DNA of 36,469 nt from Thermomicrobiaceae bacterium (GTDB taxonomy: Bacteria > Chloroflexota > Chloroflexia > Thermomicrobiales > Thermomicrobiaceae), in contig JADBJL010000098.1 in the NCBI GenBank assembly GCA_014874455.1, positions 1 to 36,469 of the forward strand, written 5' to 3'. A program made the translations under genes and the position numbers. Every line of letters begins with the position of its first letter. The first letter of the stretch is position 1. Under the pieces are notes generated by a model. That model saw only the letters and a program-made list of their open reading frames with translations, did not search any database and was not told the DNA's origin. This document shows positions 1 through 36,469 of the stretch, piece by piece.

Positions 1-13
1 GCTCTTCCGATCT
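1..13. other. Residual Illumina adapter at contig end
   Basis: The first 13 bases, GCTCTTCCGATCT, are identical to the 3' end of the standard Illumina adapter that directly abuts the insert. Genomic sequence most likely begins at base 14. The match is at the very edge, as expected for untrimmed reads extending a contig end. It matters because it supplies one base of the apparent nosY stop codon. Confidence 0.9.
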
Positions 14-624
14 CACAGCGGTGACAGCCGAACCACGAGGGCGGTGCCCATGACGCCCAGGCTGCTGACCAGTACCAGCACCAGCCAGAGAGCGACGGCG
101 ATACTGACCGCGGTGGTGGCGCGCGCGGCCCGAGCCGAGACGCACAGGCCGATGGCGAGACTCGCCCAGCCGAGCAGGATCGTCAATCCGGTAAGCAGCA
201 GGAGCGTGAAGGGGCTACGGTGCGAGCCCGCGATTCCCAGGAGCAGCCCGCTTGCGCCGAAGCCAGCGGCGACGGCCGCGGCGAGTGCCAAGCCGAGCCC
301 GAGCGCCTTGCCCAGGTAGACTTCGATGGCCTCAAGCGGCTGTGACAACCAGAAGTCGAGCGATCCCCGCTCGCGTTCGCCGGCCAGGCTCAAGGCGCCC
401 AGCGTGAGGCCCATCAACGGCACGAGCAAGAGCATCACGTTGATGATCCCGGCCGCAGTGCGCCCGAAACCGGTGGCCGGCCCGTATGCGGCGCCCGCCA
501 GCACGAACACGGCCAGCGCGAGGCTCAGCGCCACCAGGCTCACCCCGTAGGCGATGAACCAGCGGTTGCGCAGCGCGTCGCGCACCTCTTTGACTGCCAG
601 CAAGCGGACGGTACTACCACGCAT
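13..624 (-). CDS. nosY: NosY, ABC transporter permease of the NosDFY complex (3' end missing)
   Basis: This is the membrane permease of the NosDFY complex that matures the copper sites of nitrous oxide reductase. About 202 residues are visible, against roughly 270 in the family. Five hydrophobic segments can be seen, with the family hallmark AGERERGSLDFWLSQPL after the second. The start at 624 overlaps the end of the nosD-nosF gene by 11 bp, so the two are translationally coupled; longer upstream starts would run far into that gene. The apparent stop (TGA read from 15-13) uses base 13, which is the last adapter base, so the real codon is TGN and the reading frame very probably continues beyond the contig. 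Family identity is well supported by context and sequence; the truncation is an assembly artefact, not a pseudogene. Confidence 0.87.
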   Translation of the reverse strand: MRGSTVRLLAVKEVRDALRNRWFIAYGVSLVALSLALAVFVLAGAAYGPATGFGRTAAGIINVMLLLVPLMGLTLGALSLAGERERGSLDFWLSQPLEAIEVYLGKALGLGLALAAAVAAGFGASGLLLGIAGSHRSPFTLLLLTGLTILLGWASLAIGLCVSARAARATTAVSIAVALWLVLVLVSSLGVMGTALVVRLSPL

Positions 625-3049
625 CGGCCTCCTCCAGCGCGAAGTCGACAACTCTGATGCCGACCTGTCCCAGCAGCAAGAACGGTTCGGCCTTGCGATC
701 CGGCTCCACCAGCACCCGGAGCAGGCGATCGTGGCGGTAGACCGTGAACCCGTGGGCCTGGAGCAGGTGGCTGGCGGCAACGGCCGCACCGTCTTCCAGT
801 TCGAGCGAGAGCGCCAGGCGCCGCTCGGCAGGCGCTGAAGGCATGAGCACGCGTTGCTCTTGTTGCCGCCCGTACTCGAGGCGGATCACCCGGCTCGCTA
901 GCCGCCAGACGTCCTCGTCTCGATGCGACGTGAAGACGATCGTGCGGCCCCCGTCGCGCAGCGCTTGCAGGTGGCGCAGCAGCTCCTCACGGCTCGTGGC
1001 ATCCAGGTTCGCGGTCGGCTCATCGAGGAAGAGGATCGGCGGGTCACCCACCAGCGCCAGCGCCAGCGCGAGCTTCTGTTGCATGCCCCCGGAGAGCGAT
1101 CGAATCGGCATCGCGCCAGTGTGGCCGAGGCCGAAGCTGGCAAGGCGCTCCCATGACCGCTGGACTGGCTCCCCGCGCAAGGCAGCAACCAGCTCTATCA
1201 GATCGCCGACCTCCAGGTCGAGTGACGGGAGCTGCTGGGGGACGTAGCCGATACGGCTGCGTACCCGCGCTCCGTCACGGAGCGGCGAGAGCCCATCGAT
1301 GCGGATCTCCCCGGTGTAGGAGGTACGGCCGAGCAAGCAGCGTAGCACGGTCGTCTTACCAGCGCCGTTGGGGCCCCAGAGGGCTACTGCCTCCCCCTTG
1401 TGCACGACGAACGAGAGGTCGTCGAGCACCAGTCGCTTGCCGTAGTACTTGGTCACGTGCTCGACCTGGATCACGACCGGGCATCCCACAGTGCCAGGAG
1501 TCAACGGTGCCTGCCGGCGTAGCTCGACGCCCTGCGCAGATTGCTCGCCGCGAGCGCCGTTAGCTCCGATGGAACCTGCCTCGCCAGCGGGTACTGGACG
1601 CACGGTGGGCGCATGGATGCCCATGACTCCCGCCCTCCTGAACAGACGCTTGTGCCAGGGTACCGCCAGGCCGCTGGCGCCGAGAGCGAGCAGACCAACG
1701 GCCAGCAGCGCGTGCGGCCAGCGCGGTTGGCCGCTCGACCACGGTACGGCGGGCCATGCCCCAGGGGCGACCAGCGGTGCTGGATCGGTGACCCGGGGCT
1801 CGGGCCGGAACAGCGGCACGGCGCGGGCGGCCAGGTCGATGGCAGTCGCGGCCAGGCTGAAGCGGAAGAACTGGAGGATCGGGTACCGGTCGGTCATCGA
1901 CTCGAACAGCGGCTCGTCCCGGTAGGGGATATCGCCGACGCCGTCGGCGTCGGCGTCGTATCCCGCATAGTCGCTCCAGAAGTTGCCGCGGCCGTCTTCT
2001 GTCCACTCCAGATCGACCAGACGACCCCCGCCGGAGACGGCTACCGTTTCGAGGTTTTCCAGGATCGTGTTGCCAGCAATCCGGTTGCGGCGCGTGGCCG
2101 GGGTGAGCAGCAGGCCGGTATCGTTATAACTGATCCAGTTGCCGACGATCCGGTTTTCGATCTCGGGGGAGAGCGGCGAGTTGTCGATGTAGATGCCGAC
2201 GCGGTTGCGGTGGATCAGGTTCTGTTCGGCAACGACGCCGTCAGTCTCCTTGATCGCCAGGCCATAGCCTGACGGCCCACGGTTCGCCTGGAGCACGTTG
2301 AAGCGGACAGTCTGCTGCGCGCCGTACATCAGGTAGATCCCGACCGAGTTGTCCTCGATGACGTTCCGCTCGACCAGGCTGCGCTGGCTGTACATGAAGT
2401 GAAGCCCGTAGCGCGCTCGGGTAATATGGTTTCCCTGCACCACCGTGTCGTCGGAATACCAGACCAGGGCATCGCGGATGTCGTGCAGCTCGTTGTCGAG
2501 CACCTGCGCTCTGGGGCTGTACCAGATCTTCAGGCCGTCGCCGCGTGCCGGCTCAGGGAGTTCCTTGCCCACGATCAGGTTGCGCTCGACCCGGCTGTCG
2601 GGCGCGTTCTCGAGGTAGACGCCGAAGAGCGCGTCGAGTACCTGGTTGCCGACGATGGCCGCGCGCGCCGCGCGGACGCGGATGCCGCTGTCCTCGCGGT
2701 CGTGACTCGATCCGCTGCCACGGACGACGAAGCCTTCGAGCCGCACGTCCGGCGCGGAGATGGTGACCACGGTACCCTGGCCACCACCGTCGATGACCGG
2801 CCAGTCGCGGCCGATGAGTGTGAGCGGGCGATCGATGACGAGCGGGCCAGGATAGGTACCTCCGCGTACGTCGAGCGTCGCGCCGGCCGGCGCCTGGCGA
2901 ACGGCGGCGTGGAGATCCTCGAGCGGGCACCCGGGACAGACAGTGAGCGTCGTCTGAGCCCGGGTGTCCGCCGCACCAGTAGGGAGCAGCAAGGTGATGG
3001 CGGTCAAGGCCAGGGCGGCTAGCCGGGCGACCCCGCTCATGACCGTCAC
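614..3049 (-). CDS. nosDF: NosD-NosF fusion: periplasmic beta-helix copper protein joined to ABC ATPase
   Basis: One uninterrupted 811-residue frame covers two proteins that are normally separate. Residues 1-32 are a signal peptide or anchor. Residues about 36-400 are a right-handed beta-helix with many GN.I/V and GIYL/GLHF turns, ending in the NosD-type GNFWSDYAGYDADADGVGD block (356-374) and a DRYPILQF element. Residues 445-464 form a transmembrane helix followed by basic HKRLFRR. A 50-residue low-complexity linker leads to the NosF ATPase: Walker A GPNGAGKTT (559-567), signature LSGGMQQ (652-658), Walker B ILFLDEP (672-678) and the switch histidine in TSHRDED (707-713). Residues 740-811 are an extra C-terminal alpha/beta region. 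The topology is sensible: NosD outside, one helix, ATPase inside. The start overlaps the preceding stop as ATGA. NosDFY is known to deliver copper or mature NosZ; the fusion itself is seen directly. An internal start at Met476 could also release a free NosF. Confidence 0.9.
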   Translation of the reverse strand: MTVMSGVARLAALALTAITLLLPTGAADTRAQTTLTVCPGCPLEDLHAAVRQAPAGATLDVRGGTYPGPLVIDRPLTLIGRDWPVIDGGGQGTVVTISAPDVRLEGFVVRGSGSSHDREDSGIRVRAARAAIVGNQVLDALFGVYLENAPDSRVERNLIVGKELPEPARGDGLKIWYSPRAQVLDNELHDIRDALVWYSDDTVVQGNHITRARYGLHFMYSQRSLVERNVIEDNSVGIYLMYGAQQTVRFNVLQANRGPSGYGLAIKETDGVVAEQNLIHRNRVGIYIDNSPLSPEIENRIVGNWISYNDTGLLLTPATRRNRIAGNTILENLETVAVSGGGRLVDLEWTEDGRGNFWSDYAGYDADADGVGDIPYRDEPLFESMTDRYPILQFFRFSLAATAIDLAARAVPLFRPEPRVTDPAPLVAPGAWPAVPWSSGQPRWPHALLAVGLLALGASGLAVPWHKRLFRRAGVMGIHAPTVRPVPAGEAGSIGANGARGEQSAQGVELRRQAPLTPGTVGCPVVIQVEHVTKYYGKRLVLDDLSFVVHKGEAVALWGPNGAGKTTVLRCLLGRTSYTGEIRIDGLSPLRDGARVRSRIGYVPQQLPSLDLEVGDLIELVAALRGEPVQRSWERLASFGLGHTGAMPIRSLSGGMQQKLALALALVGDPPILFLDEPTANLDATSREELLRHLQALRDGGRTIVFTSHRDEDVWRLASRVIRLEYGRQQEQRVLMPSAPAERRLALSLELEDGAAVAASHLLQAHGFTVYRHDRLLRVLVEPDRKAEPFLLLGQVGIRVVDFALEEADAW
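1622..1639 (-). promoter_or_regulatory. Internal Shine-Dalgarno and ATG inside nosD-nosF
   Basis: On the minus strand AGGAGG (1639-1634) lies 9 nt before an in-frame ATG (1624-1622, Met476). This point is just after the NosD transmembrane helix and before the ATPase linker. It could start a separate 336-residue NosF from the same message. The AGGAGG also encodes Arg-Arg after the helix, so it may be coincidental. Confidence 0.45.
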
Positions 3050-3708
3050 CCCACTTCGACGCGGCGTTGCGAGGGCTGCCAGCGCCGCGCGATCGCGAGC
3101 GCGCTCGCCAACGCGGCCGCGAATGCCAGGTAGAGCCCGGGGCCGAAGCGTGCGATCACCGAGAACTGGCCGACCCGTCCTGTCCCCAGCACCGGTGGGG
3201 TGAAGGGCTTGATCGCACTGCTGAGCGCCGCCGTCGGGTCGAGATGATGTCCGAAGTACCAGAGCCAGTACGCCAGGTCGGCCAGGAAGATCAGCGGGAA
3301 GACGACGACGAGCACCGAGAGCAGCGCTGTCCAGCGCCGTCGCACCGCTGCCGCGAGCGCCGCTACTGCCGCCAGCGCAACGATGCCGAACGGCGCGATC
3401 GCCCGCTCGAAGGTCGCTGCCTCCTCCAGCTTCATCATCCCGATGTAATGGTTGAGGCCGTTGACTTCCGCCACGTCGCCGGCCAATCCCCGCGGGCCGA
3501 GATAGATCGCGACCTTAAGGCCGCCAGGGTACTGCGGCGCGAGGAGCGTCATCTCCCAGTACGGCAGCGCCAGCGAGACGAGCAGCGCGACTGCCGCCAG
3601 CGCGAACAAGATCCGGTCGTTCAGCCGGCTCAGCGCGACGCGTATCACGGGTCGAGCCCCCGCTGGTCGTTCGGTGACGACCGGTGAAGTCGTAACGATC
3701 CGCTCCAT
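3046..3708 (-). CDS. nosB: NosB-like four-helix membrane protein of the nos cluster
   Basis: A 220-residue membrane protein lies directly downstream of nosZ, the position taken by nosB in clade II nos clusters. Four hydrophobic helices are visible (about residues 34-52, 104-122, 128-150 and 190-207). A long loop between the first two probably faces outward and carries a conserved-looking block, APQYPGGLKVAIY, followed by GDVAEVNGLNHYIGM. NosB has no settled biochemical role; it is regarded as an accessory of the clade II N2O reductase system. Its stop overlaps the start of the nosD-nosF frame (ATGA), so the genes are coupled. The name rests on position, size and topology rather than on a catalytic motif; an unnamed nos-associated membrane family is the alternative. 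Confidence 0.6.
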   Translation of the reverse strand: MERIVTTSPVVTERPAGARPVIRVALSRLNDRILFALAAVALLVSLALPYWEMTLLAPQYPGGLKVAIYLGPRGLAGDVAEVNGLNHYIGMMKLEEAATFERAIAPFGIVALAAVAALAAAVRRRWTALLSVLVVVFPLIFLADLAYWLWYFGHHLDPTAALSSAIKPFTPPVLGTGRVGQFSVIARFGPGLYLAFAAALASALAIARRWQPSQRRVEVG

Positions 3709-3731
3709 GACGAGGATCCTCTCGATCTCTG

Positions 3732-3761
3732 AACGGGGCGGGCGACTCTGCCCGCCCCGTT
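3732..3761 (-). terminator. Strong hairpin between nosZ and nosB
   Basis: AACGGGGCGGGC and GCCCGCCCCGTT form a perfect 12-bp inverted repeat around a 6-nt loop. It begins 6 bp after the nosZ stop and ends 24 bp before the nosB start. There is no U-tract. It could be a partial terminator or a stabilising 3' end that raises nosZ mRNA over the accessory genes. Confidence 0.6.
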
Positions 3762-3766
3762 TGCCG

Positions 3767-5806
3767 TTACCGCTTCGGCTTGACCAGGAAGTAGCCCATC
3801 ATCTCCAGGTGCAGCGCCGAGCAGAACTCGGTGCAGTAGAACGGGAACGTCCCTGGCATGTCGGCGACGAACGTGAGCGTCTGCGTCTCCCCTGGCTCCA
3901 GGCTGAGGTTGATGTTGTAGCCGCCCAGCGCGAAGCCGTGCGTCGCGTCCTTGGCGCGCTCGATGTTCGTCAGGTGCCAGATCACCTCGTCGCCTTCCTC
4001 GACCTCCACGACGTCGGGCCGGATCTGGCTCCGCAGGAGCACGCCCCAGATCTCGACCGTCTTGCCCCGGCGCTCGATCCGCTCCTCGCCTACTTTCAGC
4101 ACGGCGTTCGGGTCGACGCTCTGGGTCTCCGGATTCCAGCCGACCTCCGGGTAGACGTCCCAGGCCTTGATCCGTTCGGCCTTGATGATCTGCGCATAGT
4201 GCGGCTCGCCGATCCCGATCGGTGAGTCGTAGAGCAGCCGCATCGGCCGGTCTGGGCCGATGTCGACGAGCTGGGCGTTCTGCGGGAGCAGCGGCCCGAG
4301 CAGCGAGAAGCGGTCGACCGACCACTTGTTGTGGGCCACCAGGAACGTGCCTGCCGGCTTCGCGGTATCGCCCTCGACGGCTGCCAGGTGGCCGATGTTG
4401 TAGTGCACCGGCAGCTTCTCGACCAGCTTCCAGCCGTCCTCTCGGTACGGCTTGCCCAGCGCCCAGCGGGCCACCGCGCTGTCGAGGAAGAGGCTGGTAT
4501 AGGCGTAGCCCTGGTCGTCGAACTGGGTGTGCAACGGCCCGAGCCCGAGTTCGACCTGGGCCTCCAGGCACTGCTCGAACGGCAGGATCGGGATGCCGTA
4601 CTCGTCGTGGTCGAACTGGCCGGCGGCGATCGCTTGCTGGATCTTTTCGAAGCTGTAGACCGTCACGTGCGGATCGAGCTTGCCGGCGACCACGATGTAG
4701 TCGCCCCGCGGGGTGACATCGACCCCATGAGGGCTCTTCGGCTCGGGGATCAGGTAGAGGAGCCCTTCCTCGACCGCTGTCTCGATGCGGATCAACTTGA
4801 AGCCCTGGACTTCCTCGTATTTACCGGCCGCGACGACCTGCTCCGCCTTGCGCCAGTTCACGACATGCAGGTAGTCCATGTCGCGCTGGGTGGTCGCCAT
4901 CTCCATCGCTGGCCGGCCCTCGAGGATGCCCGGCACCGCCAGCTCGGTGTTGATCGAGTTCCAGAAGGCCCACCCTTCGGACGGGCCCTTGCCGGCGTCG
5001 GCCAGGTCGTGCCAGTAGGGCGGGGTCTCGATCGCGAACGACTCCTCGGGGACGATCCGGCCCTTCTGGCGGTCGAACTTCCAGAAGGTGAGCACGCCGC
5101 GGTACTTCTCCTTGTACTGGCTGAGCGGTGCGTACTCCCCACCGAGCGGCACCGGGTACTGGTCAGCTTCGAGCACGTACTCGGTATTGGGGGTGACGAA
5201 GCAGCCGCCGTGCTCGTTGACGAGCAGCGGGTTCTTGACGATCTGCTTGGTCTCGAAGTCGCGCAGGTCGATGACCGCGACGCGGCCGTTGGCCTTGTCG
5301 TTGATGAAGAGGAACTGGCCGTCGTACTCGCCGTTCGTCTCGCTCAGCGCCGGATGGTGCGTATCGGCCCAGGTGAGCGGCCGCCCGCGGAAGGAGCCGC
5401 CCTCCAGCACGCGGTTCGGCGAGCCGCCATAGCCATACCCCTGCCACGGCTCCGGGGTAAAGACCGCGATCACCTTCAACAGCCGCATCGACGGGAGCCC
5501 GTGGACGAGTACCTGCCCGCCGTGGCCAGTCGAGGAGAACATCAGGTACTGGTCGTACTTCCCACTCGGCATGTAGGTCATGAGGGCGGCCGTCACGTCC
5601 TCCGGGGTGAGCTGGCGCTGCTTGATTATCTCCTCGGCACTCGCCCCGAGCTTGGGGGTCTCCTTGCGCTGGAGTACGTTGCAGCTCCCCAGCAGCGCGC
5701 TCGCCGCGGGCAGGCTCGCGGCGGCGCCCAGCACGCCGAGGAAGCGTCGACGGCTCACTTTCCGGCGGCGGTCGTACGGTGGATTCGGACGCATCGGCTC
5801 TCGCAT
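3767..5806 (-). CDS. nosZ: Nitrous oxide reductase NosZ (Tat-type signal with possible lipobox)
   Basis: This 679-residue enzyme reduces N2O to N2 in the last step of denitrification, outside the cytoplasmic membrane. All seven CuZ histidines are present: His150-His151 (DTHHP), His199 (NEHGG), His360 (SPHGVD), His426 (PLHTQF), His473 (YNIGH) and His492 (AHNKW). The C-terminal cupredoxin domain holds CuA: His623 (THGFAL), Cys658, Cys662, His666 and Met669 (CTEFCSALHLEM). The HHPALSETNGEYDG block and the neighbouring nosB, nosD, nosF and nosY fit clade II. The start at 5806 has GGAGG 6 nt upstream; a longer frame to 5935 lacks one. The N terminus is unusual: SRRRFLG (18-24) is a twin-arginine motif followed by LLGSC, a possible lipobox with Cys42, whereas clade II enzymes usually carry Sec signals. 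The enzyme should be functional, as no key residue is missing. Confidence 0.97.
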   Translation of the reverse strand: MREPMRPNPPYDRRRKVSRRRFLGVLGAAASLPAASALLGSCNVLQRKETPKLGASAEEIIKQRQLTPEDVTAALMTYMPSGKYDQYLMFSSTGHGGQVLVHGLPSMRLLKVIAVFTPEPWQGYGYGGSPNRVLEGGSFRGRPLTWADTHHPALSETNGEYDGQFLFINDKANGRVAVIDLRDFETKQIVKNPLLVNEHGGCFVTPNTEYVLEADQYPVPLGGEYAPLSQYKEKYRGVLTFWKFDRQKGRIVPEESFAIETPPYWHDLADAGKGPSEGWAFWNSINTELAVPGILEGRPAMEMATTQRDMDYLHVVNWRKAEQVVAAGKYEEVQGFKLIRIETAVEEGLLYLIPEPKSPHGVDVTPRGDYIVVAGKLDPHVTVYSFEKIQQAIAAGQFDHDEYGIPILPFEQCLEAQVELGLGPLHTQFDDQGYAYTSLFLDSAVARWALGKPYREDGWKLVEKLPVHYNIGHLAAVEGDTAKPAGTFLVAHNKWSVDRFSLLGPLLPQNAQLVDIGPDRPMRLLYDSPIGIGEPHYAQIIKAERIKAWDVYPEVGWNPETQSVDPNAVLKVGEERIERRGKTVEIWGVLLRSQIRPDVVEVEEGDEVIWHLTNIERAKDATHGFALGGYNINLSLEPGETQTLTFVADMPGTFPFYCTEFCSALHLEMMGYFLVKPKR

Positions 5807-5952
5807 AGGACCCTCCTCGATGAAAACGATCCGGCTTCTGCCGGTCACGACCGTGTCTTCGATCTCCGAGCCATATGACAGCGCAACCGGCCAGCGACAT
5901 CCACGCCCTCCCGGGTAGTTATGTCCTCTTCTCAAGGGTGGTTTGATCGCCT

Positions 5953-5964
5953 ACCCCTAGGGGT
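5953..5964. promoter_or_regulatory. Copper-type palindrome ACCCCTAGGGGT upstream of nosZ
   Basis: A perfect 12-bp palindrome lies about 147 bp upstream of the nosZ start, in the gap after tupB. G/C-run palindromes of this form resemble operators of CsoR-type copper repressors. No csoR gene is in the window, so the assignment is by resemblance only. No confident -35/-10 pair was found next to it. Confidence 0.4.
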
Positions 5965-5990
5965 GGGTGAGGAGAGGCACCTGTTCGCGA

Positions 5991-6009
5991 CCACCAAAGC
6001 TTTTGGCGG
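5991..6009 (-). terminator. Weak hairpin after tupB
   Basis: CCACCAAA and TTTGGCGG pair at 7 of 8 positions around a 3-nt loop, 14 bp beyond the tupB stop. It may end the tup transcript before the nos promoter region. There is no U-tract and one mismatch. Confidence 0.3.
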
Positions 6010-6022
6010 GCGAGGTTCTCAG

Positions 6023-6727
6023 CTAGACGCCGGCCGGCGCTGGCAGGCGAGCGCTCCAGCCGAGGGCGAGGTTGACCAGGAATGCCAGGGCCAGCAGCAC
6101 GATCCCCAGCGCGATCGCCAGCGCGAAATTGCCGCGGCCAGTCTCCAGCACGATGGCCGTGGTCAGGATCCGCGTCTGCCCGGCGATGTTGCCGCCCACC
6201 ATCAGCGAGGCGCCGACCTCCGAAATGGCCCGTCCGAAGGCGGCGGCGACGGCGAGCAGTACCTGCGGGAGCGCGGCGCGCACCAGCTCCCAGCCGAGTG
6301 CCAGCCGCCCGGCGCCATCCACCCGCAGGGCGGCCAGGAGGTCGGGCTCCAGCAGGCCGAGCGCTGCCCGCGTGAAGCCAGCGGCGATCGGCGCGGCCAC
6401 CAGGAACTGGGCCAGCGCCATGGCAGATGGGGTATACAGTAATCCCAGCGCTCCGAAGGGGCCGGTGCGCCACAGGAACAGCGTGACCACCAGCCCGACC
6501 AGCACCGGCGGCAATCCCATCCCTGTGCTCACGAGCACCTGGATCAACGCGCGACCGGGGAACTGGCCGATGGCCAGCGCGACCCCCACCGGCACACCCA
6601 CCATAGCCGCCAGCGCGGTCGCAGTCAGCGACACCATGAGCGAGCGCAGGACGAGTTGCCGCAGCTCAGGATCGGCGCGGAGGATCAGGCGAACCGCTTC
6701 GATCAGCCCATCCCACAGCAGATCCAT
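6023..6727 (-). CDS. tupB: Tungstate/molybdate ABC transporter permease TupB
   Basis: A 234-residue inner-membrane permease with about five or six hydrophobic helices. The cytoplasmic coupling segment near residues 150-180 (LVRAALPQVLLAVAAAFGRAISEVGASLMVGGNI) has the EAA-loop pattern, here with GRAISEVG, typical of the TupB/WtpB/ModB group; the first 20 residues of that stretch lead into the loop. Length matches TupB. It starts 6 bp after the stop of the binding protein gene, so the two form one operon. The cognate ATPase TupC is not next to it: the next gene is nosZ. The permease must use an ATPase encoded elsewhere or shared with another transporter. Oxyanion specificity (W or Mo) comes from the TupA partner, not from this sequence. 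Confidence 0.88.
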   Translation of the reverse strand: MDLLWDGLIEAVRLILRADPELRQLVLRSLMVSLTATALAAMVGVPVGVALAIGQFPGRALIQVLVSTGMGLPPVLVGLVVTLFLWRTGPFGALGLLYTPSAMALAQFLVAAPIAAGFTRAALGLLEPDLLAALRVDGAGRLALGWELVRAALPQVLLAVAAAFGRAISEVGASLMVGGNIAGQTRILTTAIVLETGRGNFALAIALGIVLLALAFLVNLALGWSARLPAPAGV

Positions 6728-6733
6728 AGCGCG

Positions 6734-7627
6734 CTACCGGCCGAGCTGCTCTTCGGCCTTACCGGCGTCGGGGACGAAGAGCGGCTGGCCGAACTGCTCG
6801 CGGCCGAACTCGGCGATCGCCTGCTGGGCCTCCGGGGAGACCAGGAACTGGGCGAAGGCTCGACCGCCCTCGACGTTGATCTGCCCCTCGGGGAACCGCG
6901 CCGGGTTGATCGTGATCACATGGTAGAGGTTCAGCAGCATGGGATCGCCCTCGACCAGAACGTCCAGATCGACGCGCCCCCGGTACGCCAGGAACGTGCC
7001 CCGATCCGAGAGGGTGTAGGCCCGCTTCTGGTCGGTGAGGGTCAGCGTAGCGCCCATGCCCTGGCCGGAGGTGATGTACCAGGGTGCCCCCTTGGGGCTC
7101 AGCCCGGCTTCCCGCCAGAGCCGCTTCTCGAGCTGGTCGGTGCCCGAGCCGTCGTCGCGGCTGATCCAGGTCGCCTGCGCGGCCGCGATCTTCCGCAAGG
7201 CGTCCACGGCCGAGCGCAGGCCGCGGATCCCGGCCGGGTCATCCGGCGGGCCGAGAATGACGAAGTCGTTGTGCATCACCAGCAGGCGCTCCGATCCATA
7301 GCCCTGCGCCATGAACTCGCGCTCCGCCTCGGGCGCATGAACCAGTACCACATCGGCTTCGCCGCGCGCGGCCATCGCCAGCGCCGCGCCGGTTCCGACA
7401 GCGATCGGCTTCACCCGGTAGCCCGTCCGCTCCTCGAACAGCGGCACCAGCACGTCCAGGAGCCCGCTGTCCTGCACGCTGGTGGTCGTGGCCAGAATGA
7501 GCTCCCGGCGCTCGCTCCGCTCATGGCCGCGCGACCGGAGTGCGAAGAGGGCGCTGCCGGTGAGGATGACCGCGAGCACCACAGACCCCAGAACGGTGAG
7601 AGCGATTCTCACCGGCTTGTCTCTCAC
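6734..7627 (-). CDS. tupA: Tungstate-binding protein TupA
   Basis: A 297-residue extracytoplasmic solute-binding protein. Residues 8-30 form an uncleaved-looking hydrophobic anchor. The mature part begins with ILATTTSVQDSGLLD, the TTTS oxyanion-binding signature of TupA proteins. It continues with the type II binding-protein blocks PIAVGTGAALAMAARGEAD, VHAPEAE and SRDDGSGTDQLEKRLW, which line the anion pocket in this family. It delivers tungstate, and possibly molybdate, to TupB. These metals are needed for molybdopterin enzymes such as nitrate reductase or formate dehydrogenase, which would feed the respiration pathway next door; that link is inference. The start at 7627 lies 16 bp after the DUF6069 gene stop. 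No lipobox cysteine is present. Confidence 0.9.
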   Translation of the reverse strand: MRDKPVRIALTVLGSVVLAVILTGSALFALRSRGHERSERRELILATTTSVQDSGLLDVLVPLFEERTGYRVKPIAVGTGAALAMAARGEADVVLVHAPEAEREFMAQGYGSERLLVMHNDFVILGPPDDPAGIRGLRSAVDALRKIAAAQATWISRDDGSGTDQLEKRLWREAGLSPKGAPWYITSGQGMGATLTLTDQKRAYTLSDRGTFLAYRGRVDLDVLVEGDPMLLNLYHVITINPARFPEGQINVEGGRAFAQFLVSPEAQQAIAEFGREQFGQPLFVPDAGKAEEQLGR

Positions 7628-7643
7628 TGCCTTATCTCCTCTC

Positions 7644-8114
7644 TCATAGCCTCATCTTCGCGTGCCGACGGGGCACGTGCGTGCCGGGGAACGTGCTGCG
7701 CTCGAGCAGGGCCAGCGGCACAAGGATCGCAACCGTGGCCACCACGTGCATCAGGATCAGCGCGGCTGCAGTCGCGGCATCCTGAGCTGTGACCAGCGGG
7801 GGAATCAGCAGGAGCAGAAAGACGATCACGGCCAGCAGCAGGAAGACGCGCAGAGGCCTCCGGGTGAATCGGCGGAGGAGCCCATAGATGCCGGTCGCAA
7901 TCATGAGGGGTACAAGTGAGAAGACAATCACTCCACCGGCCGAGATCTCCGACGGGTCTCGGTTCGGTGGCTGGACGACGAACGGCGTGCCGAGCGCTCT
8001 GGCAGCCACGTAGACGGCAACGTTGACCACCGCCGCGATGACAGCAGCCAACGACCCAGCCTGCCACAGGCGGTTCACCCGCCAGGCACGTCGCTCGCGC
8101 ATCGAGGTGGCCAT
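7644..8114 (-). CDS. DUF6069-like four-helix membrane protein
   Basis: A 156-residue integral membrane protein with four hydrophobic helices (about residues 19-40, 62-80, 87-107 and 114-135). The pattern of first helix, VQPPNRDPSEISAGGVI loop, and a following pair of helices matches the DUF6069 family of small bacterial membrane proteins of unknown function. A basic start (MRERRAWRVNR) suggests the N terminus is cytoplasmic. It lies 16 bp upstream of tupA on the same strand and is probably co-transcribed, but nothing in its sequence indicates metal transport. AGGAGG lies 8 nt upstream of the chosen ATG at 8114, and the alternative 198-residue frame across the region has no protein-like character. 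Confidence 0.72.
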   Translation of the reverse strand: MATSMRERRAWRVNRLWQAGSLAAVIAAVVNVAVYVAARALGTPFVVQPPNRDPSEISAGGVIVFSLVPLMIATGIYGLLRRFTRRPLRVFLLLAVIVFLLLLIPPLVTAQDAATAAALILMHVVATVAILVPLALLERSTFPGTHVPRRHAKMRL

Positions 8115-8148
8115 CGCGCGCCTCCTGAAGCTTCGCGTCCGCTGCTCG

Positions 8149-8189
8149 GCTCTTCGTGCTTATTCTAGTGTGCTGGAAAAGCGAAGAGC
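8149..8189 (-). promoter_or_regulatory. Putative promoter (-10 TAGAAT) inside an inverted repeat
   Basis: On the minus strand TAGAAT (8167-8162) lies about 48 bp upstream of the DUF6069 start. It is enclosed by GCTCTTCG (8149-8156) and CGAAGAGC (8182-8189), an 8-bp inverted repeat. The -35 is poor. TAGAAT also appears as a -10 in the clear cbiM promoter of this window. Confidence 0.35.
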
Positions 8190-8197
8190 GACGAGGA

Positions 8198-8226
8198 GGC
8201 CCCGTGCCGATCTGTTGCACGGGGCC
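8198..8226 (-). terminator. Hairpin terminator downstream of trpB2
   Basis: GGCCCCGTGC and GCACGGGGCC form a perfect 10-bp stem with a 9-nt loop. It lies 67 bp beyond the trpB2 stop, before the DUF6069/tup operon, with no U-tract. It probably separates the two transcription units. Confidence 0.6.
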
Positions 8227-8248
8227 GGGCTCTCGATCGCGTCCTGAT

Positions 8249-8266
8249 CCGGGAGTTACCTCCCGG
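8249..8266 (-). terminator. Second, shorter hairpin after trpB2
   Basis: CCGGGAG and CTCCCGG form a 7-bp stem with a TTAC loop, 27 bp beyond the trpB2 stop. With the stronger hairpin further on it makes a tandem pair. Confidence 0.45.
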
Positions 8267-8292
8267 GCTGCATCGCCATCAGGCGCAAGGCA

Positions 8293-9663
8293 TTATGCTC
8301 CGAGCGGCGGCAGGGCTGCGAGCGCTTTCTGGATCTCCTCCTCCGGGTGCTCGTAGTCCTCGAGCCGGCCGGCCAGATAGGCCTCGTAGGCGGCGAGGTC
8401 GAAGTGGCCGTGCCCGCTGAGCCCGATCAGGATCGTCTTCTCCTCGCCGGTCTCGGCGCAACGGCGCGCCTCGTCGATCGCCGCTCGCACCGCGTGCGCC
8501 GACTCCGGTGCCGGGACGATGCCCTCGGCGCGGGCGAAGAGCACTGCGCCCTCGAACACCGCGTTCTGCGGCAACGCCACGGCCTCGATGATCCCCTGCT
8601 CGTAGAGCAGGCTCACCAGCGGCGCCATCCCGTGGTAGCGCAGCCCGCCGGCATGGATCGCCGCCGGGATGAAGGTATGCCCCAGCGTGTGCATCTTGAG
8701 CAGCGGCGTCATCCGCCCGGTGTCGCCGAAGTCGAACGTGTAGACCCCACGGGTCAGCGAAGGGCACGCGGTCGGCTCGACCGCGACGATGCGGATGTCT
8801 CGCCCCTGGAGCTTCTCGCGGACGAAGGGGAAGACCAGTCCGGCGAAGTTGGAGCCGCCGCCGACGCAGCCGAAGATCACGTCGGGGTAGGTATTGGCCA
8901 GCTCGAACTGCTTCTGCGCCTCCTGGCCGATCACCGTCTGGTGGAGCAGCACGTGGTTGAGCACGCTGCCGAGCGAGTACTTGGTGTCCTCACGGGTGGC
9001 AGCGTCTTCCACCGCCTCGCTGATGGCGATGCCGAGGCTGCCAGGCGAATCGGGGTGCTCCGCCAGTACGCGCCGGCCCGCTTCGGTATCGGGGCTGGGG
9101 CTGGGCACGCAGCGGGCGCCCCAGGTCTCCATCAGGATGCGCCGGTAGGGCTTCTGCTCGTAGCTGGCGCGCACCATGTAGACCTTCAGCTCGAGCTCGA
9201 AGAAGGAGCAGGCCATCGCCAGTGCACTGCCCCACTGGCCGGCGCCGGTCTCGGTGGTGAGGCGCTGCACGCCGGCCTGCTTGTTGTAGTACGCCTGCGC
9301 CACCGCCGTGTTCGGCTTGTGGCTACCCGCCGGGCTGACGCCCTCGTACTTGTAGAAGATACGGGCTGGCGTCCCCAGCGCCCGCTCCAATCGGTGTGCG
9401 CGGTAAAGCGGGGTCGGCCGCCACAGCCGGTAGACATCGCGCACCGGCTCGGGGATCTCGATCCAGCGATCCCGGCTCACCTCCTGCAGGATCAGCTCCA
9501 TCGGGAACAGCGGCGCCAGATCGTCGGGGCCGACCGGCTGGCCGGTGCCGGGATGGATCGGGGGTGGCGGCAGCGTCGGGAGATCCGCCGCCAGGTTGTA
9601 CCAGTGCGTCGGGATATCGGTCTCGCCGAGGATGAACTTGGTCTCTCTGTGATCCTTCGCCAC
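8293..9663 (-). CDS. trpB2: TrpB2-type tryptophan synthase beta chain
   Basis: A 456-residue PLP enzyme that condenses indole and serine to tryptophan. The Schiff-base lysine is Lys116 in AGSHKPNTA, the phosphate-binding glycine loop is [11 protein letters not shown] (about 264-274), and the N-terminal extension with [12 protein letters not shown] is that of the TrpB2 (long beta) class rather than the TrpA-partnered TrpB1. No trpA or other trp gene is adjacent, which is normal for TrpB2: it is often a free-standing indole-salvage enzyme in thermophiles and archaea. The GTG start at 9663 has GGGGAGG 8 nt upstream. There is no T-box or leader-peptide attenuator in the 115 bp before it. Confidence 0.93.
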
Positions 9664-9726
9664 CGTCGACCTCCCCTGCGTCTCGATCGACTCTGCCTGA
9701 CCGGTTAGACCGCCTGCTGGCGCGGC

Positions 9727-9732
9727 ATTCTA
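9727..9732 (-). promoter_or_regulatory. Putative -10 element of trpB2
   Basis: Minus-strand TAGAAT lies 63 bp upstream of the trpB2 start. The matching -35 is weak, so the call rests mostly on the -10 hexamer and position. Confidence 0.35.
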
Positions 9733-9778
9733 CCGGATCTCTGCACCATTCGCACGGGGGTATGGTATGCACCTGGAT

Positions 9779-10804
9779 TCAGCTCTGAGTGAGCCGGCGC
9801 TGACCGGGAGACCACTTGCGGTTCAGTTCGCTCGGTATGGGGACGAGGCAGGCACTCTGGCCCTCGGGTGAGTCGAGCGAGCAACCCCGGAACGGCTCGG
9901 GCAGGCGACGGTGCTGCTCCGGCTGAAGCGTGACGTGGGAGATGCCGAAGCGCTCGCGCAGCAGTGTGGCCAGCTCGACCAGCATCTCGTGCCAGTCGCG
10001 CTGGCCAGTGACCTCGACGTGCCCGCTCAAGGCGACGAGGCCCGAGGTAACAGTCCAGATATGCAGGTCGTGGACGCCCTCGACTCCCTCCACCCGCTGC
10101 ATGGCGCGACGCACCTCATCGGCGTCGATGTGCGCTGGCGTCGCTTCCAGCAGCACATCGACAGAGTCCCAGAGCAGCCGCCAGGCGCTGCGCAAGATCA
10201 AGAGGCCGATCCCGATCGAGAGGATCGGGTCAGCCAGGTACCAGCCGGTGGCGAGCATGGTGATGGCCGCAAAGATGGTTCCGACCGATCCGAGCAGGTC
10301 GCCGATGACGTGCAGGAAGGCGCCACGGACGTTCAGGTCGTGGGCATGCATGCCACCGCGCGTCAAGACCCAGGCCGAGCCGGCATTGGCCGCGAGGCCG
10401 AGGACGGCGATGACGAGCATCGGAAGCGTGTCGATAGCCGGGGGCGAGATGAGCCGCCGGATCGCCTCCCAGAAGATGAAGAAGGAGATCACGATCAGGG
10501 TCGCCGCGTTAGCCAGAGCCGCCAGCACCTCGGCGCGGAGAAAGCCGAACGAGCGTCCCGGCGTCGCCGGCTGGCGGGCGAGCCAGGCGGCGAACAACGC
10601 CAAGGCGAGCGCCGCCGCATCGCTGGCCATGTGGCCAGCATCGGCCAGGAGCGCCAGCGAGTTGGTGAGCAGTCCGCCAGCAGCCTCGACGACCAGGAAG
10701 ACCAGGGTGATCGCGAGGGCCAGCACGAGCGACCGCTGCTTACCTGGCATTGCCGGCTCGTGGAGATGGTTGTTGTGGTCACCGAGCATCTGTCGATCCC
10801 GCAT
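9779..10804 (-). CDS. Cation diffusion facilitator (Zn/Co/Cd exporter, CzcD/ZitB-like)
   Basis: A 341-residue proton-driven metal exporter. Six transmembrane helices cover about residues 25-210. The two metal-site motifs of the CDF family are present: HMASD in helix 2 (DAGHMASDAAAL) and HVIGD in helix 5 (LHVIGDLLGS); the H/D pattern is that of Zn/Co/Cd carriers. A cytoplasmic C-terminal domain follows (VEGVEGVHDLHIWTVTSG, ferredoxin-like). The His-rich start GDHNNHLHEP may bind metal. The ATG at 10804 has GGAG 8 nt upstream. The C-terminal 40 residues extend past the usual end and include a Cys pair (GCSLDSPEGQSAC). It appears monocistronic. Confidence 0.92.
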   Translation of the reverse strand: MRDRQMLGDHNNHLHEPAMPGKQRSLVLALAITLVFLVVEAAGGLLTNSLALLADAGHMASDAAALALALFAAWLARQPATPGRSFGFLRAEVLAALANAATLIVISFFIFWEAIRRLISPPAIDTLPMLVIAVLGLAANAGSAWVLTRGGMHAHDLNVRGAFLHVIGDLLGSVGTIFAAITMLATGWYLADPILSIGIGLLILRSAWRLLWDSVDVLLEATPAHIDADEVRRAMQRVEGVEGVHDLHIWTVTSGLVALSGHVEVTGQRDWHEMLVELATLLRERFGISHVTLQPEQHRRLPEPFRGCSLDSPEGQSACLVPIPSELNRKWSPGQRRLTQS

Positions 10805-11120
10805 CTCGACTCCAGCGGCGCGATATCGAGCCTCCGGCCTGCACCATTCTTAAGCGTACTCGATGTGCCACGCCAGACCTGCTCGAACGGACAGGGGCAG
10901 TCGTGGCAATCCGGAGCCTGGAGAGGATGGTCGGAACGACGAGCCGCGCCTTCGCGGAAGCCCGGCAGTCCCCGGGCCTCGAGCGTTCCGGATGCTCAGG
11001 GGTAATCCGGTTCGCCCGTCCGAACTTGAACGGTATCGACCGCGGGTTCGTCGCGCGGCGCTAGGAGAACAGCGCGGGGGTAGCGTGGCGTGAACGACGT
11101 CCGCGTCGCCGTGTCGTGGG
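10805..11120. other. Gap without a recognised gene
   Basis: These 316 bases lie between the CDF gene and a hypothetical gene. The short frames here have arginine-rich, low-complexity translations without start signals. The CDF promoter should lie at the left end; no convincing -35/-10 pair or RNA structure was seen. Confidence 0.5.
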
Positions 11121-11636
11121 TCAAGTGCCCGTTCCAGCCCCGAGCGGCTGCCGGTCGGCATCTTCGGTGCGAGACCCCGCTCGCCGCTGGCGCAGCCAGC
11201 GCACGAACTGCAGCCACGCGAGCTCGCGCTCGGTGAACCGGGGTACGTGTTCGGGATCGACAGGCGCTTCGAACACCGAGCGCCGTGGAAGGCAGAACAT
11301 CAACTCCTCGGCCACGAGGTCGGCCCGCTCACCCAGGCGGGCGCGGGGCACGAGCGCCAGAGCGCCGCCCTCGACGAGGAGCGCGACACCTGTTTCCAAA
11401 TCCGCCCAGCCGATCACCGGAACCCCTCGTCGCCACAATGAGGTAATCAACGCTGCTAATCCACCGATCAACATCAGTCCAGTCTTCCGCCCTCCGTTCA
11501 CACCGGGACGGCTACGATGCACCATGTCCATCTGCGCTAATCTCGCTCGAACTGATCGCGGATACCCCGACGTCATGTGCGCCCATCCCGGTTGAAACCG
11601 CGTACGCTGCCTGCGCACGAACTCCGGTCGCCGCAC
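11121..11636 (-). CDS. Hypothetical protein
   Basis: I do not recognise the family. The frame encodes 171 residues, but the N terminus is doubtful: GTG at 11636 and ATGs at 11576 and 11474 are all possible, and none has an ideally placed Shine-Dalgarno. The ATG at 11474 has GGAGG about 15 nt upstream. The part after residue 55 looks protein-like: a hydrophobic segment (MLIGGLAALITSLW), then alternating hydrophobic and acidic blocks with VARAELMF-like and RFTERELAWLQFVRWLRQR segments, the latter an amphipathic helix. An AT-rich block just upstream (11641-11700) probably holds its promoter. Codon use resembles the neighbours, so I consider it a real but unknown gene. Confidence 0.5.
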   Translation of the reverse strand: MRRPEFVRRQRTRFQPGWAHMTSGYPRSVRARLAQMDMVHRSRPGVNGGRKTGLMLIGGLAALITSLWRRGVPVIGWADLETGVALLVEGGALALVPRARLGERADLVAEELMFCLPRRSVFEAPVDPEHVPRFTERELAWLQFVRWLRQRRAGSRTEDADRQPLGAGTGT

Positions 11637-11792
11637 GAGCGAGAGTACTACAGTATATAAGCATACACCGGCCGGGGCGTTACAAAGAATATCGGCAAGC
11701 CGGGCCGACTCCTCGAGGCTCGGCCAGCCCTGCCACGAAGCGCTCGTTCGCTTCGCGACATGACCTGTTCCCCCTGAGGCTCGCTCCTACCG

Positions 11793-12953
11793 CTATGCCC
11801 CGTCGACCGCCGCCTGGCGACGGTGCCATTCCTCGGCGAAGAGATTGAAGAAGATCAGGCGCCGCGGGTGCGCCTGGACCACGTCCAGATCCAGCTCCAC
11901 GCCCAGCCCCGGCCCTTTCGGCAGAGCGAAGTAGCCGTCCACCACCTCGGGGTTGCCGGGAGCCGCGGCCTTCACGTAGTCCTCGACGAAGTCATTGAAG
12001 TGTTCCTGGATCTTGAAGTTGGTCGTACAGGCAGCGAGGTGCAGGGCTGCCGCCGTCGCGACCGGGCCGCAGACATTGTGCGGTGCGATCAGGACATAGT
12101 AGGCGTCAGCCCAGGCGGCCACCTTCTTGGTCTCCAGCAGCCCGCCGCAATAGGTGATGTCCGGCTGGATGATATCGGCCGCCTGGAGCTCGAACAGTTC
12201 GCGGAAATCGTAGCGCGTGTGGATGCGCTCGCCGGTTGCCACCGGGATGTCGACCTTCTCGGTAACTTTCTTCAGCGCCGCCAGGTTCTCCGGTGGCACC
12301 GGCTCTTCGATCCAGCCAGGCTGGTAGGGCTCCAGCAGGCGCGCCATCTCGATGGCGGTCGCCGGGTTGAAGCGGCCGTGCATCTCGATCAGGATCTCGA
12401 CGTCCGGCCCCACGGCATCGCGTACCGCCTCCACCAGCTCGACCGAGCGGATCTTCTCAGCTCGATCCAGCTCGTAGAAGCCATGACCGAACGGATCGAG
12501 CTTGAGCGCCCGGTAGCCCTTCTCTACCACGCGTTTGGCCGCGGCGTGGAACTCGGCCGGCGTCCGCTCCACCGTGTACCAGCCGTTGGCGTAGGCCTTG
12601 ATCTTGTCGCGCACCGCCCCGCCGAGCAGCCGGTAGACCGGTAGGTTCAGCGCCTTGCCCATGATGTCCCAGCAGGCGATCTCGATGGCGCTGATCCCGG
12701 CCATCATCATGTAGTCGGGCCGCGCATAGTCGTTGCGCATCATGCGCCGGACGAGATCCTCGACGTTGAAGGGATCGCTGCCGAGCACGTGGTTCGGCAC
12801 CGCCTCCTGGTAGTAGCCGAGCAGCGCGTCGGTGTGGTTGAGCATCCGCACCTCGCCGACGCCGGTGATGCCCTCATCGGTGAATACCTGGACAAAGGTG
12901 AGGTTGCGCCAGGCCGTCCCCATCACGTGGGTCTTCACGTCGATGATGCGCAC
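11793..12953 (-). CDS. Enolase-superfamily sugar-acid dehydratase (galactonate dehydratase-like)
   Basis: A 386-residue member of the mandelate racemase/muconate lactonizing branch of the enolase superfamily. These enzymes abstract the proton alpha to a carboxylate using Mg2+. Visible catalytic residues are Lys151 in KLDPFG, metal ligands Glu190 (IEMHGRF), Glu216 (EEPVPPEN) and Glu242 (GERIHTRYDF), plus His192 and His292 (APHNVCGPV). The ExH pair at 190-192 and the His in the seventh strand fit acid-sugar dehydratases such as galactonate or gluconate dehydratase. The family is functionally diverse, so the substrate is a guess. The GTG start has GGGGG a few bases upstream. No sugar transporter or aldolase is adjacent. 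Confidence 0.85.
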   Translation of the reverse strand: MRIIDVKTHVMGTAWRNLTFVQVFTDEGITGVGEVRMLNHTDALLGYYQEAVPNHVLGSDPFNVEDLVRRMMRNDYARPDYMMMAGISAIEIACWDIMGKALNLPVYRLLGGAVRDKIKAYANGWYTVERTPAEFHAAAKRVVEKGYRALKLDPFGHGFYELDRAEKIRSVELVEAVRDAVGPDVEILIEMHGRFNPATAIEMARLLEPYQPGWIEEPVPPENLAALKKVTEKVDIPVATGERIHTRYDFRELFELQAADIIQPDITYCGGLLETKKVAAWADAYYVLIAPHNVCGPVATAAALHLAACTTNFKIQEHFNDFVEDYVKAAAPGNPEVVDGYFALPKGPGLGVELDLDVVQAHPRRLIFFNLFAEEWHRRQAAVDGA

Positions 12954-13141
12954 GCCGCCCCCTTCCGCAATGATGTCGTCGGACGATGGCTCGACCTCGA
13001 GAGGTCAGCATATCGTAGGCTCGCCGACGCGTCAGCACCTTCGACCTCGCTCTGCGCCTGCTGCCCGTGCGCAGCGCTCCCCGAGGGAACAGTCGCCGCC
13101 TCCGCGGTTTCTCACCGGGCGAGAAGCCGTCTGGCTGGGTC

Positions 13142-13163
13142 AGCGGCAGGCAACCTTGCCGCT
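13142..13163 (-). terminator. Hairpin downstream of the ECF ATPase gene
   Basis: AGCGGCA and TGCCGCT form a 7-bp stem with an 8-nt loop, 24 bp beyond the ATPase gene stop. It may terminate the ecfS-ecfT-ecfA transcript. There is no U-tract. Confidence 0.4.
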
Positions 13164-13186
13164 CAATCTGTGCGGAGAGCTGCTGT

Positions 13187-15007
13187 TCAGGGCCGGTCGA
13201 CCGGGCACCGGGCATCGAGGCTACCCGGTCGCCAGCGTTGCCAGGCCTGGATGAACTCTCCGGGCGTCAGGGGGGTAGCAGCGAGCCCGAGGGCGCGCGC
13301 CAGCCGGAGCGTCGCCGGCGGCTCGAGCCCGGCCTCGTGGAGCAGCTCCGTCCGGGCGAAGACCGCGCGCGTCGAGCCGGCGGCTAAGACCTCACCCCGC
13401 GCCAGCACGACGACCTGGGGGCAGTAGCTAGCCACGAACTCCATGTCGTGGGTGATCACGATGACGAGCCGGCCCTCGGCCTGAAGCTCCCGAACCAACC
13501 GGCCGATCCGCTCGACTCCCGGGTGATCCTGAGCGATCGTCGGCTCGTCGAGAATCAGGATCGGGGTCTGCATGGCCAGCACGGACGCCAGCGCCAGCAT
13601 CTTGCGCTGCCCCAGGCTGAGGTCATAGGGGTTCTCCTCGGCCAGCTCGGCCAGACCGACACGCTCCAGCGCCGCGCGCGCCCGCTGCTCGGCCTCGCGC
13701 GGTGGCAGGCCGAGGTTGAGCGCGCCGAACATCGCCTCGTCGAGCGCCCGGCTCTTGAAGAGCTGGTCGTCGGGGTTCTGGAACACCAGCCCGACCGTCC
13801 GGGCGATCTGCGCCGCCGTGCGTCGGCGAATGGTCTGCCCGTCGATCAGGATCTCTCCGGCCTGGGGTCGGAGCAACCCGGCGACCAGCTTGACCAGTGT
13901 CGTCTTGCCCGCCCCGTTCTCGCCGATGAGCGCGATCGGCCCCGGGCCTGCCGCGACGTGTCGGGTGCCCGCGGCCCGAACTCCTCGCCCGGTGTCGCCC
14001 AGCGCCAGGCTCAGCCCCTCGAACACACGCGTGCCATCGGGGTAGGCGAACTGGACGTCCTGCAGCGCGATGGCCGGCGCGACGGCAGGAGGTGGGAGCT
14101 GTTCGTCCCGTCGCGCGGGGGGCTCCATCGCGTGCGCCAGGAGCGTGCCGCTCGCCTCGACGAGAGGTTGTGCCGCGCGCAGCGCGGCCGCGACGTGCTC
14201 AACCGTCAGGGGGAGAGCGCCGCTCGCCGTCCGGGCCGCGAAGTGAGCCGCGATCTGAACGTGTGCAGGAAGCGCGAGACCGCAGGCTTGGAACAGCCCC
14301 GACTCCAGAACCTCGCTCGGCGTACGACAGGCCTGGACTCGGCCTGCCGCGAGCAGCAGGAGCCGATCGGCGTGCTCCAGCAGCCGCTCCAGCTTGTGCT
14401 CGACCATTACGACGGTCAGGCCCCTTGCTCGAAGGCGGGCGATGCAGTCGAAGACCTCGATGGTGCCGCGGGGGTCGAGTTGCGAGGTCGGCTCGTCGAG
14501 GACGAGCACGTCCGGGCGCTGGGCGAGCATGCAGGCGATGGCGAGGCGCTGGAGTTCTCCGCCGGAGAGGAGGAACGGGTTCTTCTCCCGCAAGTGGGTG
14601 ATGCCGACCTGCTCCATCGCCCATTCGACCCAATGCCGCATCTCATCTCGGGGCACGCCGAAGTTCTCCAGGCCGAAGGCGACCTCCTCCTCGACCGTGA
14701 GCCGTGCGCCCGAGAGCTGGGTGAACGGGTTCTGCAGGACAATGCCGACGCGCCTCGCCAGCTCGTGCACGGGGGTGTGCCCGGCGTCCATCCCGGCCAC
14801 GACGACGCGCCCCTCGTACCGGCCCCGGAAGAACTGCGGCACGAGCCCGAGCAGCGCATAGCAGAGAGTCGACTTGCCGGCCAGGTTTGGCCCCACGATG
14901 CCGAAGAACTGGCCGGTCTCGACCGTGAACGAGACATCGTCGAGCGCGTTTGTCCGCCCGGTGGGATAGCGGTAGGTCAAGCCCTGGACATCGATGATGC
15001 CGGTCAC
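13187..15007 (-). CDS. ECF transporter ATPase with two fused ABC domains
   Basis: A 606-residue protein with two complete ABC domains that powers an energy-coupling-factor importer. Domain 1: Walker A GPNLAGKST (39-47), signature LSGGELQ (147-153), Walker B VLVLDEP (167-173), switch His204. Domain 2: Walker A GENGAGKTT (362-370), signature LSLGQRK (463-469), Walker B ILILDEP (483-489) and VITHDME. The LSLGQ signature lacks the second glycine, seen in some ECF ATPases. A 20-residue insertion sits just before the second Walker A. The GTG start at 15007 overlaps the ecfT stop as GTGA and gives a first residue right before IIDVQGLTYRYP; longer starts would lie inside ecfT. It replaces the usual EcfA/EcfA' heterodimer by a single chain. 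Confidence 0.9.
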   Translation of the reverse strand: MTGIIDVQGLTYRYPTGRTNALDDVSFTVETGQFFGIVGPNLAGKSTLCYALLGLVPQFFRGRYEGRVVVAGMDAGHTPVHELARRVGIVLQNPFTQLSGARLTVEEEVAFGLENFGVPRDEMRHWVEWAMEQVGITHLREKNPFLLSGGELQRLAIACMLAQRPDVLVLDEPTSQLDPRGTIEVFDCIARLRARGLTVVMVEHKLERLLEHADRLLLLAAGRVQACRTPSEVLESGLFQACGLALPAHVQIAAHFAARTASGALPLTVEHVAAALRAAQPLVEASGTLLAHAMEPPARRDEQLPPPAVAPAIALQDVQFAYPDGTRVFEGLSLALGDTGRGVRAAGTRHVAAGPGPIALIGENGAGKTTLVKLVAGLLRPQAGEILIDGQTIRRRTAAQIARTVGLVFQNPDDQLFKSRALDEAMFGALNLGLPPREAEQRARAALERVGLAELAEENPYDLSLGQRKMLALASVLAMQTPILILDEPTIAQDHPGVERIGRLVRELQAEGRLVIVITHDMEFVASYCPQVVVLARGEVLAAGSTRAVFARTELLHEAGLEPPATLRLARALGLAATPLTPGEFIQAWQRWRPGSLDARCPVDRP

Positions 15008-15771
15008 CGGGCGAGCCTCCAGATCAGCGCCAGGAGCAAAGCGGAGACGGCTGCAAGCCGCGCTGGCCAGGCCAACCGGTGTCGCCACGGCAGCCGGTAG
15101 GAGGTGCGCGGCCCGGGTGCACCGAATCCGCGGACTTCGAGCGCCAGTGCCCGCTCCTGCATAGCGACCAGCGAGGAGATGACCAGTGGCCCGAGCACCG
15201 GTAGCAAGGCACGCACGCGCACCCACACCGGCCCCTCCGTCTCCATGCCACGGGAGCGCTGGGCATCCTGAATCACCGAGATCCGGGCAGCCATGGAAGG
15301 GATGATCTGGAGCACCGAGAGCAGCACGTAGCCGACCCGCGGCGGCAGGCCGGCCTGCACCAGCTCTTCCACCAGATCGGCTGGTCGGGTCGTGAACAGG
15401 AGGACGAACGCAGACAATGTCAGGTTAACGAAGCGCGCCGTCAGCCAGAGCGCGTAGGCCAGCCCCTCCAAATACAGCACGAGCGGGCCGATGCGTACGA
15501 GCGGCGTCACGTTCCCGGGGTAGACCATGCCTTGGACGACGAAGAGCGTTACCAGGAAAAAACCCACCCCAGCGAGCGCAATCAGGCCCTCGCGAAGGAC
15601 TCGCCCGATGGCCAGCAGAACGACGTTGCCGACGATGACGACGAAGGCAACGCGCAGGTCGCCCGCAACGAACGGTACCAGCGCGAGGCAGACGGCGTAG
15701 ACCAGTTTGCTGATCGGGTCGAGGGCATGGAGCGGGCTCCGCCGCTCGACGTACAGGCCGACGGGGCGCAT
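15004..15771 (-). CDS. ecfT: ECF transporter transmembrane T component
   Basis: A 255-residue EcfT-type scaffold protein. It begins with the family's YVERRSPLHALDPISKL, a CbiQ/EcfT N-terminal signature, followed by about five hydrophobic helices. The coupling-helix region near residues 165-200 (ISVIQDAQRSRGMETEG) contains the ARG/SRG-type motif that docks on the ATPases, and a second LALEVRGFGAPG motif lies near 215-226. It lies 14 bp after the S-component gene and overlaps the ATPase gene by 4 bp, so the order is S-T-A in one operon. It links substrate capture by the S component to ATP hydrolysis. Confidence 0.9.
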   Translation of the reverse strand: MRPVGLYVERRSPLHALDPISKLVYAVCLALVPFVAGDLRVAFVVIVGNVVLLAIGRVLREGLIALAGVGFFLVTLFVVQGMVYPGNVTPLVRIGPLVLYLEGLAYALWLTARFVNLTLSAFVLLFTTRPADLVEELVQAGLPPRVGYVLLSVLQIIPSMAARISVIQDAQRSRGMETEGPVWVRVRALLPVLGPLVISSLVAMQERALALEVRGFGAPGPRTSYRLPWRHRLAWPARLAAVSALLLALIWRLAR

Positions 15772-15785
15772 CGATCCGCGGCGAC

Positions 15786-16409
15786 TCAGGCGGTACGCCG
15801 GAGCTCACCCTCGCCGAGCTCGAACTGGCTAAGGAGCCGGCGCGGGAGCGCCTTGAACAGCCCGAACGCGATCAGGACGGTCAGCACCTTGTCGAGCAGA
15901 TCGACGACCAGCTCGTCGAGGAAGGACGCCAGCCAGAGCGGCACGCCCCGCAAGGTCAGAGCCGTGAAGAGAGCGTCGCCCCACACGTTCCCGGTCTGGC
16001 CACCCCAGAGATAGATGTTGATCGGGAACGAGACCACGGTCGCCACCAGGGCGACGACCACTCCGGCGATGATCGCCCGCGCAGTCGAGCGGATGAACCC
16101 GAGCCGGGCCATGACACCTGCGACGAGCCCGATCCCGACGGACGTGATGAAGTACCAGAACGAGACCGGGTCGACGGTCAGCCCGTAGATGATGTTGTTG
16201 ATCGCGCCGGTCAGTGCCCCGACCAAGGGCCCAGCGATAAAGGCGGCCAGCACCGTGCCGATCGAGTCGAGCCACAGCGGGAGCTTCAGCGCCTGAGCCA
16301 CGTACTTTCCGACGAAGTTGATCGCGATGCCGACCGGGAACAGCACCAGGGTAAGCGTCGTCCAGCGAGTTGTCCAGATACTCGCTCCAGACTGGGTGCC
16401 TGTCGCCAT
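15786..16409 (-). CDS. ECF transporter substrate-binding S component, substrate unknown
   Basis: A 207-residue membrane protein with about six hydrophobic helices, first gene of the S-T-A operon. The block LPLWLDSIGTVLAAFIAGP (about 46-64) followed by ALTGAINNIIYGL is typical of ECF S components that bind small vitamin-like or precursor molecules. It is not one of the easily named types (BioY, ThiT, RibU, CbiM) by eye. The start at 16409 has AGGAGG 8 nt upstream; a frame extending to 16469 has no signal. The 200 bp upstream were checked for TPP, FMN, cobalamin and preQ1 elements and none was convincing, so the substrate stays open. Confidence 0.8.
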   Translation of the reverse strand: MATGTQSGASIWTTRWTTLTLVLFPVGIAINFVGKYVAQALKLPLWLDSIGTVLAAFIAGPLVGALTGAINNIIYGLTVDPVSFWYFITSVGIGLVAGVMARLGFIRSTARAIIAGVVVALVATVVSFPINIYLWGGQTGNVWGDALFTALTLRGVPLWLASFLDELVVDLLDKVLTVLIAFGLFKALPRRLLSQFELGEGELRRTA

Positions 16410-16632
16410 CGTCGTCCTCCTGTCTCCCGTCCCGCTCTCGGTCTCAGCGGCACAGGATTCGCCGGTCACCCCCGTTCGCCTGCAGCGGGCCAGCGCTCGA
16501 CCGGCGCGGCGTGCTCCTCGTCAGCTTCGAGGTCAGCAGTGCGAACCGGAGGTTGAGCACGGTACAGCCTGCGCAGCACCTCCCGAGATCCGGCTGGCGC
16601 GACGATCCTCTAACTGCGAGTATTGTAATCGA

Positions 16633-17085
16633 TCAGCCGGGCGGAAACTCCACCGCGAGCCAGTGGCGAAGGTGCTCCAGGAGTCGATCGCGCACGGTGC
16701 GGAACTGGCGAAGACGCTCCGTCTCGTCCCCGCTCGCCGCGGAAGGGTCGGGCAGCGACCAGTGCAGTCGTCGGCCCGCGCCCGGGAAGACCGGGCACGC
16801 TTCGGCTGCCTGGTCACAGACAGTGATGACCCAGTCGAACGATTGCCCGAGGAAGCGCTGGAGGGACTTCGACTCTGCTCGGCTGATGTCGATCCCGAGC
16901 TCGGCCATCGCCCGCACCGCGAGCGGGTGCACCCGCGACGGCTCGGTGCCGGCCGAGTAGACCTCGACGCGCTCGCCGGCCAGCCAGCGCAGCAGCGCCT
17001 CCGCCATCTGCGAGCGTGCCGCGTTGTGGGTGCAGAGGAACAGGACGCGAACTGGTCTGCTCGTGCTCTTATGACTCGACTCCAT
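16633..17085 (-). CDS. arsC: Arsenate reductase, thioredoxin-coupled (LMW phosphatase fold)
   Basis: A 150-residue cytoplasmic enzyme reducing arsenate to arsenite. The phosphatase-like loop is CTHNAARSQ, with the nucleophile Cys18. Cys90 and Cys97 (VCDQAAEAC) follow at spacings of 72 and 7 residues, the same as the Cys10-Cys82-Cys89 relay of Staphylococcus aureus ArsC, which is recycled by thioredoxin. WSLPDPS holds the catalytic Asp of the fold. The start at 17085 has GAGGAGG 8 nt upstream; a longer frame to 17142 is arginine-rich and lacks a signal. No arsR or arsB/acr3 lies next to it, so export of arsenite must be encoded elsewhere. Confidence 0.93.
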
Positions 17086-17274
17086 CGCTTGGCCTCCTCG
17101 CCTGGCTGGCGTACGGGCGCTCCGTCGACGATTCTGCACCACGATGCCACCGCGAGCGTTGACCTGGATGAACCTTCTCTGAAGCCAGGAGCAGGATAGA
17201 ATGGATACGCGCAGGAGAAGTGTCCTCGAAGGCCGATTCGACCTCGTGCATGGCGCTCAGCCGGGGGGTGCGGT

Positions 17275-18063
17275 ATGGGACGACCAGCCATCGACGGCTT
17301 GCTGATCGACGTCGAGGGCGTGCTCCATATCGACGGCCAGCCCATTCCTGGCGCTGTCGAGGCCCTGCAGACGCTCGCTGAAGCTGGGCTCCCGTTCGTC
17401 CTTCTGACCAACACTACAAGCCGGACTCGCCGGCAGCTCGGGGCGTTGCTCCGGCGGCTCGGTTTTCCCGTCAGCGATCAGCGGATCGTGACTGCCGCGA
17501 CGGCCACCGCCGACTACCTCCGCCAGCAGTATCCCGGCGAGAGCTGTTACCTGCTCGTAGAGGGCGATTTGAGCGAAGAGTTCGCTGGCATCCGGCTCAC
17601 CGAGGGGTACGATGCCCGAGTCGTCGTGATCGGCGGCGCGGGCGACTGCTTCACCTACGAGCGGATCAACCGTGCCTTCCGGCTGCTGCTCAGTGGGGCG
17701 GCCTTCGTCGCCATGCACAAGAACCTCACCTGGGAGCGCCAGGACGGGCTGTACCTCGACTCCGGTGCCTATATCGCCGGCCTTGAAGTCGCCACTGGCC
17801 GGCAGGCTCACGTCGTCGGAAAACCGGCGGCGGAGTTCTTCCAGGCAGGCCTCCGCGTGCTCGGTGTGCCCAGCGAGCGGGTAGCGATGGTGGGGGACAC
17901 CCTCGACCAGGATGTGTTGCCGGCCCAGCGGCTCGGAATGGCTGGCATCTTGGTTCGTACTGGCAGGTATCGCACACGAGAGCCCGACACAAGCCAGCCC
18001 GACGCGATCCTGGGCTCGCTGGCCGATCTTCCGGCCTGGCTTGGCCTGCAGCGAGTCAGGTGA
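17275..18063 (+). CDS. HAD-IIA phosphatase, LHPP/HDHD2-like
   Basis: A 262-residue HAD-superfamily hydrolase of subclass IIA. Residues 8-60 (nucleophile strand, TNTTSRTR motif at 45-52), a cap region about 80-175, and KP at 183-184, then MVGDTLDQDV (205-214) follow the order and spacing of LHPP (phospholysine/phosphohistidine phosphatase) and HDHD2. The nucleophile motif is Asp12-Val-Glu14-Gly rather than DxDG. LHPP-type proteins usually have Ser at this position, so the Glu is a further variant of the general acid/base site. GGGGGG lies about 8 nt upstream of the ATG. It is divergent from arsC and its end overlaps the convergent amine oxidase gene by 8 bp. The natural substrate is unknown. 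Confidence 0.85.
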   Translation: MGRPAIDGLLIDVEGVLHIDGQPIPGAVEALQTLAEAGLPFVLLTNTTSRTRRQLGALLRRLGFPVSDQRIVTAATATADYLRQQYPGESCYLLVEGDLSEEFAGIRLTEGYDARVVVIGGAGDCFTYERINRAFRLLLSGAAFVAMHKNLTWERQDGLYLDSGAYIAGLEVATGRQAHVVGKPAAEFFQAGLRVLGVPSERVAMVGDTLDQDVLPAQRLGMAGILVRTGRYRTREPDTSQPDAILGSLADLPAWLGLQRVR

Positions 18064-19378
18064 CTGGCGAGCTGACCGCCTGGAGATGCCGCAGCACGGC
18101 GTCGGCCGCGCGGTATCCGCTCGCCAGCGCACCGTGAACCGTCCCCGGCTGCGTCACGCTGGTCGCTTCGCCAGCGAAGAAGAGGACGTTGCAGACCGGC
18201 TCGCTCAGCCTGGCCCGAAGCCCGGCTGCCCCAACCGGAGTAAACGAATAGGCGCCGAGCGAGAAGGGGTCGCGCGTCCAGTCGATCACGCGCGTCTCGG
18301 TGACCTCGCCGCCGAGCTCGCGGCCCACCACCTTCGAGAGGCGGGCGAGGATCTCCCGGACCGCGCCGTCCGGGCCGAGCGCCGAGAGCCGTCCGGCGTC
18401 GCGACCGCCGACGAGGGCGGTGAACACCGGTCGCCGCGAACCGTAACCCAGCCCAGGGCGCTCCCAGACCCCCCGCGGCTCGGCGGTGAAGATGCAACCC
18501 ACCTCCTCGGGCCAGATTTCGGTGCGGAAACAGAAGGCAACGCGAAACGCCCGCCCCGGCCGCAGCCCGTCGATCGCCTCCTGGAGGGACGGCGGTAACG
18601 GGGGATCGAACTCGACGGTGCCTGCCTGCAGCACCCCGAGCGGAAGGGTCACGATCGCGTACGCAGCATCGAACGTTCGGCCAGCGGCAACGACCGTCAC
18701 CCCTCGCTCGTTCCAGCGGATCCGCTCGACCGGGTGGCTGAGGCGCAGGTCGAGACCGCGACTGGCTAGCCCTTCGACCACGCGGCTGTACCCCTCGGCG
18801 ACGCGGAAGTTCCGCTCACCGTCTCCCTCGGAGGTCTCCTCCTCCGTGCCCTGGACGCTCAGCTCCTCGAGGTCGGCTGACCAGCCGATCGCCGCGAGCG
18901 TCGCCCACAGACGCCACCAGCGCTCGCCAGCCGCCAGGCCATGCCGCTCGACCCACCAGCGCAGCGCCTCGGCCAGGCTGGTATCGGGGCGGCGCGCTGC
19001 CACCCACTCCGCTCCGGCTGCGGCGAGCGCTCCCCACAGGCTCCCGCCGAGCGGCGGCTCGAACGCGCTGGCATCCAACAGCAGATCGTCGAGCGCGAAG
19101 TAGCGGCGGTACTGGCTGGGATCCTCGAAGGCATGCAGGCCGAGCTGGCGGACAAGCTCCCAGGTGATCACTCGATCCCCATGGATGAACTCAGCCCCGA
19201 GCTCGACCGGAAACGGGGCGAGATCGTACGCGGTCAGGATGCGGCCGCCTACTCGATCGCGCGCCTCGAGCACGGTGACGGGGATCCCGTGGTCGTGTAG
19301 CCGCCTCGCGGCCGCTAGCCCGGCGGCTCCGGCGCCGATCACCAGTACGCGCCGCACCGTAACGCCATGCTCGCTCAT
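18056..19378 (-). CDS. Flavin-containing amine oxidase
   Basis: A 440-residue FAD enzyme of the monoamine/polyamine oxidase family. It opens with the dinucleotide fold VLVIGAGAAGLAAARRL (about 11-27), the Glu of VLEARDRVGGRI, and the GG doublet after it. The ELGAEFIHG block binds flavin and matches polyamine oxidase-like proteins. The C-terminal FAD motif is FAGEATSVTQPGTVHGALASGYRAA, of which FFAGEAT and GTVHGALASG are the clear parts. The start at 19378 has AGGAG 8 nt upstream; earlier in-frame starts lack one. It has no signal peptide, so it is cytoplasmic. It is followed on the same strand by nothing; upstream lies the aminotransferase, with which it may be co-transcribed (79-bp gap). The amine substrate cannot be told. 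Confidence 0.88.
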   Translation of the reverse strand: MSEHGVTVRRVLVIGAGAAGLAAARRLHDHGIPVTVLEARDRVGGRILTAYDLAPFPVELGAEFIHGDRVITWELVRQLGLHAFEDPSQYRRYFALDDLLLDASAFEPPLGGSLWGALAAAGAEWVAARRPDTSLAEALRWWVERHGLAAGERWWRLWATLAAIGWSADLEELSVQGTEEETSEGDGERNFRVAEGYSRVVEGLASRGLDLRLSHPVERIRWNERGVTVVAAGRTFDAAYAIVTLPLGVLQAGTVEFDPPLPPSLQEAIDGLRPGRAFRVAFCFRTEIWPEEVGCIFTAEPRGVWERPGLGYGSRRPVFTALVGGRDAGRLSALGPDGAVREILARLSKVVGRELGGEVTETRVIDWTRDPFSLGAYSFTPVGAAGLRARLSEPVCNVLFFAGEATSVTQPGTVHGALASGYRAADAVLRHLQAVSSPVT

Positions 19379-19457
19379 GAACCACTCCTGTGGCTTCAAG
19401 CTGACACCGGCAGCGGGTAGGAGCGCCATAGCACTCGCGGCCAAGCGATCGGTCTCA

Positions 19458-20660
19458 TCAGCGGTAGCGCGTCTCGATCAGCCTGCGCAGGCGCTCGACC
19501 GCCTCAAGGATATTCTCGAGCGAGTTGGCGTAGGAGAAGCGCAGGTATCCCTCGCCGCCTCGCCCAAAGCCAGGGCCTGCCAGCACGGCGACGCCGGCGT
19601 GCTCGAGGAGGTCGCGTGCGATCGCCTGTGCGTCTCGGCCCAGCCCGGTCACGTTGGGGAAGACGTAGAACGCGCCGGCTGGGCGGAGACAGCGCACGCC
19701 CGGCAGGCTATTGAGGCCGTTGACGATGGCATCTCGCCGCCGCCGGAACTCGGCCACCATGTGAGCAACGGCGTCCTGTGGCCCGGTGAGCGCTGCTATC
19801 CCGGCGAGCTGGACGAAGCCAGCCACGCAGGAGTGGCAGTTGACGGCCAGCCGCGTGACGTGCTCGGCGAGGGCAGGCGGCATTACGCCGAAGCCCAACC
19901 GCCACCCGGTCATCGCGTAGGTCTTGGAGAAGCCGTCGAGGATGATCGTCCGGTCGAGCATGCCAGGGAAGCTGGCCACGCTGACGAACTCACCCTCGTA
20001 GAGGATGCGCGAATAGATCTCATCGGAGAGCACCAGGAAGTCGCGCTCCTGAGCGAGTCGCGCCAGCTCCGCGAGCGCCTCCCGTCCGATCACCGCGCCG
20101 GTCGGGTTATGGGGGGAGTTCACGATGACCAGCCGCGTGCGTGCGCTGACCAGCGAGCGGAGCTCGTCCGGGTCGAAGGCGAAGCCGTGCTCTTCCCGCA
20201 GCCTGAGTGGTACCGGCCGCGCTCCGGCGAACCGGATCACGGACTCGTAGATCGGAAAACCGGGGTCGGGGTAGATTACCTCGTCGCCCTCGCCGGCCAG
20301 CGCCAGAATGGTGAAGAACATGATCGGCTTGCCACCCGGCGTGACGACGACCCGTTCCGGCCCCACCTCGATGCCGCGGGTGCGGCTGATCTCTCGTGCG
20401 ATCGCTTCCCGTAGCTCGGGAAGGCCGGCTGCCGGGGTATAGTGCGTGTGGCCGGCGCGCAGCGCCTCGACCGCCGCCTCGACGATGTGCGGCGGCGTAT
20501 CGAAGTCGGGCTCGCCGATCTCGAGGTGGATCACCGATTTCCCCTGCGCCTCGAGCGCTCGAGCACGCACCAGCACCTCGAACGCGCTCTCAGTGCCCAG
20601 CCGGCTCATTCGCTCGGCCAGGCGAAGGGTGAACGCTTGCCCGGCATCACCGATGGTCAT
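19458..20660 (-). CDS. Class I PLP aminotransferase (aspartate aminotransferase-like)
   Basis: A 400-residue fold-type I aminotransferase. The PLP lysine lies in DGFSKTYAMTGWRLG. Other family residues are the EIGEPDFDTP start block, YTPAAGLPELREAIA, NSPHNPTGAV, SDEIYSRILYEG and, near the C terminus, the substrate-carboxylate Arg in YLRFSYANS. These fit the Igamma subgroup that includes thermophilic aspartate/alanine aminotransferases. The start at 20660 precedes MTIGDAGQAF; a purine-rich AGGGAAGGA lies about 10 nt upstream. A frame reaching to 20765 has an arginine-rich head and no signal. Its amino-acid preference is not evident. Confidence 0.9.
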   Translation of the reverse strand: MTIGDAGQAFTLRLAERMSRLGTESAFEVLVRARALEAQGKSVIHLEIGEPDFDTPPHIVEAAVEALRAGHTHYTPAAGLPELREAIAREISRTRGIEVGPERVVVTPGGKPIMFFTILALAGEGDEVIYPDPGFPIYESVIRFAGARPVPLRLREEHGFAFDPDELRSLVSARTRLVIVNSPHNPTGAVIGREALAELARLAQERDFLVLSDEIYSRILYEGEFVSVASFPGMLDRTIILDGFSKTYAMTGWRLGFGVMPPALAEHVTRLAVNCHSCVAGFVQLAGIAALTGPQDAVAHMVAEFRRRRDAIVNGLNSLPGVRCLRPAGAFYVFPNVTGLGRDAQAIARDLLEHAGVAVLAGPGFGRGGEGYLRFSYANSLENILEAVERLRRLIETRYR

Positions 20661-20917
20661 GCTCGCTGTCCTTCCCTGAAGCCGCGCGAACCGATTCCGT
20701 CTCGCCGCGGCCCGCTCACACACCCGGCTTCGCCGGGTCGGCTGGCCGCGCCTGGCGCTACTCAAACATACTCGCGTGCCTCCGGCAACCGGTCACGGGG
20801 CGCTTGCGTGACGAGACAACGCAGCCCATAATCGCAGGCGAGCGCACGCGGCGAGCGGTCTCGCCGCCGGACGGGACTGGTGGGAACTCGAGCGCTTCGG
20901 TGGAGGAAGTAAGAAGC

Positions 20918-21142
20918 ATGCAGAAAGGGCAGAACCTCAAGCTGGCGGTACTCATCCCACTCGCCGCGATTCTTGTCACTGTCGTTTCGATCGTCGTCAT
21001 CGGCGAGCTGCTCCTCTTCGTCAGCTCGACCATCGGTGGCACGGCGGCGATCCTGGTCGCCGTCGCCATTATGGCGGCGATCGTGGTTGTCGCGACGCTT
21101 CTCTCGCGCTCGCGCGGCGAGAGCGTGCCGCGGCGCTCATAG
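20918..21142 (+). CDS. Small two-helix membrane protein
   Basis: A 74-residue hydrophobic protein of no recognised family. Two transmembrane helices are evident (about residues 9-34 and 38-60), with a short basic N terminus (MQKGQNLKL) and a basic tail (LLSRSRGESVPRRS). The ATG at 20918 has GGAGG 11 nt upstream; an earlier start at 20804 would add an unlikely polar head. It is alone on the plus strand between two minus-strand genes. The size and two-helix form are those of small accessory subunits of membrane complexes, but there is no direct evidence of a partner. Confidence 0.6.
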   Translation: MQKGQNLKLAVLIPLAAILVTVVSIVVIGELLLFVSSTIGGTAAILVAVAIMAAIVVVATLLSRSRGESVPRRS

Positions 21143-21343
21143 AGTCTCTCCGGCGCTTGCCTCAACGGCCCGAGCCCCGACAAGCACGCCCAGCGATCGC
21201 ACGATGCGCGACCGGGAGCGAGCAGCGGTAACGGTCTGAGCCGTGGACAGGGACAGCGTGCACCGAGATCTCCGTACCGGGGAGGCCGTGGAGAGGAGCG
21301 TCTCTGCCCCATCCATGCCGCGACCGGTCTGGAGTGAGGGACT

Positions 21344-21357
21344 CCGGCCGAGGCCGG
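21344..21357 (-). terminator. Short hairpin after the fur gene
   Basis: CCGGC and GCCGG form a 5-bp stem with a CGAG loop, 9 bp beyond the stop. It is a weak terminator candidate. The 200 bases to the left hold nothing else recognisable. Confidence 0.3.
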
Positions 21358-21365
21358 TTCGAGCC

Positions 21366-21839
21366 CTAGCCTGGCAGTTGTGCCTCCGCAGCTTGACGGC
21401 GTGATTGACACGCAGCGCAGGTGCCGAAGATAGCGAAGTGGTCCATGCGGGCCACGAAGCCGTAACGCTCGAGCAGCGCTGCTCGCAGCGGTTCGAGTAA
21501 CTCGTCCTCAAGCTCCGCGACGGCGCCGCACTGCTGGCAGACGAGATGGTGGTGCCTCGCTGCCCGGACGAGCTCGAAGCGCCGGATGCCCCCGCCCAGG
21601 TCTGTCTGGGTCACCAGGCCCAGCGCGACTCCCAGATCGAGGTTCCGGTAGACGGTCGAGAGGTTCACCTCCGGGTACTGTGTGCGGACGAGTTCGTAGA
21701 TCTCCTCGGCTGTGCGGTGGCCACCGAGCTGGGCAAGCGCGGCGAAGATGGCAAGGCGCTGCCGTGTCACTCGCTGACCCGATCCTCGAAGCCGCTCGCT
21801 GACCCGGCGGAGTTCGCCGCTCGAAAGGTCTCCGGTCAT
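21366..21839 (-). CDS. Fur-family metal-responsive repressor
   Basis: A 157-residue Fur/Zur/Nur/PerR-type regulator. The winged-helix domain includes RVTRQRLAIFAAL, HRTAEEIY and NLSTVYRNLDLGVALGLV, the DNA-reading helix of the family. The dimerisation domain has HHHLVCQQCG and FGTCAACQ, two CxxC pairs that form the structural zinc site, plus the metal-site histidines around RHHH. Starts further upstream (frame to 22124) are rejected because their translations are not Fur-like. The gene lies about 1.2 kb from a nickel/cobalt importer whose promoter carries a Nur-like palindrome, so a nickel-sensing (Nur) role is the favoured guess; zinc or iron sensing remains possible. Confidence 0.9.
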   Translation of the reverse strand: MTGDLSSGELRRVSERLRGSGQRVTRQRLAIFAALAQLGGHRTAEEIYELVRTQYPEVNLSTVYRNLDLGVALGLVTQTDLGGGIRRFELVRAARHHHLVCQQCGAVAELEDELLEPLRAALLERYGFVARMDHFAIFGTCAACQSRRQAAEAQLPG

Positions 21840-21990
21840 CCCTCGTGTCGCTCCCGATGCATCGCCCTCGTACGACCGGCGGGAGGTTCCTGCAGAGCGG
21901 ATAGCGCATCTCGAACCCTCGTTGACCACGCTTACCGCCGAGGATGGTACCGTCCGCCCGGTGAGGTGGCAACCAGCGCTCGAGCGGTCG

Positions 21991-22686
21991 TCACGCTGCT
22001 CGGGCCCGGTGAACCAGCATCTGTGCGCCAGCCGCGGCGGCGACCTGCTCGAGCCAAGGCAGGAGTACTGCGAGCTCTCTTCGGTCGAACAGTTCGACAC
22101 GGACGATGCCGTCGTCAGCCACACCGCGGTCGCGATACAGCTCGACCGCCAGCCAGCGGTTTGCCCAGCGGGCGCACGGACGCCCGTTTCCTCCAGATCC
22201 GGTCGCGAGCGGTACCCGCCGCAGTCTGTGCCGGAGTTCGGGCACTGAGATCCCAGTGGAGCGGACGATCAGGTAGACCGATGTCTTGCTGATCGGTTGC
22301 CCCAGTGCTGCCAGGGCGCGCGGCACCTCTGCATAGCTCAGCCCCAGGAGGTAGAGCAGGAGCGAAAGGCGGCGGAGTCGCAGTGAGGTCTGCGTCGGGC
22401 CGATGCCGCTGGGATAGACGCGGAAGGTTCGGCCGCAGCGCAGGCAGCCGTAGCGCCGCGCGATGACGTGCCTGAGGAACGGGTCGCGAACCGCTTTCGA
22501 GACGAGCTGCCGCAGCAACACGTCCTGGCTGCCGCAGCGCGGGTACGGACAACGCACGGGCTCGTGAAAGTCGTAGGGTTCAGGTGCCGGAAGCCGGAAC
22601 ACGATCCGCTCGACCGGCTGCTGGTCAGGAGCAGTTTCCCAGCGTGCGGTATGCGGCAATGCCGAACGATGCCTGCTCGGAGTCAT
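21991..22686 (-). CDS. Zinc-ribbon, transposase-like protein, C-terminally truncated
   Basis: A 231-residue protein whose first half resembles the DNA-binding part of a transposase group found in Chloroflexota. A zinc ribbon is visible: CPYPRCG and CLRCGRTF about 30 residues apart. A helix-turn-helix follows (LSLLLYLLGLSYAEVPRALAAL, with ISKTSVY as recognition helix; residues about 104-137). The catalytic domain seems to begin (WLAVELYRD, VELFDRRELAVLLPWLEQVA) but the protein ends at GAQMLVHRARAA, about where the next catalytic aspartates would be expected. It is either a transposase remnant or a domesticated DNA-binding protein. The ATG at 22686 has GAGGAGA about 10 nt upstream, so expression is plausible. 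No terminal inverted repeats were found around it. Confidence 0.5.
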   Translation of the reverse strand: MTPSRHRSALPHTARWETAPDQQPVERIVFRLPAPEPYDFHEPVRCPYPRCGSQDVLLRQLVSKAVRDPFLRHVIARRYGCLRCGRTFRVYPSGIGPTQTSLRLRRLSLLLYLLGLSYAEVPRALAALGQPISKTSVYLIVRSTGISVPELRHRLRRVPLATGSGGNGRPCARWANRWLAVELYRDRGVADDGIVRVELFDRRELAVLLPWLEQVAAAAGAQMLVHRARAA

Positions 22687-22975
22687 GGAACTACTCTCCT
22701 CTTGTCCCTCTTCACGCTCGTTTGCGCTGTGCGAGTAGCTTAGGCGGCATCGAAAGCGCAATACAGATCACCTTTTGACCATTCGTTGCTCACTCCCTGG
22801 TCAGTCCGTGGTCGAACGGCCTCTGTACCTGTTAGATTCGGAATGCTCACAGCCGCACTTCCCCTCGGGCAGCCGGCGCCGCGAGAGGCGTGAACCCTGT
22901 TGCCTGGCCAAGCCCTACCCCCTCGTTCGAACCCGTCGATGTTCAGCCAGCGGTAAAACCGGGTGGGCACAGTTA

Positions 22976-23005
22976 TTGACACTCGGGAGCTCCCCGGCGT
23001 AGAAT
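22976..23005 (+). promoter_or_regulatory. Consensus sigma-70 promoter of the cbiM operon
   Basis: TTGACA (22976-22981) and TAGAAT (23000-23005) are separated by 18 bp. The predicted start lies near 23012, just before the operator and about 160 nt before the cbiM start. Confidence 0.8.
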
Positions 23006-23019
23006 CGGCCCGACGGTTA

Positions 23020-23035
23020 CTGCAAGCTTTTGCAG
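23020..23035. promoter_or_regulatory. Fur/Nur-like operator CTGCAAGCTTTTGCAG
   Basis: Perfect 6-bp arms CTGCAA and TTGCAG flank GCTT. The arms match the TTGCAA half-site known from Nur (nickel Fur) boxes, with a 4-bp instead of 5-bp spacer. It lies about 8 bp after the predicted transcription start, where bound repressor would block elongation or open-complex formation. The regulator gene is probably the fur-family gene at 21366-21839. Confidence 0.6.
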
Positions 23036-23172
23036 CTACGGATGGTGAAGGGGATCGTAGCGGCTGGAGAATGGCCGATCCACTCGGCCAGAAGCCCGAC
23101 GGCGCGATCACTCCGAGCCCGTGGGACGAAGCCGCGGCCCGGTCGCTCGCCAGCGAGCAGGAAGAGCCGGCG
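23036..23172 (+). other. Structured 5' leader of cbiM
   Basis: The leader holds GCTACG/CGTAGC (23035-23040 with 23056-23061) and TGGCCGA/TCGGCCA (23072-23078 with 23084-23090, 5-nt loop). It lacks the conserved boxes of cobalamin or NiCo riboswitches that I know. It may only be GC-rich structure. Confidence 0.35.
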
Positions 23173-24207
23173 ATGCATATCCCGGATGGCTACATCAGCC
23201 CCGCGACCGCGCTCGCGTTCTACGGCGCGGTACTCCCCTTCTGGTGGGCCGCTGCTCAGCGGCTCAAGCGTGTCCTCTCCGGCCAGCTCGTCCCGGCGCT
23301 GGCGCTCTTCTCCGCCTTCACGTTCGCGGTCATGATGTTCAACGTCCCGGTGCCCGGCGGTACCACCGCCCACGCCGTCGGGGGCACGCTGGCTGCGGTC
23401 GTCCTCGGCCCCTGGGCAGCGGTGATCGCCGTCTCGGTCGCCCTCATCATCCAGGCGCTCTTCTTCGGCGACGGCGGCATCACCGCCATCGGAGCCAACT
23501 GCTTCATCCTCGGGGTCGCCTTGCCGCTGACCGGCTACGGCGTCTACCGGCTGGTCAGCGGTCGATCCGACCCGCTGTCGCGACGCCGGCTGCTCGCCGC
23601 CGGGATCGGGGCCTATCTCGGGATCAACCTCGCCGGGCTCCTGGTCGGGCTGGTGCTGGGTATCCAGCCCATCTTCTGGAGCGAGGACGGCCGAGCGCTC
23701 TACTCGCCGTATGGGCTACGGGAAGCTGTGCCAGCGCTGCTGGTCCCCCACCTCACCATCGCTGGGGCAGCCGAGGTGATCGCCACCGTCTTCGGGCTGG
23801 CCTATGTCCAGCGCGCCCATCCGGAGCTACTGGAACGGCGGGCGGCTACTCCGCGAGCCGCCCGACCAGCCCGGCGCTGGACAGCGGTGATCGTCGCCTT
23901 GCTGGCGTTGCTGAGCCCGCTCGGCCTGCTCGCCAGTGGGAGTGCCTGGGGTGAGTGGGGCAGCGGCGAGCTAGCCCAGCGCGTCGGCTATGTCCCGCGC
24001 GGCCTCCAGGAACTCGAGTCGCTCTGGAACGCGCCGCTTTCGGGCTACACGCTTCCCTGGATGTCGAAGAGCGCGAGCTTCGGCGAGCAGGCGCTCGCCT
24101 ACATCCTCTCGGCTGTGGTGGGTGTCGCGCTGATCTTCGCTGCCACATTCGCCCTGCGTATCCTGCTCCGGCCGCACCAGGGCCAGCAGGCCGGCGCGGG
24201 CAGCTAG
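23173..24207 (+). CDS. cbiM: Nickel/cobalt ECF transporter S component, CbiM fused to CbiN/NikN-like domain
   Basis: A 344-residue membrane protein that binds Ni2+ or Co2+ for import. It begins with MHIPDGYISP: the processed N terminus with His2 forms the metal site in this family, which fixes the start at 23173. AGGAAGAG lies about 10 nt upstream. The first 215 residues hold about seven helices with the FNVPVPGGTTAHAVGG block and GDGGITAIGANCFILG. The C-terminal part (about 235-340) has two helices around LSPLGLLASGSAWGEWG, the NikN/PDGLE-type partner, fused here to M. It is first of the cbiMN-cbiQ-cbiO operon. Nickel and cobalt cannot be told apart by sequence; the Nur-like operator favours nickel. 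Confidence 0.92.
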   Translation: MHIPDGYISPATALAFYGAVLPFWWAAAQRLKRVLSGQLVPALALFSAFTFAVMMFNVPVPGGTTAHAVGGTLAAVVLGPWAAVIAVSVALIIQALFFGDGGITAIGANCFILGVALPLTGYGVYRLVSGRSDPLSRRRLLAAGIGAYLGINLAGLLVGLVLGIQPIFWSEDGRALYSPYGLREAVPALLVPHLTIAGAAEVIATVFGLAYVQRAHPELLERRAATPRAARPARRWTAVIVALLALLSPLGLLASGSAWGEWGSGELAQRVGYVPRGLQELESLWNAPLSGYTLPWMSKSASFGEQALAYILSAVVGVALIFAATFALRILLRPHQGQQAGAGS

Positions 24208-24215
24208 GAGCCATC

Positions 24216-25079
24216 ATGACTGTCTCGCCCGTCCGCCAGCGTCACCGGAAGCGTAAAAGCTTCGTCGAACGCACGATCACCGGGGTCAGCGCCGCGGTCG
24301 AGCAGACCGTCTACAGTGAGACCTATGCGCGCCAGGACGGCTTCCTGCAACGGGTCGATCCCCGCGCCAAGCTCGGCCTCTTCGTCCTCGCGCTCCTGGT
24401 GGTCGGGCTCGTCCACGACCTGGCGCTGCTGGTCGGCCTCTGGCTGGCGCTGCTGGGCCTGGGGCTGGCGACCCGCCTGCCCTTCAAGGTGATCGCCCTG
24501 CGGACGATGCTGGGCGTCCCGCTCTTCGCCGGAGTCGTCGCGCTGCCTGCGCTCTTTTTGATCGATGGTCGCCCGCTCTTGTCCATCGGGTCGCTGGGGC
24601 CGGTGACACTGGCGGTGAGTGACCGGGCAATTCTCAGCGTCACGACCTTTCTCTGCCGGGTGAGCGCGTCGGTGACGCTGGCGGCACTGCTCGTGCTGAC
24701 CACGCGCTGGGCCGACCTGCTCAAGGCGCTCCGCGTCTTCCGGGTACCGGACGTCTTCATCGTCGTCTTGGGTATGACGTACCGTTACGTCTTCCTGCTG
24801 CTCCGGCTGACCGAGAACCTCTTCCTCGGCCGCGCCAGCCGCACCGTCGGCACGACGTCGGCTGGTGAGCAGCGTCGCTGGGTCGGCGCCAGCATGGGGA
24901 CGCTGGTGAGCCGGAGCCTGAAGCTGAGCAACGACGTCTACGCCGCGATGGTCGCTCGCGGGTTCAGCGGGGAGGTGCGGACACTGACGACGTTTCGCAT
25001 GCGCGATGAGGACTGGCTGTTCGTCTCGTTGGGCGTCGTGCTCCTGGGGCTGGCCTGGCTGGTAGATCTGAGCCGGTGA
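24216..25079 (+). CDS. cbiQ: Nickel/cobalt ECF transporter T component CbiQ
   Basis: A 287-residue EcfT-family scaffold. The N-terminal region has SETYARQDGFLQRVDPRAKLG, of which QRVDPRAKL is the CbiQ signature. Five or so hydrophobic helices follow. Coupling segments include LGRASRTVG (ARS/SRG type) and MVARGFSGEVRTL near the C terminus, which contact the ATPase. TAGGAG at the cbiM stop serves as Shine-Dalgarno 6 nt before the ATG at 24216; the frame upstream of it is a shadow of cbiM. Its stop overlaps the cbiO start as TGATG. Confidence 0.92.
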   Translation: MTVSPVRQRHRKRKSFVERTITGVSAAVEQTVYSETYARQDGFLQRVDPRAKLGLFVLALLVVGLVHDLALLVGLWLALLGLGLATRLPFKVIALRTMLGVPLFAGVVALPALFLIDGRPLLSIGSLGPVTLAVSDRAILSVTTFLCRVSASVTLAALLVLTTRWADLLKALRVFRVPDVFIVVLGMTYRYVFLLLRLTENLFLGRASRTVGTTSAGEQRRWVGASMGTLVSRSLKLSNDVYAAMVARGFSGEVRTLTTFRMRDEDWLFVSLGVVLLGLAWLVDLSR

Positions 25080-25906
25080 TGGAGAGCAGCGAGCCGGTCT
25101 TCCGGCTGGAAGGCGTCTCGTACCGCTATCACGGCCGCCACCTGGCACTGGATCGAGTGGATCTGGTGGTCGAGCCGGGAGAGCAGCTCGTCGTCCTGGG
25201 CGCTAACGGCAGCGGCAAGTCGACCCTGCTCAAGATCCTCGACGGCCTCTATCGCCCCACGAGCGGTCGCATCTGGGCTTTTGGCGAGGAGATCACTGAT
25301 GTCGCCGATGATCCGGAGGGGGCGCGCTGGCTCCACCGCCGCGTGGGCCTGGTCTTCCAGGATCCTGACGTCCAGCTCTTCTCGCCCACCGTCTACGACG
25401 ACGTCGCCTTCGGCCCACTCCAGCTCGGCTGGCCCGAAGAGCAGGTGCGCGAGCACGTGGAGCGTGCCCTCCGTGCGATGGAGGTGGCGCACCTGGCCGA
25501 CCGCGCGCCCTACGAGCTGAGCGGCGGCGAGAAGAAGCGCGTCGCGATCGCGACCGTCCTGGCCATGGATCCGGAGGTGATCCTGCTCGACGAGCCGACC
25601 GCTAACCTCGATCCCCGCACCCGGGCAGCGCTGGTGCACCTGATCCAGGGCATGCGCGCGCTCGGCAAGACCGTGATCCTGACGACCCACGAGCTGGACA
25701 TCGTTCCGGGTATCGCCACCCGCGTCGTCGTGTTCGGCGACCAGGAACGCCGGCCGGTCGCCTCGGGCCACCCGGACGAGATCTTGAGTGACGTCGAGCT
25801 GCTGGTACGGACGAACCTGATTCACGAGCACCTGCACTGGCACGGCGAGCTCGCCCACACGCATCCGCACGGTCACGAAGGCGAGCACCTGCACGAGCAC
25901 CGCTGA
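25079..25906 (+). CDS. cbiO: Nickel/cobalt ECF transporter ATPase CbiO with His-rich tail
   Basis: A 275-residue ABC ATPase. Walker A GANGSGKST (about 41-49), Q-loop FQDPDVQLFSPTVYDDVAFGP, signature LSGGEKKR, Walker B VILLDEP and switch His in TTHELD are all present and follow the CbiO/EcfA pattern. The last 30 residues contain nine histidines (HEHLHWHGE, HTHPHGHEGEHLHEH), a tail that probably binds nickel or cobalt on the cytoplasmic side. GTG at 25076 or ATG at 25079 could start it; ATG is preferred, and it overlaps the cbiQ stop. It is the last gene of the operon, 81 bp before a hairpin terminator. Confidence 0.93.
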   Translation: MESSEPVFRLEGVSYRYHGRHLALDRVDLVVEPGEQLVVLGANGSGKSTLLKILDGLYRPTSGRIWAFGEEITDVADDPEGARWLHRRVGLVFQDPDVQLFSPTVYDDVAFGPLQLGWPEEQVREHVERALRAMEVAHLADRAPYELSGGEKKRVAIATVLAMDPEVILLDEPTANLDPRTRAALVHLIQGMRALGKTVILTTHELDIVPGIATRVVVFGDQERRPVASGHPDEILSDVELLVRTNLIHEHLHWHGELAHTHPHGHEGEHLHEHR

Positions 25907-25987
25907 GCGCCGCTGGCTGCGGCACGGCTCCGGTGTCGGGCGTGCCCGGCTGGGTGAGGAACTGGGGCGGTGCGAGCCGAAACGACG

Positions 25988-26016
25988 AAGCCCCGGAGGA
26001 ATCACCTCCGGGGCTT
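25988..26016. terminator. Bidirectional hairpin terminator between cbiO and the sigma gene
   Basis: AAGCCCCGGAGG and CCTCCGGGGCTT form a perfect 12-bp stem with loop AATCA. It lies between the 3' ends of two convergent genes and ends in TT on both strands, so it can serve both. Confidence 0.85.
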
Positions 26017-26051
26017 GCCGGTTCGCTTGCTCGCTTCGAGCTCGATCGCGC

Positions 26052-27047
26052 TTAGGCCGCGCTGGCGAGCTGGCGCAGGTCGGAGTTGCGGAGCTTGGCC
26101 AGCGCCTCCTTCTCGATCTGGCGCACCCGCTCGCGGCTGATCCCGTAGTGGTCGGCGATCTCGGCCAGCGTGCGCGGCTGCTCGCCGCCCAGGCCGAACC
26201 GAAGCATCAGCACGCCTCGCTCGCGCTCGGTGAGCTGATCCAGGCTGCGCCGGATCTGCTCCCGGATCGCATTGGTCAGCGCCTCGTCGACGACCTCCTC
26301 GCTCCGCGGATCCGGCAGCAGGTCGCCGATGGTGCTCTCGCCGTCCTCACCGATCGGCTTGTCCAGCGAGGATGTCCGCGGGATGGACGAACGGGCCTGC
26401 TCGATCCGGCTGACCTCGATGCCGAGCTGCTCTGCCAGCTCCTCGTTGGTCGCCGGCCGGCCCTTGACCTGCTCGATCTGCGCCTCAGCGCGGCGGATCT
26501 TCGCGATCAGGTCGTGCATATGCACCGGGACGCGGATCGTTCGGCTCAGGTTCGCCACGGCCCGCCCGATCGCCTGCCGGATCCAGAAGGTGGCGTAGGT
26601 GCTGAAGCGGTAGCCCAGCTCTGGGTCGTACCGCTCGACCGCCGTCATCAGGCCGATATTGCCTTCCTGGATCAGGTCGATCAGCGGCAGCTCGCTCGAG
26701 CGGTAGCGCTTGGCGATCGAGACGACCAGCCGCAGGTTATGCCGAATCAGCTTCTCCCGCGCCTCCTGGCCCTTGCGTACCAGCTCGCGCAGCTCATGCG
26801 AGTCCTCGCCGGCCTCCATGCGCTTGCGCGCCTCGAGACCCGCCCTGACCGCCCGCGAGTACTCGATCTCCTCGGCGTGCGTCAGCAGCCGATGCCCACC
26901 GACCTCCCGGAAGTACCGGTACACCGCGTCGTTGGCCGCCTGGTCGATGAGGTCGGCCGACTCCTCGATCTCCTCGATCTCCTCGACTTCAGCCTCCTGC
27001 ACCAGCTGCTCGAGCTCGAGAAGCTCCTGGATCTCTCGCTCCGTCAT
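26052..27047 (-). CDS. sigA: Primary-type sigma-70 factor (RpoD/SigA family)
   Basis: A 331-residue sigma factor. Region 1.2 (DAVYRYFREVGGHRLLTHAEEIEYSR), region 2 (NLRLVVSIAKRY, DLIQEGNIGLM, YRFSTYATFWIRQAI), region 3 and region 4 (ISRERVRQIEKEALAKLR) are complete. The -10 and -35 reading helices look normal. It lacks region 1.1 and the large non-conserved insert; instead a very acidic, Glu-rich head (residues about 5-35) precedes region 1.2. The ATG at 27047 has GGAGG 13 nt upstream; the one at 27104 would lie only about 10 nt from the predicted transcription start. It may be the housekeeping sigma or a close group 2 homologue. Confidence 0.9.
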   Translation of the reverse strand: MTEREIQELLELEQLVQEAEVEEIEEIEESADLIDQAANDAVYRYFREVGGHRLLTHAEEIEYSRAVRAGLEARKRMEAGEDSHELRELVRKGQEAREKLIRHNLRLVVSIAKRYRSSELPLIDLIQEGNIGLMTAVERYDPELGYRFSTYATFWIRQAIGRAVANLSRTIRVPVHMHDLIAKIRRAEAQIEQVKGRPATNEELAEQLGIEVSRIEQARSSIPRTSSLDKPIGEDGESTIGDLLPDPRSEEVVDEALTNAIREQIRRSLDQLTERERGVLMLRFGLGGEQPRTLAEIADHYGISRERVRQIEKEALAKLRNSDLRQLASAA

Positions 27048-27121
27048 TGGTGCCGTCTTACCTCCACTGCTGTCCGTACACCTTGTTCGGACAGTCTCCG
27101 TCATCGTTTATAAACCTTGGT

Positions 27122-27150
27122 ATTGTAGCACGTCTCTGACGCTTTGTCAA
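27122..27150 (-). promoter_or_regulatory. Consensus sigma-70 promoter of the sigma gene
   Basis: On the minus strand TTGACA (27150-27145) and TACAAT (27127-27122) are 17 bp apart. The expected start is near 27115, giving a leader of about 68 nt to the ATG at 27047. Confidence 0.8.
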
Positions 27151-27312
27151 CTGTGTAAAGCATCACGATCACGAGCCTGTCCGTCCCTCCAGGACTACTC
27201 ACCTGTTATACGGCCGAATCCTCTCTTTGGTTCCGCTCCCTGGTGCACGTCCTTCCACACGGCGGAAAGAGCAGCGGTGGCACATGGCGACGCCAACCGC
27301 GTCGAGAGCTGG

Positions 27313-28515
27313 CTACGGCGCTTGTGCCGGCCAGCTTTCGAGCGTCACCGTGACCTCCTGTCGCTGTCCACCACGTACGACCGTGAGGTGGACGGTGTCA
27401 CCCGGCGAGTGCCGGCTGATTTGCTCGACGAGCTGATCCATCGTCTCGACCGGCGTGCCGTCGATGGCGACGATGACGTCACCGCCCCGCGGCACCGAGC
27501 CGTCACCGGTGTCCCGGCCGCCCCGGAGGCCGGCCTGATCCGCCGGGCTACCTGGCACGACCTGGATTACGAGGACACCCTTGTCGACCGAGAGCCCCTG
27601 CTCCTGGGCCAGAGTGGCGTCCACCGTCACCCCGCTGATGCCCAGCCAGGCAGGCTGGAGCCGTGCCCCCGCCTCGAGCTGCGGCAGCAGGCGGCTGGCG
27701 GTATTGCTGGGAACCGCGAAGCCGATTCCGACCGAGCCACGGATCGGGCTCTCGATCATCGTGGTGATCCCGATGACCTCACCGTGCACGTTGAAGAGCG
27801 GCCCGCCGGAGTTGCCCGGGTTGATCGGCGCGTCGGTCTGTAACAGCCCCGTCCTCGTCCGGCCATCGCCAGGCTGCCAAGTGCGGTCGACTGCGCTGAT
27901 GATCCCCTGGGTGACCGTCCCCTCGAGGCCGAACGGGCTGCCGATCGCGATGACGATATCGCCGACTCGCACCTGGTCGGAGTCGCCGAGCGGGGCGACC
28001 GGGATACCCTGCGGCAGCTCCACCTGGAGGACAGCGAGGTCGTTCCCGCTGTCGGTTCCGAGCACCTTCGCCTGGCGCACCTCGCCGTTACTGAAGCGGA
28101 CGCGGACGTTGTCGACGCCCTCGACCACGTGGGCCGCGGTCAGCACCAGGCCGCGCTGGTCGATCACGACGCCGGAGCCGGCCCCGACCGGCGTCACCCC
28201 TCGCCGACCACCGGCCGAGGCGATGATCTCCACGACCGCGTCGCCGACCGCGTCGTACACTGCACCGGCCACATTTCCGGGCGCTGTAATCTGGTTCGCG
28301 ACCGGCCGCGCAGTCACCGCCGACGCTGGCGCTCGGGTCGGCTCCGGCGCCAGCCACCAGGTGCCGAGCGCGGCTCCCGCGAACCCGACCACGAAGACTG
28401 AGAGCAAGAGACCGATCACCACCAGCGCGAGGAGGCCAGAACGCCGCTGCCGGTGCTGGCTCACGCTCACTCCCTCTTCGGGCTGCTCCGATACTTTTGG
28501 ATCCAGGTCGGACAT
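27313..28515 (-). CDS. htrA: HtrA/DegP-family serine protease with PDZ domain
   Basis: A 400-residue membrane-anchored protease that degrades or refolds damaged envelope proteins. An N-terminal cytoplasmic tail is followed by one helix (about 28-50), a Pro/Ala linker, the trypsin-like domain with His129 (TAAHVVEG), Asp159 (SGNDLAVL) and Ser236 (NPGNSGGPL), and one PDZ domain (about 288-390; KGVLVIQVVPGSPADQAGL). The triad is intact. The start at 28515 has GGGAGG 7 nt upstream. It follows the histidine kinase gene on the same strand with a 175-bp gap that carries its own phased operator repeats. The order regulator-kinase-HtrA is that of mycobacterial mprA-mprB-pepD. Confidence 0.93.
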   Translation of the reverse strand: MSDLDPKVSEQPEEGVSVSQHRQRRSGLLALVVIGLLLSVFVVGFAGAALGTWWLAPEPTRAPASAVTARPVANQITAPGNVAGAVYDAVGDAVVEIIASAGGRRGVTPVGAGSGVVIDQRGLVLTAAHVVEGVDNVRVRFSNGEVRQAKVLGTDSGNDLAVLQVELPQGIPVAPLGDSDQVRVGDIVIAIGSPFGLEGTVTQGIISAVDRTWQPGDGRTRTGLLQTDAPINPGNSGGPLFNVHGEVIGITTMIESPIRGSVGIGFAVPSNTASRLLPQLEAGARLQPAWLGISGVTVDATLAQEQGLSVDKGVLVIQVVPGSPADQAGLRGGRDTGDGSVPRGGDVIVAIDGTPVETMDQLVEQISRHSPGDTVHLTVVRGGQRQEVTVTLESWPAQAP

Positions 28516-28587
28516 CGATGACCTCCCTCTCACATCCCACGAGTCCGTTGTCCAGTGGACAGCGTAGCCCGCGAACTTGAAGGCACC

Positions 28588-28625
28588 CTAAGCCGGAGCT
28601 GAGAGAACGCTCAGGTAAACCTAAG
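28588..28625 (-). promoter_or_regulatory. Four 11-bp-phased CTNAG repeats upstream of htrA
   Basis: On the minus strand CTTAG, CTGAG, CTCAG and CTTAG begin at 28625, 28614, 28603 and 28592, exactly one helical turn apart. A -10-like TACGCT lies 26 bp further on (28566-28561), so the last repeat overlaps the -35 position. This is the layout of an activator site for an OmpR-family regulator. Confidence 0.7.
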
Positions 28626-28690
28626 AGTTCCCGAAGAGGTCGTCTGTGCCCCTGCAGCCGACACTCGCGCGGTGGCCAGGGGCGGAGGAC

Positions 28691-30097
28691 TCATTCACTG
28701 CCAGGCGGCAGGCTGGCTCGTGGGAGCACAACTGTGAAGACGCTACCGCGGCCGAGCTCGCTCTGCACCGTGATCGTGCCCTTCTGGGCTTCGATAAGCG
28801 ACTTGGCAATCGCGAGGCCAAGCCCGGTGTTCTGGCCGCTCCGCGACGAGTCGCCGCGGTAGAAGCGCTCGAAGATGTGTGGCAGGGCAGCCGGGTCGAT
28901 GCCCACGCCGGTGTCGTGCACGCTGATCGCGACCTGCCCGTCGTGCGGGGCCGAGGTGACCGTGATCTGCCCTCCTTCCGGCGTGTACTTGATGGCGTTG
29001 TCGAGCAGGATGAGCAGCACCTGCTTGAGCGCGTCACGGTCGGCCAGCACGGCGGTGCTGGTCTGGTCGTCCCAGCTCAAGGCGCGGCCGTCGGCGAGCA
29101 CCAGCGCCTGGCGGCACACCTCGTCGACCAGCGGGCGCACCGGCACCGGTTCGGTTCTGAGCGGTAGACCGGCGTCAGTGCGAGCCAGGAGCAGCAGGCC
29201 GTTGACCAGCCGGATCATCCGCTCGATCTCCTCGGCCACGTCCTGCAGCACGGCGACCCGATCCTCCTCGCTGATCGGTGGATCACGCCGCAAGAGGGCC
29301 ACGTTACCGCGAATCGTCGTGAGCGGCGTGCGAAGCTCGTGCGAGGCGTCGGCCACGAACCGCTGCTGTGCTTGGAGCGACTGCTCCACCTGCCGGTAGG
29401 CAGCCTGCAGCTCGGTCAGCATGGTGTTGAACGTCGTCGCCAGCGAGCCGATCTCATCGCTCGGCCCCGAGTACTGGACGCGGCGGCTGAAGTCGCGCCG
29501 CGCGCCGATCTCCTGGGCTGTCTGGGTGATCCGGTTGATCGGGCGCAGGCTGAGCCCGGCGAGCCCCCAGCCGATCCCGAACGCAGCGATGGTCGCCAGC
29601 CCGGCTCCGACCGTCAGCGCCCACTTCAAGGCACCGAGTGCCCGATCCTGCTCGGCGAGCGAGCGGGCGACCTGGAGGATGCCAGCGCTCTGGCCCGGGA
29701 ACTGGAACGGCTTGCTGTACACCAGCAGCCGTCCGTCGCCAGTGGAGACCGCCTCTGTCCAGGCCTTCGCCTCACCGGAGCGCAGCCGCTGCAGGCCCTC
29801 GTCGCTGAGCGGCAGGGTAAAGCTTCCGAGGTTGGGAGACTTGCCGGCCACTTCGCCATCGAGCGTGCGCACCTGGACGTATGTCTCCGGTACCGCGATC
29901 CGGCCGCGCGGCGTCTCGATGACCGTGAGCGTGAACACGCCCTGCGCGAGGATCTGGGTCGCCTCCTCGGCCAGCGCGTTCTGCTGGAAATCGAGCAAGA
30001 TGCGTGACACCGTGATGTAGGTCGTCACACTGAAGACCACCAGGGTGAAGACCAGGATCGTGCTGTAGAGGAGTGTCAGCCGAAGCCGGATGGACAT
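28691..30097 (-). CDS. Sensor histidine kinase (MprB/BaeS-like)
   Basis: A 468-residue membrane kinase. Helix 1 (about 8-30), an extracytoplasmic sensor region (about 35-155), helix 2 (157-180), HAMP (about 175-235), HisKA with the phosphorylated His253 (ADASHELRTPLTT), and the ATPase domain with N-box DNAIKYTPEGG, DTGVGID and GLGLAIAKSLIEAQ. All catalytic boxes are intact. The sensor domain has no family I can name. The gene follows the response regulator with a 6-bp gap, so both are made together. Signal sensed: unknown, but the neighbours (HtrA protease, lipoproteins) suggest envelope stress. Confidence 0.94.
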   Translation of the reverse strand: MSIRLRLTLLYSTILVFTLVVFSVTTYITVSRILLDFQQNALAEEATQILAQGVFTLTVIETPRGRIAVPETYVQVRTLDGEVAGKSPNLGSFTLPLSDEGLQRLRSGEAKAWTEAVSTGDGRLLVYSKPFQFPGQSAGILQVARSLAEQDRALGALKWALTVGAGLATIAAFGIGWGLAGLSLRPINRITQTAQEIGARRDFSRRVQYSGPSDEIGSLATTFNTMLTELQAAYRQVEQSLQAQQRFVADASHELRTPLTTIRGNVALLRRDPPISEEDRVAVLQDVAEEIERMIRLVNGLLLLARTDAGLPLRTEPVPVRPLVDEVCRQALVLADGRALSWDDQTSTAVLADRDALKQVLLILLDNAIKYTPEGGQITVTSAPHDGQVAISVHDTGVGIDPAALPHIFERFYRGDSSRSGQNTGLGLAIAKSLIEAQKGTITVQSELGRGSVFTVVLPRASLPPGSE

Positions 30098-30103
30098 GGG
30101 TCG

Positions 30104-30781
30104 TCAGCTCTCGCGCAGCACGTAGCCGACCCCGCGCACCGTGTGGATCAAGCGCGGCTCACCGCCGGCCTCGGTCTTCGCCCGCAGGTACCCGATATAG
30201 ACGTCGAGCACGCTGTCGTAGCCGTCGAAGTCATGCCCCCACACCGCCTCGAGGATCCGGCTCCGCGGCAGCACCCGGCGGGGGTTGCGCAGGAAGAAGG
30301 CGAGCAAGTCGAACTCGCGCGGGCTGAGCGTGAAGGCCCGATCGCCGCGCCGCGTCTCCCGCGTTACCGGGTCGAGCCAGAGGTCGGCAAAGGTGAGCGG
30401 CTTCTCGTCGGCGGCTGGCTCGGCCCGCCGCAGCAGCGCGCGCACCCGTGCCAGCAGCTCGGCCGGGGCGAACGGCTTGACCAGATAGTCGTCGGCGCCG
30501 CTGTCCAGGCCCGCGACCCGGTCTTCCACCGCGTCGCGCGCCGTCAGCATCAGCACCGGGGTCGTGTCACCGGCCATCCGCAGCCGCTGGATCACCGTCA
30601 GCCCGTCCAGCTTCGGGAGCAGCCAGTCGAGCACCACCACGTCCGGGCGCTGCTCCTGCACTCTGGCAAGCGCCTCCTGCCCGTCGGTCGCGGTGACGAC
30701 CCGATAGCCCTCGTAGCTGAGCGTCCGCCGCAGCATCTCGACGAGTCGCACGTCGTCGTCCACGATCAGCACCGTCGCCAT
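30104..30781 (-). CDS. OmpR-family response regulator (MprA-like)
   Basis: A 225-residue two-domain regulator. The receiver has the acidic pocket (DDD, 8-10), the phosphoacceptor Asp52 (VLDWLLP), Thr in LMLTAR and Lys in VKPF. The C-terminal winged helix (about 125-223) shows [34 protein letters not shown]-like and [13 protein letters not shown] blocks. OmpR-family proteins bind tandem direct repeats 10-11 bp apart; two such arrays occur in this window, upstream of htrA and of the yceI operon. The start at 30781 follows a leader with an inverted repeat. Gene order and domain types match MprAB, but orthology is not shown. Confidence 0.95.
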
Positions 30782-30807
30782 GTCCGCGTACCCTCGTGAC
30801 TCGTCTT

Positions 30808-30824
30808 CGCGTCACAGTGACGCG
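30808..30824. promoter_or_regulatory. Inverted repeat CGCGTCA-CAG-TGACGCG before the regulator gene
   Basis: A perfect 7-bp inverted repeat with a 3-bp centre lies 27 bp upstream of the response regulator start. GTGAC recurs on both sides. It could be an operator or a leader hairpin. Confidence 0.4.
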
Positions 30825-30925
30825 TGACCGGCCTGCATATTCCGTGCCGGGCATCAGGAAATGGTACCACGCCGCCGATCCAGCGCTCGGCCGGGAGCGC
30901 CAGCTCATGGCGGGCGAGCCGCTGT

Positions 30926-30963
30926 TTTAGCCTTTTCTTAGCTCCGTCTTGGGTACGCTTTGG
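30926..30963 (+). promoter_or_regulatory. Four 11-bp-phased YTTRG repeats upstream of the yceI operon
   Basis: TTTAG, CTTAG, CTTGG and TTTGG begin at 30926, 30937, 30948 and 30959, again exactly 11 bp apart. A -10-like TAGCAT follows at 30975-30980. The core matches the htrA array as TCTYAGCTCCGKCTTRGGGT, and the third repeat lies 27 bp before the -10, against 26 bp at htrA. Confidence 0.65.
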
Positions 30964-31048
30964 TTGCCTCAGGGTAGCATAGGGCGATGCTGAAGCTCAG
31001 CGCAGCGACATGCTCCGCAAGCGAAGGCGGCAAAGAAGGGGGAAAGAG

Positions 31049-31831
31049 GTGCTGGTTCGGGAGGTGATACGCAGGCTGCGGCTCCTCGCGGCGGTGCCGC
31101 TGCTCGCATTGGTCTTGGCTGCCTGTGGCGGGCAGGAGAACTCGACGCCCGCAACGAGCCCTACCGTCACGATCTCGGAGGCAACGGCGGCCACGGCGAC
31201 GATGCCCGCGCCCCCTCCCGAACCGTCGGGCACGGCAGCCGCTCCGGCTTCACCGGCCGCAGGCGGCGAATCGTCCACGACCGGAACTGTCCGGCTGGTA
31301 CTGGTTCCCGAGGAGAGCGAGGCACGTTACCGCGTGCGCGAACAGCTCGCCAACCAGTCGCTCCCCAACGATGCCGTGGGCGGCACGAGGGAGATCAGCG
31401 GCGCGGTCGTCCTCGCACCTGATGGCACCATCGTGGCGGAGGAGTCGCACTTCGAAGTCGACCTCAGGACACTGCGGAGCGACCAGTCTCGGCGCGACAA
31501 CTACATCCAGCGGAATACCCTGGAGACGTCGCGCTTCCCGACAGCGGTCTTCGAGCCACGCGAGGCGAGCGGCCTGCCCTGGCCGCTACCGGAGAGGGGC
31601 GAGTTCACCTTCCAGCTCACCGGTGATCTGACCGTGCACGGAGTCACGCGCCCGGTCACCTGGGACGTCACGGCCCGAATCGAAGGCGGCCGGCTGGTCG
31701 GTACTGCCGTCACTCAGATAACATTCCAGGACTTCGGTATGGAGCAGCCGCGAGTCGCCGTCGTCCTCAGCGTGGAGCACACCATCCAACTGGAGCTCGA
31801 CTTTACTTTTATCCAGGAGCGATCACCATGA
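31049..31831 (+). CDS. YceI-domain lipoprotein
   Basis: A 260-residue secreted lipoprotein. The signal peptide ends in LALVLAAC with the lipidated Cys26. A Thr/Pro/Ala-rich linker of about 50 residues leads to a YceI-like lipocalin fold (about 80-258): VLVPEESEARYRV, EESHFEVDLRTLRSDQSRRDNYIQ, LTGDLTVHGVTRPVTWDV. YceI proteins bind isoprenoid or other amphiphilic ligands in the envelope. GTG at 31049 is chosen because AAGGGGG lies upstream at good distance; ATG at 31010 (13 residues longer, very basic) is the alternative and lacks such a site. The stop overlaps the next gene as ATGA. Confidence 0.85.
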   Translation: MLVREVIRRLRLLAAVPLLALVLAACGGQENSTPATSPTVTISEATAATATMPAPPPEPSGTAAAPASPAAGGESSTTGTVRLVLVPEESEARYRVREQLANQSLPNDAVGGTREISGAVVLAPDGTIVAEESHFEVDLRTLRSDQSRRDNYIQRNTLETSRFPTAVFEPREASGLPWPLPERGEFTFQLTGDLTVHGVTRPVTWDVTARIEGGRLVGTAVTQITFQDFGMEQPRVAVVLSVEHTIQLELDFTFIQERSP

Positions 31832-33015
31832 GCAGCTCGTCTCTCTCCGCCCGGTTCCACGTCGCCGTAGCTAGCTTCCTGCTGCTCGTCGTGAGCGTGC
31901 TGGCTGCCTGCAACGGGCAGGGCGAGTCGTTCCCGCCCGCTGGCACCGCGACGCCGCGTCTCGCGCCGACGGTCGGCGGCCCCACGCCGCCCGCTGGCCT
32001 TGGCGGAGGCGCAGCTCAGGCGACGCCGGTTCCACCCACCCCGATTAGCACGACAGCGACCCCGGCCGCGATACCGTCCCCGGATCCCCAGCCCACCCCA
32101 GCGCCGCAACCGACCGCGACTCCCGAGCCGACTCCGACGCCGCATCCCCTGGCGGACTACACGATCGATGGGCTGCGTGGGCGCCAGTACCCCGGCGGCG
32201 CGATCGAGATCCTCGGCATGCTCGATACCACCGATGCCTATACCCGCTACGCGATCGCCTACCCGAGCGACGGGTTGCGCATCACTGGCGTGATGCACGT
32301 GCCCCACGGCCAGGGCCCGTTCCCTGTGGTGATCCTCAACCACGGGTACATCCCGCCTGACCAGTACTGGCCTGGCGCCGATACCTGGCGCGAGGCCGAC
32401 TTTCTCGCCCGCCGAGGCTACCTCTGTATCGCGCCTGACTTTCGCGGCTGGGCTGGCTCCGACCAGGGGCCCAACTATTTCCGCACGGGCATCGTCATCG
32501 ACGTGCTGAACCTGATCAGCTCCCTTCCCTCAGTCCCGCAGGCCGACCCGGAGCGCGTCGGGCTGTGGGGGCACAGCATGGGTGGCGGGCTGGTGGCCAA
32601 GGCGATCACGATCGACCCGCGGATCGACGCGGCCGTGCTCTATGGGCCGGTCAGCGCCTACGACCTCGACAACATCCAGAAGTGGGGCGACGGGCTACCG
32701 GAAGACAGTGACGACCCGCTGGCGCCCATCTACCGCGAAGCCGCCCGCGACCCGGCCTTCATCCGGCTGACCTCCGCCACGTTCTACTTCCACTACGTAA
32801 CGGCCCCCGTGCAGATCCACCAGGGCACGGCCGATACCGTCACGCCGCCCGAGTGGGCGCGCGCGATCCGCGATAGCCTGCAGCTCGCTGGCAGGAGTGT
32901 GGAGTACTACGAGTACCCGGATGAGGGGCACGCCTTCCAGGGGCAGAGCTGGCAGCTCTTCATGGAGCGCACGGCCGCGTTCTTCGATGTCCACCTCAAA
33001 GGCACGGTCACCTAG
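31828..33015 (+). CDS. Alpha/beta hydrolase lipoprotein (dienelactone hydrolase/S9-like)
   Basis: A 395-residue exported lipoprotein. The lipobox is SVLAAC with Cys28. Residues about 35-110 are a Pro/Thr-rich tether with repeated PTPxPxPT units. The alpha/beta-hydrolase domain (about 140-395) has the oxyanion strand VVILNHGY, nucleophile Ser251 (GHSMGGG), Asp337 (GTADTVTP) and His369 (DEGHAF). The prolyl-oligopeptidase-like arrangement suggests an esterase or peptidase on small substrates; the substrate is unknown. It is translationally coupled to the yceI gene, so both lipoproteins probably answer to the same phased-repeat promoter. Hairpins follow at 33072-33116. Confidence 0.88.
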   Translation: MSSSSLSARFHVAVASFLLLVVSVLAACNGQGESFPPAGTATPRLAPTVGGPTPPAGLGGGAAQATPVPPTPISTTATPAAIPSPDPQPTPAPQPTATPEPTPTPHPLADYTIDGLRGRQYPGGAIEILGMLDTTDAYTRYAIAYPSDGLRITGVMHVPHGQGPFPVVILNHGYIPPDQYWPGADTWREADFLARRGYLCIAPDFRGWAGSDQGPNYFRTGIVIDVLNLISSLPSVPQADPERVGLWGHSMGGGLVAKAITIDPRIDAAVLYGPVSAYDLDNIQKWGDGLPEDSDDPLAPIYREAARDPAFIRLTSATFYFHYVTAPVQIHQGTADTVTPPEWARAIRDSLQLAGRSVEYYEYPDEGHAFQGQSWQLFMERTAAFFDVHLKGTVT

Positions 33016-33071
33016 CTGGCACTGATGTGCGTCGACTGCCCCACCGGCGGGCCGGCTGGCTGGGCAGTGCA

Positions 33072-33086
33072 GGCGACCCGGTCGCC
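33072..33086. terminator. Hairpin GGCGAC-CCG-GTCGCC
   Basis: A perfect 6-bp stem with a 3-nt loop, directly abutting a second inverted repeat. It may end the lipoprotein transcript. Confidence 0.45.
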
Positions 33087-33116
33087 AGTCTCCCAGTACG
33101 GTATACTGGGAGACTG
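33086..33116. promoter_or_regulatory. 13-bp inverted repeat with -10-like TATACT before the ECF sigma gene
   Basis: CAGTCTCCCAGTA and TACTGGGAGACTG (13 bp, perfect) flank CGGTA. TATACT (33102-33107) straddles the centre. The AGGAG of the sigma gene lies 5 bp after the repeat. It may be an operator over a promoter, or a leader hairpin that controls translation. Confidence 0.5.
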
Positions 33117-33132
33117 CAGTAGGAGTTTTGCG

Positions 33133-33801
33133 ATGCATCTCGAAGCGTCTCTGCGACGTATATCCCAGTGCGGCGGGTTCTTTCGGCTCGCTGCCCGGAC
33201 AAGCCAGATGACCGGCGAGCTGCAGCGCCTCGACGATACCGAGCTGGTGACGCTGACCGGCCAGGGCGAGGTTCGGGCGCTGGAAGTGCTCTACGACCGG
33301 TATGCCCGTGCGGCGTTCGCCTTCGCCGTCCGGATCGTCGGTGATCCGCTGGAAGCCGAGGAAATCCTGCAGGAGGCGTTCTTGCGGGTGTGGCAGCAGG
33401 CGAACCGGTTCCAGCATGCCCGAGGGAGCTTCGCGAGCTGGCTGTTGAGCATCACGCACAACCTGGCGATCGATACGCTGCGGCGACGACAGCGGCGTCC
33501 ACAGCGAGCTGATATGGTCGACTTTCTCGAGGTGCTGCGTACCGAGGTCGATACTGCCGTCGACCTCGAAGAGGCAGCCGCAGTCGCCGAGCTGCGGCGA
33601 CACGTGCAGGAGGCGATGGCCCAGTTGCCGGAGCGGCAGCGCGAGGTGCTGGAGCTGGCGTACTTCCAGGGGCTGACCCAGCGCGAGATCGCCGAGCTGC
33701 TCGACGAGCCGCTCGGTACAGTCAAGACCAGGATGCGGCTGGGGCTGCAGAAGCTCCAGGAGGCCCTGCAGGCGCAGAGACCGGAGTCTTCGGGCTCATG
33801 A
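33133..33801 (+). CDS. ECF sigma factor (SigK-like, RskA-associated)
   Basis: A 222-residue extracytoplasmic-function sigma factor. Region 2 (about 48-118: DRYARAAFAFAVRIVG, EAEEILQEAFLRVWQ, SFASWLLSITHNLAIDTLRRRQ) and region 4 (about 172-215: LPERQREVLELAYFQGLTQREIAELL, GTVKTRMRLGLQKL) are complete. The ATG at 33133 has AGGAG 7 nt upstream; a frame from 33025 would read through the inverted repeat. Met26 at 33208 is a possible shorter start. The gene overlaps its anti-sigma gene by 4 bp. Such pairs respond to envelope or redox signals. Confidence 0.93.
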   Translation: MHLEASLRRISQCGGFFRLAARTSQMTGELQRLDDTELVTLTGQGEVRALEVLYDRYARAAFAFAVRIVGDPLEAEEILQEAFLRVWQQANRFQHARGSFASWLLSITHNLAIDTLRRRQRRPQRADMVDFLEVLRTEVDTAVDLEEAAAVAELRRHVQEAMAQLPERQREVLELAYFQGLTQREIAELLDEPLGTVKTRMRLGLQKLQEALQAQRPESSGS

Positions 33802-34571
33802 GTGCCGGATCTGATCACGACCGGGGGCACATCGACGAGCTGATCGCTGCGTATGCGCTCGATGCGCTCGACCCCGACGAGCTGGAAGTGGTCGAGCGAC
33901 ACCTGGAGCTCTGTGCCCGCTGCCAGCGAGCCGTGGCGGAGGCACGGGCGGCGGTCGACCTCCTGGCCTACCTGCCGGAGCCACAGCCGGTTCCGCTGCG
34001 CGCTCGTCTGCGGCTGCTCTCGCGCCTGCGAGCCGAGGTGCCAGCGACGACCGAAATCTCCCCCGGTCGCCTGCGTGGCCGGCTCGGCTGGGCAGCCGCC
34101 GCCGTCGCAGCGGCGCTGGCCCTTGTCTTCGCCTGGCAGAGTCTCCAGTCGCAGGCTGAAGTGCAGGAGCGCGAGGCGCGGGTGCGCGAGCTGGAGCAAC
34201 GTGGCGAGGTGCTCGCCCAGTTCGTGAACAGCCGGCCGCAGGGCTTCGTCATGCCGATCGAGGGCACTGCTGCCGCTCCGGGAGCGCGTGGCGGGATCAT
34301 CCTGGATCCGACAAGCAACGCGGCCCTGGTGATGATCGAGGGCCTGCCTCGCCTGCCGGCCGGGCAGGCGTACGTCGTCTGGCTCGTCGAAGGCGACCGC
34401 TACATCAACGCTGGCGTGTTGCCGGTGGACGACCAGGGCCGGGGCGAGCTGTACCTCACGCCGCAGCAAGCGCTCTCCACGTTCACGGGCATCGCCATCA
34501 CAGTCGAAACCGGAGCTTTGGCGTCCAGCCCCAACGGCCAGCCGATCGTCCAGGCCAGCATCGGCCGCTAG
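33798..34571 (+). CDS. rskA: RskA-type zinc anti-sigma factor
   Basis: A 257-residue membrane anti-sigma factor. The cytoplasmic zinc-binding anti-sigma motif is His35-x3-Cys39-x2-Cys42 (HLELCARC). A single helix (about 96-113) anchors it. A coiled-coil-like stretch (VQEREARVRELEQRGEVLAQ) leads to the extracytoplasmic RskA domain (about 140-257; MIEGLPRLPAGQAYVVWLV). It holds the ECF sigma factor inactive until a signal destabilises or cleaves it. Start/stop overlap with the sigma gene (ATGA). Its end overlaps the convergent peptidase gene by 4 bp. Confidence 0.92.
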   Translation: MSAGSDHDRGHIDELIAAYALDALDPDELEVVERHLELCARCQRAVAEARAAVDLLAYLPEPQPVPLRARLRLLSRLRAEVPATTEISPGRLRGRLGWAAAAVAAALALVFAWQSLQSQAEVQEREARVRELEQRGEVLAQFVNSRPQGFVMPIEGTAAAPGARGGIILDPTSNAALVMIEGLPRLPAGQAYVVWLVEGDRYINAGVLPVDDQGRGELYLTPQQALSTFTGIAITVETGALASSPNGQPIVQASIGR

Positions 34572-35671
34572 ACCACGATCTGGCCGTCCTTCATGAAGAG
34601 CTGCCCATCGACCCAGACCTCGCTCCGCTCGCGCAGGTCGCAGATCATGTCCCAGTGCACCGCCGACTGGTTGCGACTGCCGGTCTCCGGGTAGCCGGCT
34701 CCGATGGCGACGTGGATCGTCCCGCCGATCTTCTCGTCGAAGAGGATGTGACCGGTGAAGCGCGTGATCTTCCGGTTCAGCCCGAAGGCGAATTCGCCGA
34801 GATAGCGCGCTCCCTCGTCGGTCTCCAGCATCCGGTGCAGGAACGGCTCGTTGCGGGCAGCCACGGCCTTGACTACGCGCCCCTCCTCGAACCAGAGGCG
34901 GATGTCCTCCACGCGTCGCCCGTTCACGATCGACGGGAAGGTAAAGCGGATGTGGCCGGTCACCGTGTTTTCGACCGGGCCGGTGAAGATCTCCCCGTCG
35001 GGGAAGTTCTTGCGACCGTCGGCACTGATGAACGTCCGCCCGGCGATCGAGAGGCGGAGGTCGGTGTCGGGCGCCAGGATGTGAACCTCGCGCTTGTCCT
35101 TCAGCCAGTCGATCAGGCGCCGCTGCTCCCGGCCCTGGGCCTGCCAGGCGGCCACGGGGTCATCGGCGTCGAGCATGCCCGCCTGGAAGACGAACTCCTC
35201 GTATTCCGCCAGCGACATCTCGGCCTCCTGGGCGTAGGCGTCGGTCGGGAAGAGGGTCAAGCACCAGTTGAGCTTGCCTTCGGCCGCGCGCTGCAAGTAG
35301 ATCCGGCGCAGCTCGGTGCGTGCCCGCTGGTAGACCTGCTGGCGCTGCGGGTCGATGCCGGTGAGCGCGCGCGTGTTGCTCTCCCCGAGGATGCGGAGCA
35401 ACGCGTCTGCCTGCTCGGGCCCCAGGCGCTCGTCGGGCGTAATGTACTCGAGCTGCCGGTCGCTCGCTGTGCGGAAGAAGACCTCGGTCAAGCCCGGTAG
35501 CGAGACCTGCACTGCTGGGTGCGCGCCGCGCTCGAGCACGAGGCGGAAGGCCGCCCGGATCAACGGCTCGGCCAGCGGCGTGCCGCCGATGACGACGAGC
35601 TGCCCGGGCTGCACCGCCAGCGAGTAGTCCACCAGCACTCGCGCCAGCTTCTCGATGCGTGGATCGGCCAT
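34568..35671 (-). CDS. M29-family aminopeptidase (thermophilic AmpS/aminopeptidase T)
   Basis: A 367-residue cytoplasmic metalloaminopeptidase. The length and blocks YSLAVQPGQLVVIGG at the N terminus, ARNEPFLHRMLETDEGARYLGEFAFGLN, GTIHVAIGAGYPETG and SAVHWDMICDL at the C terminus are those of family M29, known from Thermus and Bacillus. Glu, His and Asp residues in these blocks (notably the HWD triplet) bind the two metal ions. CTCCCTCC in the plus strand gives GGAGGGAGG about 6 nt before the ATG at 35671. It is convergent to the anti-sigma gene and divergent from the tad genes, and appears monocistronic. Confidence 0.93.
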   Translation of the reverse strand: MADPRIEKLARVLVDYSLAVQPGQLVVIGGTPLAEPLIRAAFRLVLERGAHPAVQVSLPGLTEVFFRTASDRQLEYITPDERLGPEQADALLRILGESNTRALTGIDPQRQQVYQRARTELRRIYLQRAAEGKLNWCLTLFPTDAYAQEAEMSLAEYEEFVFQAGMLDADDPVAAWQAQGREQRRLIDWLKDKREVHILAPDTDLRLSIAGRTFISADGRKNFPDGEIFTGPVENTVTGHIRFTFPSIVNGRRVEDIRLWFEEGRVVKAVAARNEPFLHRMLETDEGARYLGEFAFGLNRKITRFTGHILFDEKIGGTIHVAIGAGYPETGSRNQSAVHWDMICDLRERSEVWVDGQLFMKDGQIVV

Positions 35672-35864
35672 CGTCCTCCCTCCTCTGCCTCTGTGGGATG
35701 GTACCGCAAGAGCGCGCGTGACGCCCCGGAACGTGCGGGCGGATTGGGCTGGGAGAGAGGGAGTACTGGACAGAACAGAGTAGTACCTTTGGCCCTATCC
35801 ACTCTCCCCCAAAAGGCATATGCTGGAAGTCAGCAACGGGCCTGCCGGATGAGGACGGTCTGAG

Positions 35865-36338
35865 GTGGTAGGTAGGGGACGTCTACCAGGACTGGTACCA
35901 CATAGGCGGCGTCGGGGTCAGGCGCTGGTCGAGTTCGCGCTGCTCGCCCTGATCCTGGTGCTGATGCTGGCCGGCGCCGTCGATTTTGGCCGCGCCTTCT
36001 CCGCCTGGATCGCGATGGGCAACATGGCCCGCGCTGGCGCGCAGTACGGCACCATCGTGCCCCTGGTGGATCCCTCGTCCAGCGACGGCATCAGCGTGAG
36101 CGAGATCCAGGCAGACATGGTTGCGGCGGCGTTGACCGAGCAGCCGAGCATCTTCGGCTCCGTTCCGACAGTCAGCGCCGAGTGGATCACTGGCAGCGCC
36201 TGCCTCGCCCGGGTGACGGTGACGTACAACTTCGAGCCGCTCTTGCAGATCCCGCCGATCCCCAGCAGCATCACGCTCAGTCGCCGGGCCCAGATGCGGA
36301 TCCAGTACGTGCCACCTGGCTATTCGTGCTCGAGTTGA
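35865..36338 (+). CDS. TadE-like pseudopilin
   Basis: A 157-residue protein with a basic, positively charged head and the TadE hallmark GQALVEFALLALILVLML helix (about 18-35), including the Glu at position 5 of the mature pilin-like segment. The rest is a beta-rich domain with TVSAEWITGSACLARVTVTYNFEPLL. TadE/TadF are minor pseudopilins of Tad (Flp-type) pili. The GTG start has GAGGA about 10 nt upstream. It is followed 13 bp later by a second TadE-like gene at the contig end, suggesting the beginning of a tad locus. Confidence 0.88.
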   Translation: MVGRGRLPGLVPHRRRRGQALVEFALLALILVLMLAGAVDFGRAFSAWIAMGNMARAGAQYGTIVPLVDPSSSDGISVSEIQADMVAAALTEQPSIFGSVPTVSAEWITGSACLARVTVTYNFEPLLQIPPIPSSITLSRRAQMRIQYVPPGYSCSS

Positions 36339-36351
36339 CGAGGAGATCGAC

Positions 36352-36469
36352 GTGCCCGGGCGACGCCTGTTCGGCCAGTCCACCGTCGAGTTCGCGCTGA
36401 TTGCGCTCCCATTCTTCCTGATGGTCTTTGGGATCATAGAGGGCTGGAGGCTGGTGTTCACCTAACACG
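36352..36469 (+). CDS. Second TadE-like protein, incomplete at contig end
   Basis: GTG at 36352 with AGGAG 6 nt upstream begins a frame with QSTVEFALIALPFFLMVFGIIE, the TadE/F N-terminal helix. It meets TAA at 36463-36465, after only 37 residues, 4 bases before the contig ends. TadE proteins are at least 120 residues and typically continue as Tyr-Asn at this point, so a two-base loss near the edge is more likely than a real stop. The gene is partial. Confidence 0.7.

Follow-up and report, generated by a model that had tools for sequence, protein, structure and literature searches.

The window analyzed here is a stretch of 36,469 nucleotides from a Thermomicrobiaceae bacterium (GCA_014874455.1, contig JADBJL010000098.1) that carries a nos gene cluster on the minus strand. 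The gene nosDF (positions 614–3049) is an open frame of 811 codons without a stop, or of 808 codons from the ATG at 3040. This ATG, codon 4, is as good a start candidate as the GTG at 3049, and the T. roseum annotation has a 4-base gap instead of an overlap at the nosD start. The product begins with a signal peptide region (positions 2957–3049, residues ~1–31, MSGVARLAALALTAITLLLP..), which appears as a hydropathy peak at residues 3–21 and as a model helix at residues 6–21. The NosD beta-helix domain follows (positions 1769–2914, residues 46–427). It passes the TIGR04247 cut-off of 300 bits with 409.3 bits, its sequence matches chain 7o0y_A at 1e-36, and its predicted fold aligns with the same chain over 353 residues (Z 40.1, rmsd 3.8).

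A single transmembrane helix (positions 1643–1720, residues 444–469) leads from NosD into a low-complexity, predicted cytosolic linker (positions 1478–1642, residues 470–524, pLDDT 24–32). Hydropathy finds two hydrophobic stretches in the whole product, the signal peptide and residues 447–465. Charge was compared before and after the helix, and the basic residues directly behind it (HKRLFRR) place the C terminus inside. The remainder is a NosF ATPase with a nucleotide-binding domain (NBD) and a C-terminal domain (positions 617–1477, residues 525–811). The ABC_tran family (PF00005) matches residues 542–680 with 96.7 bits, and chain 7o0y_B is matched at 4e-28. All ABC motifs are present: Walker A (GPNGAGKT, 559), LSGG (652), Walker B (LFLDEP, 673) and the H-loop (SHR, 708). 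The Walker B motif includes the catalytic glutamate, which presumably corresponds to E154, the residue replaced in the inactive E154Q variant of NosF (PMC11573801). A model named NosF was absent among the best 25 NCBIfam matches, and the 7o0y NosF chain was missing among the best 50 fold-search matches, which were filled by other ABC ATPases. The putative NosF identity is drawn from the position in the cluster and the 7o0y_B match.

The single-chain AlphaFold2 model, built on an alignment of 18 sequences, has a beta-helix at residues 34–338, a helix at 444–469, a stretch at 465–522 with pLDDT below 50, and an NBD from residue 525 followed by a small C-terminal domain. The original prediction had described one polypeptide in which NosD and NosF are joined by one transmembrane helix and a low-complexity linker, and each element is borne out. 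The frame is unbroken with both domains present and is common to relatives; hydropathy, the model helix and the positive charge behind it agree on one helix with the C terminus inside; and the linker of ~55 residues is predicted to be disordered.

The neighboring genes also belong to the nos locus. A partial nosY permease gene (positions 14–624, minus strand; ABC2_membrane_2) runs to the contig end, and its product is 95% identical to the complete NosY of genome G012, which matches NosY chain 7o0y_D at 4e-16. The first 11 bases of nosY are also the last 11 of nosDF, an overlap of the same length as in T. roseum. Positions 1–13, at the contig end, are GCTCTTCCGATCT, the end of an Illumina adapter. 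Adapter bases create the stop at which the nosY frame seems to end, and the G012 NosY runs ~70 residues further. On the other side, a gene for a 220-residue membrane protein with four hydrophobic stretches (positions 3046–3708, minus strand) lies between nosDF and nosZ. It contains YLGPRGLAGDVAEVNGLNHYIGM and has no Pfam or NCBIfam family, the closest being a weak VKOR-like match (E 0.11). A four-helix protein sits between nosZ and nosD in every compared cluster, fused or unfused, including the Krumholzibacteriia one, and the product is a candidate for an unnamed N2O-reductase factor.

The nosZ gene (positions 3767–5935, minus strand), two genes upstream of nosDF, encodes a nitrous oxide reductase of the TIGR04246 (clade II) type, with 903 bits against a cut-off of 625. 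Its N-terminal region, SRRRFLGVLGAAASLPAASALLGSC, has a twin-arginine motif and a lipobox despite the "Sec-dependent" label of TIGR04246, and the NosZ N termini of close relatives are similar. From these motifs NosZ may be a Tat-exported lipoprotein. Next to nosZ, positions 6023–7627 encode a permease and a binding protein resembling the tungstate proteins TupB and TupA, both below the curated thresholds (148 bits against 320 and 210 bits against 400), and no ATPase was seen directly beside the pair. A second fusion in the window is a 679-residue frame at 13187–15226 that combines ECF_ATPase_1 and ECF_ATPase_2.

The nosD–nosF junction in relatives

Eleven genomes of the family carry nosD, and the junction is open into NosF in ten. 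The fusion is full-length in eight of the eleven; G011 and G018 are open into NosF up to the contig end, and the eleventh genome, G014, is open up to a contig end within the linker. Because ten genomes of the same family are open there, the open junction is more than chance. The conservation extends from the two nearest genomes, independent assemblies of the same genus (90% and 88% identical), to another genus (~60%) and a third genus (45%). The megaplasmid of T. roseum DSM 5159 has one 2352-base coding sequence named only "NosD" and no separate ATPase; the permease gene follows with its 11-base overlap, and then nosL. S. thermophilus probably also carries the fusion.

A missing or wrong base that erased a real stop in the linker was considered as the source of the long frame. 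The genome is a draft, adapter sequence stands at the window's start at a contig end, and one relative, L094, does carry a frameshift near the NosD end. Against this, the junction is likewise open in the independent assemblies of the genus, in genome G009, which consists of two contigs, and in the reference record for T. roseum. Sequencing or assembly error is hardly credible here, and it is ruled out for the family by the relatives and the T. roseum record. Locus L094 (genome G122) had been taken as a separate pair beside the fused L087, an assignment that was rejected. The frameshift lies close to where the NosD core ends, at about 2470–2590 on the reverse strand, and the helix, linker and NosF of L094 form one open frame. 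The fused gene of G122 is broken or misassembled at that place.

Fused and separate genes in Chloroflexota

The Chloroflexota loci compared comprise 22 distinct fused frames reaching NosF, from this family and from others, and about 25 separate pairs, in which the nosF start mostly lies within −16 to +78 bases of the nosD stop. Of the 24 unfused NosDs whose tail is of testable length, 23 have a hydrophobic helix at the C-terminal end that is followed by positive charge, and positive charge behind the helix is found in both the fused and the unfused group. The five NosDs of Bacillus azotoformans are all reported to have a putative C-terminal transmembrane helix (PMC3475470). The idea that a single helix makes the fusion topologically possible holds, but the helix is no peculiarity of fused proteins, since it is also present in unfused NosDs of Chloroflexota. 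Since these proteins already possess a helix and a basic cytosolic tail, fusion would be mostly stop loss at an operon joint. Judged from the sequences, an in-frame stop loss or a small indel alone appears to be required, with no topological invention. The short joint between nosD and nosF would have lost its stop codon, and this would be harmless as NosD already ended in a helix and a cytosolic tail.

A tree was built from an alignment of NosD and NosF that excluded the linker and had 48 rows and 651 columns. It requires eight changes between the fused and the separate state, in which gains and losses are inseparable; at least five are forced by well-supported branches, the bootstrap range is 6–8, and the exact number is uncertain because the singletons L037 and L040 come from metagenome bins and may contain errors. 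Recoding L094 as fused leaves the count at eight. A single fused clade with a single origin was rejected (p-AU 0.00017). A five-member Anaerolineae-type clade keeps the fusion throughout. On this tree, the fusion appears to have come and gone repeatedly in Chloroflexota. Separate genes with a stop preserved at this place do occur in relatives, but those relatives are members of other families or orders, and the pattern reflects repeated fusion and splitting, not error.

Outside this phylum, the search covered two further phyla and the best plasmid matches listed, and no fused frame was found: there were none among 116 NosD frames in the phylum to which G504 belongs, which was entered by way of an Ignavibacteriales locus and is taken to be Bacteroidota (the longest, at 644 residues, is too short), and none among three in the phylum of G507. 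The best plasmid matches listed outside Thermomicrobium are in two pieces, with NosD and the ATPase separate where annotated.

Linker length in the fused genes ranges from ~18 to ~60 residues, and the linker combines fast amino-acid change with no frame-breaking changes. Within the window genus the linker changes by codon position are 9/7/11, without a clear third-position excess, and between L007 and L009 they are 6/3/15, a clearer excess at the third position. A third-position excess was not accepted as proof of linker translation, being weak in the window genus. By these comparisons the linker of the window genus is constrained in frame and hardly in sequence. The fusion had also been expected to fix the geometry of the complex. 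This does not hold for a linker that is predicted to be disordered, variable in length and fast-evolving; such a long, loose linker would tether NosD and not position it.

Predicted subunit ratio and function of the fused chain

Chain counts in the PDB are 16 NosD in 16 entries, 30 NosF in 15 and 34 NosY in 17, which point to 1 NosD:2 NosF:2 NosY in the deposited NosDFY complexes. NosD and NosF on one chain give a NosD to NosF ratio of 1:1, at odds with the 1:2:2 of the solved complex. The claim that the fusion fixes the stoichiometry is thus right for this pair; it goes no further than that, and it conflicts with the deposited ratio. This leaves three outcomes for the fused chain: a D2F2Y2 complex, an idle NosD, or cleavage.

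We regard an uncut, working fusion with two tethered NosD heads on NosF and NosY dimers as rather probable. We infer copper transfer as the function of an uncut D2F2Y2 complex from homology and from the neighboring nosZ, nosY and, in T. roseum, nosL. The gene would yield one inner-membrane protein. Its signal peptide would export NosD, the C-terminal helix would keep NosD tethered, and the chain would continue through the flexible linker into cytosolic NosF. On the pattern of other NosDFY transporters, two NosF parts would pair up on a NosY dimer, and each machine would bear two tethered NosD heads (D2F2Y2) and not one (D1F2Y2). ATP use by NosF would move NosY, NosY would act on the docked NosD as it does elsewhere, and copper from NosL would be handed on to NosZ.

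Separate or mixed products would restore D1F2Y2, either through translation that begins internally at the former nosF start or through proteolysis of the linker. The 1:2:2 ratio of the solved complex and the predicted disorder of the linker would fit such a scheme, and a start codon is kept at −9 to +1 in 16 of the 22 fused genes, in the window genus as a GTG (window positions 1472–1474, minus strand). However, the other six lack any start codon in the range tested, and the ribosome-binding signal is gone from the fused genes. The median ribosome-binding energy at the nosF start is −8.4 kcal/mol in separate genes and −3.6 kcal/mol in fused genes (p = 0.001). Fused genes do not differ from random internal nosD start codons (−2.8; p = 0.12), whereas separate genes do (p = 9e-10); these p-values are optimistic, because related rows are not independent. 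The window GTG has a weak signal (−4.0 kcal/mol). The exception is locus L099 of G342, which retains a GTG with a strong signal (−9.5) and may keep a dedicated start for free NosF. With these GTGs retained, a little free NosF may still be made in the window genus and in G342. The loss of the signal in fused genes makes a dedicated free NosF unlikely as a general feature, and with the signal at the level of random codons, an internal start has no support as a conserved feature. Overall, a return to D1F2Y2 through separate products is quite unlikely.

The uncut chain is compatible with a neutral origin, in which a stop loss was tolerated, the machine is unchanged with one docked NosD, the second NosD is idle and no advantage is gained. 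This account is quite plausible, if a little short of an even chance, and neutral stop loss accounts for the sequence data equally well. It agrees with the closeness or overlap of the two genes in unfused relatives, with the pre-existing helix, with about eight state changes on the tree and with a fast-evolving linker of variable length. On the other hand, every informative genome of the family has retained the fusion, even between genera about 45% identical, and so has the whole five-member Anaerolineae-type clade, although selection is not thereby shown. A more specific form of the two-headed complex, in which the NosD heads of D2F2Y2 alternate between copper loading and hand-over to the NosZ dimer and which was selected several times in Chloroflexota, is doubtful. 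If true, the alternating cycle would be one that is impossible for a one-headed D1F2Y2 complex.

Comparison with known systems

NosDFY supplies copper to nitrous oxide reductase, which breaks down the greenhouse gas N2O, and a solved complex containing a single NosD shows how cytosolic ATP use is coupled to the handling of copper on the outer side. The presence of the fusion in cultured thermophiles (T. roseum and probably S. thermophilus) makes the requirement for one NosD directly testable. Public records already list the fused protein as NosD, without remark, and a description of a NosD–NosF fusion was not found in the open-licence literature. Some annotated NosD proteins thus hide a NosF, and surveys that count nosF may wrongly call N2O reducers ATPase-less.

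The fused locus shares with NosDFY (PDB 7o0y and related entries) the NosD beta-helix, the NosF ABC motifs and a NosY-like permease, with nosZ nearby and, in T. roseum, nosL following. It differs from 7o0y, where NosD and NosF are separate chains, in that both lie in a single open frame with a transmembrane helix, so that D:F is 1:1 and not 1:2. Bacillus azotoformans also differs, with nosD, nosY and nosF as separate genes (PMC3475470). The unfused Chloroflexota pairs (e.g., L039, L076, L096 and L097) have the same order, nosZ–membrane protein–nosD–nosF–nosY, and their NosD likewise ends in a helix and a basic tail, but they have a stop and a nosF start of its own, usually with a ribosome-binding signal. 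In ABC importers of the OpuA type, the binding protein is fused to the permease, which gives two outside domains per complex. OpuA and nosDF both tie an outside domain covalently to the transporter, OpuA to the permease and nosDF to the ATPase through an added helix.
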